A DNA stretch of 64,000 nucleotides, from contig CAMDWA010000002.1 of NCBI GenBank assembly GCA_945877855.1, positions 1 to 64,000 on the forward strand, written 5' to 3'. This document shows, one piece after another, positions 1 to 64,000 of the stretch. Position numbers and translations under genes: made by a program. The first letter of the stretch is position 1. Every line of letters starts with the position of its first letter. The notes beneath the pieces were generated by a model. The model was not told the DNA's origin. It saw only the letters and a list, made by a program, of their open reading frames with translations, and did not search any database. The stretch comes from Thermoflexus hugenholtzii JAD2 (GTDB lineage Bacteria; Chloroflexota; Anaerolineae; J036; Brachytrichaceae).

Positions 1-2
1 AA

Positions 3-890
3 ATAATAAAACGTTTCGGCGGGTTTATCGGTGTTTTGGCCGGTTTAGGGTTGATTGCGGTTGTGTTGATATTTGCACTTAGCGAAACAAAATCAAATCG
101 TAACTTTAACCTGCCTATCGAGCAAATAAGTGTTCCCACTGATATTGCCGCAATCAATGAGGGCAAGCGCCTCGTAACCTTTCGTGGTTGCACAGAATGT
201 CATAAGCCAAATCTTGGCGGCGGCGAGTTTATTAATGCCCCGATTGGCAAAATCGATGCCCCCAATTTAACCCGTGGCAAAGGCGGATTAACGAATTTTA
301 CGGATGCCGACTATGTGCGTGCTATTCGGCATGGGGTAAGCAAAAATGGACGTGGCTTATGGATTATGCCTGCCGATGACTATAAAAGCATGAGTGATGC
401 TGATGTTGGCAAAATAATCGCTTATATTAAAAGCATCCCTGCGGTAGATAACGAGGCCAGCACACGCCAATTAACATTATTGGGACGCGCATTGGTGGCG
501 TTTGGGCAAATACCGCTTATTTCAGCAGATCGGATTGATCATACAGTCAAAGCCCCAGCCATGGTTGATATCACCGTAAGCGTTGAATCGGGTAAATATT
601 TGGCTGATACATGTCAGGGTTGTCATAATCCAAGATTTAATGGGGGGCCTGTTCTTGGCAGCGCACCCAATGCCCCAATTGCCGCAAACCTGACCCCAGC
701 CGGGAATTTAAAAAATTGGTCTGAAACTCAATTTATCGCGGCCATGCGCACAGGCAAGACCCCTGAAGGCAAACAAATTGACCCGCAAAATATGCCTTGG
801 CCTAGTTTTGCGCTTATGAAAGACGATGAAATTAAAGCGATCTTTATGTATTTGAAGACGTTGCCGCCAACTGCAACCGGTGCCCGATAA
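3..890 (+). CDS. Diheme c-type cytochrome (5' end outside window)
   Basis: The frame is open from the window edge, so the start codon is missing. The TTG at 36 is only an internal candidate. The visible N-terminus is basic (KRFGG) followed by about 18 hydrophobic residues, which fits a signal anchor that exports the protein to the outer face of the membrane. Counting from position 36, two CxxCH heme c sites are present: CTECH at 52-56 and CQGCH at 193-197. Each is followed by a Met-containing stretch (IMPADDY; NMPWPSF) that could supply the axial ligand. The two halves look like repeated monoheme cytochrome domains. Role: electron transfer, partner unknown. It converges on nuoM across a shared terminator. 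The cytochrome class is clear; the specific pathway is not. Confidence 0.88.
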   Translation: MIKRFGGFIGVLAGLGLIAVVLIFALSETKSNRNFNLPIEQISVPTDIAAINEGKRLVTFRGCTECHKPNLGGGEFINAPIGKIDAPNLTRGKGGLTNFTDADYVRAIRHGVSKNGRGLWIMPADDYKSMSDADVGKIIAYIKSIPAVDNEASTRQLTLLGRALVAFGQIPLISADRIDHTVKAPAMVDITVSVESGKYLADTCQGCHNPRFNGGPVLGSAPNAPIAANLTPAGNLKNWSETQFIAAMRTGKTPEGKQIDPQNMPWPSFALMKDDEIKAIFMYLKTLPPTATGAR

Positions 891-921
891 TTATTCGGCG
901 ATACAAATTAAAAGATGAAGG

Positions 922-978
922 GCCGATTTCACCATCTCCCCCTCAAGCTACGTTTGAGTGAGAGATGGTGAAATCGGC
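922..978. repeat. Palindrome, conserved-base family (P1)
   Basis: Near-perfect inverted repeat. The outer arms GCCGATTTCACCATCTC and the matching right arm enclose a short loop around GCTACG. The left flank AAAGATGAAGG matches that of the palindrome at 37678. It lies 32 bases after the cytochrome stop codon. Confidence 0.85.
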
Positions 979-1025
979 GTAATATTTTATTCACTTGATC
1001 TTTGTGCTATTGTTGGCTGAAAAAT

Positions 1026-1064
1026 AAAACCCCCGCGCAGGTCATTGACTTGCGCGGGGGTTTT
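1026..1064. terminator. Bidirectional intrinsic terminator between cytochrome and nuoM
   Basis: The 14-bp perfect stem AAAACCCCCGCGCA / TGCGCGGGGGTTTT has an 11-base loop. It gives a T-run on either strand, so it can end both the rightward cytochrome transcript and the leftward nuoM transcript. Confidence 0.9.
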
Positions 1065-1080
1065 ATCAAGTAAGCGAAGG

Positions 1081-2547
1081 TTACTTTAACAGTTTACCAA
1101 CGCTGGCGCTCATTGCGTTAAAGAATGGGGTTGATGCCAAGCCAATATAAAAGCAAAATATGATGAGCGGAATGGCCGAAGCCAATTCGCGCCAATTGAG
1201 GTCGAGCAAACCGTGGCTGGCGCTCGCAACTTGCCCATGATGTCCATGATCATCAGCGGCATCATCTTTGCCTTTGCCCAAAAATACTTTTTGATACATG
1301 GTGAGCAAATACACCGCACCCAATACCATCCCGATTGTGGCTAAGCCAGTCCATAGTGGATTGCGTTGAAATGCACCTTGCAAAATCACAAATTCGCCGA
1401 CAAAGCCATTCAACGCGGGCAAGCCCACCGAGCTAAGCACAAATAATAGCGCCACTGTGCCATAAACTGGCATTTTAGCCCACAGCCCACCCATTTTGCC
1501 CATTTCGCGGGTGTGCATACGCTCGTAAATATAGCCAACCACTAAAAACAAACCGCCAGTGCTGAGGCCGTGATTGATCATTTGCAAAATTGCACCTTGC
1601 ACCCCGAGTTCGTTCATTGAGAAAATGCCTAAAATGATGTAGCCCATGTGGCTAACCGACGAATAGGCGATGAGCTTTTTCATGTCGCTTTGCGCAAAAG
1701 CCACAATCGCGCCATACAAAATGCCAATAACGGCTAACACGATCATGACAGGGGCAAATTGTTGGCTAGCTTGCGGGAACAAAGCCAAATTGAAGCGAAT
1801 GAGACCATAGCTGCCCATTTTGAGCAACACGGCGGCTAAGATGACTGAGCCGGGCGTGGGCGCTTCGACGTGGGCATCGGGCAACCACGAATGGAAAGGG
1901 AACATGGGCACTTTGATGGCGAAGGCGATGGCAAAAGCCAAGAACAACGACATATTGGCGCTGTGTAACCCTTGTTTTACCAAGGCTTCGTAATCAAAGG
2001 TTTGCCCTTGCACACCCATCACCAAAATGGCAATCAACATGAGCACGCTGCCAGCCATCGTGTAAATAAAGAATTTGAGCGAGGCATAAATGCGGCGTTG
2101 CCCGCCCCATAACCCAATGATGAAATACATCGGAACCAGCGCAAATTCCCAAAACACATAAAACAAGAACATATCGAGCGATAAAAATACGCCCAAAGTA
2201 GCGGTTTCCATCAGCAAGACCAAGGCATAATAAATTTTCTGGTCATTCTGAATGGCTCCAGACGAGGCCCAAATGGCGATCGGGAAAATGAATGCCGTTA
2301 GCATCATTAACCACAAGCTAATGCCATCGACCCCCAGCTTATAACTGATGCCAAATTGGGGTATCCAAGGGGCGGCCTCAACAAATTGAAAGCCAGCTTG
2401 GGCATTGTTAAAGCCATTGAGCACCAACAACGCAACGACAAATGAGGCCAAAGAGGCGACGAGCGCGATGGTGCGCGAAAGCTGTTTGGACAGCAAAATG
2501 ATGAGTAGCGCACCGATAACGGGTATAAAAGTAATTAGTGACAGCAT
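1081..2547 (-). CDS. nuoM: NADH-quinone oxidoreductase subunit M (NuoM), stand-alone copy
   Basis: Proton-pumping antiporter-like membrane subunit of respiratory complex I, about 488 aa with roughly 14 hydrophobic helices. Family signatures visible include the motif around WLPDAHVEAPTPGSVILA and an SSVSHMGYI stretch. I chose the start at 2547 (MLSLITFIPVIG), which is where the family normally begins; an upstream ATG at 2583 would add 12 untypical residues. The C-terminus has a His/Asp-rich loop (DDAADDHGHHGQ). The odd feature is context: nuoL, nuoN and the other nuo genes are absent. It sits 53 bases downstream of purH on the same strand and is followed by a terminator, so it is not in a complete nuo operon here. 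Identity is firm; whether it serves complex I or an MbhD/Mrp-like antiporter complex cannot be told. Confidence 0.93.
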   Translation of the reverse strand: MLSLITFIPVIGALLIILLSKQLSRTIALVASLASFVVALLVLNGFNNAQAGFQFVEAAPWIPQFGISYKLGVDGISLWLMMLTAFIFPIAIWASSGAIQNDQKIYYALVLLMETATLGVFLSLDMFLFYVFWEFALVPMYFIIGLWGGQRRIYASLKFFIYTMAGSVLMLIAILVMGVQGQTFDYEALVKQGLHSANMSLFLAFAIAFAIKVPMFPFHSWLPDAHVEAPTPGSVILAAVLLKMGSYGLIRFNLALFPQASQQFAPVMIVLAVIGILYGAIVAFAQSDMKKLIAYSSVSHMGYIILGIFSMNELGVQGAILQMINHGLSTGGLFLVVGYIYERMHTREMGKMGGLWAKMPVYGTVALLFVLSSVGLPALNGFVGEFVILQGAFQRNPLWTGLATIGMVLGAVYLLTMYQKVFLGKGKDDAADDHGHHGQVASASHGLLDLNWRELASAIPLIIFCFYIGLASTPFFNAMSASVGKLLK

Positions 2548-2600
2548 GAGACTGTAAATATACGTTTGTGAATTTTTGAACAATCCAAAGTATACCGCTT

Positions 2601-4187
2601 TTAATGTCTAAAATGGCGCGTGCCGGTAAAAATCATGACAATACCGGCTGCGTCGGCAGCGGCAATGGCAGCGGCATCACGCACCGAGCCGCCGGGCTGT
2701 ACAATGGCGCTTACGCCAGCGTCAATCGCCGCCTGAACCCCATCGGCAAATGGGAAGAAGGCATCACTTGCCAGCACTGCGCCGTTTGCGCTCGCCCCTG
2801 CGTGGCCTGTGGCAATACGCACACTATCTACCCGATTGGGTTGCCCGGCCCCAATGCCAACGGTCGCGCATACTTCGCCCACATTTGCCAACACAATGGC
2901 GTTGCTTTTAACATGTTGCACGCAAACCCATGCAAATTTAAGGGCGCGTAATTGCGCCTCACTTGGTTGGACTTTGCTCACTACAGCCCATGTCGTTGTA
3001 GCGGGGTCGCCCTTATCAATGGTTTGGCGTAAGATACCGCCGGTAATGCTGCGATATTCATATTCTTCTGCCAAATGTGCCGCGTTTCCATTCACACTAC
3101 GCCCATTGCTGGCTTCACTTTTATTTGGCATTTCGACCAAGCGGCAATTTTTGCGTTTCGCCAACAAGCCTAGCGCTTCATCGCTGTAGCTCGGGGCTGC
3201 GATACATTCAACAAAAATATCACCCATCGCCCGCACCATTGCGCCATCAATTTCGCGGTTGGCGGCAATTACGCCACCAAATGCCGAGACTGTGTCGCAG
3301 GCAAAGGCGGCCTGATATGCGGTCGCCAAATCAGCCGCACAAGCAATACCACATGGGCTGAGATGTTTGACAATGACCACTGACGGTGAATCAAATTGGT
3401 TGGCCGCACGCCATGCCGCATCTAAATCGAGCATATTGTTATACGATAATTCTTTGCCTTGCAAAAAGCGCCCACCCAGCGGGCCGTCAGACGCACTGGT
3501 AAAGCTAAATAATGTTGCCCCTTGATGCGGGTTTTCACCATAACGCAATTCTTGCACACGATGCAGCGTCAGTGTCTGCACATTCGCATACCCGTTGGCT
3601 GTGCCTTGGGCAGCGCTAACACCCATCAAATAATCTCGAATGGCGGTATCGTAGGCCGCAGTATGTGCAAAAGCCTTGAGTGCCAGCACCTCGCGCAATT
3701 CAAGCGAAATTTTGCCATAAGTATCAAGATCGTGCAACACACGATCATAATCGTGGGGGTCACATACTACGGCCACTCGCGCAAAATTTTTGGCCGCGGC
3801 ACGAATTAGCGTAACCCCGCCAATGTCAATATTTTCGATGGCATCAGCCATTGTCACATATTTTTGGGCAATTGTCTTTTGAAATGGGTATAAGTTGGAA
3901 ACCACCAAATCAATCATTTCAGCGCCAACTTTTACCAAATCAGCCCGATCATTATCAAGATCGCGGGCCAAAATACCCGCGTGAACCGCTGGATGCAGGG
4001 TTTTCACCCGCCCATCCAAAATTTCGGGCGAGCCGGTTAATTGCTCAACCGTAGTGACAGGGATGCCAGCGGCTTGTAATGCCCGTGCGGTTCCACCGCT
4101 GGCAATAAACTGGGCTTGATGTTGCTGTAAGCGTTGCGCAAAGTCAATAAGATGACTTTTATCCGAGACAGAAATAAGAACTTTCAC
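2601..4187 (-). CDS. purH: Bifunctional purine biosynthesis protein PurH (AICAR transformylase / IMP cyclohydrolase)
   Basis: Catalyses the last two steps of de novo IMP synthesis: formylation of AICAR with 10-formyl-THF, then ring closure. The N-terminal IMP cyclohydrolase domain begins VKVLISVSDKSHL and contains ASGGTARAL and GRVKTLHPAVHAGIL. The C-terminal transformylase domain carries LRYGENPHQ, VKHLSPCGIA and IVQPGGSVRDAA. I start it at the GTG at 4187 (528 aa), because family members begin close to this VSDK motif; an ATG at 4244 would add 19 unaligned residues and nearly touch the divergent gene at 4248. nuoM follows on the same strand. Identity is very secure. Confidence 0.95.
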   Translation of the reverse strand: MKVLISVSDKSHLIDFAQRLQQHQAQFIASGGTARALQAAGIPVTTVEQLTGSPEILDGRVKTLHPAVHAGILARDLDNDRADLVKVGAEMIDLVVSNLYPFQKTIAQKYVTMADAIENIDIGGVTLIRAAAKNFARVAVVCDPHDYDRVLHDLDTYGKISLELREVLALKAFAHTAAYDTAIRDYLMGVSAAQGTANGYANVQTLTLHRVQELRYGENPHQGATLFSFTSASDGPLGGRFLQGKELSYNNMLDLDAAWRAANQFDSPSVVIVKHLSPCGIACAADLATAYQAAFACDTVSAFGGVIAANREIDGAMVRAMGDIFVECIAAPSYSDEALGLLAKRKNCRLVEMPNKSEASNGRSVNGNAAHLAEEYEYRSITGGILRQTIDKGDPATTTWAVVSKVQPSEAQLRALKFAWVCVQHVKSNAIVLANVGEVCATVGIGAGQPNRVDSVRIATGHAGASANGAVLASDAFFPFADGVQAAIDAGVSAIVQPGGSVRDAAAIAAADAAGIVMIFTGTRHFRH

Positions 4188-4247
4188 GCGGCGGATTATA
4201 GCGGTGAGGCGTGATGTCGTTCCGACATCGGGTATCATCCCCACCGA

Positions 4248-5159
4248 ATGCAGCTTTCTATCGTCACTACGATGTATCGTTCAGCCAATTATTTGGCCGA
4301 GTTTTGCCAGCGTGCCAGCGCTGCTGCCTTGCAATGCGTTACTCATTATGAAATTATTTTGGTGAATGATGGCTCACCCGATGATTCTTTACAAGTGGCC
4401 TTGGGCCTGCGTGCAAACAACCCCAACATCAAAATTATCGATTTGGCACGCAATCATGGTCATCACAAGGCCATTATGGTGGGCTTAACACAGGCTTGCG
4501 GCGAATTGGTGTTTTTGCTCGATGTTGATTTAGAAGAAGCGCCAGAATTGTTGCTAGACATGCACAAAGAATTGTTGCGCAAACAAGCCGATGTGGTTTA
4601 TGGGGTCCAGATAGCACGGCAAGGCGGTTGGTTTAAACGCACAACAGGCGAGTGGTTTTATCGTTTGTTCAACAGTTTATCCGCCATCACCATCCCGCGT
4701 GAAATGGTCATGGCGCGTTTGATGCGACATGAATTTGTGCAGACCTTAATTTCACATCGTGATCAAGAGCCATTCTTGGCAGGCTTATCGGTCTTAAGTG
4801 GATTTTCGCAAGTGACTTTAGCCGTTCACAAAACATATAAAGGCTCGTCAACTTATACCTTATCCCGTCGGGTATCTCAAACAATTAATGCCATTACAGC
4901 CTTTAGCAGCCGACCACTCGCGCTGATTTTTTATTTAGGCAGCGTTATTTCATTATTTGGTTTTATTTTTGTTGGCTATGTAGTGGTGCGCGCCTGGCTA
5001 TTTGGCTTTGCTGAAGGTTGGGCTTCCGTTATTGCCTCGATTTGGTTAATTGGCGGCCTCATTATTTTTTGCCTTGGCATTATTGGCATGTATTTAGCCC
5101 GTATTTATATTGAAACAAAACCTCGGCCTTATGCCATTATTCGCAAAATTTACAATTAG
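4248..5159 (+). CDS. Family 2 glycosyltransferase with C-terminal membrane anchor (DPM1/GtrB/ArnC type)
   Basis: 303 aa. The N-terminal GT-A fold begins LSIVTTMYRSANYL, has the nucleotide-binding VNDGSPDDS and a metal-binding DVDLEEAP (DxD-like) motif. Two hydrophobic helices follow near residues 222-245 and 258-285, ending in MYLARIYIETKPRP, as in polyprenyl-phosphate sugar transferases. By family it would move a sugar from a nucleotide donor to a lipid carrier at the cytoplasmic face of the membrane for cell-envelope glycan modification. It is divergent from purH with about 60 bases between starts. The acceptor and sugar cannot be read from sequence. Confidence 0.88.
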   Translation: MQLSIVTTMYRSANYLAEFCQRASAAALQCVTHYEIILVNDGSPDDSLQVALGLRANNPNIKIIDLARNHGHHKAIMVGLTQACGELVFLLDVDLEEAPELLLDMHKELLRKQADVVYGVQIARQGGWFKRTTGEWFYRLFNSLSAITIPREMVMARLMRHEFVQTLISHRDQEPFLAGLSVLSGFSQVTLAVHKTYKGSSTYTLSRRVSQTINAITAFSSRPLALIFYLGSVISLFGFIFVGYVVVRAWLFGFAEGWASVIASIWLIGGLIIFCLGIIGMYLARIYIETKPRPYAIIRKIYN

Positions 5160-5170
5160 TGTCTGTTTTT

Positions 5171-5236
5171 AATACCTTCGCCATCTCGCCCGTGAATGAA
5201 TTCACGGGCAGGCAATCGCAAATTGGCGAAGGTATT
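5171..5236. repeat. Imperfect palindrome downstream of GT2 gene
   Basis: The outer arms AATACCTTCGCCA and TGGCGAAGGTATT enclose an inner hairpin CCGTGAAT / ATTCACGG. It begins 12 bases after the glycosyltransferase stop codon and could act as a transcript-end hairpin. Confidence 0.75.
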
Positions 5237-5257
5237 GGTTTTTAGCATAATTTTTTC

Positions 5258-5297
5258 GCCAAAATCACCACTCCGCTGTTAGGTTGGTGATTTTGGC
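5258..5297. repeat. Palindrome, conserved-base family (P2), short core
   Basis: GCCAAAATCACC pairs with GGTGATTTTGGC around a 16-base non-paired core. The arms match the base stem of the dispersed family seen at 14397, 20285, 34869 and elsewhere, so this may be a degenerate member. Confidence 0.75.
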
Positions 5298-5373
5298 ATC
5301 AGTTTTATCTAAATATACACTTTGCTTTAATCAAGGCCAAGTTACCATAGAACTTACGCCCAACTTAATTTTT

Positions 5374-5455
5374 TACCGCAAAAATCACAAAGATCACAAA
5401 AAAAATTGAAATTGGCATAATTTTTAAGACCTTTGTGTTCTTCGTGGTGAAATTT
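5374..5455. repeat. AT-rich imperfect inverted repeat between GT2 and nrdJ
   Basis: ACCGCAAAAATCACAAAGATCAC on the left loosely mirrors CTTTGTGTTCTTCGTGGTGA on the right. The same word set (CCACGAAG, TTCGTGGTT) appears in the strong palindrome at 27569. The rest of 5160-5491 holds no credible gene. Confidence 0.5.
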
Positions 5456-5491
5456 CTTGATTTACGTAAGTCCTAAACAATTAAAGCGAAT

Positions 5492-8400
5492 TTATGAGCA
5501 ACCGGTCGTTGATCCACAAGTATTACATTTAAGACAAGTGCCGTTACGCACCAACGTAAACTGCCCACAATCTGGGCAAGGATCACCTTCATACCCCTTT
5601 AGCTTGGCCTCGCGCCGTTTGTCAGCAGAGCTAAGCTCGGTTACACCACTGGCATTTTTGCTGATAGGACGTGAGGCAGCAAATGAGCCATTGCCATTAC
5701 TATATCCATTGCCATGCCCGTTTGTATTCTGCCCATTTATGGCAGTGGTTTGCGCGGGAACGATCAATGTCTCGTGTTCATTAAATTCACGCGAGGGCAA
5801 ACGTAATTGAGCCGCGGGTAATGTCAATTCCTCACCCACAACCTCCTCAGCAAAATATTCTGGCTCGGCCATCTGATGTGGTCGTCCTTCATGAGCCAAC
5901 TCAGTGCGCCCCAAATACGTAATCGCTAATTCACGGAACACATAGTCGATGATACTGCTCGACATGCGAATGTGATCATTGCCTTGAATCATGCCGCTTG
6001 GCTCAAATTTGGTAAAAATGAAGGTGTCAACATATTCATCAAGTGGCACACCATATTGCAAACCCAAGCTGACAGCAATGGCAAAACAATTTAACAAGCT
6101 ACGCATGGCCGCACCCTCTTTGTGCATATCAATAAACAATTCACCCAATGTGCCATCTTCATATTCGCCTGTGCGCAAGAAAATGGTTTGCCCGCCCAGT
6201 TTGGCTTTTTGGGTATACCCCCCCCGGCGGTTTGGCAAACGGCGTTGTTTGGCGATGTAGCGAATAACCAATTTTTCAACCACTTCGCGTTGAATCTGAC
6301 TTGCGGCTGTTGGCTGACGCTGGGCAATCGTCTCGATTGGCTCAATCAACGCCTCGGCGATTTCGTCTTCATCGCTGGTGGTATTAAGGGGTTGGCTTAG
6401 TTTGCTGCCATCACGATAGAGCGCATTCGCCTTTACCCCTACCTTCCAACTCAACATATAGGCATCCCAAATGTCTTTAACGGTGGCCTCATTCGGCAAA
6501 TTGATGGTTTTGCTAATGGCCCCGCTGATAAACGGCTGAGCCGCCGCCATCATCAAAATATGCCCTTCGGCAGTGATAAAGCGCTGCCCATATTTGCCAC
6601 ATTTATTCGCACAGTCAAACACTGGGTAATGTTCTGGTTTAAGGTATGGTGCACCCTCAACCGTCATGGTTCCATTCACATAATCATTGGCGGCGTTGAT
6701 TTGGGCTTGGCTAAACCCAAGCGCCTTGAGCATATTAAACTTGTAATCGCCTAATTGCTCGTCGCTAAACCCAAGCGCCGTTTTGCAAAAGGCTTCACCA
6801 AGCGTAAATTTGTTAAAGGCAAATTGAATCTCAAAGGCGGCTGGCAGCCCCGCTTCAATTTTGGCTAATGCATCATCATTAAAACCTTTTGTCCGCAACA
6901 TCTCATGGCTAATGGCGCTACAACCCTTAAGTGTGCCTGTCCCAACGGCATACTTAATAATTGCTTCTACTTGATTATTGCTATAACCCAGTTTGGTTAA
7001 GGCCGGTGGGACACTCTGATTCACAATCTTAAAATAACCGCCGCCCGCCAATTTCTTAAATTTCACCAAGGCAAAATCTGGCTCAATGCCAGTGGTGTCG
7101 CAATCCATTACCAGCCCGATGGTCCCGGTCGGCGCGATCACAGTGACTTGGGCATTGCGATAGCCATATTGTTCACCCAATGCCAACATACGATCAGCAT
7201 CTTCACGCGCAGCCATCAGTAAAACATTAGAGCAATCTGATGGGTTAATCCCCAATGGCAACACGCTCAACCCCTCATACTCGTGGGCTGGCGCGTTATA
7301 AGCAGCACGGCGATGGTTGCGAATGACGCGCAACATATGCGTTTTGTTCCGCGTATAACCCGGGAATGTGCCAAGTTCACGCGCCATTTCGGCGCTGGTA
7401 GCATAAGCCCCACAGTGCATCATGGCGGTAATGGCCCCCGTAATAGCACGGCCTTGGGCGCTGTCGTAGGGTATGCCCTGAATCATGAGCAATGTGCCTA
7501 AATTGGCATAACCCAGCCCCAAGGTGCGAAATTCATAGCTCAGGCGGGCCACATTTTTGCTGGGGAATTGGGCCATCAGCACGCTTATTTCGAGTGTGAT
7601 GGTCCATAATCGCACGGCATGGCGATACGCCGCCACATCAAATATGCCGCTTGCCACATCAAAAAATTGCACCAAATTAAGTGATGCCAAATTGCAGGCA
7701 GTGTCATCTAAAAACAGATATTCGCTACACGGGTTAGACCCACGAATTTCACCATCGGTTGGGCAGGTATGCCACTCGTTAATAGTAGTGTGATATTGCA
7801 AGCCCGGATCGGCGCTTTGCCATGCCGAATCGCTGATTTTGGTCATCAGGTCACGTGCCTTTAAGGTTTTGCGGGCTTTCGGAGCGCGATTGGCAGCTTT
7901 GGCTTTTTCAATTTCGGTGCGCCAAATCAGCCCCCAATCGCCGTCATTTTCTACGGCTTTCATAAAATCGCCGGTTACGCGCACACTGTTGTTGCTGTTT
8001 TGCCCGCTTACGGTCAAATAGGCTTCGCTATTCCAGTCGGTGTCATATTCGGCAAATTTGAGCGAGGTATAGCCTTGTTGGGCCAATTGAATCACCCGCT
8101 CGATATAGTTGGGCGATACATAAGCGGCTTTGGCGGCGCTAATGGCCTTGCCTAGCGCCTTATTTTGCTTGCGGTCAAATTTAATCGCAGCATCGCTAAC
8201 AGAATGACAGGCGGTCATAACCGAATTAAGATGCTTATTATTGAGTTTGCTGCCAGTCACCAAAGCTGCCACTTTTTGCTCTTCGACCACTTTCCAATCT
8301 AAAAACGCCTCAATATCGGGGTGGTCAACATCCAAAATGACCATTTTGGCGGCGCGGCGGGTGGTGCCGCCACTTTTAATTGCACCTGCGGCACGGTCGC

Positions 8401-10246
8401 CAATGCGCAAGAAGCTCATCAACCCTGATGATTTACCGCCGCCACTCAGCGGCTCACCTTCACCACGAATGCTGCTGAAATTGCTGCCAGTGCCGCTGCC
8501 ATATTTAAATACGCGGGCTTCACGGGTCCACAAATCCATAATGCCGCCATCATTCACCAAATCGTCTGAAACACTGTGAATAAAACAGTTATGAACAATC
8601 ACCCCATTGGCCGCAAAGCGCCCAGTAGATGTTTGAATATCATACACAAGTTGCTCACCCAATGGCTCAAACCCAATAACAGTTTCTTCAGATAGGCTAG
8701 GTTTTACTTTTCCTTCGACCTGCTCATTGAGCATTCGCAGCGCTTGGATTTTGGCGCGAGATACAAAACCGATTTGCTGCTCAAACTTTAGGCGTTCAGA
8801 TGCAAACGCCACCACTACTTGATAATTGGTGGTGCGGTCTTCGCGTAGGTCATCATAGGTACTAATTCGTGAATAAATGCCCAAACCCGAAAGCAATGTT
8901 TGAACATCGTGAGCCAATTTTGGTGATACTGTGGTGAGCACAATATCGCCGCTATTGCGCCCCCCTTCTTGACGTATCCGCACCGAGCCATCGGCCTGAA
9001 ACAGCCCGCGCAAAAACGCTCGTTGTGCGTCGTGGTTTGTCGCCATAATTTTGGCAGGCACACCCACATTTGTGCTGCCAAGCCCCAATTCGTATTGAGT
9101 TACAAATGAGATTGGGTGATTAAAATCGTGACACACAATCCGATATTCGGAGCTAATCTCCGGCTTATGCGTAACAGTATATTTGCCAAAAACGGTTTCA
9201 AACAAACTGGTAATGCGTTGATATTCATCCTCAGTCGCTGCAACAATCCCAAAATGCGAAATGCCATCATACGTTCCGGCATACCCATCGCCAACATGAA
9301 ACCCAACTAATTCAGCCGTAGCGAGATCAACATTGTCGCGCCATACCGTTTGCTGCAATTCTAATTGTCCATCTTGCACCGAAAATAACGCTTTTTGTCC
9401 AAGGGTTTCGCCGGCAGGCACCCAGCTATAGCTACCGCCATCTTTTGCACGACCTTTAGAGGCAAGCACCAAATGGTCATCGGTTAAATCAACATATTGC
9501 CCATTTTTTAATTGCATACGCCATGTTTGGCGCACCCCATTATTTTTTACGGCTTGTAGCTTTGCCCACGCTTGCCCATCAAATATATTAAGATCGGTGT
9601 GTTCATTGTCAACAATTTCAGCAATACGCATCCAACCCCGATTGGTTTGAACCCATGTATCACCTGCCACGCATGCATGGGGTTGTGGGTGGGTATAAGC
9701 ATCTTCGCTCGCCACCAAATTTTTGCTGACGGGGTCAACATAATAATGCCCCTGTGATGGCCCAGAAATGCCATAAGCCCAATTTAAACCCGTGTTAAAC
9801 CATTGTGGGCTGTTTGGGGCTGCCATTTGCTTGGCAAGCATATAGCACATTTCATCATAATAAGCCCGCGCGTCGGCCTCACTGTCAAAATAATGATGTT
9901 TCCAGCCCCAATAAGTCCAACAACCAGCCAAACGATTAAAAACCTGCTTGCTATCGCTTTCGCCAACATTAGGCTTGGCATCTGGTGCTGAAACACTGCG
10001 TTGCAACCACGCTGGCACTTCGGGTTCATCAACGGGTATCGTAGCGCTTGGCACCCCTCCCTTACGAAAATATTTTTGTGCAAGGATATCGACTGCCACT
10101 TGTGACCATTGTGCTGGCACGTCAATATCATTCATCTCAAACACTTTTGACCCATCTGGGTTTTTGATAGCGCTGCTGCGCTTTACAAATTCGATTGTGG
10201 CATAAGGCGATTGCCCTACAGTCGTAAATCGGCGCGTGATTTTCAT
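5492..10246 (-). CDS. nrdJ: Adenosylcobalamin-dependent (class II) ribonucleotide reductase NrdJ, intein-containing precursor
   Basis: Reduces ribonucleotides to deoxyribonucleotides using coenzyme B12 to make the thiyl radical. Precursor of 1584 aa; removing the intein (residues 192-553) leaves 1222 aa. The start at 10246 (MKITRRF) is preceded by AGGAAG at 9-base spacing and beats an ATG nine codons upstream. The redox cysteine is the first residue after the intein (CFIHSVSDD). The radical-site motif NPCSE lies near 838-842 and the partner cysteine in ACNLASLN near 851. APTGTIG is present, and the C-terminus carries a Cys-rich tail (CPDCGQF...[14 protein letters not shown]) expected to re-reduce the active site. 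nrdR lies upstream on the same strand, and a possible LexA-like site lies between them. B12 genes in the same window would supply its cofactor. Confidence 0.95.
8588..9673 (-). other. Intein with LAGLIDADG-type homing endonuclease inside NrdJ
   Basis: 362-residue in-frame insertion. It starts with the splice cysteine (CVAGDTWV) and ends GVIVHN directly before the +1 cysteine of the host (CFIHSV). Block A is CVAGDTW, block B near LTDDHLVL, block F near [15 protein letters not shown], and block G HN. Two LAGLIDADG-like helices are visible: LVGFHVGDG and [10 protein letters not shown]. All residues needed for protein splicing appear intact, and the central endonuclease region is not obviously decayed. 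The host site is the first redox-active cysteine of the reductase. Confidence 0.95.
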
Positions 10247-10364
10247 TAAAATAACTTCCTGTTTTATGCCCAAATGGGCAAATAAATGCTGTGTTGATTG
10301 TTTGTTGCGCTTTTAACAAACCAGGGGAATAAAGGCAGCATCAAATCAACAAAAACCAATAATA

Positions 10365-10376
10365 GAACTTTTGTTC
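10365..10376. promoter_or_regulatory. Possible LexA (SOS) operator upstream of nrdJ
   Basis: GAACTTTTGTTC is a perfect GAAC-N4-GTTC dyad (with one more flanking A/T pair). This is the form bound by Gram-positive-type LexA. It lies about 118 bases upstream of the nrdJ start codon and just after nrdR ends. The match is seen directly; its function is inferred, and it lacks the flanking C/G of the Bacillus consensus. Confidence 0.4.
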
Positions 10377-10397
10377 TTTTATTTTAGCGCAATTAAT

Positions 10398-10850
10398 CTA
10401 GCGCTCACCCAACAACTTCTCAATCTCACCCTTTACGCTTTCAAGGTCTTTAAGATTGAGATAAACAATGGCATAACGAATATATGCCACTTCATCTAAT
10501 TCGCGTAAACCGGCCAAGACACGATCGCCGATCCAACGGGCAGAAATTTCACCTTTGTTGAGTGCCAGCACTTGCGATTCGATCAGTTCCCCCAACCGTT
10601 CGATATCTTCGGCAGAGACAGGGCGCTTGGCACAAGACACCCGTAGCCCGCTCAATATTTTGTCGCGGTTAAACGGCTCACGCCGCCCACCTCGTTTCAC
10701 CACCAATGGCGTATTATCAATAATGCGTTCAATGGTGCTAAAGCGTCGCCCACAGGCCTTACATTCGCGTCGGCGACGAATACTCCCTGATGTATCTTTG
10801 ATCGTATCTGCAACATACGTATTGGTGGAATCACAAGCTGGACAATGCAT
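10398..10850 (-). CDS. nrdR: Transcriptional repressor NrdR
   Basis: 150 aa from the Met at 10850 (MHCPACDS), the usual family start; the upstream ATG would add 8 residues. The N-terminal zinc ribbon has two CxxC pairs (CPAC and CKAC) followed by GRRFSTIERI. The ATP-cone domain begins VVKRGGRREPFNRDKIL. NrdR senses ATP/dATP and represses ribonucleotide reductase genes; here it sits directly upstream of nrdJ on the same strand, with 151 bases between them. I did not find a convincing pair of NrdR boxes in that gap. Confidence 0.95.
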   Translation of the reverse strand: MHCPACDSTNTYVADTIKDTSGSIRRRRECKACGRRFSTIERIIDNTPLVVKRGGRREPFNRDKILSGLRVSCAKRPVSAEDIERLGELIESQVLALNKGEISARWIGDRVLAGLRELDEVAYIRYAIVYLNLKDLESVKGEIEKLLGER

Positions 10851-11114
10851 AAAAACTGCAAAACAAAGTGTCAAGCGTCAAGTTATACAGCCTGCCAAAA
10901 TCTGAAAAAGAGCGTAAGCACCTCTTTCCCTCTCGATTACTACTGTATTGCTTGCTACTTGCTACTTTGCAATTTTGCCCCCTGTTTTTGTTATTTTGCG
11001 CTTCAAAACTATCATTCTTGCGCACTAGGCGCTGCACAAAAAACGCCAGATATACGAAATTTTTTTATAGAACCCGTATATATGGCGTTTGATGTTCTAG
11101 ATTGTAAAACAAAA
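10851..11114. other. Gap between nrdR and ftsZ terminator
   Basis: AT-rich, no credible gene on either strand. It should contain the promoter of the leftward nrdR-nrdJ unit, but I could not pick out a convincing -35/-10 pair. Confidence 0.5.
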
Positions 11115-11142
11115 ACGTCCACCTTTATGAAAAGGTGGACGT
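11115..11142 (-). terminator. Intrinsic terminator of ftsZ
   Basis: The perfect 12-bp stem ACGTCCACCTTT / AAAGGTGGACGT has a 4-base loop. Read leftward it is followed by TTTTTGTTTT. It lies 42 bases after the ftsZ stop codon. Confidence 0.9.
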
Positions 11143-11183
11143 AACTATCTTAAAATAGACCTTAAACTTGAGCGGCGTTTTGC

Positions 11184-12356
11184 CTATGAGCGTCTGCGCA
11201 AAAACGAAGGCAATTCTAGATTATCAGGGTCGATGTTGTTTGACCGCGACGAACTGGCGGGTGGGCTGTCATTGCGCGAGGGGCTAGTGGCGGGCGCGGT
11301 GTGGTTGGTGTGTTGGGTGCGAGACTCGGATCGTCCGGCGGCTGGTGTGGCGGTCTGGGTCGACCGAATAAACCGCCTAGGCGTTGAATCGGCTTGATCG
11401 AAGCCGGTTGCTACCACGGTAATGCGAATCTGATCCTTCATGTTCTCATCAATTACCGAACCAAATATCACGTTACAGTCTGGGTGGGCCGCCGTCTTGA
11501 TGATCGTTGCAGCCTCATTCACCTCATACAAGCTCAGGTCAGAGCCACCCGTAATATTAAACAAGATGCCACGTGCGCCGTCAATGGTGACATCGAGCAA
11601 ATTCGATTGAATTGCGGCATTGGCTGCCACAACTGCGCGATCTTCACCTGTGGCCGAGCCAACAGCCATTAATGCTGCGCCACCTTGCGACATAATGGTG
11701 CGTACGTCAGCGAAGTCAAGGTTAATGAGGCCGGGGACGGTAATCACTTCGCTAATGCCTTGAATACCTTGGCGTAATACATCATCGGCGGTGCGGAAAG
11801 CGGTTTGTAGGCTAGCGCGTTTGTCTACCAAGTCAAGCAGTCGATCATTGGGGATCACGATGAGGGTGTCGACATGCTCTTTTAAACGTTCAATACCTTG
11901 TTCAGCCGCTCGTTGACGTGGCATCCCTTCAAATGTAAATGGCTTGGTGACCACACCGATGGTGAGTGCGCCCAATTCTTTTGAGATGCGGGCAATGACT
12001 GGTGCTGCACCAGAACCGGTGCCGCCGCCCATGCCACAGGTGATAAACACCATGTCTGCGCCACGTAACACTTCATGCAGCGTTTCGCTCGATTCCTCGG
12101 CGGCTTTGCTCCCCAAATCTGGGTTTGCACCAGCGCCAAGGCCTTTGGTGATCTTATCGCCAATTCGCACTCGTGTGGGTGCTTGGCTAAGCATTAGGGC
12201 TTGCTGGTCAGTGTTTACCGCGATAAACTCCACCCCAGTAAGCTTTTCTGCAATCATTCGGTTAATGGCATTTTGGCCGCCACCGCCGACCCCAATAACT
12301 TTAATTTGTGCTGGTGACTCAGCATTTTTGGCTTGACTATCCGCATAATTGTTCAT
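11184..12356 (-). CDS. ftsZ: Cell division protein FtsZ
   Basis: Tubulin-like GTPase forming the cytokinetic ring, 390 aa. The GTP-binding domain shows [15 protein letters not shown] near 20-34, the tubulin signature GGGTGSG near 110-116, and the T7-loop region NLDFADVR. The C-terminal linker is Ser/Thr/Pro-rich and ends with the conserved tail peptide [10 protein letters not shown], which normally binds membrane-tethering partners. The start ATG at 12356 is preceded by AGGTGAGGGG. It is not beside ftsA or ftsQ; its neighbours are nrdR/nrdJ and a divergent DUF4190 gene, so it seems to be a single-gene unit with its own terminator. Confidence 0.97.
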
Positions 12357-12661
12357 GAATGTATCCCCTCACCTAAGACGTTCAGCTTACAATTCTACAC
12401 TGAATTCTTAGAGCAATCCTAAATTCGTGATGGCTTATTGGATGAATTTCAATACATCATTAGTAGCATATTGATTGTTTAAACGCCTCTTAATTTCTGG
12501 CCACTAACCATATTTTTGCTGAACTCGCTATCACGTTGTGTTCAAGAGAGGCAAGATATAAAATGCAACTTAATTCTTATTTCAAACGTAGTTAATTTAG
12601 ATACAATTTAAAGAATAAAAAATTGCAAATTAATTAACCAATAATATAAAGGAGTTATTCC
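12357..12661. promoter_or_regulatory. Divergent intergenic region ftsZ / DUF4190 gene
   Basis: About 300 bases, AT-rich, with no gene on either strand. It must carry promoters for the leftward ftsZ and the rightward gene at 12662. The ribosome binding site AAGGAGTTATTCC directly precedes 12662. No strong operator dyad was seen. Confidence 0.5.
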
Positions 12662-13030
12662 ATGCAAGATCCAAATTCCCCCCCTGAGCTACCCAATAGC
12701 TCGATTGATCCGCTTCCGCAATACACGCCATTGCCTCCCCCAGTTCAGCCCCCCACCAATACAATGGCAATTATTAGCTTGGTATGCGCCATTTTAGGGT
12801 TGGTTGGGTTTTTACCCATCATCGGCTCAGTTATTGGTATATTTACGGGTAACAAAGCCAAAACCGAGATTTTAAATAGCGCTGGCACACAATCGGGTGA
12901 TCAAATTGCACGTGGTGGTGTCATTGTGGGTTGGATTGGCCTTGCGCTATGGGGAATCGGGTTGTTGTGTATCTGTGGGTTTCTGGCTTTGGGAATGGGA
13001 GCCGCCATTTTTAGCAGCAACGGGCGTTAG
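12662..13030 (+). CDS. Small DUF4190-type membrane protein
   Basis: 122 aa. The N-terminal 38 residues are Pro-rich and soluble (PLPQYTPLPPPVQPP). Two hydrophobic helices follow (around 40-65 and 92-118), separated by a short polar segment with GNKAKTEIL and a GxxxARGGVIVGWIGL motif typical of DUF4190. The function of this family is unknown. A strong ribosome binding site (AAGGAG) precedes the ATG, and a bidirectional terminator follows, so it is probably transcribed alone. Confidence 0.8.
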   Translation: MQDPNSPPELPNSSIDPLPQYTPLPPPVQPPTNTMAIISLVCAILGLVGFLPIIGSVIGIFTGNKAKTEILNSAGTQSGDQIARGGVIVGWIGLALWGIGLLCICGFLALGMGAAIFSSNGR

Positions 13031-13055
13031 AAAATTAAGGTGATTTTGTAATTGT

Positions 13056-13104
13056 AAAAGCACGACCCCAAGGTTGTTATAGACAACCTTGGGGTCGTGC
13101 TTTT
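13056..13104. terminator. Bidirectional intrinsic terminator
   Basis: A perfect 22-bp stem with a 5-base loop, flanked by A-run and T-run. It sits between the DUF4190 gene and the convergent thioredoxin reductase gene and can terminate both. Confidence 0.92.
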
Positions 13105-13113
13105 GACAGCACT

Positions 13114-14289
13114 TTATTTTGTGCGCAAATATTCTCGAATCATCAATGCCGCGGTTGCCCCTTCGCCAGCGGCGCTGGCTGCTTGTTTGGTGCTCCCTTT
13201 ACGCACATCCCCTGCCGCAAATACTCCGGCCATACTGGTTTCTAAATTCATACCCGTCATTAAAAACCCGACTTCGTCGCGTTTAATTTCGGCGGGCAAC
13301 CATGCGCTATTGGGTTGCAACCCAATAAATACAAACACGCCAGAGGGATGAATAATTGCTTCTTCGTCTGTCTTGCGGTTTTTGATATTAACCGTGTTGA
13401 GTTTCCCATTGCCACTAAATGATTTCACCTCAACATTGGTTAGCACTTTGATTTTTGGGTTTTCGGCAAGGTTATCGGCAACCACTTTGCTGGCTGAAAG
13501 CGCCTCGCCACGTGCCAAAATCGTCACTTTTTCGACAAACCGCGCCAAAAACAAGCTTTCTTCACCGGCACTATTGCCACCGCCAACCACTACCACTTCT
13601 TTGCCTTTATAAAACGGGCCATCACAAGTGGCACAAAAATGAATACCCGCGCCGATAAAATCAGACTCGCCGGGCACATTGAGCCGGCGATATTTTGAGC
13701 CGGTGGCGATAAGAACAGCCCGTGCGCCATATTCATTGCCATCGGCTGTTTTGACATAACGGCTTTCATCCTCGGCGCGAATGCCAATTACTTCTTGTGC
13801 CTTTAGCATTTCCACGCCAAAACGGGCGGCTTGGCGACTTAGCCGCTCGGCAAATTCTGCCCCACTAATGCCATCGGGAAAGCCGGGGAAATTGTCGAGT
13901 CGCTCGGTGATAGCGGCTTGACCACCCAAGGCCGCTTTTTCGATCACTAACACATTCATGCCTTCACGTGCCCCATACAGGGCAGTGGTTAGACCGGTTG
14001 GCCCACCGCCAATGATGATGAGGTCGTAATAGCTCATCTTCGCTTGGGTTTGCAGGCCAAGCTTTTGGGCCAATTGGGCGTTGCTTGGCTCAACCAAAAT
14101 TGAGCCATCTTCAAACACAATCGTTGGGATGATGCGTTTACCATTGTTGACGCTTTCAACATAAGTTTGATATTCGGTTTGTTGCTCAATATCGATCCAT
14201 GTGTAATGAATACGTTGCTCGCCCAAAAATTGCTTGGCGCGGGTGCAATCGGGGCACCATGTTGCGCCATATACAGTTATTTTTTCCAT
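13114..14289 (-). CDS. trxB: Glutaredoxin-thioredoxin reductase fusion protein
   Basis: 391 aa. Residues 1-80 form a glutaredoxin/NrdH-like domain with active site CPDC (12-15) and the cis-Pro stretch IIPTIVFEDG. Residues 85-391 form a complete low-molecular-weight thioredoxin reductase: FAD site IIGGGPTGLTTALYG (about 92-106), redox CATCDGP (219-225), NADPH site VVVGGGNSAGEE, and the C-terminal FAD motif GVFAAGDVR. By family it transfers electrons from NADPH through FAD to a disulfide substrate. The fused glutaredoxin domain makes a built-in thiol carrier likely. It may help reduce ribonucleotide reductase or peroxidases, but that is inference. It converges on the DUF4190 gene. Confidence 0.93.
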   Translation of the reverse strand: MEKITVYGATWCPDCTRAKQFLGEQRIHYTWIDIEQQTEYQTYVESVNNGKRIIPTIVFEDGSILVEPSNAQLAQKLGLQTQAKMSYYDLIIIGGGPTGLTTALYGAREGMNVLVIEKAALGGQAAITERLDNFPGFPDGISGAEFAERLSRQAARFGVEMLKAQEVIGIRAEDESRYVKTADGNEYGARAVLIATGSKYRRLNVPGESDFIGAGIHFCATCDGPFYKGKEVVVVGGGNSAGEESLFLARFVEKVTILARGEALSASKVVADNLAENPKIKVLTNVEVKSFSGNGKLNTVNIKNRKTDEEAIIHPSGVFVFIGLQPNSAWLPAEIKRDEVGFLMTGMNLETSMAGVFAAGDVRKGSTKQAASAAGEGATAALMIREYLRTK

Positions 14290-14396
14290 GATTTAGTTCC
14301 TAATATGGGTTAGTCGTAACATGGGTAAGGCTTCTTACGTCATTTATAAAAATTAAGTGTTACCTCAAAAACGTAAGGCAAATAAAACAAATTTTC

Positions 14397-14469
14397 GCCG
14401 AACTTACTATTACTTCGGGTTTGAAAAGGGCTTTGCCCTTTTCAAACCCGAAGTAATAGTAAGTTCGGC
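14397..14469. repeat. Palindrome, conserved-base family (P4)
   Basis: Arms of 35 bp, starting GCCGAACTTACTATTACTTC, are perfectly complementary around a 3-base loop. Read on the minus strand, the flanks give GACATGATGCCGAA on one side and GGCGAAAATTTGTTTTA on the other, matching the elements at 20285 and 53810. Confidence 0.9.
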
Positions 14470-14514
14470 ATCATGTCTTTGGGGAATACCCCGAATTATT
14501 TAAATGACACAATA

Positions 14515-14958
14515 TTAAAGCAATGGGTTGATATAAGCGCTTATTACCCCCACAATTGCACCAATAACGCATGATGGGATAAAGGTTTCGCGCAAGGTAA
14601 ATATCAGCCCAGCAAAAATATCAGGTAATAGTGCAAAATCGACCATTACCAACATTAGCAACCCGGGGATGAAGCTATGAAATGCGTGGCCCAAGGCCAC
14701 CGTTGCGATGCCAATTGCGGCCATACATAGCCATTTAACCCAACCTTGCATTTCTCGCTTCACTTTTTCGATGGCACTGCTGCCAATATCGGCAGGCAGC
14801 CAGCTTAATACGAAGGCGATGAAAATAGCTTGTAAATCGAAGGTTACACGCGGGTGCTGTGCCAGCGCATCGCTAACAAAGCCCACCGCCAACGCCCCAA
14901 CAATAAGGATAAAAATGGCGTAGCGTTGTCGCCATTGCACACTAAAAAAACGAGCCAT
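14515..14958 (-). CDS. Small multi-pass membrane protein, unknown function
   Basis: 147 aa with about four hydrophobic segments: 13-33, 40-56, 75-95 and 118-140. A basic amphipathic stretch (EKVKREMQGWVKW) lies in the middle. I recognise no family motif. It is divergent from the aminotransferase gene at 15003. The downstream side carries the P4 palindrome, which could end its transcript. It could be a permease-like or DUF-type protein; no function is assigned. Confidence 0.65.
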   Translation of the reverse strand: MARFFSVQWRQRYAIFILIVGALAVGFVSDALAQHPRVTFDLQAIFIAFVLSWLPADIGSSAIEKVKREMQGWVKWLCMAAIGIATVALGHAFHSFIPGLLMLVMVDFALLPDIFAGLIFTLRETFIPSCVIGAIVGVISAYINPLL

Positions 14959-15002
14959 GATAGTGAGTGTATCGCACTCTAAAAAAAGGCTACAATCGCC
15001 CT

Positions 15003-16316
15003 ATGAGCAAAGAAAATCTCTCTCCCGCATGGGCAGCCGCGTTCGATATTGCCATCGATCACGGCGAAGGCAGCTATTTATATGACACCGCAGGCAAGCG
15101 TTATCTCGACTTCACCAGTGGCATTGGCGTAACCAATACTGGTCATGCCCACCCACGTATTGTCAAAGCCATTCAAGATCAAGCCGCAAAACTCATTCAC
15201 GGCCAAATTGGCGTTGGTAAGGCCCAATGTGTGCTTGACCTAACCGATGAATTGATGACTGTTTTGCCAAAACAACTTGACATGTTTCATTTTGGCAATA
15301 GCGGGGCCGAGGCAGTTGAGGCGGCGGTGAAACTGGCCAAACAAGTGACAGGACGCACCAACATTATTGCATTTGAAGGCTCATTTCATGGACGCACCCA
15401 CATGACAATGGCGATGACCAAGAGCAAGACCAGCTACAGTGTCAAATATCAGCCCTTGCCTTCAGGTGTGTTTAGCAATCCTTATGCCCATTGTTACCAC
15501 TGCCCCATTTCTAAGCGCACCATGAGCGACCAAGCCCGCGCCGAATTGAGCGCCAGTTGCCCCGATGATGGTGGGGCGTGTTGTGGTTGGCCACTCGAAC
15601 AATTGCACTTTTTGCTCAAGACCCAATCGGCCCCTAGTGAAACCGCTGCCATTGTGGTTGAGCCATTGTTGGGTGAAGGTGGCTATGTGGCCCCACCGGC
15701 TAGCTTTTTGCGCGGGCTACGTGAGATTTGCGATCATTATGGCATTTTGTTGGTGTTTGATGAAATTCAGACCGGTTTTGGTCGCACCGGCAAATGGTTT
15801 GCGATGGAACATTATGATGTGTTGCCCGATGTCGTAATTATGGCCAAAGGTTTGGCTTCAGGTATGCCCATCAGCGGCATCGCTGCCAATCACAAGGTAA
15901 TGGGCAGTTGGTCGCCCGGCTCACACGGTGGCACTTATGCCCCCAATGTAGTATGTGCCGCTGCTGGTGTTGAGACCATTCGCGTGATGCGTGATGAGAA
16001 GATTGTCGAAAATGCGGCAGCACGTGGAGCACAATTGCGCAAAGGCTTGCTCGACCTTAAAAAAGAGTTCGGGCAAATTGGTGATGTGCGCGGCTTGGGC
16101 TGCATGATCGGCACTGAATTTGTTAAGCCAGATGGCTCGCCCGATGCTGCCACCATGAATAAGGTCAACCAATATTGCACCGAGCATAATTTGCTCATGC
16201 TCACCTGCGGCACTTATGGCAATGTCATCCGCTGGATTCCGCCTTTGGTTGTGACTGAACAACAAATTGATGAATCATTGAAAATTTTTGCAGCAGCTTT
16301 GGATTCGGTAGCCTAA
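15003..16316 (+). CDS. Class III aminotransferase (4-aminobutyrate / acetylornithine aminotransferase type)
   Basis: 437 aa PLP enzyme. The N-terminus has YDTAGKRYLDFTSGIGV. The PLP site is marked by FGNSGAEAVEAAVKLAK, SFHGRTHMTM, the acidic motif LVFDEIQTGFGRTGKWF, and the Schiff-base lysine in MAKGLASGMPISG. A Cys/His-rich insertion (YAHCYHCPIS and GGACCGWP) around residues 160-200 is a subgroup feature. I start at the ATG at 15003 (MSKENLS); the frame is open 12 codons further up, but that extension is not family-like. The family transfers an amino group from GABA or another omega-amine to 2-oxoglutarate; the exact substrate is unresolved. Confidence 0.9.
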   Translation: MSKENLSPAWAAAFDIAIDHGEGSYLYDTAGKRYLDFTSGIGVTNTGHAHPRIVKAIQDQAAKLIHGQIGVGKAQCVLDLTDELMTVLPKQLDMFHFGNSGAEAVEAAVKLAKQVTGRTNIIAFEGSFHGRTHMTMAMTKSKTSYSVKYQPLPSGVFSNPYAHCYHCPISKRTMSDQARAELSASCPDDGGACCGWPLEQLHFLLKTQSAPSETAAIVVEPLLGEGGYVAPPASFLRGLREICDHYGILLVFDEIQTGFGRTGKWFAMEHYDVLPDVVIMAKGLASGMPISGIAANHKVMGSWSPGSHGGTYAPNVVCAAAGVETIRVMRDEKIVENAAARGAQLRKGLLDLKKEFGQIGDVRGLGCMIGTEFVKPDGSPDAATMNKVNQYCTEHNLLMLTCGTYGNVIRWIPPLVVTEQQIDESLKIFAAALDSVA

Positions 16317-16348
16317 AACAAATTTAGAAGTAGCCCCAAAGACATAAT

Positions 16349-16421
16349 GTCAAGATCACGGTATGGCCTTTGCTGGCGTGGGCTATGCCCACGCCAGCAA
16401 AAGCCATATCACGATCTCGAC
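16349..16421. repeat. Palindrome, conserved-base family (P5)
   Basis: GTCAAGATCACG and the matching right arm close a long stem whose GC-rich core is TGCTGGCGTGGGC / GCCCACGCCAGCA. The flanks CCCCAAAGACATAATGTC and GACGAAAATTTATTTTA match the family consensus. It follows the aminotransferase stop by 32 bases. The remaining sequence to 16681 shows no gene. Confidence 0.88.
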
Positions 16422-16681
16422 GAAAATTTATTTTATTTGTCTCGTTATATTTCATATAACAAAATCGGCGGTTTCAGAACAAAATCGTTGCAAACATGAT
16501 ATCTTTGAAGCCAATATTGTGGCAAAAGTTTTACTTTGTTTGCCACCCCAGCTAAAAATCCATCCTAAGTCTGACCAATTTCGTTGCACTCACGATAGTT
16601 TGCATTGCAAGAATACTAGATAGTTGTTTGCTAAAGTAGCTAAGTATTTACGAGCTAATTTAAACCTTTGCAGCAAACAAC

Positions 16682-17101
16682 ATGATAATGCCAAATCGCT
16701 TGTTTATAAGACAAGAACACCCACTTCACTCGTTGGTGAATGAAGATGATGTCACACGCGCAGCCTATGCCGTTGCCCGTGAATCATTACCACGTTATTC
16801 CCATTCAAAAAGCCCACATCATTTTACTTTCCCCCAACTTGCCGCTTGTGTGCTGATCGGCAGCCACTACAGCATGAGCTATCGTGAATTGATGATTTGG
16901 TTGAGTCAAAGCGAGCGTGAGCGGGTGCGTCAAATTCTTGAGTTAGGCCGCCGTATTCCCGATGCCAGCACATTATCGCGGGTGGCAAAACGTATGAATG
17001 AGCAACTGAATGTGATGGGTGAATCGATGCGCCGCAAGATGATTTTTGGTGAGCGCGATGTCGTTTCAACCGAAACCGATGAATTTTCGGCCCGTAATTA
17101 G
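16682..17101 (+). pseudogene. Transposase remnant (IS5-like N-terminal part)
   Basis: 139 aa with the layout seen at the N-terminus of IS5-group transposases: HHFTFPQLAACVLIGSHYSMSYRELMIWL, then RRIPDASTLSRVAKRM. After this the frame stops. The DDE catalytic core that should follow is absent, and the next 138 bases lead straight to the DinG-like gene. This is therefore a truncated relic and is unlikely to be active. The assignment rests on motif order, not on a database search. Confidence 0.65.
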
Positions 17102-17147
17102 GCTTGACAATATCATAAAAAACACATACCGATTTCGTTCTGTTGGT

Positions 17148-17184
17148 GAGGGGAGGGTCACGGCATACCGTGCCCCTCCCCCCA
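17148..17184. terminator. GC-rich hairpin after the transposase remnant
   Basis: GAGGGGAGGG...ACGGCATACCGT...CCCTCCCC folds into a hairpin. There is no clear T-run, so it may be a terminator or an insertion-sequence end. Confidence 0.45.
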
Positions 17185-17239
17185 CTCATTTGAACCGTAA
17201 ACATTATTTTGAAAATCGTGGTGAGATAATCCTCACCCA

Positions 17240-20239
17240 ATGAGAACACTTGTTTCACTGGATATTGAAACCACAGGCATCGATGCAGAACGCGATGCGA
17301 TTCTTGAAATTGGCGTGGTAAAGTTTTGTGGCAATGAGATCATCGAAGAATGGTCGTCTATTGTTAACCCCAATCGCGATATCCCCCCTAAAATTACCGA
17401 GCTAACAGGCATTACCGCTGAAATGGTGCGCACCGAAGGCATTGGGCTGTGGGATGCGCTGCGCGAAACCCAACGGGTGGTTGGCAGCGCCCCCATCATT
17501 GGGCATAATATTCAGTTTGATCTGGCTTTTTTACGCAAACAGCGCCTTTTTACCACGAACGACAGCATCGACACTTTTGAATTGGCGAGCATCTTAGTGC
17601 CGCACGCGGGGCGTTATTCACTTTCATCATTGGGCAAGGCCTTGGGTATTGATATCGGTGATTCACACCGAGCGTTGGATGACGCGCGCACGGCTTTTCA
17701 TCTTTATGCCAAAATATTTGAGCGGGCGGTTGAACTGCCAAATGATGTGCTAGAAGAAATTACCCGCCATGCCGAAAAATTGGCGTGGCCGTTGGCAAAT
17801 TTTTGGCGCGAGGCGATCGAGGCACAATCGCGTGGGGTGTTTTCGACCACACTTGGGGCGCAATTTAAACGAGTTCAGGGGCAAAGGACCTCAGTCTCAC
17901 CTGCCGTGCAATTGCGGCGACAAGCTTTGCGCAACGCTAAATCGCTTAAACCAAATGAGACGATGGTGGCGTTGAATGTGGATGAGGTAGCGCAAGTGTT
18001 ATCGCCGGGTGGGGCTTTTTCGCAAATGTTACCCAGTTTTGAAGCACGCACGCAGCAAGTTGAGATGATGCGCAAAGTGACCCAAGCTTTTAATGATGGC
18101 GATAAGTTTTTGATTGAGGCGGGAACCGGCACGGGTAAAAGCTTGGCTTATCTTATTCCATCGATGTTATGGGCGCGGCAAAATGGCGAGCGTGTTGTCA
18201 TTAGCACCAACACCATTAACCTACAAGAACAATTGGCCGACAAAGATGTGCCGATGGTGATTGAGGCGCTTAAGGGCAAATTTTTGCCAGCAAGCGCCAA
18301 TTCTGCCGATGATGATGCCCCCGGGTCAGACAATTTGATGGGTGGGGCTGAACTGCGGGCAGCGGTGATGAAAGGCAAGGGTCGCTATGTTTGTCAGCAA
18401 CGGGTGCTTGATTTGCGCAAGGCTGGCCCACGCACGCTAGATGAAGCGCGATTGTTGACCAAAATTTTGATCTGGTTGCCAAGCACAGTGACAGGTGACG
18501 CAGACGAATTATTTTTTCCGGCACCGGGCGAACGCGCCGTATTTTCGCATTTGTCGGCCCAAAGCCCAGCTTGTAATACCAATACATGCAGCGCCAGCGA
18601 TTGCTTTTTTTATCAGGCGCGGCGTTTGGCCGAAAGTGCACATGTGGTGATTGTGAATCATGCCTTGTTGTTGGCCGATATTGCGGTTGAAAACCGTGCT
18701 TTGCCTGAGTATAACTATTTGGTGCTAGATGAAGGGCATCATATGGAGGCCGCTGCCACCGATTCACTAACCTATACGATGGATCGCGATACGATGCTGC
18801 GCGAATTTGATGATTTGGCGCGGCCTGCCGGTGGGCGCGGCAAACCCAGTGGCTTGTTGCCCGAAATTGCCGGGCGCTGCAAACAAGCCTTGCCAGTACA
18901 AGATAGCGCCAAGGTCGAACATGCGTGCAATTTGATCGGGGATCAGGTGCAACGGGCCGCCAATGGATTAGAGGTGTTTTTTGCCCAAGCTGCCGACTTT
19001 TTGAGTAATTTATTGACCGCCGATGCGGGTGATTATGCCCAAAAATTGCGCATCACCCGTGCCACGCGCAATTCGGGTGGTTGGCCGCGGGTTGAATTGG
19101 CTTTTGATAATTTCTATAAAGAGCTGACCATTATTGTTAAGAGCTTGAATGCTTTGATGGTGGCGCTGAATGAAGAGGCCGAAAATATTGATGGGTTTGA
19201 ATTGCAATTGGCGCGTATGACGGGCATGATTCGCTTTTTTACTGAGGCCAGCGAGCAATTACATCATTTGATCTTGAAACCGAGCGATGATCGTATTTAT
19301 TGGGCCGAGGTCGAGGCCACGCGCTATGGGCGTGGCAGCATTGGCAGCCGTATTCGTGCGCCCGGCTCGGCAACAGCAGCAGTAAATAATGCACGGGTAC
19401 GCTTATTTACCGCGCCGTTGCACATTGGCCCGCTGATGTTGGAGCAAGTGTGGAAGAAAAAGAAAAGCGTGGTGTTGACCAGCGCCACTATGCGCACAGC
19501 AACGGCGATGACGCGCAACCAACCTACGTTTGATTACATTCAAAACCGCTTAAGCGCCCACGATACCGATACGTTAGCGGTCGGGTCGCCATTCGACTAT
19601 AAAACATCGGCCTTGGTGTATGTGGTCAGCGATATGCCCGAACCCAATCAGGCTGGGTATCAACCGGCGCTTGAGCGGGCGCTCATTGAGTTGTTTCGGG
19701 CTTCGCAGGGGCGCGGCATGGCCTTGTTTACCAGCCATTCGGCCCTTAAAATGACGGGCAAGGTAATTGGCCCTGAATTACAAAAATATGGTATTACGGT
19801 CTTTGAGCAATCCGAGGGCACATCACGCCGCGCTTTGCTCGAGCAATTTCGGGCTGCCGAGAAAGGTGTGTTGCTCGGAACCCGTAGTTTTTGGGAGGGT
19901 GTCGATGTGCAGGGCGAACAACTGAGTGCCCTTGCCATTTGCAAACTGCCCTTTGATGTGCCGACTGATCCGATTATTGCAGCCCGTTCAGAAACCTTCC
20001 AAGATTCGTTTAATGAATATTCCATTCCCGAAACAGTGTTGCGTTTTCGGCAAGGCTTTGGGCGTTTGATTCGTAGCAAGACCGATCGTGGTGTTGTGGC
20101 GGTATTGGATCGACGCGTTATTAGCAAAGGTTATGGCGCGGCATTTTTAAATGCTTTGCCCAGCCCCACCATTCGGCGCGGGCCCACCACAGCTTTGGCG
20201 CAACATGTGGCTGAATGGTTAAAACCGCCGGCGGGTTAA
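17240..20239 (+). CDS. dinG: DinG-family DNA helicase with N-terminal DnaQ-like 3'-5' exonuclease domain
   Basis: 999 aa. Residues 1-165 are a DEDDh exonuclease: DIETTGID near 8-15, IGHNIQFDLAFL, and HRALDDARTAF. The helicase part has Walker A AGTGTGKS near 293-300 and a DEGH box (YLVLDEGHHMEAA) near 497. An XPD-like four-cysteine Fe-S cluster site includes CNTNTCSASDC before it. Motif VI lies in RFRQGFGRLIRS. The fusion matches the DinG/CasDinG-related exonuclease-helicases of Gram-positive bacteria. Expected role: 5'-3' unwinding of damaged or structured DNA, with trimming by the exonuclease. No terminator-like hairpin other than palindrome P6 follows it. Confidence 0.93.
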   Translation: MRTLVSLDIETTGIDAERDAILEIGVVKFCGNEIIEEWSSIVNPNRDIPPKITELTGITAEMVRTEGIGLWDALRETQRVVGSAPIIGHNIQFDLAFLRKQRLFTTNDSIDTFELASILVPHAGRYSLSSLGKALGIDIGDSHRALDDARTAFHLYAKIFERAVELPNDVLEEITRHAEKLAWPLANFWREAIEAQSRGVFSTTLGAQFKRVQGQRTSVSPAVQLRRQALRNAKSLKPNETMVALNVDEVAQVLSPGGAFSQMLPSFEARTQQVEMMRKVTQAFNDGDKFLIEAGTGTGKSLAYLIPSMLWARQNGERVVISTNTINLQEQLADKDVPMVIEALKGKFLPASANSADDDAPGSDNLMGGAELRAAVMKGKGRYVCQQRVLDLRKAGPRTLDEARLLTKILIWLPSTVTGDADELFFPAPGERAVFSHLSAQSPACNTNTCSASDCFFYQARRLAESAHVVIVNHALLLADIAVENRALPEYNYLVLDEGHHMEAAATDSLTYTMDRDTMLREFDDLARPAGGRGKPSGLLPEIAGRCKQALPVQDSAKVEHACNLIGDQVQRAANGLEVFFAQAADFLSNLLTADAGDYAQKLRITRATRNSGGWPRVELAFDNFYKELTIIVKSLNALMVALNEEAENIDGFELQLARMTGMIRFFTEASEQLHHLILKPSDDRIYWAEVEATRYGRGSIGSRIRAPGSATAAVNNARVRLFTAPLHIGPLMLEQVWKKKKSVVLTSATMRTATAMTRNQPTFDYIQNRLSAHDTDTLAVGSPFDYKTSALVYVVSDMPEPNQAGYQPALERALIELFRASQGRGMALFTSHSALKMTGKVIGPELQKYGITVFEQSEGTSRRALLEQFRAAEKGVLLGTRSFWEGVDVQGEQLSALAICKLPFDVPTDPIIAARSETFQDSFNEYSIPETVLRFRQGFGRLIRSKTDRGVVAVLDRRVISKGYGAAFLNALPSPTIRRGPTTALAQHVAEWLKPPAG

Positions 20240-20284
20240 TTCGCCGTTTTCACAATAAACAAGCGCGTTTTGAAAATACGTAAT

Positions 20285-20339
20285 GCCGAAATCACTATCC
20301 CTTTATGCCCTACGGAAATAAAGGGATAGTAATTTCGGC
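20285..20339. repeat. Palindrome, conserved-base family (P6)
   Basis: GCCGAAATCACTATCCCTTT pairs with a right arm ending AGTAATTTCGGC, loop near GCCCTACGGAAA. The flanks ATACGTAATGCC and GGCGAAAACTTGTTTTA are the clearest example of the family consensus. It lies 45 bases after the dinG stop. Confidence 0.9.
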
Positions 20340-20382
20340 GAAAACTTGTTTTACCATTGTTTGATATAGCGAGATCTTGGGA

Positions 20383-20727
20383 TCAGATTTTTTTCAAAAA
20401 TATTACTTGACCTTTCAAATCTTCTGCTTGCAAGGTGTCACATATTTGTTTTAATGCGTTAATAATCTGGCCCGTTGTTAGTTTATGTTGCGGTGTATAT
20501 GCAATTCCAGCGTGTTGAATTGTGTTATTTGCTATCTTTAAAAAATCATCATCTTTTGTAACTAATACTCTGCCAGATTGGGTCGCATGAATTAGTTGGT
20601 CTTCGTCAACGCTAGCGATAAGCTTTTGTTCTGGTGTTGTAGTTACATCAATTCCAAATAATCGCAGGCCTTTAGCAACAGCGGATTCAATGTTTTCGTC
20701 AAGATGAAACTTGATTTTGTCGCCCAT
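20383..20727 (-). CDS. DUF5615 PIN-like protein (putative toxin)
   Basis: 114 aa. It has the DUF5615 pattern of a reduced PIN fold: FHLDENIESAVAKGLRLFGIDV at the start, SVDEDQLIHATQSGRVLVTKDDDFL in the middle, and HAGIAY before the C-terminal helices. Conserved acidic residues (DEN, DED, DDD) could bind metal as in PIN ribonucleases. It is encoded 13 bases downstream of a DUF433 gene, the usual partner arrangement for this pair. A toxin-antitoxin role is inferred from family context only. Confidence 0.8.
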   Translation of the reverse strand: MGDKIKFHLDENIESAVAKGLRLFGIDVTTTPEQKLIASVDEDQLIHATQSGRVLVTKDDDFLKIANNTIQHAGIAYTPQHKLTTGQIINALKQICDTLQAEDLKGQVIFLKKI

Positions 20728-20740
20728 ATGTGCGTTTCAC

Positions 20741-21100
20741 CTAGTTTGTTTTGAACACATCCTTAAATTTTTGAGGTTGTGCGTCGTATCCTTCTTGCCA
20801 AGCCTTATCTGCCTGTGAAATTTGTTCGTCTATTTCTCTTTGGTTATCGTAATAATAAGCAAGTGCAGCATATATTTGAGCGGGCAATAAATCAAACTCA
20901 GATGAAATTACGTCTATTGTTTTCTTTTCTCTGATGTGCCATATAACAATATCTGAGACTGTGATGCGCCGACCCGAAATACGTGGTTTACCAGATCTTA
21001 TCCCCTTTGTTTTTGCAATGTGATAGTTGTAGGATTTGATGGGGTTAGTAATCAAGCTGATGATTTTTGGGCTTTTTGCTTGTTTTGTGATTACTGTCAT
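20741..21100 (-). CDS. DUF433 protein (putative antitoxin partner)
   Basis: 119 aa. The C-terminal two thirds match DUF433: GKPRISGRRITVSDIVIWH, then a helix-turn-helix-like segment (VISSEFDLLPAQIYAALAYYYDNQREID). The first 35 residues are less family-like, but an AGGAT element upstream of the ATG supports the chosen start. It lies upstream of the DUF5615 gene on the same strand with 13 bases between. By family it would bind DNA and neutralise the PIN-like partner; that is inference. Confidence 0.8.
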   Translation of the reverse strand: MTVITKQAKSPKIISLITNPIKSYNYHIAKTKGIRSGKPRISGRRITVSDIVIWHIREKKTIDVISSEFDLLPAQIYAALAYYYDNQREIDEQISQADKAWQEGYDAQPQKFKDVFKTN

Positions 21101-21148
21101 ACAAATAGTATCCTATATGAGATTTTTCGGATGTCAAACTTTCGTTTA

Positions 21149-21736
21149 TTATGTGATGCGGCTGATGTGCATCATGCGCTGCATCGCGGTGATATTGCTG
21201 AGCACAGCCAATAGCCATACCATAATGACCGCCGCAAATGGAAACACGCCGCTGGCGAACAAACCGACTGCCAATAATACAAAGCGCCCAAAACGGCTAA
21301 ATAAGCCGACTTCGCCATTTAACCCCAAAGACTCGGCTTTGGCGCGGCAATAACTCACCATAATTGAGCCGACGACCGCAAAAAAAGTCATGAGCACCGA
21401 GATATGGTCATTTAAACTTAAAAAATACCATGCCAAGCCAAGCAACAAAGCCGATTCGGCATAGCGGTCGAGGGTTGAATCCCAAAATGCGCCAAATTTG
21501 CCTTGGGTGCCAGTTTTGCGGGCCAATGGGCCATCAAGGCCGTCCAGTGGCATCGCTAGGCACGTCATCACAAACCCACCCCACGCCAAATAACTATTGG
21601 CAATGAGCAAACCAGCGACACAATTGAGTACCAACCCGATAAACGTGAGGGTATTTGGGTTAAAGCGCCAACGAGCCAATACGCTCACAATGGGATCGAC
21701 AATAAATTGAAGACGGGGGCGTAAAAAAGGTTCCAT
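21149..21736 (-). CDS. CDP-alcohol phosphatidyltransferase family protein
   Basis: 195 aa integral membrane enzyme with about six helices. The catalytic CDP-alcohol motif is complete: DGLDGPLARKTGTQGKFGAFWDSTLDR carries D-G-x2-A-R-x8-G-x3-D-x3-D (residues about 66-90, given here only as pattern). The family condenses a CDP-activated lipid with an alcohol such as inositol phosphate, glycerol phosphate or serine, to make phospholipid head groups. Which alcohol is used cannot be read from the sequence. The start ATG at 21736 agrees with the family N-terminus (RFNPNTLTFIGL). It is followed by the DUF433/DUF5615 pair on the same strand. Confidence 0.9.
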   Translation of the reverse strand: MEPFLRPRLQFIVDPIVSVLARWRFNPNTLTFIGLVLNCVAGLLIANSYLAWGGFVMTCLAMPLDGLDGPLARKTGTQGKFGAFWDSTLDRYAESALLLGLAWYFLSLNDHISVLMTFFAVVGSIMVSYCRAKAESLGLNGEVGLFSRFGRFVLLAVGLFASGVFPFAAVIMVWLLAVLSNITAMQRMMHISRIT

Positions 21737-21833
21737 AAGCTATTAAAGTGTATCGGCATTCAAGTGACGTGTTCAGATAAAGTATCCATCAAAACACACA
21801 ATCGCATTATAATTCCTAAGCAAATGTTGATGT

Positions 21834-22559
21834 ATGTCGAGCCAAATTGAAGATCATGCGTTAGATGAAGGGTACTGGCGAACATTATTACAAGATGTTG
21901 ATCGTGCAACGAGCCGCTCCTACCTCCATACGCCACCACCTCACCCGCCTGCGTTATGGGAGCATGAACCAACTTATTATGCCGCGAATGTTGATCAACG
22001 GGATGAAGAAGATACACTGGCCTTAAAAAAGATGGCGAAACCCTTAACAACACAAGACTTGTTGGTGCAGTTGCGTGTTGGCGATATTAAGTTGGGTCGG
22101 GTGAATAAGGTAACAGCCTTTGGGGCTTTTGTCGATTTGGGTGGCTATGACGGCTTGGTTCATGTCAGTGAATTATCATGGCGACGTATTGAACACCCAC
22201 GCGATACTGTAACGCTAAAACAGCGCGTGCAGGTGTATGTAATGAGTGTTGATATACAAACACAACGAGTGGCACTTAGCCTTAAACGCACCAAACCCGA
22301 CCCCTGGGTTGGCATTGAACAACGCTATAAACCCGGTCAAGCGGTAAGTGGGCTGGTAGCAAATATTGTCGATTACGGTGCATTTGTGCAGGTCGAAGAA
22401 GATTTAGAGGGGTTGATTCACGCGAGTGAATTAGGTGAGGGTAATTTTTTGCACCCGCGCAGTGTTTTAAAGTTTGGCGAACGTGTGAATGCCTATGTTT
22501 TAAATGCCGATGCCACGACACGGCGGTTGGCACTCACGCTAAAATTTACGCTTAAATAA
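21834..22559 (+). CDS. Protein with two S1 RNA-binding domains
   Basis: 241 aa. The first 75 residues are a charged, Pro-containing region. S1 domain 1 spans about 78-145 (VGDIKLGRVNKVTAFGAFVDL, then VHVSELSW). S1 domain 2 spans about 162-236 (PGQAVSGLVANIVDYGAFVQV, then IHASELGEG). Both domains keep the FGAF/YGAF aromatic patch that binds RNA. It resembles partial ribosomal protein S1 or YugI-like general stress RNA-binding proteins, and is much shorter than true S1. Divergent from the phosphatidyltransferase. A role in translation or RNA stability is inferred. Confidence 0.85.
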   Translation: MSSQIEDHALDEGYWRTLLQDVDRATSRSYLHTPPPHPPALWEHEPTYYAANVDQRDEEDTLALKKMAKPLTTQDLLVQLRVGDIKLGRVNKVTAFGAFVDLGGYDGLVHVSELSWRRIEHPRDTVTLKQRVQVYVMSVDIQTQRVALSLKRTKPDPWVGIEQRYKPGQAVSGLVANIVDYGAFVQVEEDLEGLIHASELGEGNFLHPRSVLKFGERVNAYVLNADATTRRLALTLKFTLK

Positions 22560-22616
22560 CTTTAGCGGGTTGCTAATGGTGTAAAAGTTTTATGATTTAT
22601 GAGTCATTTCAATCTT

Positions 22617-23759
22617 TCACCATTGACCATAAATCTTAAGCCATCTTGCGACGGTGGCCGATGATGAAAAATAATCGCGAGCAAGCTGTACGCCGACCTG
22701 ACTGAGAAGCGCTTGCGTTGCGGGCGAAGCACGAAGTTGGCGAATAGCGGCAGCTAAAGCATCAACGTCACATGGGGTGACGATGGCAGCATCGGCAGCA
22801 GCCATCGCCCCACTTACAGCGGCTTGATCGGTAATGATGACAGGTAAACCCGCTGCCATCGCCTCAACCGGCGCGATGCCAAAATTCTCACTGTATGACG
22901 ACAACACAAACGCATCGGCCTCGCCAAATAATTCCTGTTTGCGGGTTTCGTCAGCAAAACCAGCCCAAACAATTTGCTCGGCTATGCCTAATTCGGCCGC
23001 CAATGTTTTTAAGGTTGTTACATAATTGGCCTCGCCGCTGCCCGCGATAGTCAATCTTACCAACACATTATCGCGCTGCAATTGCGCCAACGCCCGAAAC
23101 AATAAATCTAGCCCCTTCTTGGGGTCAATCCGCGCCAAAAACAACAATTTGAACGCCTGATCAACCTGCAGATGGTTGCTTGTCGTTCGCGGCGTAGCCA
23201 TCTGCAAATCTAAGCAATAAGGCACAATTTCGCTACGGCGAATGGCAGCCCAGCCTGATGACTCGCGGCGCTCCATCTCAGTGGTGAAATGCACAAGTGA
23301 TGCCTGTTGCAAATTTGGCCCGACCAAGGTTTTCACAAACCAGCGTTTTAATAATGAGCGCCGTTGCGTCATGCCATAGTTGCATAAAATGCCGTGCGGT
23401 GTTATTACATAAGGCACACGGGCGCGGCGTGCCGCCTGCGCTGGTAAATCGCTGGCAAAACTAAACACCCCATGTAAATGACAGACATCAAACTCATGCA
23501 CATGTGCATTTACCCAGCCAAGTAATGGCGCACTGATGCTATAAGCACGCGTTTGGCGCGAAAAATAAATTGTGCGGTACCCTTCGTTTTTTAGCTGGTT
23601 TAATGGCACATTTAACCGCCCATTCGGGCCATCGTCATCCGTCGTCGCTAAAGTCACATCAATGCCCGCCGCTGCTAATAACCGGCACATGTCAAGCGCG
23701 GCGCGGCTCATGCCGCCACGCTGTGGCCCAATCGAAGGGATGATATGTAAAACCCGCAT
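22617..23759 (-). CDS. Family 4 glycosyltransferase
   Basis: 380 aa, GT-B fold. The N-terminal lobe begins RVLHIIPSIGPQRGGMSRAA with the acceptor-side GG motif; CHLHGVFSFA and VITPHGIL follow. The C-terminal lobe has FLARIDPKKGLDLLFRAL, then the donor-binding E-x7-E: SYSENFGIAPVEAMAAGLPVI. By family it transfers a nucleotide-sugar residue to a cell-surface polysaccharide. The sequence just upstream of its start (23767-23827) is a heptamer repeat tract, so promoter and repeat coincide. Confidence 0.9.
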   Translation of the reverse strand: MRVLHIIPSIGPQRGGMSRAALDMCRLLAAAGIDVTLATTDDDGPNGRLNVPLNQLKNEGYRTIYFSRQTRAYSISAPLLGWVNAHVHEFDVCHLHGVFSFASDLPAQAARRARVPYVITPHGILCNYGMTQRRSLLKRWFVKTLVGPNLQQASLVHFTTEMERRESSGWAAIRRSEIVPYCLDLQMATPRTTSNHLQVDQAFKLLFLARIDPKKGLDLLFRALAQLQRDNVLVRLTIAGSGEANYVTTLKTLAAELGIAEQIVWAGFADETRKQELFGEADAFVLSSYSENFGIAPVEAMAAGLPVIITDQAAVSGAMAAADAAIVTPCDVDALAAAIRQLRASPATQALLSQVGVQLARDYFSSSATVARWLKIYGQW

Positions 23760-23766
23760 CTTTTTT

Positions 23767-23827
23767 AATTACGAATTGATAATTCACAATTCGTAATTTG
23801 TAATTCGTAATTCGTAATTCGTAATTC
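23767..23827. repeat. Heptamer tract, ATTCGTA units, partly inverted
   Basis: AATTACGAATTGATAATTC on the left is followed by tandem ATTCGTA/AATTCGT units on the right. It occupies nearly all of the divergent intergenic region between two envelope genes. Confidence 0.85.
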
Positions 23828-23843
23828 CTAGTATATTGTAGGG

Positions 23844-25304
23844 GTGAATGCATCACGTTTTGTTGCGATTTGGTCAATTTTTGTAGCGCTTGGGCTTTAT
23901 GCCTTTTTTTATGCGCGGGGCTACGATGACCCCTATATTACTTATCATTACGCCGCTAATCTTGCGCGGGGCGATGGGTTTGTATTCAATATTGGCGAAC
24001 ATTTGCTCAGCACCACCACCCCGCTTTACACGCTATTATTAGCATTGGCTGGTTTTGTTGGATTCGATATTCCACTGGTCAGCACCGCCCTAGGTTGCCT
24101 GAGTTTGGCAGTGGGGGGCTGGGTGTTTTGGCAATTAGGACAGCATTGGCACACTCAAACGGCTGGCTGGGTTGGCTTATTGCTTTACCCATTGCATCCC
24201 TTACTTACAGTCACACTCAGTAATGAAACCGCATTATGCCTGACGCTTGGGCTATTAGGTTTGTTATTGACGGTGCGCAAACAAATGGCGCAGGCCGCCA
24301 TTGTGCTGGCCCTTGCCACCCTTGCCCGTCACGATGCCGTCATTATTGCAGCCCTATGCGCCAGCTATCATTTTGGGTTTAAGGTTTGGAGGCTTGATTT
24401 TTGGAAACATCGGCAGCTTATTGTGTTTTGCTTGCTTTATGGCGGTTTATTATTGCCTTGGTTTGGCTTTGCATGGGGGTATTTTGGCGCCCCCATGCCG
24501 ATTACGCTGATGGTAAAACAACAACAAGGCAAAATGGCGATCAGCCAACTTTTTTTAGCTGGTTTTCGTGATTACGCCAGTTATCATTGGACCTACCCAA
24601 CTTATTTTTCACACAGTGTCACATTGGTCATCGGTCTTGTGGCCGCCTTTTGGCGGCGCTCACCCTGGCTATGGTTAGTCGCGTGGTCAGGGTTATATGC
24701 CTTGGCTTATAGTTTATTGCAAGTGCCGGGTTATTTTTGGTATTTTGGCCCTGTTGTGCCCGGGGTGGTGGCGTTAATGGCTGTTGGAGCAGAATTTATT
24801 GCTCAGCGCTTCGTAGTATTAACCCAGCATAAGTCACGAGTCTCGAGTCCCAAATCTTTCATCCTTCATCCTTCATCCTTCACCCTTCTCTTTGTCTTGC
24901 TCCTTTGGCTGCCTCAAGTGCGGTCAACGATGCAGTTAAAAGATTTAAATGATAATCGGCTGGGCTTATATCAAAAAACCGGTGAATGGCTGCGTGCCAA
25001 TACACCACCAACTGCCAGCGTCGGCACGCTTGAAGTTGGCATTATTGGCTATTTTGCACAACGCCGTTTGGTCGATTTTGCAGGGTTGCTACAACCCGAT
25101 GTGGCGCAGCAAATGCAATCAAACAGCACTTATGACGACTTGGCGTTGTGGGCGTGGGATCGCTATCAACCTGACTATTTGGCGATGTTTGAAGGCGGCT
25201 TTCAGCCCATTCGCCAAAGCCAACGTTTTAAAACCATGTGTCGTGAGGTTGCGACAATTACCGACCCCGCGCACCCCTCAAAGATGCAAATTTATCAGTG
25301 TTGA
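23844..25304 (+). CDS. Polytopic membrane protein, probable GT-C glycosyltransferase (ArnT/PMT-like)
   Basis: 486 aa with roughly ten hydrophobic helices. The N-terminal periplasmic loop has ARGYDDPYITYHYAANLARGDGFVFN, a DD/DE-type acidic motif typical of GT-C enzymes that use polyprenyl-phosphate sugars. The start codon is GTG at 23844. Residues around 329-350 (HKSRVSSPKSFILHPSSF) are encoded by a heptamer tract and look like an in-frame insertion. The stop codon itself falls in the next heptamer array. Expected role: transfer of lipid-linked sugars outside the membrane; substrate unknown. The fold assignment is moderate. Confidence 0.75.
   Translation: MNASRFVAIWSIFVALGLYAFFYARGYDDPYITYHYAANLARGDGFVFNIGEHLLSTTTPLYTLLLALAGFVGFDIPLVSTALGCLSLAVGGWVFWQLGQHWHTQTAGWVGLLLYPLHPLLTVTLSNETALCLTLGLLGLLLTVRKQMAQAAIVLALATLARHDAVIIAALCASYHFGFKVWRLDFWKHRQLIVFCLLYGGLLLPWFGFAWGYFGAPMPITLMVKQQQGKMAISQLFLAGFRDYASYHWTYPTYFSHSVTLVIGLVAAFWRRSPWLWLVAWSGLYALAYSLLQVPGYFWYFGPVVPGVVALMAVGAEFIAQRFVVLTQHKSRVSSPKSFILHPSSFTLLFVLLLWLPQVRSTMQLKDLNDNRLGLYQKTGEWLRANTPPTASVGTLEVGIIGYFAQRRLVDFAGLLQPDVAQQMQSNSTYDDLALWAWDRYQPDYLAMFEGGFQPIRQSQRFKTMCREVATITDPAHPSKMQIYQC
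24829..24890. repeat. Heptamer tract inside a coding region
   Basis: CATCCTT units repeat in tandem after an AGTCACGAGTCTCGAGTC stretch. The tract is translated in frame as SPKSFILHPSSFTL inside the GT-C-like protein. The peptide is unlike the surrounding membrane segments. Confidence 0.8.
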
Positions 25305-25382
25305 TTGGTTGAATGGTTGATTCATAAGTCACGAGTCACCAATCAACCAATCAACTATTTAACTATTTAACCACTCAACCCA
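25301..25382. repeat. Inverted heptamer array after the GT-C gene
   Basis: TTGATTGGTTGA on the left pairs with TCAACCAATCAA on the right, with extra units CAACTATTTAACTATTTAACC. The stop codon of the preceding gene (25302-25304) is part of the array. Confidence 0.85.
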
Positions 25383-25479
25383 CTACGCAGTAATCATCCG
25401 TTTTTTTACGTATCGCAAAGCGCCTATTTATATGAGAGTAAAATAAGCCGCTGAAAATCTAAAGGACTCACAACTGAAA

Positions 25480-26592
25480 ATGGCGACACTTTTTCCATTC
25501 ACCGCAATTGTTGGTCAAGACCGCATGAAACGTGCGTTGATCTTGAATGCGATCTATCCACAAATTGGTGGCGTGCTTATTCGCGGCGAACGCGGCACCG
25601 CTAAAAGTACAGCAGCCCGCGCCCTTGCGGCGTTGCTGCCCGAAATCGAGGTTATTGAAGGCGATGCCTTTTCTTGTGACCCAGCCCAACCGGGCGCTTG
25701 GTCCGAGGATTTAAAAACCCGTGCCGCACGTGGCGATGAATTTAAGACTGTCAAGCGCCAAACACGCTTTGTCAATTTGCCCGTTAGCGCCACCGAAGAC
25801 CGCGTCGTCGGGACTTTGGATATTGAAAAAGCCATTCAAAAAGGCGAGAAACACTTTGAACCCGGTGTATTGGCTGCCGCCAACCGCGGCGTGCTATATG
25901 TGGACGAAGTGAACTTGCTAGACGATCACGTGGTGGACTTGTTACTCGACGTGGCGGCGATGGGTGTTAACACGGTTGAACGCGAAGGCATCAGCTTTCG
26001 GCATCCGGCCCGTTTCGTGTTCATCGGCTCAATGAACCCCGAAGAAGGCGACTTGCGCCCACAATTGCTCGATCGTTTCGCTTTGTGTGTCGATATTGTT
26101 GGCATCAAAGACCCACAATCGCGCATGAAGATTTTGGAGCGCAACTTGCAATTTGAATCGGATGCCCAAAATTTTGCCGAAGAATGGACGAAGTATGAAT
26201 TGGCCTTGCGCGAAGAAATTGCCGAGGCACGGCTTATTTTGCCCGATGTTAAATATAGCACCCGCGACTTAGCCATGATCGCCAATTTGATGGCGACGAT
26301 GGGTGTTGATGGTCACCGCGCCGATATTGTGATTTTGCGGGCCGCCCGCGCCCACGCCGCATTTATGAAGCGCACCAACATCACCGAGCAAGACATTTTG
26401 CTGGCGGCTGAATTGGCCCTGCCGCACCGCATGAAGCGCCACCCCTTCCACGATAGTGAGCAAGCGATGGCGATGATGAGTGAAAAGCTGCAACAGATTG
26501 AATCGCAAATGGAGCAGCAGCAAATGAGCGAGCAAAAGCCACAAGATGGTAAGCCGCAAAATGCACAAGCAAAAAAAGTGAACAGGGGCTAG
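25480..26592 (+). CDS. chlI: Chelatase AAA+ ATPase (ChlI/BchI-like), short product of chlID
   Basis: 370 aa if translated without frameshift. AAA+ core: Walker A GERGTAKST near 36-44, Walker B VLYVDEVNLLDD, and the sensor/arginine region RPQLLDRFAL. It drives ATP-dependent metal insertion with a VWA partner and a CobN/ChlH-type catalytic subunit. Since cobN lies in the same window and no bacteriochlorophyll genes are seen, cobalt chelation is the likely job. The C-terminus becomes Gln-rich and low-complexity (QQIESQMEQQQMSEQKPQ), like the linker of ChlD proteins, and the frame ends just after an A7 run. See the frameshift site and chlD entries. Confidence 0.9.
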   Translation: MATLFPFTAIVGQDRMKRALILNAIYPQIGGVLIRGERGTAKSTAARALAALLPEIEVIEGDAFSCDPAQPGAWSEDLKTRAARGDEFKTVKRQTRFVNLPVSATEDRVVGTLDIEKAIQKGEKHFEPGVLAAANRGVLYVDEVNLLDDHVVDLLLDVAAMGVNTVEREGISFRHPARFVFIGSMNPEEGDLRPQLLDRFALCVDIVGIKDPQSRMKILERNLQFESDAQNFAEEWTKYELALREEIAEARLILPDVKYSTRDLAMIANLMATMGVDGHRADIVILRAARAHAAFMKRTNITEQDILLAAELALPHRMKRHPFHDSEQAMAMMSEKLQQIESQMEQQQMSEQKPQDGKPQNAQAKKVNRG

Positions 26593-26627
26593 ACCAAAAC
26601 CAAGAATCTCCGCTCAGCCCCACGGAG
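26571..26627 (+). promoter_or_regulatory. Putative -1 programmed frameshift site joining chlI to chlD
   Basis: Zero-frame codons are GCA AAA AAA GTG, which gives the slippery heptamer A-AAA-AAA (26571-26577). A slip of -1 exits the ChlI frame 15 bases before its TAG and continues ...KK-SEQGLDQNQE... into the VWA frame, which is open from 26553. Seven bases after the slippery run, GGGGCT (26585-26590) can pair with AGCCCC (26616-26621); CTCCG (26608-26612) can also pair with CGGAG (26623-26627). These are two stems in a position typical for stimulators. Both at once would need a very tight loop. Transcript slippage on A7 is an alternative. The product would be 693 aa. Confidence 0.7.
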
Positions 26628-26630
26628 CCG

Positions 26631-27560
26631 ATGATGCAGAGCGTGCCGCAAGTGCCACAAACCGCACAAGACACGCCCGGCGGTAAAAATACCGAAGTTG
26701 GGTCGGTGTTTAATGCGCGTAAATTAAACACCCCACTCGACAAACTGACCCGCAATACGGCCGGGCGGCGAAGCACAACTCGCACCGAGCGTAAACGCGG
26801 CCATTACATCATGTCACGCATGGTGCCGATGGGTGAAAAGGTCAGCGATTTGGCGTTCGATGCCACATTGCGGGCCGCCGCCCCATTTCAACGCACCCGC
26901 CGTGCCCGTAATGAACAAATCGAAGATCCAAAGTCCAAGATTCATGATCGCGCCTTCTTGATCGAACGCCCCGACATTCGCAAAAAAGTGCGCGTTAAGC
27001 GCGTGTCGAATTTGGTGGTGTTTGTGGTAGATGCTTCGTGGAGCATGGCGGTGGCCGAGCGTATGGCGGCCACCAAAGGCGCGATTATGTCGTTGCTCAC
27101 CGATGCCTATCAACGCCGCGACCGCGTCGGCTTGATCGTGTTTCAAAAAAACATGGCCACGTTGGTGCTGCCGCCGACCGGTTCGGTTGAATTGGCCAAG
27201 ACAGCCTTGTCAAACATCCCTGTTGGTGGCAAAACGCCGCTTACGGCAGGGTTAGCGCTGGCCCATCGCGTCATCACCCGCGAAAAGTTGGCACACCCAG
27301 AGATTTTGCCTTTGCTCATCATCCTCACCGACGGCGCGGGCAATGTCAGCATGAGCCATTTGCCGCCCATGCTCGAAGCCCACCGCATGGCTGACATGAT
27401 TGCTGAAGAAAAAATTCGCTCAGTGGTAATTAACATGGAACACGCGGCATTTGATCAAGGCCTCGCCAAGAAATTGGCTGACCATCTTGAATGTGCGTGT
27501 CTGTCGATCTCAGACCTGCGGGCTGAATCGCTCTACCGAGTGGTTAAAACAGCGTTATAA
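26631..27560 (+). CDS. chlD: Chelatase VWA-domain subunit (ChlD/BchD/CobT-like), probably expressed as ChlI-ChlD by frameshift
   Basis: 309 aa from the ATG at 26631, though the frame is open back to 26553 and probably entered from chlI by -1 frameshifting. The first 120 residues are a charged linker (GRRSTTRTERKRGHYI). The integrin-I/VWA domain follows, with MIDAS DASWSM at 134-139, a Thr near GGKTPLTAG, and DGAGN. Such subunits bridge the ATPase and CobN. I see no good ribosome binding site before 26631, and the first residues PQVPQTAQD continue the low-complexity linker. Both points favour the fused product. A strong palindromic terminator follows immediately. Confidence 0.9.
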   Translation: MMQSVPQVPQTAQDTPGGKNTEVGSVFNARKLNTPLDKLTRNTAGRRSTTRTERKRGHYIMSRMVPMGEKVSDLAFDATLRAAAPFQRTRRARNEQIEDPKSKIHDRAFLIERPDIRKKVRVKRVSNLVVFVVDASWSMAVAERMAATKGAIMSLLTDAYQRRDRVGLIVFQKNMATLVLPPTGSVELAKTALSNIPVGGKTPLTAGLALAHRVITREKLAHPEILPLLIILTDGAGNVSMSHLPPMLEAHRMADMIAEEKIRSVVINMEHAAFDQGLAKKLADHLECACLSISDLRAESLYRVVKTAL

Positions 27561-27568
27561 CGTCAATG

Positions 27569-27641
27569 ATCAACCACGAAGGGCGAAGGGTGCGAAGAAA
27601 TTAGGTTAATTTCTTCGCACCCTTCGCCCTTCGTGGTTGAT
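27569..27641. terminator. Long palindrome / bidirectional terminator after chlD
   Basis: An almost perfect 35-bp stem starting ATCAACCACGAAGGGCGAAG has a 3-base centre. It sits 8 bases after the chlD stop and 9 bases before the end of the convergent DapA-like gene, so it can serve both. Confidence 0.85.
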
Positions 27642-27650
27642 GTTAAAAAA

Positions 27651-28541
27651 CTAGCTTGGGCGGGTTGCCAAGGCATGGCGAATGAGCGCCAAAGTCTGCT
27701 CACGCTCAACCCCAACGATGGGCAACCGTGGCGGGCGCACGCGCTCACTGCCCATATTGACTTCTTGTTGGGTCAGCTTAATCAACTGCACAAATTTGCC
27801 AACGGTGTCGAGACGCAACAACGGCAAAAACCAACGGTAAAGCGGCCAAGCTTTGGCATATTCGCCATTAACCGCCATCTCAAACATATCGACTGATTCC
27901 TTCGGGAAAGCATTAACAAGCCCAGCTACCCAACCGGTTACGCCCATGCTGGTGCCCTCAACAATCGCATCATCTACCCCCATCAGCAGCGCCATACGGT
28001 CGCCCAATAATTCACGAATGGCGGCACAACGGCGCACATCGGTGCTCGATTCTTTGATGGCGTTGAAATTTGGCTGTTCATTCGCCAATTCAAGCACATT
28101 TTGTGGCGTAAAGTCGGTGCCATAGGCAGGTGGGTTGTTATATAACATGCACGATAGTGGGGTGGCTTGCATGACAGCGGCGACATGCGCCTTCATTTCG
28201 CGCCAATCGCCTTTATAGACGTAAGGCGGCAGCACCATCAAACCCTGACAACCGGCTTCATAGGCTGCCTTGGCTTGGGCAACCGCTTCGGCGGTGCTGA
28301 GGGCGGCAATGGAAGCCACTACGGGCACTTGCAAATGGGTGGATAAATTATGCCAAATGGCTGTTTTTTCGGCGGCAGTCAGGGTTGCACCTTCACCAAG
28401 TGAGCCGGGGGCAACAATGGCGGTGCAGCCAGCGTCTACCATCCATTGGGCATGCTGGGTCATAAACACATGGTCAATATTCAAATCAGCGTCAAACGGG
28501 GTGGTAATTGCGGGCATAACGCCCTTCCAAATAATGCTCAT
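27651..28541 (-). CDS. Dihydrodipicolinate synthase family protein (DapA-fold aldolase/lyase)
   Basis: 296 aa from the Met at 28541 (MSIIWKGVMPAITTPF), which is the family's usual start; the open frame upstream is not family-like. TIM-barrel signatures: GSLGEGATLTAAEK, GLMVLPPYVYKG, and YNNPPAYGTD with the catalytic Tyr. The Schiff-base lysine is in NAIKESSTD. The family condenses or splits pyruvate or other keto acids. Weak conservation of the allosteric part and the neighbouring DUF993 gene suggest a catabolic or specialised lyase more than lysine synthesis. Divergent from DUF993 across palindrome P7. Confidence 0.88.
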   Translation of the reverse strand: MSIIWKGVMPAITTPFDADLNIDHVFMTQHAQWMVDAGCTAIVAPGSLGEGATLTAAEKTAIWHNLSTHLQVPVVASIAALSTAEAVAQAKAAYEAGCQGLMVLPPYVYKGDWREMKAHVAAVMQATPLSCMLYNNPPAYGTDFTPQNVLELANEQPNFNAIKESSTDVRRCAAIRELLGDRMALLMGVDDAIVEGTSMGVTGWVAGLVNAFPKESVDMFEMAVNGEYAKAWPLYRWFLPLLRLDTVGKFVQLIKLTQQEVNMGSERVRPPRLPIVGVEREQTLALIRHALATRPS

Positions 28542-28640
28542 GGCGCAATATTGTATGCTATTTGCCACTACATCAAGCGTTTTAGCGAGAAGAGAGTTAA
28601 AATTCAAGCTATAGCAAGAAAAAGTAAAAGTTGAGGAAAT

Positions 28641-28695
28641 GCCGATTTTGCCATCCCTTCTCAGGCGAAACGTGAGAAGGGATGGCAAAATCGGC
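28641..28695. repeat. Palindrome, conserved-base family (P7)
   Basis: GCCGATTTTGCCATCCCTTC pairs perfectly with its right arm ending GGCAAAATCGGC; loop AGGCGAAACGT. It lies between two divergent genes and therefore cannot be a simple terminator. Confidence 0.9.
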
Positions 28696-28747
28696 GAGAC
28701 CACATTTTTATGTCTTTATTTAGAATCACAAAAATAAAACCTGCCTA

Positions 28748-29905
28748 ATGTCTAACGCAATTTTCCTTCCCCGACCCGATGGCTCAATTCAAAATTATGT
28801 ACTTGGCGAACCCAAAAACTATGGCGTGCCCAGCAGCAAATTTAACAGCCGAATTGCATTTGCGGCGGCCCATGTGGTCGCCGACCCAAATGCTGACCAT
28901 GCCGACAAAACCCGCCCCGCCCAAGTTGATTGGGATAAGACGATGGCTTATCGCCGACATTTATGGTCATATGGCTTTACCGTCGCCGAGGCGATGGACA
29001 CCTCGCAACGTGGCATGGGGCTAGATTGGGCCAGCAGCCAAGAATTGATTCGCCGCAGCATTGCCGAAGCCAAGACTGTCAATGGCACGGTGTTTAGCGG
29101 CGCAGGCACAGATCACATTAGCCCCAGCCCAGACCGCACTTTGAACGAGGTGATTGAGGCTTATGAGCACCAAATTAGCATGATTGAAGGCATGGGCGGG
29201 CGCATGATTTTGATGGCGAGCCGTGCCTTGGCGGCCTGTGCAAAATCGCCCGACGATTATGCCACCGTTTACAGCCGTGTGTTGTCGCAGGTGCGTGAGC
29301 CGGTCATCATTCATTGGTTGGGCGATATGTTTGACCCGCAATTAGCCGGTTATTGGGGATCGCGTGATTTGGATGTGGCGATGTCGAGTTGTTTGGCGGT
29401 ATTAAAGGCCAATGCCAGCAAAATTGATGGCATCAAAATTTCGTTGTTAAATGCGCAGCGTGAAGTCGATATGCGCCGCAAATTGCCGGCTGGAATAAAA
29501 ATGTATACCGGCGATGATTTTAATTACCCCGCTTTAATTAAGGGCGATAAACTGGGTTATAGCCACGCTTTGCTTGGCATTTTTGATGCCATTGCGCCTG
29601 CGGCTGCGGCTGCCTTTCATGCGCTTGATGCGGGTGATATGGCGCGTTATGACGCGATTTTTGAGCCAACCATTGCTTTGTCGCGGCATATTTTCCAAGC
29701 GCCCACCTATTATTACAAAACCGGCATCACTTTTTTGGCTTATTTAAATGGACATCAAGATCATTTTAAGATGGTAGGCCAACAAGAAACTGCCCGCTCG
29801 CGTGAGCATTTGGTGCAGCTTTTTATTTTAGCTGATCAAGCCGGTTTGCTGCGTGACCCTGAATTAGCTGTGGCGCGAATGCGTGAAGCAGGAATTGGGG
29901 CTTAA
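28748..29905 (+). CDS. DUF993 family protein (dihydrodipicolinate synthase-like)
   Basis: 385 aa. It matches DUF993 as I know it: an N-terminal extension (SNAIFLPRPDGSIQNYVLGE), then a TIM-barrel with GTDHISPSP and a candidate Schiff-base lysine in IDGIKISLLN, followed by GDDFNYPALIKGD. The family is distantly related to DapA and of unknown substrate. It is divergent from a true DapA-family gene with 206 bases between the starts, so the two may act on related keto-acid metabolites. Its stop codon lies inside the left arm of the palindrome at 29894. Confidence 0.8.
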   Translation: MSNAIFLPRPDGSIQNYVLGEPKNYGVPSSKFNSRIAFAAAHVVADPNADHADKTRPAQVDWDKTMAYRRHLWSYGFTVAEAMDTSQRGMGLDWASSQELIRRSIAEAKTVNGTVFSGAGTDHISPSPDRTLNEVIEAYEHQISMIEGMGGRMILMASRALAACAKSPDDYATVYSRVLSQVREPVIIHWLGDMFDPQLAGYWGSRDLDVAMSSCLAVLKANASKIDGIKISLLNAQREVDMRRKLPAGIKMYTGDDFNYPALIKGDKLGYSHALLGIFDAIAPAAAAAFHALDAGDMARYDAIFEPTIALSRHIFQAPTYYYKTGITFLAYLNGHQDHFKMVGQQETARSREHLVQLFILADQAGLLRDPELAVARMREAGIGA

Positions 29906-29980
29906 AGTGACTCGTGGCTCATGAGTCACTTTAAGCCCCAATCTCCAATCCCTAATCCTTAATCCCCAATCCCAATCCCC
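29894..29980. repeat. Palindrome plus AATCCCC heptamer tract
   Basis: ATTGGGGCTTAAAGTGACTC and its perfect complement flank a 9-base loop (29894-29942). Tandem units AATCTCC, AATCCCT, AATCCTT, AATCCCC follow up to the next start codon. The left arm contains the TAA of the preceding gene. Confidence 0.88.
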
Positions 29981-29986
29981 CCAAAT

Positions 29987-30814
29987 ATGACAACCCTAAA
30001 AACTGCCGAAGACCTTGTGGCATTGCCTTATGTGCCACCCACCCATCGCATTGCCTATGGCCCTGATTCAGAGCAATTTGGCGATCTATATTTGCCAGAC
30101 TCGTCAACTCAGGACGATGCCTTGCTGACTGTGGTGATCGCCATTCATGGCGGATGTTGGCGAGCACGGTATACGCTCGACCATCTTAGCCCATTTTGTG
30201 CGGCATTGGCCGCCAAAGGTATAGCGGTGTGGAGTATTGAGTATCGGCGGGTGGGTAATGGCGGTGGCTGGCCTAACACATTTTTAGATGTGGGTCACGC
30301 TGCCGACAAATTGCGCGAGATTGCGCCAACCTATAAGTTAGACCTTAACCGTGTGGTGGCGGCGGGGCATTCGGCGGGCGGGCATTTGGTATTGTGGCTG
30401 GCGGGTCGGGCTTGTTTGCCCGCATCTAGCCCAGCTTATATCGCCGATGCGCTCAAATTACGTGGCGTGGCTGCACTGGCGGCTGTCGTCGATCTCGCAG
30501 ATTCGATTGTGTGTGATATTTGTGGTGGCAATGCTACAAACCTGATGTTTGGTAATCCTGTTGATCAAGCCAGTGCCTATGCCCAAGCATCGCCCATTCA
30601 CCTGCTGCCGACCGGTGTGCCCAGCATCAATGTGGCTGGGCAATATGATGACACCGTGCCACCAACCCATACCCGCCCCTATGTTGAGCAGGCGCAGAAA
30701 CTAGGCGACCGCGCCGAATGGATGCAGGTAAATGATGTTGGGCATTATGAATTGGTGATGCCAAACTCAAGCGCATTTGCGTCGGTATGGGCGGCAATAT
30801 CGTCATTACTCTAA
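29987..30814 (+). CDS. Alpha/beta hydrolase (esterase / kynurenine formamidase-like)
   Basis: 275 aa. Oxyanion motif HGGCWR is near residue 45, the nucleophile elbow GHSAGGH is near 128, an acidic residue lies in GQYDDTVPP, and the catalytic His in DVGHYELV near the C-terminus. The HGGxW form is typical of kynurenine formamidase and related carboxylesterases. No tryptophan-degradation genes are near, so the substrate stays open. The ATG follows a heptamer tract without a clear ribosome binding site. The S9 peptidase gene starts 30 bases downstream on the same strand, suggesting a shared transcript. Confidence 0.85.
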   Translation: MTTLKTAEDLVALPYVPPTHRIAYGPDSEQFGDLYLPDSSTQDDALLTVVIAIHGGCWRARYTLDHLSPFCAALAAKGIAVWSIEYRRVGNGGGWPNTFLDVGHAADKLREIAPTYKLDLNRVVAAGHSAGGHLVLWLAGRACLPASSPAYIADALKLRGVAALAAVVDLADSIVCDICGGNATNLMFGNPVDQASAYAQASPIHLLPTGVPSINVAGQYDDTVPPTHTRPYVEQAQKLGDRAEWMQVNDVGHYELVMPNSSAFASVWAAISSLL

Positions 30815-30843
30815 GTCACGTGGTATCCTCAAACCTTGAACCC

Positions 30844-32877
30844 ATGAAAATCACCCCAGAAAGTTTATGCGAGCTGATTACGCTCAATGACCCACGCATC
30901 TCACCCGACGGCAATTATGTGGCTTTTGTGCGCAATAGTGTTGATCGCGCCAACAACCGTTATCACAATCGGATTTGGTTAAAAGATTTAAAAAGCGACG
31001 AGCCAGCACGCCCCCTCACCAGTGGCACAAAAGACAGCTCGCCGCGTTGGTCTGAAGATGGCGCGATGTTGGGCTTCATTTCAGGCCGCGATGACAAGCC
31101 CCAAGTATTCGTGTTGCCCATTCGCGCCCTCGGCGGTGAGGCTCGCGCCATTACCAGCCATGTCAATGGCGTGCAGTCGTTTGAATGGTCGCCGGATGGC
31201 AAACGAATTGCCTTTGTGAGCGCCGTGCGCCCCGACGAGCGGGCTGCCGAAGATGCACCAGCCGCCCCAAGCCCGGCCAAAACAGCATGGGATGCCAAGC
31301 GCGACAAAGAACAGCGTCAGCACGATGATGAATTGCGCTTTGACCCGCGTGTGCTTAATAAAATGCCTTATCGCAGCGGCACTACTTATTTTGAAGAACG
31401 TACCCGCCATGTTTATGTGCAAGACGTGCCTGCCAGTTTTGCCGAACCTAGCCCAAGCAAGGCGCTACGGCTGACCGACGGTGATTTAAATTTTGCTCAG
31501 CCAACTTGGTCGCGTGATGGTCAAACCCTGTTTAGCAATGCCCTGCGTGACCCAGCCCAAGGCGAGTTGTTTTTGTTTGCCGATGTTGTTAAATTGAATG
31601 CCAGCCAACGCGCCGAGCCGGTGCGGATGCAGTTTAAGGGCTTTACTTCATCTAGTCCCTTGCCTTCGCCCGATGGCAAATGGTTGGCGATGCAACACGC
31701 CAGCGAAGATGAATTTGCCTATCGCAACCCCGAAATCGTCGTTGCGCCAATTGGCACAAATGGCGACTTGAGCGCAACCCAAGACCTAACCAAACCAACC
31801 GATCGCGGGAACGGCGGCATGGTATGGAGCGCCGATAGCCAATTTGTATACTTTAGTTTGCACGATCACGGGCATACTAATTTGCATCGGGCCAAAATTG
31901 GCACACAGGTCATTGAGCCGCTCACTAACGGCAACGATGAACTGGTGTCGTTTGATGTGGCTGACGATGGCCGAATTGTGGCGGTGTTAAATGCGGCAGA
32001 CGACATCGGTAAATTGGTGCTGCGCGAAACCGATGGCAGCCTGCGCACCATTTACCAGCCGAATGCCAAATTTATGGCCGAGCACAGTGTTTGTGGCATC
32101 GAAGAATTAAATTATATGAATGGGGATGTGGCGGTGCAGGGCTGGATCATTAAACCGCCTAATTTTGACCCCAGCCAGAAATACCCGCTTATTGTGCAAA
32201 TGCATGGCGGCCCACATGTGATGTGGGGACCAAGCGTGGCTGGCACGTGGCACGAATTTCAGGCAATGGCAAACGCGGGTTATGTGGTGTTTTATTGCAA
32301 CCCACGCGGCTCAGATGGTTATGGCGATGACTTTTGGCTGGCGTGTCGCGGCAATTGGGGGCCGGGGCCAATGAGTGATGTGATCACTGGGCTAGATTTG
32401 GTGGTTTCACAAGGTTACATCGACCCCAAACGTTTGTGTGTGACCGGCGGCAGCTATGCTGGTTATTTAACCACGTGGATGATTGCCCATGACCAACGCT
32501 TTGCGGCGGCGTGCTCACAACGCGGTGTTTATAACTTGTTGTCGATGCGTAACACCACCGATATCCCTTGGTTTTGTGACCGCGAAGCGGGTGGCATTAG
32601 CCCTTGGCAAAACCCCGACCGGCTATGGCAAACCTCGCCAATTGCACACGTTGCCAATATGCACACCCCTTTGCTGATTGAACACAGCGAACAAGATTAT
32701 CGCGTGCCCATTGAGCAAGCTGAACAGTTGTTTCAAGCCTTAAAACTGTTGCGCCGCACGGTTGAATTGGTGCGTTGGCCGCGTGAGGGGCATGAGATCT
32801 CACGTGCTGGTGAGCCAAACCATCGTATCGATCGCATTCGGCGTATCATTGCGTGGTTTGATCAGTATGCCTCATAA
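30844..32877 (+). CDS. S9 family peptidase (prolyl oligopeptidase / acylaminoacyl-peptidase type)
   Basis: 677 aa. The N-terminal beta-propeller (about 1-420) has repeated WD40-like blades such as PRISPDGNYVAFVRN and FEWSPDGKRIAFVS. The C-terminal hydrolase domain has QMHGGPHVMWG, the nucleophile motif GGSYAGYLT, the Asp in EHSEQDYRVP, and the His in REGHEIS. No signal peptide is visible, so it is likely cytosolic and degrades short peptides. I chose ATG 30844 (MKITPESL); the open frame further upstream overlaps the hydrolase gene. It pairs functionally with peptide uptake genes elsewhere in the window, by inference. Confidence 0.93.
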   Translation: MKITPESLCELITLNDPRISPDGNYVAFVRNSVDRANNRYHNRIWLKDLKSDEPARPLTSGTKDSSPRWSEDGAMLGFISGRDDKPQVFVLPIRALGGEARAITSHVNGVQSFEWSPDGKRIAFVSAVRPDERAAEDAPAAPSPAKTAWDAKRDKEQRQHDDELRFDPRVLNKMPYRSGTTYFEERTRHVYVQDVPASFAEPSPSKALRLTDGDLNFAQPTWSRDGQTLFSNALRDPAQGELFLFADVVKLNASQRAEPVRMQFKGFTSSSPLPSPDGKWLAMQHASEDEFAYRNPEIVVAPIGTNGDLSATQDLTKPTDRGNGGMVWSADSQFVYFSLHDHGHTNLHRAKIGTQVIEPLTNGNDELVSFDVADDGRIVAVLNAADDIGKLVLRETDGSLRTIYQPNAKFMAEHSVCGIEELNYMNGDVAVQGWIIKPPNFDPSQKYPLIVQMHGGPHVMWGPSVAGTWHEFQAMANAGYVVFYCNPRGSDGYGDDFWLACRGNWGPGPMSDVITGLDLVVSQGYIDPKRLCVTGGSYAGYLTTWMIAHDQRFAAACSQRGVYNLLSMRNTTDIPWFCDREAGGISPWQNPDRLWQTSPIAHVANMHTPLLIEHSEQDYRVPIEQAEQLFQALKLLRRTVELVRWPREGHEISRAGEPNHRIDRIRRIIAWFDQYAS

Positions 32878-32878
32878 G

Positions 32879-33108
32879 CTTTGAGCTTTGAGCCATGAGC
32901 CATGATCTTTGCGCAAAGAATCCAGATTTTCATGACTCAAAGCTCACGAGTCACGAGTCATGATTCACAACTCATGGCTCAAAGCTCATGGCTCATGGCT
33001 CATAGCTCAAAGCTCATGGCTCATAGCTCAAAGCTCATGGCTCATAGCTCAAAGCTCATGGCTCAAAGCTCATGGCTCATGGCTCAAAGCTCATGGCTCA
33101 TGGCTTTA
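32879..33108. repeat. Long heptamer array (CTCATGG / CTCATAG / CTCAAAG units)
   Basis: About 230 bases of tandem 7-base words, mostly GCTCATG, GCTCATA and GCTCAAA, starting with inverted TTTGAGCC words on the left. An open frame runs through it, but it encodes only repeated SSKLMAH-like peptide and is not a gene. Confidence 0.92.
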
Positions 33109-33120
33109 TAATTCAACACG

Positions 33121-33651
33121 ATGAAAAATACCAAGCTGTATAACGCCGCACAAGGGCAGCGAAATGAAGTTAAACAATTCATCAAGTTCGCCATTGTCGG
33201 TGGTAGCGGGTTAATCATCGATTATTTGGTGTTAAATGTGCTGCGGCACATAGTGCAAACCAGTTCACAAATTGCTGTCACAGGCGGTTTTGTGGTGGCA
33301 GCTCTCAGCAATTTTTATTGGAACCGCAATTGGGTTTACCCACAATCGCGCAAAATAAAAAAACGCAAACAATTGCCCACTTTTTTAGCGGTTAATTTTG
33401 TTGGCTTGCTTATCAACTTGCTGGTAGTGTATTTTGTCGAAACACCAATGACCAGTTTGATGTCTGGCCTTGTTAATGCCATCGGGCTAAATCGTGGCGG
33501 CACATTTTTGGGGTTAAACACAACCAAAGCCATTGCGGCTATTATTGTGATGGCTTGGAACTTTATTGTGAATCGTTTGGTGACTTTTCGTGGTGCAACC
33601 GGTGCCCCCCCGCCCGCACCTCCCGAAGAAACGATTGAAAGTGTTTTGTAA
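33121..33651 (+). CDS. GtrA family membrane protein
   Basis: 176 aa with four hydrophobic helices. The family start FIKFAIVGGSGLIIDYLVLNVL and the conserved loop NFYWNRNWVYP are clear. The C-terminal helix ends FIVNRLVTFRG. GtrA proteins are thought to move polyprenyl-linked sugars across the membrane or help glycosyltransferases. It precedes a GT4 glycosyltransferase with 13 bases between stop and chosen start, which fits an envelope glycan function. The upstream side is a long heptamer array. Confidence 0.9.
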   Translation: MKNTKLYNAAQGQRNEVKQFIKFAIVGGSGLIIDYLVLNVLRHIVQTSSQIAVTGGFVVAALSNFYWNRNWVYPQSRKIKKRKQLPTFLAVNFVGLLINLLVVYFVETPMTSLMSGLVNAIGLNRGGTFLGLNTTKAIAAIIVMAWNFIVNRLVTFRGATGAPPPAPPEETIESVL

Positions 33652-33664
33652 CGAGCGTTTGATC

Positions 33665-34852
33665 TTGGCAAACATCACGATTGATATTACGTCTGCGGTG
33701 CATCAAAGCGCCGGTATTGGGCGCTTAACCCGCGAAACGGTACGAGCACTGTTAAAACATCAGCCCAATCATCATTTGCACCTGTTTTGTATGGGGCCGT
33801 CAGAAAATTTAGAATTTAGAATTGAAAATGCAAAATTAGAATCGCCCAATTTTGCATTTTCAATTCTAAATTCTAAATTTACAGATCGTTGGTTACATCG
33901 GTTATGGTTTAAGGCCAATGTGCCTGTGCCGGTGGAATTGTTGGGTGCAAAGCGGTGCGATTTATATCACGCTACCGATTTTGTGCTGCCGCCAACTTTG
34001 CCGCAAACCAAAACAGTGCTAACCGTGCATGATTTAACCTTTGAGCGCGACCCCGATTCAGCCGTGCCCTCACTGCTGAAATTTTTGCGGCGGGTCGTGC
34101 CACAATCGGCCAAACGGGCCGATCACATCATCGCCGATTCATTTGCCACTGCCCGCGATCTAACCGAGCTTTATGCCATCGCCCCCGAAAAAATCACTAC
34201 CATTCATAGCGGGGTTGATGGACGATTTTGCGCACAAGATGATTTGCAAATGCCAAACGCAAATGCCAAATTACGCGAAAAATATAACATCGGAGATGCC
34301 CCCTTTATCTTAACCGTCGGCACCATGCAACGCCGCAAAAACCACCTTGGCCTTGTGCGAGCATTTGCCAAATTTTGCGCCCAGCCACATTTCTCTCAAT
34401 CATCACTCGCGCCAAATTTAGTTATTGCGGGGGGCAAAGGCTGGCTCTATGATGAAGTGTTAGATGAAGTCAAAAAACTGGGGTTAAGCGAGCGGGTTAA
34501 ATTTATTGGTTTTGTCGATGATGCTGACCTGCCCGATTTATACCGCGCCGCTGCGGTGTTTGCCTTTCCATCATTTTACGAGGGGTTTGGGTTGCCGCTA
34601 CTCGAGGCAATGGCCTGTGGCGTACCAGTCGTGTCCTCTAATGCATCATCATTGCCCGAAGTAATGGGTGAGGTGGGCTTACAAATTGCCCCAACTGATA
34701 CCGAAGGCTGGGCTGCCGCTTTGGCACATGCGCTTTACAATGAAGCTTGGCGCACCGATTCTATTCGGCGCGGGCTTACCCGTGCCCAACAATTTACATG
34801 GGCAAAATCGGCCAAGCAAGTGTTGAAGGTTTACGAACAAGTGCTGGGGTAA
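33665..34852 (+). CDS. Family 4 glycosyltransferase with in-frame palindromic insertion
   Basis: 395 aa from the TTG at 33665 (ANITIDITSAVHQSAGIGR), where the family's first beta strand begins; other starts overlap GtrA. The N-terminal lobe has YHATDFVLPP and LTVHDLTFER. The C-terminal lobe has LTVGTMQRRKNHLGLVRAF and the donor-binding SFYEGFGLPLLEAMACGVPVV. Between the first helix and the next strand lies a stretch encoded by a perfect 33-bp inverted repeat (33805-33880), reading SENLEFRIEN and further. That peptide is probably a surface loop added by the repeat. The enzyme otherwise looks intact. Confidence 0.88.
   Translation: MANITIDITSAVHQSAGIGRLTRETVRALLKHQPNHHLHLFCMGPSENLEFRIENAKLESPNFAFSILNSKFTDRWLHRLWFKANVPVPVELLGAKRCDLYHATDFVLPPTLPQTKTVLTVHDLTFERDPDSAVPSLLKFLRRVVPQSAKRADHIIADSFATARDLTELYAIAPEKITTIHSGVDGRFCAQDDLQMPNANAKLREKYNIGDAPFILTVGTMQRRKNHLGLVRAFAKFCAQPHFSQSSLAPNLVIAGGKGWLYDEVLDEVKKLGLSERVKFIGFVDDADLPDLYRAAAVFAFPSFYEGFGLPLLEAMACGVPVVSSNASSLPEVMGEVGLQIAPTDTEGWAAALAHALYNEAWRTDSIRRGLTRAQQFTWAKSAKQVLKVYEQVLG
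33805..33880. repeat. Perfect 33-bp inverted repeat inside a coding region
   Basis: The left arm AAATTTAGAATTTAGAATTG... (33805-33837) and right arm (33848-33880) are exact complements with a 10-base loop. The arm is built from AATTTAG-type heptamers. The host frame stays open through it. Confidence 0.93.
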
Positions 34853-34868
34853 TTTAAAAAGGCGTAAT

Positions 34869-34939
34869 GCCAAAATCACGATACCCATGTTGTAAAGGGA
34901 GTTTTGCTCCCTTTACAACATGGGCATCGTGATTTTGGC
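34869..34939. repeat. Palindrome, conserved-base family (P8)
   Basis: GCCAAAATCACGAT at the base and a core CCCATGTTGTAAAGGGAG, loop TTTTG, perfectly mirrored apart from one position. The flank GGCGTAATGCC matches P6. It lies between convergent genes, 5 bases before the dppF stop. Confidence 0.9.
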
Positions 34940-34943
34940 GAAA

Positions 34944-35981
34944 TTAGGCTTGGCCTTTTTGAATTTGCTCTTCGGCCACCCAACAAGCGGCAAATTGGCC
35001 GGGCTTGAGTTCTTTAAGCTGCGGCTCTTGATGTTTACACTTTTCTACCGCAAATGGGCAGCGGGTATGGAAGCGACACCCGGCTGGGGGGTTGACTGGT
35101 GAAGGCACGTCGCCTTGCAAGATCATACGATCGCGCTTGAGCGTGGGGTCGGGCATGGGGATAGCCGACAGCAACGCTTTGGTATAAGGGTGCAGCGGAT
35201 CGGCGAAAATGCGGTCACGTGGGGCCAATTCCACCAATTTGCCGACATACATCACACCAACGCGGTCGCTAATATGCTCAACTACGGCGAGGTTGTGGGC
35301 GATAAACAAATAGGTTAACCCGAAATCCTTCTGTAGGTCTTTGAGCAAGTTAAGCACTTGGGCCTGAATCGACACGTCGAGCGCCGAGACTGGCTCGTCA
35401 CACACGATGAACTTGGGGCGCAAGGCCAAAGCGCGGGCAATACCAATACGTTGACGTTGACCACCTGAAAACTCGTGGGGGTAACGCTTGGCGTGATAAT
35501 CTTCCAAACCAACGCGCTTGAGCATCTCCATCACCGCATCGTTGCGTTTGCGGGTGTCGCGCATACCATGCACCAGCAAGCCTTCGCCTACGCTTTCGCC
35601 AATTGGCATTCGTGGGTCGAGTGATGAATATGGGTCTTGGAAGATAATTTGCATGTCTTTGCGCAAGGCTTTCATTTCGGTGCCATTAAGCGAAAAGACA
35701 TCTTTATTATCAAAGGTTACCTTGCCGCTGGTATTGGGGATAAGGCGCAAAATAGTGCGGCCCACTGTGGTTTTGCCACAGCCCGATTCGCCCACTAAAC
35801 CCAAGGTTTCACCTTTTTTAACTGAGAAGGTAACGCCATCGACCGCTTTTACCTGCGCCACGGTGCGCTGTAACAAACCGCCGCGAATGGGGTAGTGCTT
35901 TACTAAATTATCGACGCGCAATAGATCTTCGGCTGTGGTTCCATCCAATGCGCTTGGTTTATTTCCGTTAGTGTTGCTCAT
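34944..35981 (-). CDS. dppF: Oligopeptide/dipeptide ABC transporter ATP-binding protein DppF/OppF
   Basis: 345 aa. Walker [11 protein letters not shown]-loop [14 protein letters not shown], signature [15 protein letters not shown], Walker [13 protein letters not shown] and H-loop FIAHNLAV are all present. The C-terminal extension has the Cys motif [14 protein letters not shown], which marks oligopeptide ATPases. It is downstream of dppD with 73 bases between. These two ATPases would energise a dppBC permease; matching permeases and a binding protein are 16-20 kb away at 52000-56141, not adjacent. Confidence 0.93.
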
Positions 35982-36054
35982 TTTCTTAGTGCTTAGTGCT
36001 AAGTGCCAAATAAAAATATCGATTTCACATTAACACTTTATGCTTTCTATTGGA

Positions 36055-37053
36055 TTAGTTATATAACCATGTTCGAACCCAGTGACCGGGTTCGACCTCT
36101 TTCAAGGGTGGAACTTCATTCAAGCAACGTTCGCGGGCAAGACCTTCGCAAACAGTGCAACGTGGTTCAAACCGACACCCGGGAGGTGGGTTAAGCAAAT
36201 TGGGCACTGAGCCTTGAATCGTATCGAGCCGCTCGCGCACAACACCAAGCACAGGGATTGAGTTGATTAGACCTTTGGTGTAAGGGTGCATTGGTCTCGC
36301 AAACAATGTTCTTACATCTGCCATTTCGACCACTTGCCCTGCATACATGACTACCACGCGCTCGGCCATTTCTGCCACGACCCCAAGGTCATGGGTAATG
36401 AGCACAATTGAAGTGCCGGTTTTGTCACGTAATCCACGCATTAGGTCAAGAATTTGAGCCTGAATCGTCACGTCTAACGCTGTGGTCGGTTCATCTGCAA
36501 TGAGCAACTCTGGTGCACAAGCCAAGGCCATTGCAATCATGACACGTTGGGCTTGACCACCTGAAATTTCGTGGGGGTAAGCGTTGGCGCGTTTTTGCGG
36601 CTCTGGAATACCAACCATGCGCAATAACTCGACTGCACGTTCACGACCGGCTTGCTTCCCCATCGATTTGTGAATATTTAACACTTCGGCAATTTGGTCG
36701 CCAATCTTAAAAACCGGGTTTAAGCAGGTTGTCGGCTGTTGAAAAATCATCGAGATGCGATTTCCACGAATCTTTGTCATCTCTTTTTCCGACATGTCTA
36801 GCAGGTTTTTGCCATCAAACATGATGCGGCCCTCAACTACTTTGCCCGGGGGGGCCACGAGGCGCATAATTGAAAGCGATGTGACGCTTTTGCCACACCC
36901 TGATTCACCTACAATTCCAACGGTTTCTCCTTTGCGAACTTGAATATCAATGCCATCTACGGCTTTAACCACACCATCTTCGGTGAAAAAGTGTGTTTTC
37001 AAGTTCTGAATGTCGAGCAAAACATCGTTGCTCTTCCCATGATTGTCTGCCAT
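36055..37053 (-). CDS. dppD: Oligopeptide/dipeptide ABC transporter ATP-binding protein DppD/OppD
   Basis: 332 aa. Walker A GESGCGKSV, Q-loop MIFQQPTTCLNP, signature ISGGQAQRVMIAMAL, Walker B LLIADEPTTALD and H-loop LITHDLGV. C-terminal Cys motif CRFEPRCTVC. This is the D-type partner of dppF, and the gene order dppD-dppF is standard. Upstream lies about 280 bases of AT-rich sequence before the riboswitch on the other strand. No binding protein or permease gene is next to it. Confidence 0.93.
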   Translation of the reverse strand: MADNHGKSNDVLLDIQNLKTHFFTEDGVVKAVDGIDIQVRKGETVGIVGESGCGKSVTSLSIMRLVAPPGKVVEGRIMFDGKNLLDMSEKEMTKIRGNRISMIFQQPTTCLNPVFKIGDQIAEVLNIHKSMGKQAGRERAVELLRMVGIPEPQKRANAYPHEISGGQAQRVMIAMALACAPELLIADEPTTALDVTIQAQILDLMRGLRDKTGTSIVLITHDLGVVAEMAERVVVMYAGQVVEMADVRTLFARPMHPYTKGLINSIPVLGVVRERLDTIQGSVPNLLNPPPGCRFEPRCTVCEGLARERCLNEVPPLKEVEPGHWVRTWLYN

Positions 37054-37333
37054 TCGGGTTTTCTTCTCCTCTAATGATTAAAACAATAAATTTAATTGAT
37101 TAAAAACAAGTTACACAACATCGTATATCTTAACTTATTTTTCAAGTGCTTAGAGCTATTTTTCAATGTAAAAAAGGGCAAAAATAAAATTTGAGGTTTT
37201 CCCTCATTTTTTATTCAGCCAAATATCATTATAAAGGGGATTTTGGGCATCTTTATTTATTGATTTTGGGCATCTGATTACGAAGCAGCGAGTGTGAGTA
37301 TAATCAACTTGCACATTAAAAAGATTGAATATT

Positions 37334-37490
37334 ATCGAAGTTGTCCTAATCGCCCGGATGCGTGGGATGCGCCAAGTTATTGGCGTGGCGGAAGTTGGTG
37401 AAATTAGCCCAACACTGTGCCGCAACTGTGATTGTAAGTAAAAAGCGTTCATTGCTCAATGCTTACATAAGTCAGGATGCCGACTTCGAT
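37334..37490 (+). ncRNA. Cobalamin (AdoCbl) riboswitch aptamer
   Basis: The closing helix P1 is ATCGAAGT (37334-37341) with ACTTCGAT (37483-37490). The conserved core shows GTTGGTGAAATTAGCCCAAC, then GTGCCGCAACTGTGA (the B12 box region) and the 3' AAGTCAGGATGCC. It lies upstream of the B12-related locus on the same strand and is followed by an intrinsic terminator, so it probably acts by transcription attenuation when adenosylcobalamin is plentiful. Confidence 0.93.
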
Positions 37491-37529
37491 TTATACATTT
37501 CATCCTTCTCGTGATCAAGGAGGTGGCCT

Positions 37530-37547
37530 ATGATTAATGCACCCTAA
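37530..37547 (+). other. Possible five-codon leader minigene between riboswitch and terminator
   Basis: An ideal ribosome binding site AAGGAGGTGG (37517-37526) precedes ATG ATT AAT GCA CCC TAA, encoding M-I-N-A-P. It may be translated, or the purine run may instead be an RNA pairing element of the expression platform. Confidence 0.35.
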
Positions 37548-37584
37548 ACGGTAGTTTTATTGTATTTTTCAATGCATCAGCGGC

Positions 37585-37618
37585 CCCCCAGTTTTCTATT
37601 AGAAGCTGGGGGTTTTTT
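37585..37618 (+). terminator. Riboswitch-controlled intrinsic terminator
   Basis: CCCCCAG (37585-37591) pairs with CTGGGGG (37606-37612), followed by six T. It is positioned about 95 bases after the aptamer, as expected for the expression platform. Confidence 0.9.
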
Positions 37619-37677
37619 GTTATATACCAAGAAGCGTATCTTCTCAATAATTGGGGGAGACCCCAAAAAGATGAAGG

Positions 37678-37736
37678 GCCTATTTCGCTATCTATCCTCA
37701 CAAGCTACGCTTGTGAGGATAGATAGCGAAATAGGC
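37678..37736. repeat. Palindrome, conserved-base family (P9)
   Basis: GCCTATTTCGCTATCTATCC pairs perfectly with its right arm around a CTAC centre. The left flank CTTCTCAATAATTGGGGG is shared with P10, and AAGATGAAGG with P1. It lies in the mRNA leader between the riboswitch terminator and the next start codon. Confidence 0.9.
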
Positions 37737-37765
37737 AAAATCTTTCATCTACCAATAAAATTACC

Positions 37766-39091
37766 ATGAAAAAAATAATATTAATGAGCACAATGCTGCT
37801 TGTGGCTTGTGCTGCGCCTACCCCGCAACCCAATACACCAAAACCAGCGGCATCGCCAACAATTACAATTGTGCCATCCGCCGCACCAACTTCGTTGCCA
37901 ACAGCCCTATTGGCTACCCCAACGGTTGCACCAACAAGTGTGCCTACGCCCAAACCTGCGCCGCCCAAAATCACTTCAAATTTGACCGATGGCTGTGCTA
38001 CCGCATATGATGAAAATACAGATTATTTTCCAGAAAAAGTGCAGATCGCTTATGCAGCCAATTTAAAGGTTGAATATTTTAAAAACTACAAATTAGTAAC
38101 GATCAGCAACCCTTGGCGTGGCGCTAAAGAACAATTTGGCTATGCATTGGTGCAATGTGGAACCCCAGCCCCCAAAGGGTTGCCGGCTGGTATCAGTGTA
38201 ATCGAAGTGCCGATTAAGCGCATCATTGCCACCTCAACCACCGAAGTGGCTGCGTTAGATCGAATTGGGGCGACCGACAAAATTGTGGCGCTAGACTCAT
38301 TTACCTATGTGAGCAATGCGAAAGTGCGCGACATGATCAAGGCTGACAAACTTAAGGAAGTGGGGGCTGGCCCCAAAATCAATCTTGAGCAAGTATTAAC
38401 CCTCAAGCCAGATATTGTGTTTGCCGCAGGTTTGGGGAACCCTGAATATGACACCCACCCTAAGTTGGCCGAAGCCAAAGTAAATGTAGGTATTGATGCC
38501 AGTTATATGGAGCAATCGCCTTTGGGGCGCGCCGAGTGGAGCAAGTATTTGGCACTGTTTTTGAATCTCGAAGGCCAAGCGACCACGGCTTTTAACGAAG
38601 TGCAAGGCAAATATAACGCCACTGCCAATAAAATGAAAACAGCAAGTAAGAGACCGACTTCGTTAAATGGCATTCCGTTTAAAGATATTTGGTCGATATC
38701 GGGCGGGCAAAGCTATGCAGCTAAGTTTGTAATAGATGCCGGTGGGCAGCACTTTTGGCCCGATGATACTTCGACCGGCAGCATTCCGCTTAAATTTGAG
38801 CAGGTGTTAGTCAAAGCGGCAAAGGCTGATTATTGGCTGTTAAATGCCTTTGATAAACCTGCTGACATGAAAGCGCTGTTTAAGATTGACCCACGTTTTA
38901 GCAATTTTGCCCCAGCCAAAACCGGCAATGTGTGGAATTTTGACAAGCGGGTAAATGAAAACGGTGGTAACGATTATTACGAAACCGGCTCGGCCAACCC
39001 ACACCTCATTTTGGCTGACCTCGCCAAAATCTTTCACCCCGACTTGATGAAAGATCATGAGTTTGTGTTTTATCGGCAATTAGCCAAGTAA
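37766..39091 (+). CDS. Periplasmic-binding-type lipoprotein, probable corrinoid ABC transporter binding protein (BtuF-like)
   Basis: 441 aa. Lipoprotein signal with lipobox LVACA (Cys 15), then a Pro/Thr-rich tether to about residue 70. The ligand domain has IIATSTTEVAALDRIGATDKIVALDSFTYV and LEQVLTLKPDIVFAAG, typical of the BtuF/FhuD (Peripla_BP_2) fold. The first gene behind the B12 riboswitch, so a cobalamin or cobinamide ligand is likely. No BtuC or BtuD is encoded nearby, so its permease must be elsewhere or shared. A siderophore role is possible but less likely given the riboswitch. No strong ribosome binding site precedes the ATG. Confidence 0.85.
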   Translation: MKKIILMSTMLLVACAAPTPQPNTPKPAASPTITIVPSAAPTSLPTALLATPTVAPTSVPTPKPAPPKITSNLTDGCATAYDENTDYFPEKVQIAYAANLKVEYFKNYKLVTISNPWRGAKEQFGYALVQCGTPAPKGLPAGISVIEVPIKRIIATSTTEVAALDRIGATDKIVALDSFTYVSNAKVRDMIKADKLKEVGAGPKINLEQVLTLKPDIVFAAGLGNPEYDTHPKLAEAKVNVGIDASYMEQSPLGRAEWSKYLALFLNLEGQATTAFNEVQGKYNATANKMKTASKRPTSLNGIPFKDIWSISGGQSYAAKFVIDAGGQHFWPDDTSTGSIPLKFEQVLVKAAKADYWLLNAFDKPADMKALFKIDPRFSNFAPAKTGNVWNFDKRVNENGGNDYYETGSANPHLILADLAKIFHPDLMKDHEFVFYRQLAK

Positions 39092-39143
39092 GTGGATAGT
39101 GATAGTGGATAGTTTATGCCACTATCACTATTCACTAGCACTA
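39091..39143. repeat. Inverted heptamer array before cobT
   Basis: AGTGGATAGTGATAGTGGAT on the left is mirrored by ACTATCACTATTCACTAG on the right. It directly follows the lipoprotein stop codon. Confidence 0.82.
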
Positions 39144-39153
39144 CCCCCTTATT

Positions 39154-40233
39154 ATGTTATCCCTCCCCACCATTCCCAAACTCGATACAACGGCGATGCA
39201 ACGTGCCGCGGCACGCCAAAACACATTAACCAAACCCAACGGCAGTTTGGGGCGATTAGAATCGTTGGCAATTGGGTTAGCCGGTATGCAAGGGTGTGAA
39301 CGACCTCAAATTCACCAACCCTGTATTATTGTGATTGCAGGGGATCATGGCATTACCCGCCAAGGCGTAAGCGCATACCCAGCCGAGGTCACACCACAAA
39401 TGGTGCTTAATTATTTGCGTGGTGGGGCGGCAGTGAATGTGTTAGCACGACATGCTGGAGCACAGATGCTGGTGGCGGATTTTGGGGTTGCGGCAGATAT
39501 GCCCGCCCATCCTGCGCTCGTATCGCAGAAAATAGCTTATGGCACGCGAGATTTCTCAATCGAACCGGCTATGACTGAAGCACAGGCCGAACAAGCCATT
39601 GCCCAAGGCATTGTCTTGGCAGATCGCGCCATCGACGAAGGGGCCGATTTAATCGTGCTGGGCGATATGGGCATCGGCAACACCACCGCTTCTGCCGCCA
39701 TGATTGCGGCATTAACAGGCAAACCCGCTGCCGATGTAACTGGGCGGGGCACGGGGGTTGATGATGTTACGTGGAAACGCAAAGTAGCCCTGATTGAACA
39801 AGCACTAACCACTTACCAGCTTCATTTGCCGCCTTACGATTTACATTCTGGTGCCGAAAATATTCCATTTGGCTTAAATTTATTGCGCCATGTGGGTGGT
39901 TTTGAAATTGGGGGGTTATGTGGGGTGGTGTTGGGTGCAGCTGCAAGGCGCGTGCCCGTGTTGGTTGATGGGGTGATCACAGGCGCAGCCGCGCTATTGG
40001 CGACAATGTTAGTCACAAATGCGCGTTATTATCTTATTGCCGCCCATCTTTCGGTTGAGCCGGGGCATCGCGCGGCCTTGGCTCATTTAGGTTTAACACC
40101 CTTGCTCGATTTAGAGTTGCGGCTTGGCGAAGGCAGTGGCGCAGCGCTCGCCATCCCGCTCATCGTCGCCGCATGTAAAGTGCTCAACGAAATGGCGACC
40201 TTCTCCGAAGCTGGAGTCTCAAATAATGGTTAA
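39154..40233 (+). CDS. cobT: Nicotinate-nucleotide-dimethylbenzimidazole phosphoribosyltransferase CobT
   Basis: 359 aa. It makes alpha-ribazole phosphate, the lower-ligand precursor of cobalamin, from nicotinate mononucleotide and dimethylbenzimidazole. Signatures: LTKPNGSLGRLESLA, VIAGDHGITRQGVSAYP, LGDMGIGNTTASAA, GRGTGVDD, and the C-terminal EPGHRAALAHLGLTPLLDLELRLGEGSGAALA with the catalytic Glu. Length is normal. The last codons and the stop codon (NNG-stop) lie within the heptamer array that follows, so its C-terminus has been shaped by the repeat. The start follows another repeat with no clear ribosome binding site. Confidence 0.96.
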   Translation: MLSLPTIPKLDTTAMQRAAARQNTLTKPNGSLGRLESLAIGLAGMQGCERPQIHQPCIIVIAGDHGITRQGVSAYPAEVTPQMVLNYLRGGAAVNVLARHAGAQMLVADFGVAADMPAHPALVSQKIAYGTRDFSIEPAMTEAQAEQAIAQGIVLADRAIDEGADLIVLGDMGIGNTTASAAMIAALTGKPAADVTGRGTGVDDVTWKRKVALIEQALTTYQLHLPPYDLHSGAENIPFGLNLLRHVGGFEIGGLCGVVLGAAARRVPVLVDGVITGAAALLATMLVTNARYYLIAAHLSVEPGHRAALAHLGLTPLLDLELRLGEGSGAALAIPLIVAACKVLNEMATFSEAGVSNNG

Positions 40234-40306
40234 TGGTCAATGGTTAATGGTTAATGAATAATCCTCAATTAACCATTAACCATTGACCATTGACCACTAA
40301 CCATTA
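40222..40306. repeat. Inverted heptamer array (AATGGTT / AACCATT)
   Basis: Units AATGGTT, AATGGTC, AATGGTT, AATGGTT are mirrored by AACCATT, AACCATT, GACCATT, GACCACT, AACCATT. It includes the cobT stop codon and ends 5 bases before the next start codon. Confidence 0.93.
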
Positions 40307-40311
40307 ATACT

Positions 40312-40632
40312 ATGACCCCTTACGCACGACATCTTTTTATTTGCACTGGGCAATATTGCGACCCAGCAGGCGAAGCACAAGCTTTGTATGACAAATTGCC
40401 ACATATGTTAGGCGACCTCGCCCGTTATCGCAACCCTGAGCGCGTCAAACGTGGCACATGCCCGTGCCTTGGGGTGTGCCAAAACGGCCCCATTGTGGTG
40501 GTTTATCCCGATGGGGTGTGGTATGAGAAAGTAGACGAAACCGGCTTAAGCCGTATTGTCGAAGAACATCTAAAACAAAATAAACCCGTAGAAGATTTGG
40601 TTTTTCATCGGCTGATGTCAGCCGAGGATTAA
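40312..40632 (+). CDS. Thioredoxin-like (2Fe-2S) ferredoxin, cobalamin-locus type
   Basis: 106 aa. Four cysteines fit a thioredoxin-fold [2Fe-2S] cluster: Cys in [13 protein letters not shown] at the N-terminus and CPCLGVC in the middle, followed by [17 protein letters not shown] and a C-terminal helix VEDLVFHRL. Such small ferredoxins are often found in cobalt/cobalamin gene clusters, perhaps as reductants for cobalt or corrinoid; that role is inferred. cbtB starts 26 bases downstream. A truncated copy of this gene is found at 50914. Confidence 0.87.
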
Positions 40633-40657
40633 TAAAAACAAGGAGTAATTAAAATTT

Positions 40658-40864
40658 ATGAATACCGTAACGCTCAATAAGCAAACCGCAGGCTTTAGTC
40701 AAGCCATTGCGCTGATTCTTTCAGCTTGTGCTCTCTTTTTTATTTTGGGGCTAGATCAAGGTCAGTTGCTTAGTGTGATTCAAGGCGATGTCGCTTACGC
40801 CCAAAATATCGTTCACGAAGCCACGCACGATATGCGCCACACGGCTGCAATGCCTTGCCATTAG
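40658..40864 (+). CDS. cbtB: Cobalt transporter subunit CbtB
   Basis: 68 aa. One transmembrane helix (about 16-34) and the diagnostic C-terminal metal-binding tail HEATHDMRHTAAMPCH, with His and Cys residues that would bind cobalt. A clear ribosome binding site (AAGGAG) lies before the ATG. It precedes cbtA, its normal partner. Together they form a proposed cobalt uptake system commonly controlled by B12 riboswitches, consistent with this locus. Confidence 0.92.
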   Translation: MNTVTLNKQTAGFSQAIALILSACALFFILGLDQGQLLSVIQGDVAYAQNIVHEATHDMRHTAAMPCH

Positions 40865-40888
40865 ACCGTTTGGGGTTGAATCAAACGA

Positions 40889-40943
40889 TATTGATGACAC
40901 CGTAAGATTACTGCCAACCGATGTCCCTACGGTGACATCAACA
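40889..40943. repeat. Hairpin between cbtB and cbtA
   Basis: TTGATG.CACCGTA on the left pairs with TACGGTG.CATCAA on the right around a loop of about 25 bases. No T-run follows, so it is more likely an mRNA processing or stability element than a terminator. Confidence 0.6.
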
Positions 40944-40951
40944 AGAATACT

Positions 40952-41674
40952 ATGCGCACTTTAAAACTAAATCAATCTTTGCTCTATGCACTTATAGCGG
41001 GTCTATTAGCTGCATTGGTTGTATCAGCTTTTCATGCTGTTATTACCGAGCCATTAATTGATCAAGCTATTGCTCTCGAAGAAACCGCCCATGAAGCAGG
41101 GCCACACACACATGCTGCCAACCCCACCGATGATGCTCCGATTATTAGCCGCGACAACCAAAAAATTGGGTTATGGATCGGCTATATTTTGCTAGGCAGC
41201 AGTTGGGCCGTGCTTTTTGGGTCAGTATATTACTTGGGGCAATCACATCTGCCGGGTCAATCATTAAACGAAAATTCGATATTTTTAGTCGCAGTCAGTT
41301 TATGGATATTTGCGATTTTGCCTGCGCTAAAATACCCCGCCACCCCCCCGGGTGTCGGCGATCCGAATACGATTTATTTTCGTCAAGCCACTTATTTAAG
41401 TCTTTTGGGCATTGGGGCGCTGGGTGCAGTTTTAGCCGCAGCCGTTTATTGGCGATCAAAAGCCAACGGGCTAAAACGCTGGTTGCTATCGCTTTACGTC
41501 ATCATTTTTGTAACCCTATCGGCAATATTATTACTGCCCAATAATCCTGATGCCATGACTGCACCAATGTCACTCGTGAATAATTTTCGTGTTTTATCTG
41601 TGCTGGGTTTATTGCTGTTTTGGCTGGTATTTGGGGTCACACACCGCTTTCAACTCAATCGATTTATCCAATAA
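40952..41674 (+). CDS. cbtA: Cobalt transporter subunit CbtA
   Basis: 240 aa with five to six hydrophobic helices. A His-rich loop after the first helix ([14 protein letters not shown]) could bind metal. The family motif [18 protein letters not shown] sits near residue 130. By family it forms the membrane channel part of the CbtAB cobalt importer. It ends one base before the cobO start codon, so translation is probably coupled. Confidence 0.93.
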
Positions 41675-41675
41675 T

Positions 41676-42272
41676 ATGTCTAATACAACCGAGTTACTCT
41701 CCACTGACGATGCCAAAGAGGCTCGTATTGCAGCCCGCCAAAATCGCAAAAAAAAAGGCCTTATCATTGTCAACACTGGCTCTGGCAAAGGCAAAACCAC
41801 CGCAGCGCTCGGCATTTTGCTACGGGCGTGGGGGCGCGATATGCGCATCGGCGGCATCCAATTTTTTAAGCACGAGACCGCCAGTTTTGGCGAACTAAAG
41901 GCGCTGAAAAAAATGGGCGTTGAGCTAACCCCGATGGGCGATGGTTTTACATGGACCAGCAAGGATTTGGACGAAACCCAAGCCAAGGCACTGAATGGCT
42001 GGGAAGTTGCCAAACAAAAAATCGCCATCGGCAATTACGATATCTTTTTGCTCGACGAATTCACCTACGTTATGGCATTTGGCTGGCTTGACCCCAATGT
42101 GGTGGTGGAATGGCTAAAGGCCAACAAACCACCCATGCTACATCTCATCATCACCGGTCGCCAAGCCCCGCCCGAGTTGGTCGAGTTGGCCGATTTGGTC
42201 ACCGAAATGACGTTGGTCAAACACCCATTTAAAGAACAAGGCATTTTGGCCCAACCGGGCATTGAGTTTTAA
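41676..42272 (+). CDS. cobO: Cob(I)yrinic acid a,c-diamide adenosyltransferase CobO (CobA/BtuR)
   Basis: 198 aa from the ATG at 41676; the frame upstream overlaps cbtA and is not family-like. The P-loop [14 protein letters not shown] is the reversed-ATP-binding loop of this family; also [44 protein letters not shown] and the C-terminal [13 protein letters not shown]. It transfers the 5'-deoxyadenosyl group from ATP to Co(I) corrinoids. An A7 run (LKKMG region) is intact here; the second copy at 51152 has A6 and is frameshifted. Confidence 0.95.
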
Positions 42273-42277
42273 AAGTA

Positions 42278-42345
42278 GCAAGTGCAAAGTGGAAAGTAAA
42301 AAGTAAATTTCCCACTTTCCACTTTGCACTTTGCACTTTGCACTT
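42278..42345. repeat. Inverted heptamer array before cobN
   Basis: AAGTGCA, AAGTGGA, AAGTAAA, AAGTAAA on the left are mirrored by CTTTCCA, CTTTGCA, CTTTGCA, CTTTGCA on the right. It ends 4 bases before the proposed cobN start, leaving no room for a normal ribosome binding site. Confidence 0.93.
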
Positions 42346-42349
42346 CATC

Positions 42350-45300
42350 ATGAACCAAAATCGCGTAACCCGTAGCGACGGCAAAAATATTAACCTCGTG
42401 CTAAAACAGGGCCACCTGTTTGTGTGTCGTGGGTGATGTTGTGGTCACGTAGAACGTGGCTATGCACCCGTGCCGGTGCAGCTATATCAAACCGAATGGG
42501 AGCGGCGTAAAATCCGCAACCGCGTGCACCTGACTATGGGGGAAGGGGCATGCCTTGGCCCGTGCTCGCTTGCCAACATCACCATGCTGATTTTTGACGG
42601 GGCGGCGGTGTGGCTACAAAACATGCACACCGATGCCCAAGTGTTGGCACTATACGACTACATCGAGGCCATGATTGCGGCAAATACCTATTTGCCGCCA
42701 CCGCCTGCGCTGGCGCCCTATGTTTTTCAGGCTTATGACTGGCAAACGCAAAAAACTGCGACCCCTGCGCCCTTGCCGCCCAGCCCCACGCCTATTCAAA
42801 TTCGCCCAGCCACTGCCGATTTTGTCTTTCTTACTCACGCTGACACCGATTTGCTGATTTTAGACAAAGCCAAAGCCCTGCTACCAACCGAGTTTGCCGC
42901 CATGCGTGGCTTCAATGCCGCCGAATTTGACACCCGCGCCAAAGTTGATGCCTTTATCTTAGACGAAGTCAGCGAGGTGAAAATTGTATTGGCGCGGTTG
43001 CTTACGCTAGACGACACGCTGCTCAGCCAATTGCGCGACCACTGCGTTGAATATGGCAAAGCCTTGGTGCTGGTATCGGGAACCGATGTGCCAGATATTG
43101 GGCTGGCAAAATTTAGCACGGTGTCACCCGCCGTGCAAACCGACACGCTCGGCTATTTTCGTGCAGGCGGGGCCAGCAATTTGGCGCAATTGTTGCGCTT
43201 TTTAAGCGACCATTTGCTCGCCACTGGCTTTGGCTACGAGCCACCTATGGCCCAAGCCCAACTTGGCTTAGCTCGACCCTTTGTCAAGAGCCATAACCCC
43301 AATTGCCTCACCATCGGCATTTTGTTTTATCGCGCCTATCACCTCAGCGGCAATATGGCCTTTGTTGATGCTCTCATTCACGAGATCGAGGCGCAAGGGG
43401 CACAAGCCTTGCCTATTTATGTGCCCGCGACCAAAGAAGCCAACCTGGCTGCGCTGGGGTTAGAAGGCGTAGCCGATGTATTTATTTCGACCCTCGCCAA
43501 TGCCGGCTTGTGGCGCGATACCGCCACCAACGGCACTGAAGGCGCACCCGCTGGCATGATCGGCGATTGTGTCGTCATTCAGTCCCCCATTAGCAGCAGC
43601 ACCCGCACCCAATGGGAAGCCAGTATGCGTGGGCTAAACCCGCGTGACACCATTACTACAGTCGTATTGCCAGAATTTGACGGGGCCATCATCGGCCCGC
43701 CGATTGCCTTTAAACAAGATCACGCGCTCACCTTCGAGATTGCGCCTGACCGTATTCGGCGGGTGGTGGGAATTGCTGTGAAATGGGCGGCATTGCGCCA
43801 CAAACCCAATGCCGAAAAGCGCGTTGCCTTTGTGCTGACCAACGCTTCGGCCAAAGCCGCAAAAATCGGCAATGCGGTGGGGTTAGATGCGCCAGCCTCG
43901 CTCACGCGCTTATTGAGCCATATGCAACAAGCCGGTTATGTGACCGGCGATTGGGAACACGTTGTGCGTGAATGGGCAAAAAATTCGGGCGAAGATTCTG
44001 CCGAGGATTCGGGCAAAACGCCAATGTCGCTCAGCGATGCGCTCATTCACATGTTGATTGCGCGAGGCAGCTACGACAAAGAATTTCTGGCCGACTTTCA
44101 ACTTGAGCAAGCCATCGGCAGCGTTGGCAAAAATGACTATGCGCGTTGGCACAATGAGCTAACCCAATTGCAAAAACAACAAATGGATGGGCGTTGGGGC
44201 GAGCCGCCGGGCGGGGCATTTCATCATCAAGGCAAATTGGTGTTTGCCGGGCTGCAATTTGAGCAAGTGTTTATTGGCTTACAACCGCCACGCGGTTATG
44301 GCATGGACCCGCGTCTCATTTATCACACCCCCGATCTGTCCCCCACGCATCATTATCATGCGTTTTATACTTGGCTCGCCAAACCACAAGCCGAGGGCGG
44401 CTGGGGGGCGGATGCCATTGTGCACATGGGCAAACATGGCACGCTCGAATGGCTGCCTGGCAAATCGTTAGGACTGTCTCAACACTGTTACCCCGACACG
44501 TTTTTGGCCGATGTGCCGCTCATTTACCCATTCATTTTGAATGACCCCGGCGAAGGAATGCAGGCCAAACGCCGCGCCCATGCCGTTATCGTTGATCATC
44601 TCACCCCGCCGCTCACTAATGCCGAGCTTTATGATGAGCTGAATGAATTATTGCAGTTGGTGGATGAATATTACCAACTCGAAGCCACCGACCCCAGCAA
44701 ATTGCCCAGCTTGCAGCGACAAATTTGGGATTTGATGAAAAAAGCCCATTTAGATGACGATTTGCAACGGCTGTCGCAAAAGCAAGCTGAATTACATGGG
44801 CATACATGGGATATGGTTGAGACGGACGAAGGCTTGCCCGTCACCCTTGTCGAGATGCAAGGCATCGATTTCTCGCACATGCTCGAAGATATTCAGGGCT
44901 ATTTGTGCGAATTGCATGGCGCACAGATTCGAGATGGTTTGCACATCTTGGGCGAGATTCCGAGCGGTGAAGCCTTGGGGGATTTGCTATTTGCCCTGAC
45001 GCGCTTGCCCAATCTCAATATTCCCAGCTTGCGTGATACGGTTGCCGCCAATTTGGGCGTTTCGCTCGATGACAAACGCGCCATGCTCGATGTTGATGTG
45101 CGTTGCCGTGAGTTGATTCGTGACTTCCTATCGCTCACCCCTCGCTCCTCCCAACTGGGAGGGGAAAAAGATTCCCCTCCCAGTTGGGAGGAGCGAGGGG
45201 TGGGCCAAACGCTTACCTTCATCCGAGATACTTTGCTGCCCAATTTACGCAAAACCGATGCCGAGATCCATCATGTTTTGCGGGCGCTGGCTGGCAAACC

Positions 45301-46615
45301 CATTCCACCCGGCCCCAGCGGCGCACCCACGCGTGGCATGGCGCACGTATTGCCCACAGGTCGCAATTTTTACTCCCTCGACCCGCGAGCCGTGCCGAGC
45401 CAACTTGCGTGGCGCGTCGGCCAAACTTTGGCCGATCAAAGCATTGAACGCTATCGCCAAGAAACCGGCAAATTCCCTGAAACGGTAGGACTAACCTTGT
45501 GGGGAACCAGTGCCATGCGCACACATGGCGACGATGTGGCCCAAGCCCTTGCCCTGATGGGGGTGCGCCCCATTTGGCAGACCGCCAATCGGCGCGTAAC
45601 TGGCGTGGCCCTTATTCCGCTCAGCGAATTGGGCCGCCCACGGGTAAATGTCTTGATGCGCATCAGCGGCATGTTCCGCGATGCTTATCCGCACTTAATC
45701 GAGTTGTTGGACGACGCAGTGAAGTTGGCGACTGAATGTGACGAGCCACTCAGCCAAAATGCGGTGCTCAGTTATTTTGTTAATGAGCGGGCACGTTTGT
45801 TGGCCCAAGGGTTAACAGATAGCGAGGCACTTAACCGTGCCCGTTATCGCATTTTTGGAAGCAAACCCGGTGCATACGGCGCGGGCATTTTGCCGCTGAT
45901 CGAAGAAGGCAACTGGAAAGATATCAATGATTTTGCACAAGTGTTTGTGGCGTGGGGCGGCTATGCCTACACCCGTGAGGTCTTTGGCGTGGATGCGCGT
46001 GACGAATTTAAGCAAGTATTGCGCGTGACCCAAGTTGCCATTAAAAACCAAGATAACCGCGAACACGATATTTATGACAGTGATGATTATTTGCAATTTC
46101 ATGGCGGCATGATCGCCGCCATTCGTAGCATGAGCGGGGTCGCGCCCAAAGCCTATTTTGGCGACAGCAGCGACCCCGCCCGTAGCAAGGTGCGCGATTT
46201 GCGCGACGAAAGCACCCGTGTTTTTCGCAGCCGCGTGGCAAACCCCAAATGGATCACCAGCATGATGCGGCATGGCTATAAAGGCGGGCTAGAAATGGCG
46301 GCGACTGTTGATTATTTGTTTGGCTACGACGCCACCAGCGATGTGTTAGATGATTGGCAATATGCTGATGTCGCGCAAAAATATACGTTGGACAAGCATG
46401 TACAAGATTTCCTTAAACAGTCAAATCCTTGGGCATTGCAAAGCATGTTGCGACGCCTGCTCGAGGCGATTGAGCGCGGTATGTGGGCCGCCGATGACGA
46501 CATGAAGCAACGCCTACTGGCTGAACTCGCCAAATTGGGCGGCGATTTGGAAGATTGGATGGAGATGGCGTGGCAGAAAAGTGAAAATTTAAAATTGAAG
46601 ATGGAACAAAGATGA
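42350..46615 (+). CDS. cobN: Cobaltochelatase subunit CobN with N-terminal [2Fe-2S]-type domain; contains in-frame TGA
   Basis: 1421 codons from the ATG at 42350. Codons 1-110 encode a thioredoxin-like ferredoxin domain: LFVCRG-TGA-CCGHVERG, then EWERRKIRNRVHLTMG and GACLGPCSLAN. Codon 29 is TGA where related domains, as I recall, have cysteine; see the separate entry. If TGA stops, the body could restart at the GTG at 42470 but would lose half of the domain. The CobN/BchH body carries LARPFVKSHNPN, LQPPRGYGMDPRLIYHTPD, and the signature DAIVHMGKHGTLEWLPGK. It inserts Co2+ into hydrogenobyrinate a,c-diamide with ChlI/ChlD. A 67-base palindrome (45136-45202) is translated in frame as a foreign-looking loop. 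The C-terminus (NLKLKMEQR) also looks repeat-derived. cobB overlaps by 4 bases. Confidence 0.92.
42434..42462 (+). other. Candidate selenocysteine codon and SECIS-like hairpin in cobN
   Basis: TGA at 42434-42436 interrupts an otherwise continuous domain at a cysteine position (CRG-U-CCG). Five bases later TGGTCACG (42442-42449) pairs with CGTGGCTA (42455-42462) around a UAGAA loop, 8 bp including two G-T pairs. A second hairpin TGCACC / GGTGCA is at 42463-42480. Bacterial SECIS elements sit just behind the UGA, so placement is suitable, but no sel genes are in the window. A point mutation, sequencing error or true stop are alternatives. Confidence 0.45.
45136..45202. repeat. Perfect 31-bp inverted repeat inside cobN
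   Basis: CACCCCTCGCTCCTCCCAAC... (45136-45166) and its exact complement (45172-45202) have a 5-base loop. It is translated in frame as SLTPRSSQLGG, then a Lys-Asp turn and SPPSWEERGVG, between two conserved CobN segments. Confidence 0.93.
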
Positions 46616-48000
46616 ATATTCCACGCATTATCATCGCCGCGACGCACAGCGGCGCAGGCAAAACCACGTTTGCAGCAGGCTTAATTGCCGCCTGTCGGGC
46701 GCGAGGGTTGCGTGTTGCGCCTTTCAAAATTGGCCCAGATTATATTGACCCGTCATATCACGCATTGGCGGCGGGTGCGCCATGCCACAATCTCGATACG
46801 TGGATGCTGCCGCCGGAACGGGTGCGCGAGTCATTTGTGCGACGCTGCAAAAACGCTGACCTCGCCATCATCGAAGGGGTGATGGGGTTATTTGATGGCA
46901 AAGCCGCCGATGACGATGTGGGCAGCGCGGCGCATGTGGCGCGGTTGCTCGATGCCCCCATTGTTTTAGTATTAGATGCCCGCGCCATGGCGCGCACAGC
47001 GGCGGTGTTGGTCAAAGGCATTGCCGATTTTGACCCACGTTTGCACATTGGTGGGTTTGTGGCAAATCGGGTGGGTAGCGCTGGCCATGCAAAACTTATT
47101 GCCCAAGCTGCCGAATCAATTGCGTCACCGCCTATGATTGGGCATTTGGTGCGCAATGATGCCTTGGTATTGCCCGAACGCCATCTCGGGCTTGTGCCCA
47201 CCAACGAGTCTGGGCAATGGCACACTTGGCTGAGCGAGGTACAACGCCAAATTGAGGCCAGTGTCAATCTTGATCAGCTATTGGCACTCGCCAACAACGC
47301 CCCCGCCACTTTGCCTGAGTATGGAATCTCTGGCAATAAGCCCAATCATTCACCCAAACAGTGTCGTATCGCCATTGCCCGCGATGCGGCATTTTCGTTT
47401 ATTTACGAAGATAATTTAGATTTGTTAATTGAGGCGGGCGCACAGCTTGCGTTTTTTAGCCCATTGACCGACACAAAGCTACCCGACGACACGCAAGGTC
47501 TTTATCTTGGCGGTGGCTTCCCAGAGTTATACGCGAGTGAATTGTCGGCCAATGTCGCCATGCGGCACAGCATTCAAGCCGCCAGCCGCGCCGGCATGCC
47601 CATTTATGCCGAATGTGGCGGATTAATGTATCTCACCGAAACCATTATTGACCAACAGGGGCAAGGTTATGCAATGGTTGGCGTGTTGGCGGGCACATCT
47701 CAAATGTCGCCACGCCTGACGCTGGGCTACCGCGAAGTTGCTGCGATGCAAGATAATTGGCTGTGGCAGGCTGGCGAAACCATGCGCGGTCACGAATTTC
47801 ACTATTCAAATTGGAGCGAAAGCCCTACCAATGTGTCATCTTTGTATCGAGCTGCGGCCCCCGCGCCTTGGCAAACTGAGGGCGCGATCATTGGCAACAC
47901 CTTGGCCTCGTATGTGCATTTACATTGGCTGGCAAAACCCGAATTGGCGATTCGGTTTGTGGCGGCGGGGAAGGATTGGGGGATGAGGATTAGAGATTGA
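46612..48000 (+). CDS. cobB: Cobyrinate / hydrogenobyrinate a,c-diamide synthase (CobB/CbiA)
   Basis: 462 aa. N-terminal ATPase domain with P-loop ATHSGAGKTT, FKIGPDYIDPSYH, and NLDTWMLPP. The C-terminal class I glutamine amidotransferase domain has LYLGGGFPELYA, the nucleophile in YAECGGLMYL, and the His in GHEFHYS plus a late HLHW. It amidates side chains a and c using Gln and ATP. The ATG overlaps the cobN stop (ATGA), so the two are translationally coupled. With CobN in the locus, an aerobic-type (late cobalt insertion) pathway is implied and hydrogenobyrinate is the likely substrate. Confidence 0.95.
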   Translation: MNIPRIIIAATHSGAGKTTFAAGLIAACRARGLRVAPFKIGPDYIDPSYHALAAGAPCHNLDTWMLPPERVRESFVRRCKNADLAIIEGVMGLFDGKAADDDVGSAAHVARLLDAPIVLVLDARAMARTAAVLVKGIADFDPRLHIGGFVANRVGSAGHAKLIAQAAESIASPPMIGHLVRNDALVLPERHLGLVPTNESGQWHTWLSEVQRQIEASVNLDQLLALANNAPATLPEYGISGNKPNHSPKQCRIAIARDAAFSFIYEDNLDLLIEAGAQLAFFSPLTDTKLPDDTQGLYLGGGFPELYASELSANVAMRHSIQAASRAGMPIYAECGGLMYLTETIIDQQGQGYAMVGVLAGTSQMSPRLTLGYREVAAMQDNWLWQAGETMRGHEFHYSNWSESPTNVSSLYRAAAPAPWQTEGAIIGNTLASYVHLHWLAKPELAIRFVAAGKDWGMRIRD

Positions 48001-48013
48001 AAATTGTAAAGAT

Positions 48014-48248
48014 CTAGTGGTTAGTTAAGCCAATTTGTAGAATATTGCCTTCGATGTCGAGTTGTAAAAGATTGCATTCGAACGGCGATCAATCGCCGTT
48101 CTACGTAACAACGCCCACTACGCGGGCTGAAAAATTAGCCCGCATAGCGGGCGTTGTTATGTAGCGCGGGGATTGATCCCCGCGCGGACGCGATACGCCG
48201 CATTTTGCCATTTGTAGGTTTCTATAAATTAGCTTAACTGACCACTAG
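48014..48248. mobile_element. MITE-like element with 17-bp terminal inverted repeats and internal hairpins
   Basis: CTAGTGGTTAGTTAAGC (48014-48030) and GCTTAACTGACCACTAG (48232-48248) are inverted repeats with one mismatch. Inside, AACAACGCCCACTACGCGGG mirrors its complement (48106-48159), and CGGCGATCAATCGCCG and CGCGGGGATTGATCCCCGCG form two more hairpins. There is no coding capacity. No clear target duplication was seen. Confidence 0.65.
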
Positions 48249-48285
48249 TCTGAAATCCCTAATCTTTAATCTCCAATCCATTCTT

Positions 48286-49191
48286 ATGATCATCTTCATC
48301 ACTTGGATCCTCGATTTATGGCTAGGTGAGCCGCCAGTGCGGCTACATCCTGTCATTTGGATAGGCAATTATTTGCGCTGGGTGCGCAAACGCTTGCCGC
48401 CCACCTTTTGGGCCGGTGCATTGGCATGGTTGGGCGGAGCGATTGTCGTTTTTGGCATTGCACTCTTCATTACACAAATTTTAAATTTTAAATTTTTCAT
48501 TTTAAATTTACTCACCAGCGCCTTGTTGCTAAAGACACTCATTGCATGGCGGGCGCTGCGTGAGGCGGCCAATGAGGTGCTGAACGCGCCAGACTTGCCC
48601 GAAATGCGCAAAATGCTGTCGTGGCATTTGGTCAGTCGCAACACCAGCGAGCTAAGTGAAGCCGAGGTGTGTGGCGCGACAATTGAATCGGTGGCCGAAA
48701 ATTTGAGTGATTCGCTCATTGCGCCGCTGTTTTGGTTTGTGATCGGGCAAATATTGGGCGGGGACAACCTGCCACTCGGCTTGGCTTTTGCCGCGCTGTA
48801 TCGTTACACCAACACCGCCGACGCCATGTGGGGCTATCGCACCCCCGAACTCGAATATTTTGGCAAATGGACGGCGCGGCTCGACGACGTGCTTAACCTC
48901 ATCCCCTCACGGCTGACGGCTTTGCTCATTTGTGTTTGTTCGGGCAACGCCCGCTCATGGCAAATTTGGTGGCGCGACGGCCTCAGCACCCCTTCGCCCA
49001 ACGCCGGACAACCCATGAGTGCCGCTGCTGGGGCGCTTAACGTGCGGCTGACCAAACGCAATTTATACGATCTCGGGCGCGAATTGCCTGATCCAACCAA
49101 ACTCGATGGCACACGTGCCATCACCCTGTGCGCCCGTGCCGCTTGGATTGGGGTGATCGGTTACGCTGCCATCAATTTTTTTGCCCAATGA
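48286..49191 (+). CDS. cbiB: Adenosylcobinamide-phosphate synthase CbiB (CobD in aerobic naming)
   Basis: 301 aa membrane protein. The start DLWLGEPPVRLHPVIWIG is the family's signature. AAANEVLNAPD-like, SWHLVSRNTSELSEAEV, ATIESVAENLSDSLIAPLFWF, YRYTNTADAMWGYR and SPNAGQPMSAAAGAL all fit. It attaches the aminopropanol (or its phosphate) linker to cobyrate. Residues around 65-75 (QILNFKFFILNLL) come from an AAATTTTA repeat tract inside the gene and lie in a hydrophobic segment. cobC overlaps by 4 bases (ATGA). Confidence 0.94.
   Translation: MIIFITWILDLWLGEPPVRLHPVIWIGNYLRWVRKRLPPTFWAGALAWLGGAIVVFGIALFITQILNFKFFILNLLTSALLLKTLIAWRALREAANEVLNAPDLPEMRKMLSWHLVSRNTSELSEAEVCGATIESVAENLSDSLIAPLFWFVIGQILGGDNLPLGLAFAALYRYTNTADAMWGYRTPELEYFGKWTARLDDVLNLIPSRLTALLICVCSGNARSWQIWWRDGLSTPSPNAGQPMSAAAGALNVRLTKRNLYDLGRELPDPTKLDGTRAITLCARAAWIGVIGYAAINFFAQ
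48476..48511. repeat. AAATTTTA heptamer tract inside cbiB
   Basis: Three AAATTTT units are followed by the inverted word ATTTTAAATTT. Translated in frame as NFKFFILN in a membrane segment, where it does no obvious harm. Confidence 0.75.
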
Positions 49192-50228
49192 AACCCTATT
49201 TGCCACTATTATCCCGCGCCACCCACGGCGGCCCGCAAGCCGCCAACGAAAATATCATTGACTTTTCGGTCAATACCAACCCACTTGGTCCCAACCCCAT
49301 GCTCATGCAAATTTGGCGCGAGGCCGATTTGGTTGGCTACCCCGACCCGTATTACACCGTCGCACGTAGCGCATTGGCAAACATGCACCAGTGGTCGGTG
49401 GATGGCGTGGTGCTGGGCGTGGGCGCGAGCGAATTGTTGCACCGCATTGCACGGGTGTTCATCGGCCCCGATGACGCGGTGTATAGCCTAGATGCGCCAT
49501 TTGGCGAATTTGAACGGGCGGTGGCGTTACAACGTGGGCGCTTAAGTGTTGCCCCGCGTCAGTCCGACCTAACCGCCTTTGCTGCAACCTTGCAGCAGCG
49601 TTTTCACAGCATTGTCTATTTATCAAATCCACACAATCCTAGCGGGCATCTCTATTCACCCGCTCAATTGGCCCCATTGCTGGCAAACGAACAAACGTTG
49701 GTGGTGCTAGATGAGGCATATGCGCCTTTCGCCGCCACTGCGTATGATTGGCCGTGCCAGCCTAACCTCATTCGCGTGTGGTCGCCGAGCAAAGCGCATG
49801 GATTATTGGGCATGAGGATGGCTTATGTACTGGCGCACCCCGATACCGCCCAATTGTTGCAAAATGCTCAACCAGCGTGGGCCATCCCATCAGCAACGGC
49901 AGCAGCATTGGCGGCCTTGCCCGATCAAAGCGACTTTTTGCAGCGCACCCTGCCGCAAGTGCGGGCGTGGTCCAACGACTTGGCGCTGGCATTGGGGGCA
50001 CAGCCGAGCGGCATTCATTATTTTATGCTGCGGGTAAATAACGCGGCCCAAACCGCAGCGCGGCTGCTGGCGTTAGGCATTCGCGTGCGCAATTGCGCCT
50101 CGTTTGGCTACCCGCAACATATTCGTATTGCGACCCGTATGCCAGAGGTTGATCGGGTGTTGGTGGAGGCGCTGGCGTTCAAAATATCTCCGGTCAATCA
50201 GCTTTATTTGTTGGCAGTGAGTGATTAA
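49188..50228 (+). CDS. cobC: L-threonine-O-3-phosphate decarboxylase-like aminotransferase (CobC / Salmonella CobD)
   Basis: 346 aa, class I/II PLP fold. HGGPQAANENIIDFSVNTNPLGPNP is the usual start, then VGASELLHRIARVF, LSNPHNPSGHLYSP, LVVLDEAYAPF, and the Schiff-base lysine in VWSPSKAHGLLGMRMAYV. It yields aminopropanol phosphate, the linker used by CbiB. The ATG at 49188 overlaps the cbiB stop; an upstream in-frame ATG would lie within cbiB. Histidinol-phosphate aminotransferase is the close relative, but position next to cbiB makes the cobalamin role likely. It is the last intact gene of the B12 locus. Confidence 0.92.
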   Translation: MKPYLPLLSRATHGGPQAANENIIDFSVNTNPLGPNPMLMQIWREADLVGYPDPYYTVARSALANMHQWSVDGVVLGVGASELLHRIARVFIGPDDAVYSLDAPFGEFERAVALQRGRLSVAPRQSDLTAFAATLQQRFHSIVYLSNPHNPSGHLYSPAQLAPLLANEQTLVVLDEAYAPFAATAYDWPCQPNLIRVWSPSKAHGLLGMRMAYVLAHPDTAQLLQNAQPAWAIPSATAAALAALPDQSDFLQRTLPQVRAWSNDLALALGAQPSGIHYFMLRVNNAAQTAARLLALGIRVRNCASFGYPQHIRIATRMPEVDRVLVEALAFKISPVNQLYLLAVSD

Positions 50229-50913
50229 TGAAATCACTTGCGTGTAGAAATGTTGACGACAACGCCCATAGGTTTATTGTTGCACCAGATGAGGTGTTGT
50301 CGTAAAGCGCCTCTGAATCTGCGAATGTATCGCCACCTATAGCCGGTAATAGGCTGATCAATGATTGTAGCTGCTTCGCTAGCACAGAGACGGTCGGATA
50401 GTTAAGATGCACGCAAGTGTCTGGCATGCCAGCGCCTGTTGCAACAGGGTCTGTTTTTTTTGTTTTAACCGTATTTACGCATGTCACTTGTGAGCTAATA
50501 GACAAATAAATTAAACATCGCATATTTACGGTAAGACATCACTGCCATTAGAAATGGCGGGCTGGGCATACAAAGCCCACTTTCGCGGGCTAATAATTTA
50601 GACTGCGAAGGCGGTCTTTGTGTGCCCAGCCCGGGATTTTAATCCTCGCGCTGAGGGCATAGATTAAATATGCTATGGGCAAACAGAGCCGCCGATATCA
50701 TATGACCTATGCGCGATCTTTGTTTTATTTATCTATAAGAAACGCTACAAACTGGGCAAGAAACGGCAAACTATCGCTGGGTAATTCGTTGACTAGCGCA
50801 ATAATTTTTTGCCGTGGCGGGGTTAGCATGGAGATTGTAGTTGTTTTTTGTCAACATTATATATTATATGCAAATTGCAATCTGGCGCTATGCTTTGCCC
50901 ATGAAACCCACTA
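50229..50913. other. Gene-poor stretch after cobC
   Basis: No supported gene. A 109-codon open frame on the minus strand (50194-50523) overlaps cobC and shows no recognisable motif. The stretch holds a hairpin at 50559-50632 and decayed sequence leading into the ferredoxin remnant. It looks like a degraded region. Confidence 0.6.
50559..50632. repeat. Imperfect palindrome after cobC
   Basis: GGGCTGGGCATACAAAG pairs with CTTTGTGTGCCCAGCCC (one mismatch). The interior words CGCGGGCTAATAATTTAG resemble those inside the MITE-like element at 48106-48159, so they may be related. Confidence 0.75.
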
Positions 50914-51099
50914 TGCCTTGGGGTGTGCCAAAATGGGCCAATTGTGGTGGTTTACCCTGATGGGGTGTGGTATCAACATGTTGATGAGGTGGGTCTCAAA
51001 CGCATTGTCGATGAACACCTAAAAGGGAATAGACCTGTAGAAGATTTGGTTTTTCATCGGCTGGTAGCAGCCGATGATGAAACAATAATAACCGAGTAA
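50914..51099 (+). pseudogene. Truncated second copy of the thioredoxin-like ferredoxin
   Basis: The frame reads [19 protein letters not shown] and continues to [14 protein letters not shown], matching residues about 50-106 of the protein at 40312. There is an extra ETIITE tail. The N-terminal half with its first cysteine pair is missing, and no start codon is available (a TGA lies 3 codons upstream), so it is a remnant. Confidence 0.88.
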
Positions 51100-51151
51100 A
51101 TTGGATTGAGTGTTATATGCCGCAGAAATATGGCATTTAAAATTTAAAAAT

Positions 51152-51747
51152 ATGTCTGATAACCCTGAATTACTTTCAACCGACGAAGCCAAAGCCAAAC
51201 GTAATGAGGCCCGCCAAAATCGTAAAAAGAAAGGCCTCATCATTGTCAACACCGGCGATGGCAAAGGCAAAACAACCGCTGCCCTCGGCATTTTGTTGCG
51301 GGCGTGGGGGCGCGATATGCGCATCGGCGGTATTCAATTTTTTAAGCACGAGACCGCCAGTTTTGGCGAGCTAAAAGCGCTGAAAAAATGGGCGTTGAAC
51401 TAACCCCGATGGGCGATGGCTTTACGTGGACAAGCAAGGATTTGGACGAAACCCAAGCCAAAGCGCTGAATGGTTGGGAAGTCGCCAAACAAAAAATTGC
51501 CAGTGGCAATTACGATATCTTTTTGCTTGATGAATTTACCTATGTGATGTCGTTTGGCTGGGTTGACCCAAAGGTGGCGGTGGAATGGCTCAAGGTCAAC
51601 AAACCACCTATGCTGCACCTCATCATCACCGATCGCCAAGCCCCGCCCGAATTGGTCGAGTTGGCCGATTTGGTCACCGAAATGACGTTGGTCAAACATC
51701 CATTTCAGGAACAAGGCATTTTGGCCCAACCGGGGATTGAGTTTTAG
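51152..51747 (+). pseudogene. cobO: Second cobO copy with a one-base frameshift in an A-run
   Basis: The copy starts [16 protein letters not shown] and is nearly identical in sequence to the cobO at 41676. At 51384-51389 it has A6 where the intact gene has A7 (CTGAAAAAATGGGC), so the frame shifts and stops at LKKWALN. The downstream frame (from 51388, [11 protein letters not shown]) continues unbroken to the normal end GIEF. All motifs (P-loop [34 protein letters not shown]) are otherwise kept. It is either a fresh pseudogene or a gene rescued by slippage on the A-run. Confidence 0.88.
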
Positions 51748-51855
51748 CCATGGGCCATGAGCTATGAGCTTTGAGCTATGAGCCATGAGCTATGAGCCAT
51801 GAGCCACGAATCGCTAGTGAAAAGCTCATGGCTCATAGCTCACGGCTCATAGCTC
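51746..51855. repeat. Inverted heptamer array (GAGCTAT / CTCATAG)
   Basis: GAGCCAT, GAGCTAT and GAGCTTT units on the left are mirrored by GCTCATG, GCTCATA and GCTCACG units on the right around CACGAATCGCTAGTG. The words match the array at 32879. The remaining bases to 51999 carry the promoter region of the next gene, with a TATAAT at 51922. Confidence 0.92.
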
Positions 51856-51999
51856 GTAAAGGGCTTTGGCGTAGTGGAGCATTTGGCATTATTAGAATGT
51901 ATCGGATTACACTAATAGGCCTATAATCTATGATGTGTATGTAAGCCAGTTTTAGAGCGGTTTACATATAGTATTGGAGAAAAGGAGAATAATCCCAAA

Positions 52000-53763
52000 A
52001 TGATGAAAAATAAAGTCCTAACTGTAAGCAGCTTGGCTGCGGTGACGACGTTGGTGCTGGCGGCGTGCGCGCCTGCCCCTACCCCCGCCCCAAAGCCAAC
52101 CGATGCGCCAAAGCCTGCGGCAACTGCTGCCCCAGCCCCAACCACGGCCCCTGCGCCCACCACCGCGCCAGCCCCAACTGCCGCCCCAAAGCCAACCGAA
52201 GCGCCCAAGCCCGCCGAATTCAAGCCTTCTAAACTTGAGTCTGCGGATTGCAAAGCTGGCGAAATCAAGTCGATGGAGTCAGTAGACAAGTTGACCTTTA
52301 AATTCACTTTGTGTGAGCCAGACCCCGCCTTTCCTTATAAGGTCACAGGCAGTTCATTTGGCATTCATCAAAAAGAGGTGCTCGAGAAATCAGGCGGCGA
52401 TGCCAAGAAGATCAGCGAAAACCCTGTTGGCACTGGCCCCTATATGCTAAAAGAATGGAAGCGTGGTGATTCGGTCAACTTTACCGCCAACGATAAATGG
52501 TGGGGTGGCGCAATCAAGAACAAAGGCCTCGTCATTCGCTGGAGCAAAGAAGCCGCACAAGCGCTGCTCGAATTGAAGTCGGGCAATGCCGATGCGATTG
52601 AAAAGGTTGCCACCGAAGACTTTGATGCGGTCAAGAAAGACCCCAAGCTAAAGTTGGTGCCAATTGAGCCATTGAACATTTTCTATGTCGGTCTCAACAA
52701 TACCAAGGCCCCATTTGATAATGAAAAAGTGCGCCAAGCATTCGCTATGGCGATTGACCGCAAGAAGATCATTGACGACTATTACCCAGCCGGCTCACTC
52801 GTCGCCAACAGCTTTGTGCCACCCAGCTTTGTGCCGGGTTCATCACCCAATGTCAAATATTGGGAATATGACCCCAAGAAGGCCAAGGCCATGCTCGAAG
52901 AAGCCAAATTCGATTTCAACAAAGAAATCCCATTAGGGTATCGTGAAGTCGTGCGTGTATATTTGCCCAGCCCGGGCAAAGTCGGTCAAGAAATTCAAGC
53001 CCAACTCAAGCAAATTGGCGTGAAGATCAAGTTGGAGCCAAAGGAAAGCGGCACATTCTTGAAGAGCGCAGCAGCGGGTAGTGAAACCATGACCTTGCTC
53101 GGATGGGGCGCCGACTACCCCGATGCCACTAACTTCTATGACACTCACGTCGGCCCCAATAAGAAAGACTTTGGTAAGCCTTGGGATGACATTGTGGCCC
53201 AAATGAGAATTGGTGGCACCACCAGCGACAACGCCAAGCGCCAAGCCGCTTATGACAAAGTAAACGAGTTGATCAAGCAACACGTGCCCATGATCCCAAT
53301 TGCACACGGCTTTAGTGCCCAAGGGTATTCGGCGGCAGTGGAAGGCGCACATGCCAACCCATTGACCCCCAATGAATATCACAAGATGAAGGGTGCCAAA
53401 GATACATTTGTGTATGTTCAAGCTGGTGAACCCATTAGCTTAGACTGCGCCGATGAATCTGACGGTGAAACCTTCAACGTTTGTGGTCAGATTTACGAAC
53501 AATTGCTCAGCTTCAAGCCGGGCACAGTCGAAATCGCCCCGGCCTTGGCAACCGAATACAAGGGCAACCCAGAAGCAACCGAATGGGTCTTCAAGCTCCG
53601 CCCGGGCGTGAAGTTCCATAACGGGGCTGAATTGGATGCCAATGACGTATTCATTTCATTTGCCCGCCAATGGGATGCCAGCCACCCATTGCACAAAGGC
53701 AATACTGGCGACTTCGGTTACTTCGCCGATTATTTCGGTGGTTTCTTAAACGCCAAGAAATAG
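52000..53763 (+). CDS. Circularly permuted family-5 solute-binding lipoprotein of a peptide ABC transporter
   Basis: 587 aa. Lipoprotein signal with lipobox VLAAC (Cys 24) and a Pro/Ala/Thr tether to about residue 70. The motif order is unusual. NPVGTGPYMLKEW comes near 140-155, KVRQAFAMAIDR near 245, WGADYPDATNFYD near 370, and only afterwards the segment that normally begins the mature protein: FVYVQAGEPISLDCADESDGE near 470 and LRPGVKFHNGAELDANDVFIS near 535. The domain is thus permuted, ending at HKGNTGDFGYF. I recall similar architectures in Chloroflexota but cannot check. AAAGGAG precedes the start. dppB and dppC follow, so it feeds a peptide importer. Confidence 0.9.
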   Translation: MMKNKVLTVSSLAAVTTLVLAACAPAPTPAPKPTDAPKPAATAAPAPTTAPAPTTAPAPTAAPKPTEAPKPAEFKPSKLESADCKAGEIKSMESVDKLTFKFTLCEPDPAFPYKVTGSSFGIHQKEVLEKSGGDAKKISENPVGTGPYMLKEWKRGDSVNFTANDKWWGGAIKNKGLVIRWSKEAAQALLELKSGNADAIEKVATEDFDAVKKDPKLKLVPIEPLNIFYVGLNNTKAPFDNEKVRQAFAMAIDRKKIIDDYYPAGSLVANSFVPPSFVPGSSPNVKYWEYDPKKAKAMLEEAKFDFNKEIPLGYREVVRVYLPSPGKVGQEIQAQLKQIGVKIKLEPKESGTFLKSAAAGSETMTLLGWGADYPDATNFYDTHVGPNKKDFGKPWDDIVAQMRIGGTTSDNAKRQAAYDKVNELIKQHVPMIPIAHGFSAQGYSAAVEGAHANPLTPNEYHKMKGAKDTFVYVQAGEPISLDCADESDGETFNVCGQIYEQLLSFKPGTVEIAPALATEYKGNPEATEWVFKLRPGVKFHNGAELDANDVFISFARQWDASHPLHKGNTGDFGYFADYFGGFLNAKK

Positions 53764-53809
53764 CTTTTGTTTCTTCTCAATAACTGGGGGGATTCCCAAA
53801 AGACGTAAT

Positions 53810-53882
53810 GTCGAATTCACTATCCCTTCGTATTTGGAGAGGGTAAAGCCTTCTCTAAATACGAAGGGATAGTAAGTTAGGC
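53810..53882. repeat. Palindrome, conserved-base family (P10)
   Basis: GTCGAATTCACTATCCCTTC at the base, core CGTATTTGGAGA / TCTCTAAATACG, right arm ending AGTAAGTTAGGC. Flanks AGACGTAATGTC and GGCGAAAACTTGTTTTA. The left flank CTTCTCAATAACTGGGGG is shared with P9. Confidence 0.88.
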
Positions 53883-53933
53883 GAAAACTTGTTTTACTTC
53901 TCACTGTTCATTGAGAAAATACTTTTTTAATTT

Positions 53934-53970
53934 AAAAAATCGGGTTTCTTTAAAGAAACCCGATTTTTAA
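53934..53970. terminator. Hairpin immediately upstream of dppB
   Basis: AAAAATCGGGTTTC pairs with GAAACCCGATTTTT around CTTTAAAG-like centre, with T-run. It ends 7 bases before the dppB ATG, so it either ends the binding-protein transcript or modulates dppB translation. Confidence 0.75.
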
Positions 53971-53977
53971 ATAACCT

Positions 53978-55054
53978 ATGAGTCAATTCATTCTTCGCCG
54001 TCTGTTTTTGTTAGGTTTTGTGGTGATTGGTATTTTGGCCGTTACATTTGCCCTAGCTCGCCTTATTCCCGGCGACCCATGCACTGCCATGTTGGGTGAA
54101 AAAGCCACCATTGAAAAATGCGCGGCTTTTAATGAACGCTTTGGCTTAAATGACAGCATTCCGGTGCAATTTGTGCGCTATGTGCAAAATATTAGTCGTG
54201 GCGACTTCGGGCAATCAATCAAAGATTCACGCAATGTCACCGATATTATTGCCGAGCGCCTGCCAATGACGATTGAATTGACCATTTTTGCGACCTTGAT
54301 CTCAGCTATTGCTGGCGTGGCTTTAGGCATTGTTTCATCTACCCGCCAAAATAGCGCTATTGATGTCGCCGCCATGATTTTTGCCAACGCTGGTGTCAGC
54401 ATTCCTATTTTTTGGTTAGGGCTGATGTTGGCTTATTTTTTTGCCATTACCCTCGCTGGGACTTTTCTGCAATTGCCCCCATCGGCACGCATTACCCCTG
54501 GTGCCGACCTGCCTAATTTGTTGAAATTATGGAAAATGGAAGATGCTACTGGTTTTAGCCGATTTGGCACCATATTTTTGTCAAATTCATATATGCTAAA
54601 CGCTATGTTGCAAGGCAAGTGGGATATTGTGTGGGATGCATTTCGGCATCTCATTTTGCCGAGTGTGGCGGTTGCAACCGTTTCAACCTCGATTATTGCC
54701 CGTATGACACGCGGCGCAATGCTCGATGTATTTACCCAAGATTATGTGCGCGTAGCCCGCGCCAAAGGTTTATCTGAGCGCCTCGTTGTTATGCGTCACG
54801 CATTTAGAAACGCACTTGTGCCGATTGTTACTGTCATTGGTTTGCAATTTGGTGGGCTATTAGGTGGGGCCGTATTAACCGAAACCACTTTTGGCTTGCC
54901 CGGCATTGGCACCAAGCTTATCGATGCCATTTCATCACGAGATTATCCAGTTGTGCAGGCATTTACGGTTGTGATTGCGTTATTGCTCGTTTTGGTTAAC
55001 CTGATAGTTGATGTTTCTTATGCTTATTTAAACCCGCGCATTCGGGTGCAATAG
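53978..55054 (+). CDS. dppB: Dipeptide/oligopeptide ABC transporter permease DppB
   Basis: 358 aa with six transmembrane helices. The N-terminus SQFILRRLFLLGFVVIGILAVTFALARLIPGDPC is typical. GDFGQSIKDSRNVTDIIAERLPMTIEL is present, and the ATPase-contact EAA motif reads YVRVARAKGLSERLVVMRHAFRNAL. The C-terminal GGAVLTETTFGLPGIG is the usual family end. It forms the membrane channel with DppC. A terminator-like hairpin sits directly upstream, so expression relative to the binding protein is uncertain. Confidence 0.94.
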   Translation: MSQFILRRLFLLGFVVIGILAVTFALARLIPGDPCTAMLGEKATIEKCAAFNERFGLNDSIPVQFVRYVQNISRGDFGQSIKDSRNVTDIIAERLPMTIELTIFATLISAIAGVALGIVSSTRQNSAIDVAAMIFANAGVSIPIFWLGLMLAYFFAITLAGTFLQLPPSARITPGADLPNLLKLWKMEDATGFSRFGTIFLSNSYMLNAMLQGKWDIVWDAFRHLILPSVAVATVSTSIIARMTRGAMLDVFTQDYVRVARAKGLSERLVVMRHAFRNALVPIVTVIGLQFGGLLGGAVLTETTFGLPGIGTKLIDAISSRDYPVVQAFTVVIALLLVLVNLIVDVSYAYLNPRIRVQ

Positions 55055-55075
55055 GTGTTTTGATGAGAATTTTTT

Positions 55076-55140
55076 CAAAGTTGCAGAGTGGCAGAGTGGC
55101 AAAGATTAAAGCTTTGCCACTCTGCTACTCTGCAACTTTG
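55076..55140. repeat. Inverted repeat between dppB and dppC
   Basis: CAAAGTTGCAGAGTGGCAGA... and its complement (29-bp arms, one mismatch) flank a 7-base loop. The arms are made of GCAGAGTG words and further copies trail to 55150. Confidence 0.9.
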
Positions 55141-55202
55141 CCACTCTGCAAGCCCCCCAACGTTTTAGTTGACTTTTGTTTATCAGCCCTCATTTGAATA
55201 AA

Positions 55203-56141
55203 ATGGCATCCACCACTCTCATTTCTCACCCTCAAGCTGTGCAACAGCCTACTTTTTCGATCCAATCGCCTTTTCGGCGCACGATGCGCCGCTTGCTCAG
55301 CCATCGCTCGGCTCAGATAGGCTTGGTGCTACTTGGCTTTATTTTCTTGGTTGCGTTACTTGCCGATGTCATCTCACCTTATACCTACGAAGACCAAATT
55401 CGCGAAGGCGGCGTAAAACCTCGTGCAACCCCCTGTATTCATGCGCTTGGCTGCGAACCCGAAAAACCTCAGTTATGGATGGGCTTAGATAGCAATCGCC
55501 GAGATATCTTTTCACGGGTGATTCATGGCTCGCGTTTGTCTCTGCAAATTGGGTTTGTCACCACCGCTCTCTCATTAATTGTAGGCACACTCTTGGGGGC
55601 GATTGCGGGTTACGCTGGCGAAGCAATTGATAACCTAATTATGCGTATTATGGATATTTTTCAGGCCTTCCCAAGTTTGTTGCTGGCAATTGCCATTGTT
55701 ACGGTGTTGGGCACAGGCTTAATTAATACCTTGCTCGCCGTCGCCATTGTGTCAATTCCGGGTTATGCCCGCATTGTGCGAGCGGCTGTCATGAGTGTCA
55801 AAGAACTAGAATACATCAATGCCTCACGCGCCTTGGGGTCTTCACCATTGCGCATTTTGTTTACGCGCTTGCTGCCAAATTCAATGACACCCGTCATCAT
55901 CGCTGGCACATTGGGCGTGGCTGGCACCATTCTCGAAGCCGCCGGTTTGTCGTTTTTGGGTTTGGGGGCACAGCCGCCTTTGCCCGAATGGGGGTTGATG
56001 TTGGGTGAAGAGCGTTCCAGCGTTTTTAGTGCCCCGCATTTGCTAGTTTTTCCGGGCCTTGCGATTGTTATCACCGTATTGGCATTCAATTTGCTGGGCG
56101 ATGGGCTGCGTGATGCTCTCGACCCACGTAAAAAAGCATAG
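55203..56141 (+). CDS. dppC: Dipeptide/oligopeptide ABC transporter permease DppC
   Basis: 312 aa from the ATG at 55203 (MASTTLISHPQ); the longer open frame adds 9 untypical residues. N-terminal cytoplasmic stretch FRRTMRRLLSHRSAQIGLVLL then six helices. GLDSNRRDIFSRVIHGSRLSLQIG is a family marker; the EAA loop is YINASRALGSSPLRILFTRLLPNS; the C-terminal end is GDGLRDALDPRKK. It pairs with DppB. The matching ATPases are probably dppD/dppF at 34944-37053. Confidence 0.94.
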   Translation: MASTTLISHPQAVQQPTFSIQSPFRRTMRRLLSHRSAQIGLVLLGFIFLVALLADVISPYTYEDQIREGGVKPRATPCIHALGCEPEKPQLWMGLDSNRRDIFSRVIHGSRLSLQIGFVTTALSLIVGTLLGAIAGYAGEAIDNLIMRIMDIFQAFPSLLLAIAIVTVLGTGLINTLLAVAIVSIPGYARIVRAAVMSVKELEYINASRALGSSPLRILFTRLLPNSMTPVIIAGTLGVAGTILEAAGLSFLGLGAQPPLPEWGLMLGEERSSVFSAPHLLVFPGLAIVITVLAFNLLGDGLRDALDPRKKA

Positions 56142-56185
56142 TGCTTATTTCCAACCCATAACAGTTGTAACCTATTAGAAGATAC

Positions 56186-56221
56186 CGCCGAAAGCGCTTT
56201 AATCGCTTTCGGCGTTTTTTT
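56186..56221 (+). terminator. Intrinsic terminator of the dpp permease genes
   Basis: CGCCGAAAGCG pairs with CGCTTTCGGCG around a 7-base loop, followed by seven T. It lies 45 bases after the dppC stop. Confidence 0.95.
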
Positions 56222-56389
56222 ATTTTGTCGGGTGATCAACCATCATGAAGACGACGAAAACTTGCTTTGATTTGGCTCATGTGACATTGTCAAGTTAAGA
56301 TGATACAAGTGGGGTGCATAAAAATCACTCATTAAAAATTAAACTGGTATGATTTTGTAAACATAAAAAGTAGGTAACCTAAAAAAATC

Positions 56390-57499
56390 TTGTCTGTCCT
56401 CAAACAAACCCCCGTCAAAGCCCTGCCATTTTCAAAGCAGATGGGCTTTCGCAAAGTGCTCAATCAACGGATTGATGACTTTATGAAAACACAAAACTTG
56501 CCAGCGCGGGATGTGCCCGCCATGTATTTAAAAACTGGCATTATTTTATTGTGGTGGCTTAGCACCTACCTAATCATCATATTGGGTGGGTTGCCTATGT
56601 GGGCCAATATCCTTTTGTGCATCGTATTAGGCTGGGCTTATGCTGGGGTGGGGTTTTGTATCATGCATGATGCCATTCACGGCGGGTATTCAAAACATAC
56701 CAATATTAACAAATTGTTTGGTTTAACCATGGAGATGCTGGGCAGCAGCAGCTTTATTTGGCGGCAAAAGCATAATGTGTGGCATCACACCTATACCAAT
56801 ATTTCGGGGTTAGACGAAGATCTCGAAACCAATGGCCTATTGCGCATGACTCCCCACGAACCTTGGAAGCCAATGTTTCGTTTTCAACATATTTATGTGC
56901 CATTTGTTTACAGCCTAACCGGTTTCAGCTTTTTCTTGCGTGATTTTAGGGTTTACTTTACCGGTAAATCTGATGACCATCATGCTTACCCAAAAATGAA
57001 TTTCAACGATAAAATTATTTTTTGGGCAGGCAAACTATTTTTTGCAATGGTTTTGATAATCATTCCGATGTTTTTCTTTGTGTGGTGGCAAGTGCTGCTT
57101 GGCATGATCTTGACACTGATGACAGTCGGTGTAACGCTCGCCGCTATTTTTCAATTAGCACATGTGATGGAACCAGCCGATTTTCCTGAACCTGTCGGCG
57201 ATCCATTGCATATTGAAAACGAATGGGCGATTCACCAAGTTGAAACCACCGTTAACTTTGCCCCCAAAAACCATTTATTAAATTGGTATGCTGGCGGCCT
57301 CAATTTTCAAATTGAGCATCACCTTTTTCCGCATATTTGTCATGTCCATTACCCCAAACTATCGCCTATTGTGCAGCAAGTGTGTGCCGAGTTTGGCGTA
57401 AATTATTACAGTTACCCGACTTATTTCAGTGCGCTAATCGATCATTTACGCTCGCTTAAACATTTGGGCAACCGTCAATTTGCAATGGCAAATGGCTAA
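56390..57499 (+). CDS. Membrane fatty acid desaturase
   Basis: 369 aa, start codon TTG at 56390. Three histidine boxes are intact: HDAIHG, HNVWHHTYTN and QIEHHLFPHICH. Four to five hydrophobic helices surround them. This is the diiron acyl-lipid/acyl-CoA front-end-like desaturase layout (the QxxHH third box), although no cytochrome b5 domain is fused. It introduces a double bond into membrane fatty acids using O2 and electrons from ferredoxin or similar. Its presence implies at least occasional aerobic conditions. Confidence 0.9.
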   Translation: MSVLKQTPVKALPFSKQMGFRKVLNQRIDDFMKTQNLPARDVPAMYLKTGIILLWWLSTYLIIILGGLPMWANILLCIVLGWAYAGVGFCIMHDAIHGGYSKHTNINKLFGLTMEMLGSSSFIWRQKHNVWHHTYTNISGLDEDLETNGLLRMTPHEPWKPMFRFQHIYVPFVYSLTGFSFFLRDFRVYFTGKSDDHHAYPKMNFNDKIIFWAGKLFFAMVLIIIPMFFFVWWQVLLGMILTLMTVGVTLAAIFQLAHVMEPADFPEPVGDPLHIENEWAIHQVETTVNFAPKNHLLNWYAGGLNFQIEHHLFPHICHVHYPKLSPIVQQVCAEFGVNYYSYPTYFSALIDHLRSLKHLGNRQFAMANG

Positions 57500-57510
57500 C
57501 GTTAACATTC

Positions 57511-58197
57511 TCACTTAAATATCTGCCCATCTACTAACTCAAGCACTTCGTCAGTATATTCAAGCGTCATTGGATCATGGCTTGACATGATGAGTGTGAG
57601 TTGTTCGGTGGTCACGATATTGCGAAAGATGCTCAAAATCTCGCGGGCGGTGCTGGTGTCTAGCTCGCCCGTTGGTTCATCAGCCATTAATAGGCGCGGG
57701 CGGTTGACCAAGGCCCGCGCAATGGCAACCCGCTGTTGTTGTCCGCCACTCATCTCGTTGGGGCGATGATCGATCCATTTGTCAAGGCCCACCAAGTTTA
57801 AGCACTCGCGCACCCGTTCGCGGCGGGCTTTGCCCGATGTTTTGGCCGCAATCCGCATCGGCAATTCCACATTCTCATAGGCCGAGAGCGAGGGCATGAG
57901 CGCGAAGGCTTGAAAGACAAACCCAACCTGATTGCGTCGCCATTGTGTGAGTTGGGCATCGTTAAATTGAGCAATATTTTGCCCAAAACAATGCACCGAG
58001 CCAACGCTAGGCCGATCAAGCCCACCAATGCAGTTGAGCAGGGTCGTTTTGCCGCTACCAGAGCGCCCTTTTACCCCTACCCATCGCCCCACTGGCACAG
58101 TTAGGTTAATTGATCTTAAGGCGTAAACGGCTGTATCGCCTGCCCCATAGGTGCGGGTGAGATTACGGATATCGATAGCAATCGGAACCTCTGTCAC
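57511..58197 (-). CDS. ABC transporter ATP-binding protein (LolD/MacB type)
   Basis: 228 aa from the GTG at 58197 (VTEVPIAIDIRNLTRTYG). An ATG at 58251 gives 18 more, non-family residues. Walker A GRSGSGKTT, Q-loop GFVFQAFALMPSLSAYEN, signature MSGGQQQRVAIARAL, Walker B LLMADEPTGELD and H-loop LIMSSHDP. The ENVELPM motif and the ELD after DEPTG mark the MacB/LolD/FtsE-like subfamily. The permease is not encoded next to it, so the cargo is unknown. It converges on the desaturase gene with only 11 bases between stops. Confidence 0.88.
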   Translation of the reverse strand: MTEVPIAIDIRNLTRTYGAGDTAVYALRSINLTVPVGRWVGVKGRSGSGKTTLLNCIGGLDRPSVGSVHCFGQNIAQFNDAQLTQWRRNQVGFVFQAFALMPSLSAYENVELPMRIAAKTSGKARRERVRECLNLVGLDKWIDHRPNEMSGGQQQRVAIARALVNRPRLLMADEPTGELDTSTAREILSIFRNIVTTEQLTLIMSSHDPMTLEYTDEVLELVDGQIFK

Positions 58198-58318
58198 AAT
58201 ATACGCATGATAGCCGACTTTAGTTGTGAGCGTAAACTCAGCAAACTGCATATAATTTCAGGGCGATAAGGTAATATTTGCTTTTATATGGTGTCTATAC
58301 GACTGAGGAATAATAACA

Positions 58319-58969
58319 ATGAATTTAAATCCATTTGCCCGAAAAGAAGCCGAAGATAAGATCAAAATGGAAGGGCGACTGCCTCCCGGCCAGTCTTTGA
58401 CCAATCGTTTTCCGGTGCTGCATTATGGCTCGGTGCCGCGTTACGACTTGGCGAAATGGGATTTTCGTATTTTTGGAGAAGTTGAAGAACCAGTGCGTTT
58501 TACATGGGATGAATTTTTGAAATTGCCCATGCGTAAAGTGAATATGGATATTCACTGTGTGACGCGCTGGAGCAAATTTGATACCGAATGGGAAGGCGTT
58601 TGGATGCAAGACTTGATTGATCAGGGTATTGTGAAGTTGAAACCGACGGCCAAACATGTTATTGAGCATTGCGAATTTAACTTTACAACCAATGTCGATT
58701 TGGCGCATTTTATGAAGCCAACGACCTTATTAGCGGTGAAATATGATGGCAATTGGCTCGACCCCGATCATGGTTATCCGCTGCGGGTAGTGGTTGGGCA
58801 GTTTAAAGAGAATAAGATGGACCCTGATGCTCGTTACTTTTGGAAGGGCGGCAAGTGGCTGCGTGGGCTAGAGTTTAGCCGTATTGACAAGCCGGGGTTT
58901 TGGGAGCAGGCCGGTTATCATAATATTGCACGGATTTGGCCGGAGGAACGCTTTGAGGGCGGGTGGTAG
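58319..58969 (+). CDS. Sulfite oxidase-like molybdopterin oxidoreductase (MsrP/YedY-type catalytic domain)
   Basis: 216 aa. Core features: LAKWDFRIFGEVEEPVRFTWDEF, then the Mo-ligand cysteine in DIHCVTRWSKFDTEWEGV, and DPDHGYPLRVVVGQFKENKM followed by GGKWLRGLEF. No twin-arginine signal is visible, so it may be cytoplasmic. The family reduces or oxidises small S- or N-oxides; the substrate is unknown. Its last 52 bases overlap the convergent serine recombinase gene. That suggests the mobile element is inserted at or near the 3' end of this gene; the final residues (FEGGW) may have been supplied by the element. Confidence 0.88.
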   Translation: MNLNPFARKEAEDKIKMEGRLPPGQSLTNRFPVLHYGSVPRYDLAKWDFRIFGEVEEPVRFTWDEFLKLPMRKVNMDIHCVTRWSKFDTEWEGVWMQDLIDQGIVKLKPTAKHVIEHCEFNFTTNVDLAHFMKPTTLLAVKYDGNWLDPDHGYPLRVVVGQFKENKMDPDARYFWKGGKWLRGLEFSRIDKPGFWEQAGYHNIARIWPEERFEGGW

Positions 58970-60510
58970 ATTCGCCCCAAGGGTAATAGGTCGGGCGTGT
59001 TGGGTGGCGTGAGGTTGCAAGTCAATTTTGCCATAAGTTGCCCGTCGGTGTTCCGGCTCAAGTGGCATTCGACATTAAGGCGTTGTAGGCAATATTTTTT
59101 TGTCTCGCGGTCTGCATCTTTGATGAGTTCACAATAGGCGGCGGCGCTGCGCACCAAGGCGGCTTGCTCGGCTTGGCTTATTTCGCCTTGCTCGATCTCT
59201 TGGGCCAGTATAGCGGCCTCGGCTCGGCATGATTCAAGGGCAGCGCTTTGGCGCTTTACTTCATCGCGCAATGTTTTTAGCTCTATTTCGGTTGAATCGG
59301 CATAAAGCGAGACATTGCGCCCGATGCCTTTCTCTAACTTGGTGATGTGGGCTTGCAGGTGTTCGTATCGGGTGCGTCTTGGGGCCAATGTGCTGATTCG
59401 CTCGGCGGCTATCTTCTCTAACGCGGCGATTAATTTTGCTGTGTCGCATAAAAGACCGCTTAACCAGTCCCACACGATGCTGTCGAGCGTCTTGGCTCTA
59501 ACGTATGGCTCTTTGCAAGTTCGGGCATATTTGATAAGCGTATTGCCTGAGCACATGTAATATTGATAATCAGCGGCTTTGTTTTTGCCCATCATACGGC
59601 GACCACACGCGCAAAATACGCGGCTGGTCATAAGGTAATGATGCCGGTGTGAGTTGCGTTCTTTGTAGCGGTTGCGGTTGCGTAGCACTTGGGCGGCCTC
59701 AAATTGTGCCGGGTCAATGATGGCAAGGTGTGGCGCGTCGGTGATGATGTCGCCATATTGCATTTTCCCGATATAGATCACGCGAGATAGGATTATTTGC
59801 ACAAGGCGCTTTTGCCAATAGCGGCCTATGCGTGGGTGGGGCTTGGTGGTGCTTGGCACGGGCACGCCCTCATCGGTGAGCAAGACGCAAATTGCTTTAA
59901 GTGCAACCGGCGGGGTTCCGTTGTTGCCGGTGTAAAGGTCAAATATCCGCTTGACAATGGCGGCCTCAGCTTCATTAATCACTAATTTGGATGCTTTGCC
60001 GTGCCCGTCTCGGTTATAGCCGTATGGCGGTTCGCCTTGCCCCACCCATGCGCCCGATTTGGCTTTTGCCTGTCGCCCACCTATTGATCGGGCTTTGATC
60101 TTGAGGCGTTCCTCCGCGGCTCCGAGGGCTTTGATGTGGTCTATGGCACTGCCCCACATGCTGAGGTCGGTTTTGCCCCCATCGGCAAAGTGCAATTCGG
60201 CGTTGGCGTTGCGAATGTCTCGCCGTGCGATGTGGATCTCGATTAGGTCTTCGTCCCGGGTGATTCTGTCCAGCCGGTGAAAGATGACGACATCGACGGC
60301 TTTACGATCAAGGTAACTGTATAGCTGTTGGCCCCCGCTGCGCTCTCTTAGCGAAACTGTGCCGCTGACCTCATCGCTTATTTCGGTGATGATGGTAAAG
60401 CCGTGCAGCGCGGCATATTTGCGCATTGCGTCAAACTGTGCATCAAGTCCCCAAGCATCGGCTTGGTGGGCGGTGCTAACACGGGCGTAAAGTATGGCTC
60501 GTTTGTTCAT
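58918..60510 (-). CDS. Large serine recombinase (integrase of a mobile element)
   Basis: 530 aa. The N-terminal resolvase domain has the catalytic serine in LYARVSTAHQ (about residue 12) and DEVSGTVSLRERSGG, then VVIFHRLDRITRDE. A recombinase domain follows (GGRQAKAKSGAWVGQGEPPYGY). The zinc ribbon has CACGRRMMG and YYMCSG...CKE. A coiled-coil stretch (about 380-460) precedes the C-terminus. Such enzymes integrate and excise phages or integrative elements at short att sites. The last 17 codons lie antisense to the end of the oxidoreductase gene, which places an att site there. Three hairpins sit upstream of its start. Confidence 0.94.
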   Translation of the reverse strand: MNKRAILYARVSTAHQADAWGLDAQFDAMRKYAALHGFTIITEISDEVSGTVSLRERSGGQQLYSYLDRKAVDVVIFHRLDRITRDEDLIEIHIARRDIRNANAELHFADGGKTDLSMWGSAIDHIKALGAAEERLKIKARSIGGRQAKAKSGAWVGQGEPPYGYNRDGHGKASKLVINEAEAAIVKRIFDLYTGNNGTPPVALKAICVLLTDEGVPVPSTTKPHPRIGRYWQKRLVQIILSRVIYIGKMQYGDIITDAPHLAIIDPAQFEAAQVLRNRNRYKERNSHRHHYLMTSRVFCACGRRMMGKNKAADYQYYMCSGNTLIKYARTCKEPYVRAKTLDSIVWDWLSGLLCDTAKLIAALEKIAAERISTLAPRRTRYEHLQAHITKLEKGIGRNVSLYADSTEIELKTLRDEVKRQSAALESCRAEAAILAQEIEQGEISQAEQAALVRSAAAYCELIKDADRETKKYCLQRLNVECHLSRNTDGQLMAKLTCNLTPPNTPDLLPLGRIYHPPSKRSSGQIRAIL

Positions 60511-60534
60511 ATGGTTTTTTTAGCGTTCTACTTT

Positions 60535-60716
60535 CGTTCTACCGCACAAAATACGCGGTAGAACGGGCTTTTCGATGTTCTTCTTCTTCTTCTTCTACCT
60601 CGTCAAATTTGGCCTATTTGGGCTGTTTTGGGGGCCGGTAGAAGAAGAAGAAGAAGAAGACCTACGGGCTGATTTAGGGATACACAAGGGGCGGTTGTGT
60701 CCGTTGTATCCCTAAA
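60535..60716. repeat. Cluster of three hairpins, one made of TTC/GAA triplets
   Basis: Hairpin A: CGTTCTACCGC / GCGGTAGAACG (60535-60565). Hairpin B: a run of six TTC ending CTACC (60578-60599) against GGTAGAAG and further GAA repeats (60637-60660). Hairpin C: TTTAGGGATACA / TGTATCCCTAAA (60673-60716). They fill the gap between the translocase and integrase genes and may be terminator, operator or origin/attachment structures. Confidence 0.9.
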
Positions 60717-60718
60717 GA

Positions 60719-62020
60719 TTATGCGGCGCTGGTTACAGCTAGGGCCGTGTCCCATATTGTGACCAATTGCCGCCAATGTTGACCGCCTGCCGTTTTGCCC
60801 AAGGCCGTAAGCACGTTGGACTTATTGACCGGCTTTCCCTCGGTGCGTAAAGATTGCATGGCCTTGATGACGGCCCCAAGGTTGACCTCATTGGACGTTG
60901 CAATCGGTGGCGCTGTAGCCAGCGGCGGCGGCGCAAGCTGGGCGGGTGGCTGGGCCAGTAGCGGTATTGCTTCATCAAACATATTGCCGCGATGTGTTGG
61001 CCAGTCGGGTATCTGGCACGGCTCCAAAATATCAAGATCGGGCAAGGCGGCTTGTAGCCTTATTGCTTCGCCGTTGATGGTGCAAATAAATGCACCACGC
61101 CCGGCCAGCATTTCGGCTCCGGTATCGCTTATACCGGCTGCCATACGTGCGTCGGTGGCGGTGCTCACCTTGCCAACAAAGCGGAGGGGTAAGTTGCGGC
61201 GTAGGTCTTCGGGCAAGCTCTTGGCGCTGGGGTTTTGAGTGCAGCCAAGAATATGAATACCGGCGCTGCGCCCACGTGCAGCAATGCGGCTGAGTAGCCC
61301 CAAGGCCGCTTTACCGCCTGCAAGGGCCGTATCTGCCATTTCATCAATGTAAACCACAATGCGCGGCATTTGCAAGCTGTTGCGGCGCGATACCATGACG
61401 CTCACAACATGCTCAAGGGCTAAATACTGCTCATCGGGCGTAACCGCAATGGGCATGGGCATATGGTGGCTGAGGTTGCGTATTAGGCGCTCGTCACCGC
61501 CTTTCGGGTCAAGCACGATCACGTTTAGCCGGTGTGGTCGGTTTAAGTGTGTGAGGCTGGTCAAGATGGTTTGGGCAAGCACTGACTTGCCGCTGCCGGT
61601 CGTGCCTGATATCAGCATGTGGGGCGTGTGGCTACTGGCAAAGTTGATTGCAAGGGGTTCGCCGTCTTCGCGTAAACCGACAACGGCGTGATATTCCCCA
61701 AGTTGCCCATAGCGGCTGATAAGGTCAGACAAAAAGACATTGTTGCCCGTGTACCGGCGAATCTCTCGAATATGGATAAAGCCCTCAATTTGGGCCATGC
61801 TTATTTTGTCGCTGCGCATGGCCTGAGCAATGATTGCACGGGCTGAAAAGATGCGGTCGGGCGATACGTTGACGGCGGGTTGTAAAACGAAGATGCGCCC
61901 AAAGGCGGTATCTTGACCGCCAACAATGCGCCCATGTAGCCGGTGCACGGCTAACGCGGCCTCAATGCGGTCAGAGATGGTGTTTAGAACGTGGGCGCTG
62001 GTTGCAGCTTGATTATTCAT
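60719..62020 (-). CDS. FtsK/SpoIIIE-like DNA translocase of the mobile element
   Basis: 433 aa. The motor domain has Walker A SGTTGSGKSVLAQ near 145, NVIVLDPKGGDERLI, Walker B PRIVVYIDEMADTAL, and ARGRSAGIHILGCTQNPSAKSL. The N-terminal 110 residues are soluble and contain no membrane helices. The last 80 residues form a helix-turn-helix-like tail (SLRTEGKPVNKSNVLTALGKTAG). In actinobacterial integrative conjugative elements, an FtsK-like protein moves double-stranded DNA between cells; a similar transfer role is inferred. The gene before it ends in an ATGA overlap. Confidence 0.9.
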   Translation of the reverse strand: MNNQAATSAHVLNTISDRIEAALAVHRLHGRIVGGQDTAFGRIFVLQPAVNVSPDRIFSARAIIAQAMRSDKISMAQIEGFIHIREIRRYTGNNVFLSDLISRYGQLGEYHAVVGLREDGEPLAINFASSHTPHMLISGTTGSGKSVLAQTILTSLTHLNRPHRLNVIVLDPKGGDERLIRNLSHHMPMPIAVTPDEQYLALEHVVSVMVSRRNSLQMPRIVVYIDEMADTALAGGKAALGLLSRIAARGRSAGIHILGCTQNPSAKSLPEDLRRNLPLRFVGKVSTATDARMAAGISDTGAEMLAGRGAFICTINGEAIRLQAALPDLDILEPCQIPDWPTHRGNMFDEAIPLLAQPPAQLAPPPLATAPPIATSNEVNLGAVIKAMQSLRTEGKPVNKSNVLTALGKTAGGQHWRQLVTIWDTALAVTSAA

Positions 62021-62427
62021 TGCTTCACCTCGTCAACAATAGCCCAATTTCGGGCCTTGTTTGCCTGTGGCGGGGTGTATATCAGTGTTTCGTCGTATTG
62101 TGGCGCGGGTAAGCCCTTGGCGGCGCTAGGGTGTGGGTGTTGGATGTGATACGGGTCGGCGCTGTTGCCAGCGGCCCAATCTTGCCCGGTCTCGCTAGGT
62201 TCAGCCGGTCGCGTGTGGCGGGGTTGCGGCTTGCGCATCACCCAGATAATGCCGACCACAAGCAACAATAGCAAAGGCCCTGCAACCAATAAGATACCGG
62301 CGGTGTCTTTGGCGGCCTGAGACATGCCGGTGATGAGTTGGTAAGCGAAAATGGCACAGGCGACGATGATACCGCCCGTGATGCCCAAAAACAGGGCGAT
62401 AGGTAAAGGGTTTTGATTTGTATTCAT
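62017..62427 (-). CDS. Small membrane protein of the mobile element
   Basis: 136 aa with two hydrophobic helices at about 8-30 and 40-63 and a polar C-terminal tail rich in Pro and Gln. No family recognised. The ATGA overlap with the FtsK-like gene means coupled translation and suggests that this protein anchors the soluble translocase at the membrane. That partnership is inferred from operon structure only. Confidence 0.7.
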   Translation of the reverse strand: MNTNQNPLPIALFLGITGGIIVACAIFAYQLITGMSQAAKDTAGILLVAGPLLLLLVVGIIWVMRKPQPRHTRPAEPSETGQDWAAGNSADPYHIQHPHPSAAKGLPAPQYDETLIYTPPQANKARNWAIVDEVKQ

Positions 62428-62483
62428 GGTTATTTTTTATGTAAAATTGAACTTGAGCGGGGCACGGTTTTGGTTATTCCGCG

Positions 62484-62512
62484 CTGCTGGTCATCGGTTC
62501 AGGATGACCAGC
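62484..62512 (-). terminator. Hairpin between two element genes
   Basis: GCTGGTCATC pairs with GATGACCAGC around a 9-base loop, 12 bases after the stop of the gene at 62525. There is no T-run on the relevant strand, so it may attenuate or process the transcript. Confidence 0.55.
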
Positions 62513-62524
62513 ACCCGCTTATTT

Positions 62525-63094
62525 TTATTTTTTGGCCTCTGTTGCTTGGAGTGTTTGAAGGGTGTTTAGTTGTTTGGCCCCTTCATTGGCAATATTAATT
62601 TGCACATTGGGCAGCTTGACACGTCGCACCCGTGCCAACATTTCAACGGCTCGAAGGTATCGCCCTTGTAGCATCGTCAGGCGTTTTTCCCAAAACATGC
62701 CTTGTGTTAAGGTGTGTTCTTTTTTTTGTATGGTTGTATAGTCACGCTCGGCTGTCCACAAACGAAGATAACAAGCAATTGTGTGATCTATCAGGTGTCG
62801 CTCTAATTCTGGTGCATCCTCATATCCGTATTTGGCATACATGGTTGCAATTTCAATACGCATCATTTCGCTGGTCAATGCGTCGCTAACGTTAAGTGCA
62901 TTTATAACGGTGTCTGTTGTGTTGGTGATTACCGAAAACACATTTCGCGCATAATCACCACTCAATATCTCGTGCAATTGTCGCAACTCGTCACGGGTGA
63001 GGTCTTTTGTATTTGAGGCTTTTCGCAAAAGATCATCTTCTATTTTGTTTTTTGTTTTTAATGCGTTTGGGTCGTTTTCCGTTTCTTTCGCCAT
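62525..63094 (-). CDS. Hypothetical protein of the mobile element, mostly helical
   Basis: 189 aa, highly charged, predicted alpha-helical throughout (KTKNKIEDDLLRKASNTKDLTRDELRQLHEIL). It contains no cysteines apart from one and no membrane segments. No family recognised. The start at 63094 overlaps the end of the preceding gene by 37 bases, so the pair is in one operon. It could be a regulatory or DNA-handling protein; no function is assigned. Confidence 0.65.
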   Translation of the reverse strand: MAKETENDPNALKTKNKIEDDLLRKASNTKDLTRDELRQLHEILSGDYARNVFSVITNTTDTVINALNVSDALTSEMMRIEIATMYAKYGYEDAPELERHLIDHTIACYLRLWTAERDYTTIQKKEHTLTQGMFWEKRLTMLQGRYLRAVEMLARVRRVKLPNVQINIANEGAKQLNTLQTLQATEAKK

Positions 63095-63468
63095 GTGCCT
63101 TTATGTTGGTGGTATCCGGCTAATTTCATAAAATCAGCCAATTGCCGCTTTAAATTTATCTCATTTGCATCTAAAATCGCGTCAATTTCAGCGTTTTTAT
63201 CGTGTTTTTGGTGTTTTGCAAGGCGTTCTAGGGTGCGTTTGTCTTTTTCTGTTTCTTGCAAAATTGCCAGATATTCAGCGAAACCGTTATTTACATATTG
63301 GCTTATTACGCGCTTGCCAATGCGGGTTTTTTGGTAGTAATATCGTTTTTTGCCGCGTTGCTCCCATCCCATATACCATACCCTCCTAAAAGCGGGGTTG
63401 TGCAATCTGTGTAGCACAATCCCGCGTATGCGTGGGCGCTGCAGGTACACACACTTATACATACTCAT
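63058..63468 (-). CDS. Hypothetical basic protein of the mobile element
   Basis: 136 aa, strongly basic. The first third is beta-like with RVWYMGWEQRGKKRYYYQKTRIGKRVISQYVNNG, which resembles DNA-binding accessory proteins found with transposons and integrative elements. The C-terminus ends in MKLAGYHQHKGTWRKKRKTTQTH, a GYHQHK...WRKKR motif I associate with mobile-element hypothetical proteins. Overlaps the previous gene by 4 bases (ATGA). Function not known. Confidence 0.7.
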   Translation of the reverse strand: MSMYKCVYLQRPRIRGIVLHRLHNPAFRRVWYMGWEQRGKKRYYYQKTRIGKRVISQYVNNGFAEYLAILQETEKDKRTLERLAKHQKHDKNAEIDAILDANEINLKRQLADFMKLAGYHQHKGTWRKKRKTTQTH

Positions 63469-64000
63469 TTAGCGCCTATGGCGCTCATTACATCCTCAAG
63501 CCGTTGTGCAATTACTTGCCCATATTCGCCGATGCTGGGCGTATATCCTCTACTTTCAAGCCATGTGTATATGGTGTTCTCCCATTGGTCAAGGCTGATG
63601 TCTGGGGCGGGTTGCCCGACAATTTCGCGGCTCCATGCTGCCACGTCACCGCCTTGGCTCCAAAAATCGCCGATGTCTTTACCGGCGGGGACACGAGCAC
63701 GTAAGGCCTTTGGCACATCGCGCTTAATGCGCTCATATCCTAAGTCGCCAGCATCATCGTTGTCATAGCACACAATGACGCGCTTGATGTTGCGTAGGGC
63801 GATAAGCCAGCGTAATGACATGCTTTTGCTCTCACTGCCAAAGGTGACACAGGCCACGCCAGCGGGGGCGTGTTGCTGGGCCAGCATTGCGTCAAATTCA
63901 CCGGCGCAAAGAATTGCGGTATGTGCGTCTTTGAGTGCGTCGGCGTTCATGAGTGCAACCACATTGCCGATCACGCCCATATACTTATCGTATGTCCGGC
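63465..64000 (-). CDS. Toprim-domain protein, probable element primase (5' end outside window)
   Basis: The frame stays open to the window edge, so only the C-terminal part (about 178 aa) is visible. Toprim motifs: the acidic start of the fold in ILCAGEFDAML and the metal-binding VIVCYDNDDAGDLGYERI. The sequence upstream of the first ATG (RTYDKYMGVIGNVV) belongs to the same domain, so the ATG at 63980 is not the start. DnaG/phage-type primases and replicative proteins of integrative elements have this layout. It would prime replication of the excised element. Confidence 0.8.
   Translation of the reverse strand, partial: RTYDKYMGVIGNVVALMNADALKDAHTAILCAGEFDAMLAQQHAPAGVACVTFGSESKSMSLRWLIALRNIKRVIVCYDNDDAGDLGYERIKRDVPKALRARVPAGKDIGDFWSQGGDVAAWSREIVGQPAPDISLDQWENTIYTWLESRGYTPSIGEYGQVIAQRLEDVMSAIGAK

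Follow-up and report, generated by a model that had tools for sequence, protein, structure and literature searches.

CobN proteins that lack an N-terminal ferredoxin domain are functional in other bacteria. In some methanogens the selenocysteine (Sec) that replaces a Cys of HdrA binds a 4Fe-4S cluster. The known proteins closest to the domain considered here include the Azotobacter Shethna protein I, whose cluster is held by Cys11, Cys24, Cys56 and Cys60 (PMC8561814). HdrA is among the 119 families of prokaryotic selenoproteins catalogued in 2026, and the entries tied to cobalt or corrinoid biology include a CobW-related protein (NF041053), BtuF and HgcA (PMC13188914). A CobN with an amber codon (PMC1242214) is an unrelated pyrrolysine case from Methanosarcina, and was later judged to be probably a pseudogene (PMC1914089). 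Here we describe a cobN gene whose in-frame TGA is very probably decoded as Sec. The assignment is a prediction at the protein level, strongly supported by computational evidence.

Structure of the cobN locus

The window, i.e. the whole stretch of DNA that was analysed, is 64,000 nucleotides long. In the window the frame opened by the ATG at 42350 runs to 46615 and is interrupted by a single TGA at codon 29 (CRG-U-CCGH), as had been claimed in the original prediction; the Cys residues of the domain continue in the motif GACLGPC, again as described there. The product was identified as CobN by a full-length match to TIGR02257 (1113.8 bits, curated cut-off 822.05) and by PF02514 (1245.6 bits). 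Together with CobS/CobT-type partners it is predicted to act as a cobaltochelatase, with hydrogenobyrinic acid diamide as the substrate that receives the cobalt.

The gene lies in a B12 cluster, between the adenosyltransferase gene cobA/btuR and cobB (Table 1). The small separate ferredoxin encoded upstream might work with the domain fused to CobN or stand in for it.

Table 1. Features of the cobN region (positions in the window; numbers with a plus sign in brackets are relative to the UGA)
Feature	Position	Strand	Remarks
cobT, dimethylbenzimidazole phosphoribosyltransferase	39154..40233	+	
Separate small thioredoxin-like 2Fe-2S ferredoxin	40312..40632	+	NF041612, E = 4e-13, below family cut-off
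CbtA-like cobalt transporter	40952..41674	+	TIGR02458, E = 1e-6, below cut-off
cobA/btuR, cob(I)yrinic acid a,c-diamide adenosyltransferase	41589..42272	+	
cobN with N-terminal ferredoxin-like domain	42350..46615	+	1421 residues if UGA is Sec; PF02514 and TIGR02257
Predicted thioredoxin-like [2Fe-2S] ferredoxin domain	42350..42736	+	Alignments, profile match to 5abr, NF041613
In-frame TGA, predicted Sec codon (residue 29)	42434..42436	+	Conserved in G001 and L154; Cys in 41/41 Cys forms
First hairpin	42440..42464 (+4..+28)	+	Stem of 10-11 bp, loop AGA
Second hairpin, best SECIS candidate	42463..42480 (+27..+44)	+	6-bp stem UGCACC/GGUGCA, loop CGUGCC
cobB, cobyrinic acid a,c-diamide synthase	46612..48000	+	
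cbiB	48286..49191	+	
cobD-like aminotransferase/decarboxylase	49128..50228	+	Below cut-off

Two further features of the region were recorded. A second copy of cobA/btuR (51110-51747) is 89% identical in DNA sequence to 41670-42271 and lacks one A in an A-run; it is a pseudogene, a slippage-dependent gene or an assembly error. Short direct repeats of the CACTTTG type are located just 5′ of the cobN start (42273-42349). At the same place in the cobN locus of a second species of the genus (positions 1-150 of L101) there are repeats of a different sequence, of the CTGCAAC type.

Comparison of CobN homologues at the TGA column

Among 60 relatives examined, we found the same TGA in a second species of the genus (G001, Anaerolineae AQU-02, JAHBAL020000221.1; loci L019/L101). 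The two CobN proteins are 88.6% identical over 953 codons, and their ferredoxin domains are 91% identical. Upstream of the TGA the codon differences are mostly synonymous, and the start codon and the domain are kept, which indicates that the stretch preceding the stop is translated. The occurrence of the TGA in an independent species also means that it is not a sequencing slip.

The original prediction had placed the TGA at a Cys position, and the homologues bear this out: the other members of the family (f1) have a Cys codon, TGC or TGT, in this column, and so do all 41 distinct Cys-form CobN domains, every one of which carries the triad CCC. In a search of the phylum the domain was present in 53 of 400 genomes. 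No relatives were found in viral contigs.

A motif scan of 84,980 species revealed a more distant case, a Thermomicrobiales cobN (L154) with TGA in the same column (CGFG-U-CCGHVDRG...GGCLGPC). The gene follows cobB-like and adenosyltransferase-like frames, neighbours that were recognised by eye, and its genome encodes a tRNA-Sec (70.1 bits). A single frameshift lies about 840 codons further on in this cobN, so that it carries less weight than the gene of G001. The TGA form was thus found in three genomes only, and the Sec/Cys tree requires three changes; Sec may have had one single origin.

The scan for the Sec-type motif gave 111 pattern matches, of which L101 and L154 alone were recognised as real; the others look like chance. 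Many Actinomycetota contigs share a near-identical match to the pattern, [GA]-stop-CCGRCDRGW (loci L086, L089, L109, L114, L130, L142, L157, L161 and L167-L169), which probably comes from a single conserved gene, read on its antisense strand or in another frame.

Selenocysteine use in the lineage

The source genome encodes the complete Sec machinery: selA (500 bits, C23), selB (334.7 bits, C161), the tRNA-Sec encoded by selC (76.4 bits, C56) and selD (377.7 bits, C37) all scored above the curated cut-offs. The selD gene itself has one internal TGA (motif CAG-U-AGK), and one TGA is present in selD of all four genomes of the genus, the source and three others. A formate dehydrogenase homologue with internal TGA was detected in G001 and in a further genome of the genus, G003; in the latter, which was read directly, the expected U-H motif is present. 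The machinery and the Sec codons of selD and formate dehydrogenase show that the lineage uses Sec.

The tRNA-Sec scores were bimodal, 65-76 bits in Sec users and 48-52 bits in four genomes (G004, G007, G011 and G016), where we read the matches as tRNA-Ser-like. Defining a clear tRNA-Sec as one of at least 65 bits, every genome with a TGA-form cobN has one, and the four low-scoring genomes carry only the Cys form of the CobN domain.

SECIS candidates downstream of the TGA

According to the bacterial SECIS model, a loop of 3-9 nt with a G in its first two positions is carried by a stem of 4-16 bp, 16-37 nt from the UGA (PMC13188914). The hairpin starting 5 bases past the TGA, to which the original prediction had pointed, does exist (10-bp stem, loop AGA), but it is probably not the main SECIS; the next hairpin is the better candidate. 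The second hairpin agrees with the model in loop, stem, G and spacing: its loop is located at 42469-42474 (+33..+38), with 32 nt between UGA and loop. The register is that of the genome's own selD, which has the loop CGUGUU at exactly +33..+38 on stems of 7-9 bp in the source and in the three other genomes of the genus. Taken alone the loop match with selD is weak, because a conserved Val codon fixes GU at +34/+35; the informative part of the second hairpin is the stem.

A stem of at least 5 bp in the +33..+38 register did not occur in any of the 41 Cys forms. In synonymous recodings of the sequence a 6-bp stem in the selD register arose in 3.6% of the cases (P = 0.036), a stem of at least 11 bp for the first hairpin in 7.7%, and both hairpins together in 0.26%. 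The degenerate codons between positions 30 and 44, ending at the base of the second hairpin, are all unchanged between the source and G001 (15/15), whereas 28.9% of comparable codons differ gene-wide. In length this run shares no more than second place within cobN, and it supports the hairpin without being decisive.

The Thermomicrobiales gene L154 has other hairpins but no stem at +33, and a search of Rfam gave no match at the locus or within the 64-kb window. The fold energy of the RNA downstream of the TGA was rejected as evidence: it is ordinary, -12.0 kcal/mol as compared to a mean of -9.8 (sd 2.6) for the Cys homologues, and not unusual among synonymous recodings (P about 0.25). In summary, the hairpin evidence for a SECIS in cobN is moderate.

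The ferredoxin-like domain and the predicted place of selenocysteine

Pfam has no domain for the N-terminal ferredoxin-like region. A profile built from 30 members matched the thioredoxin-like ferredoxin domains of hydrogenases and, with E = 2.2e-5, Shethna protein I (5abr). Of the 30 members, 28 matched NF041613, with scores under the family cut-off. An AlphaFold model of the domain, made from three sequences, was of too low quality (pLDDT 50.4) to show where the Sec lies. The alignments revealed six invariant Cys/Sec positions: C26, U29, C30, C31, C68 and C72. They contain the four-Cys ligand pattern, with C26 and the triad in the first loop and C-x3-C, as CLGPC, in the second. By position C26, C68 and C72 appear to correspond to ligands of Shethna protein I, and in our reading C31-G32 aligns with its Cys24-Gly. 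U29 and C30 are probably not ligands of the cluster.

Two genomes of another Chloroflexota family, G149 and G316, encode distantly related standalone domains in which TGA replaces the second Cys of the triad (CxGC-U-CG). There are two paralogous standalone ferredoxins with TGA per genome (loci L061-L064 and L229, L230, L238, L239), with strong hairpins downstream. A different family within the class has all-Cys relatives of these proteins, and the standalone ferredoxins are likely to be another new group of selenoproteins.

In the mechanism that we propose, SelB and Sec-tRNA would decode the UGA at 42434 under the direction of a SECIS located within the cobN reading frame, for which the second hairpin is the best candidate. 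Sec would take the place of the first Cys in the Cys-Cys-Cys triad of the fused domain. The third Cys of the triad would most likely bind the cluster together with C26, C68 and C72, whereas Sec and the neighbouring Cys would sit beside it as a pair active in redox chemistry or in metal handling. The pair or the cluster could then pass electrons to, or handle cobalt for, the chelatase reaction. Sec occurs at position 1 of the triad in CobN and at position 2 in the standalone proteins but never at position 3, which suggests that positions 1 and 2 are not a fixed ligand and fits a pair beside the cluster. We consider the chances of a non-ligand redox role of Sec to be about even.

The main alternative for the role of Sec is that selenium itself ligates the [2Fe-2S] cluster instead of standing beside it as a free selenol. 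Such a role has a precedent in the Sec of HdrA, and the residue belongs to an invariant triad that includes the expected second ligand. Both the alignment of C31-G32, at the end of the triad, with Cys24-Gly and the distribution of Sec over positions 1 and 2 speak against it, and we regard direct ligation as rather unlikely. Slightly better, although still doubtful, are the prospects of a wider proposal, in which Sec is directly involved in handling cobalt or in reducing cobalt or corrin, with selenium ligating the [2Fe-2S] cluster or cobalt. CobN would then be the first selenium-containing tetrapyrrole metal chelatase, and B12 synthesis in these bacteria would depend on selenium.

Alternative readings of the TGA

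The original prediction of a CobN selenoprotein is supported by the Sec machinery, the Cys column, the TGA of the second species, the distant recurrence of the TGA and the SECIS-like hairpin. Three readings that place something other than Sec insertion in the foreground were weighed against it.

The UGA could mainly be a selenium-dependent switch: without selenium, translation would end at codon 29, leaving the cell with no CobN or with a shorter protein started from the GTG at 42470, whereas selenium would allow synthesis of the full protein. Gene finding with table 11 does put the start of cobN at this GTG, which opens an in-frame ORF of 1381 codons, and a CobN lacking the ferredoxin domain would be expected to work, as it does elsewhere. 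However, the GTG is situated inside the loop of the predicted SECIS, inspection of the sequence found no apparent ribosome-binding site ahead of it, and all Cys-form relatives conserve the whole domain and have no reason to start at the GTG. We consider it improbable that the UGA is mainly a switch, although a switch and Sec insertion could both be true.

That cobN is decaying or mis-assembled, and the TGA a nonsense mutation or an assembly error, is less probable still. The assembly consists of 246 contigs with an estimated completeness of 79%, and the contig has one frameshift elsewhere, in the duplicate adenosyltransferase gene. This reading is already contradicted by the same TGA in the independent genome of another species; moreover, the remaining 1420 codons are open and conserved, the relatives have TGC or TGT Cys codons, and the Sec machinery is present.

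A variant genetic code that always translates TGA as Trp, Gly or Cys has nothing in its favour beyond the in-frame TGA and can practically be dismissed, as cobN itself ends with TGA (46613-46615, in an ATGA at 46612-46615 that overlaps the cobB start), so that the organism uses TGA as a normal stop, table 11 yields ordinary full-length genes across the region, and the only other genes in which internal TGA was seen are known Sec genes of the genus.

Decoding of the TGA as Sec would have consequences for annotation. Gene finders would miss the Sec form of CobN by calling the start at 42470; a start at this GTG would halve the domain, as the original prediction had pointed out. A selenoprotein CobN would connect selenium supply with B12 synthesis. 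The presence of Sec at two different positions marks the conserved Cys triad as chemically important, and gives an approach to the question of what a ferredoxin does on some cobaltochelatases.

Comparison with known systems

The predicted selenoprotein CobN looks like a new selenoprotein family. The catalogue of 119 prokaryotic families contains neither CobN nor a thioredoxin-like ferredoxin with the triad motif (PMC13188914). A text search of the literature, with most subscription papers outside its coverage, found no CobN selenoprotein.

The protein resembles the CobN of TIGR02257 in its full-length match and in its B12 synthesis cluster, and the same N-terminal Cys-rich domain is commonly attached to CobN in Chloroflexota, Deinococcus, Granulicella and Spirosoma; what distinguishes the present gene is a TGA in place of one Cys codon of the triad. 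With Shethna protein I and NF041613 the domain shares profile similarity over the first Cys, the helix and the CLGPC motif. It differs from them in its short first loop, where a CCC triad replaces C-x12-C, in scores far below the family cut-off and in the predicted Sec of the triad. HdrA is likewise an iron-sulfur protein with Sec at a Cys position, but it is a 4Fe-4S protein of methanogens with an unrelated fold. The CobW-related protein NF041053, BtuF and HgcA share with the predicted selenoprotein CobN the link to cobalt or corrinoids, but as proteins they are unrelated to it.
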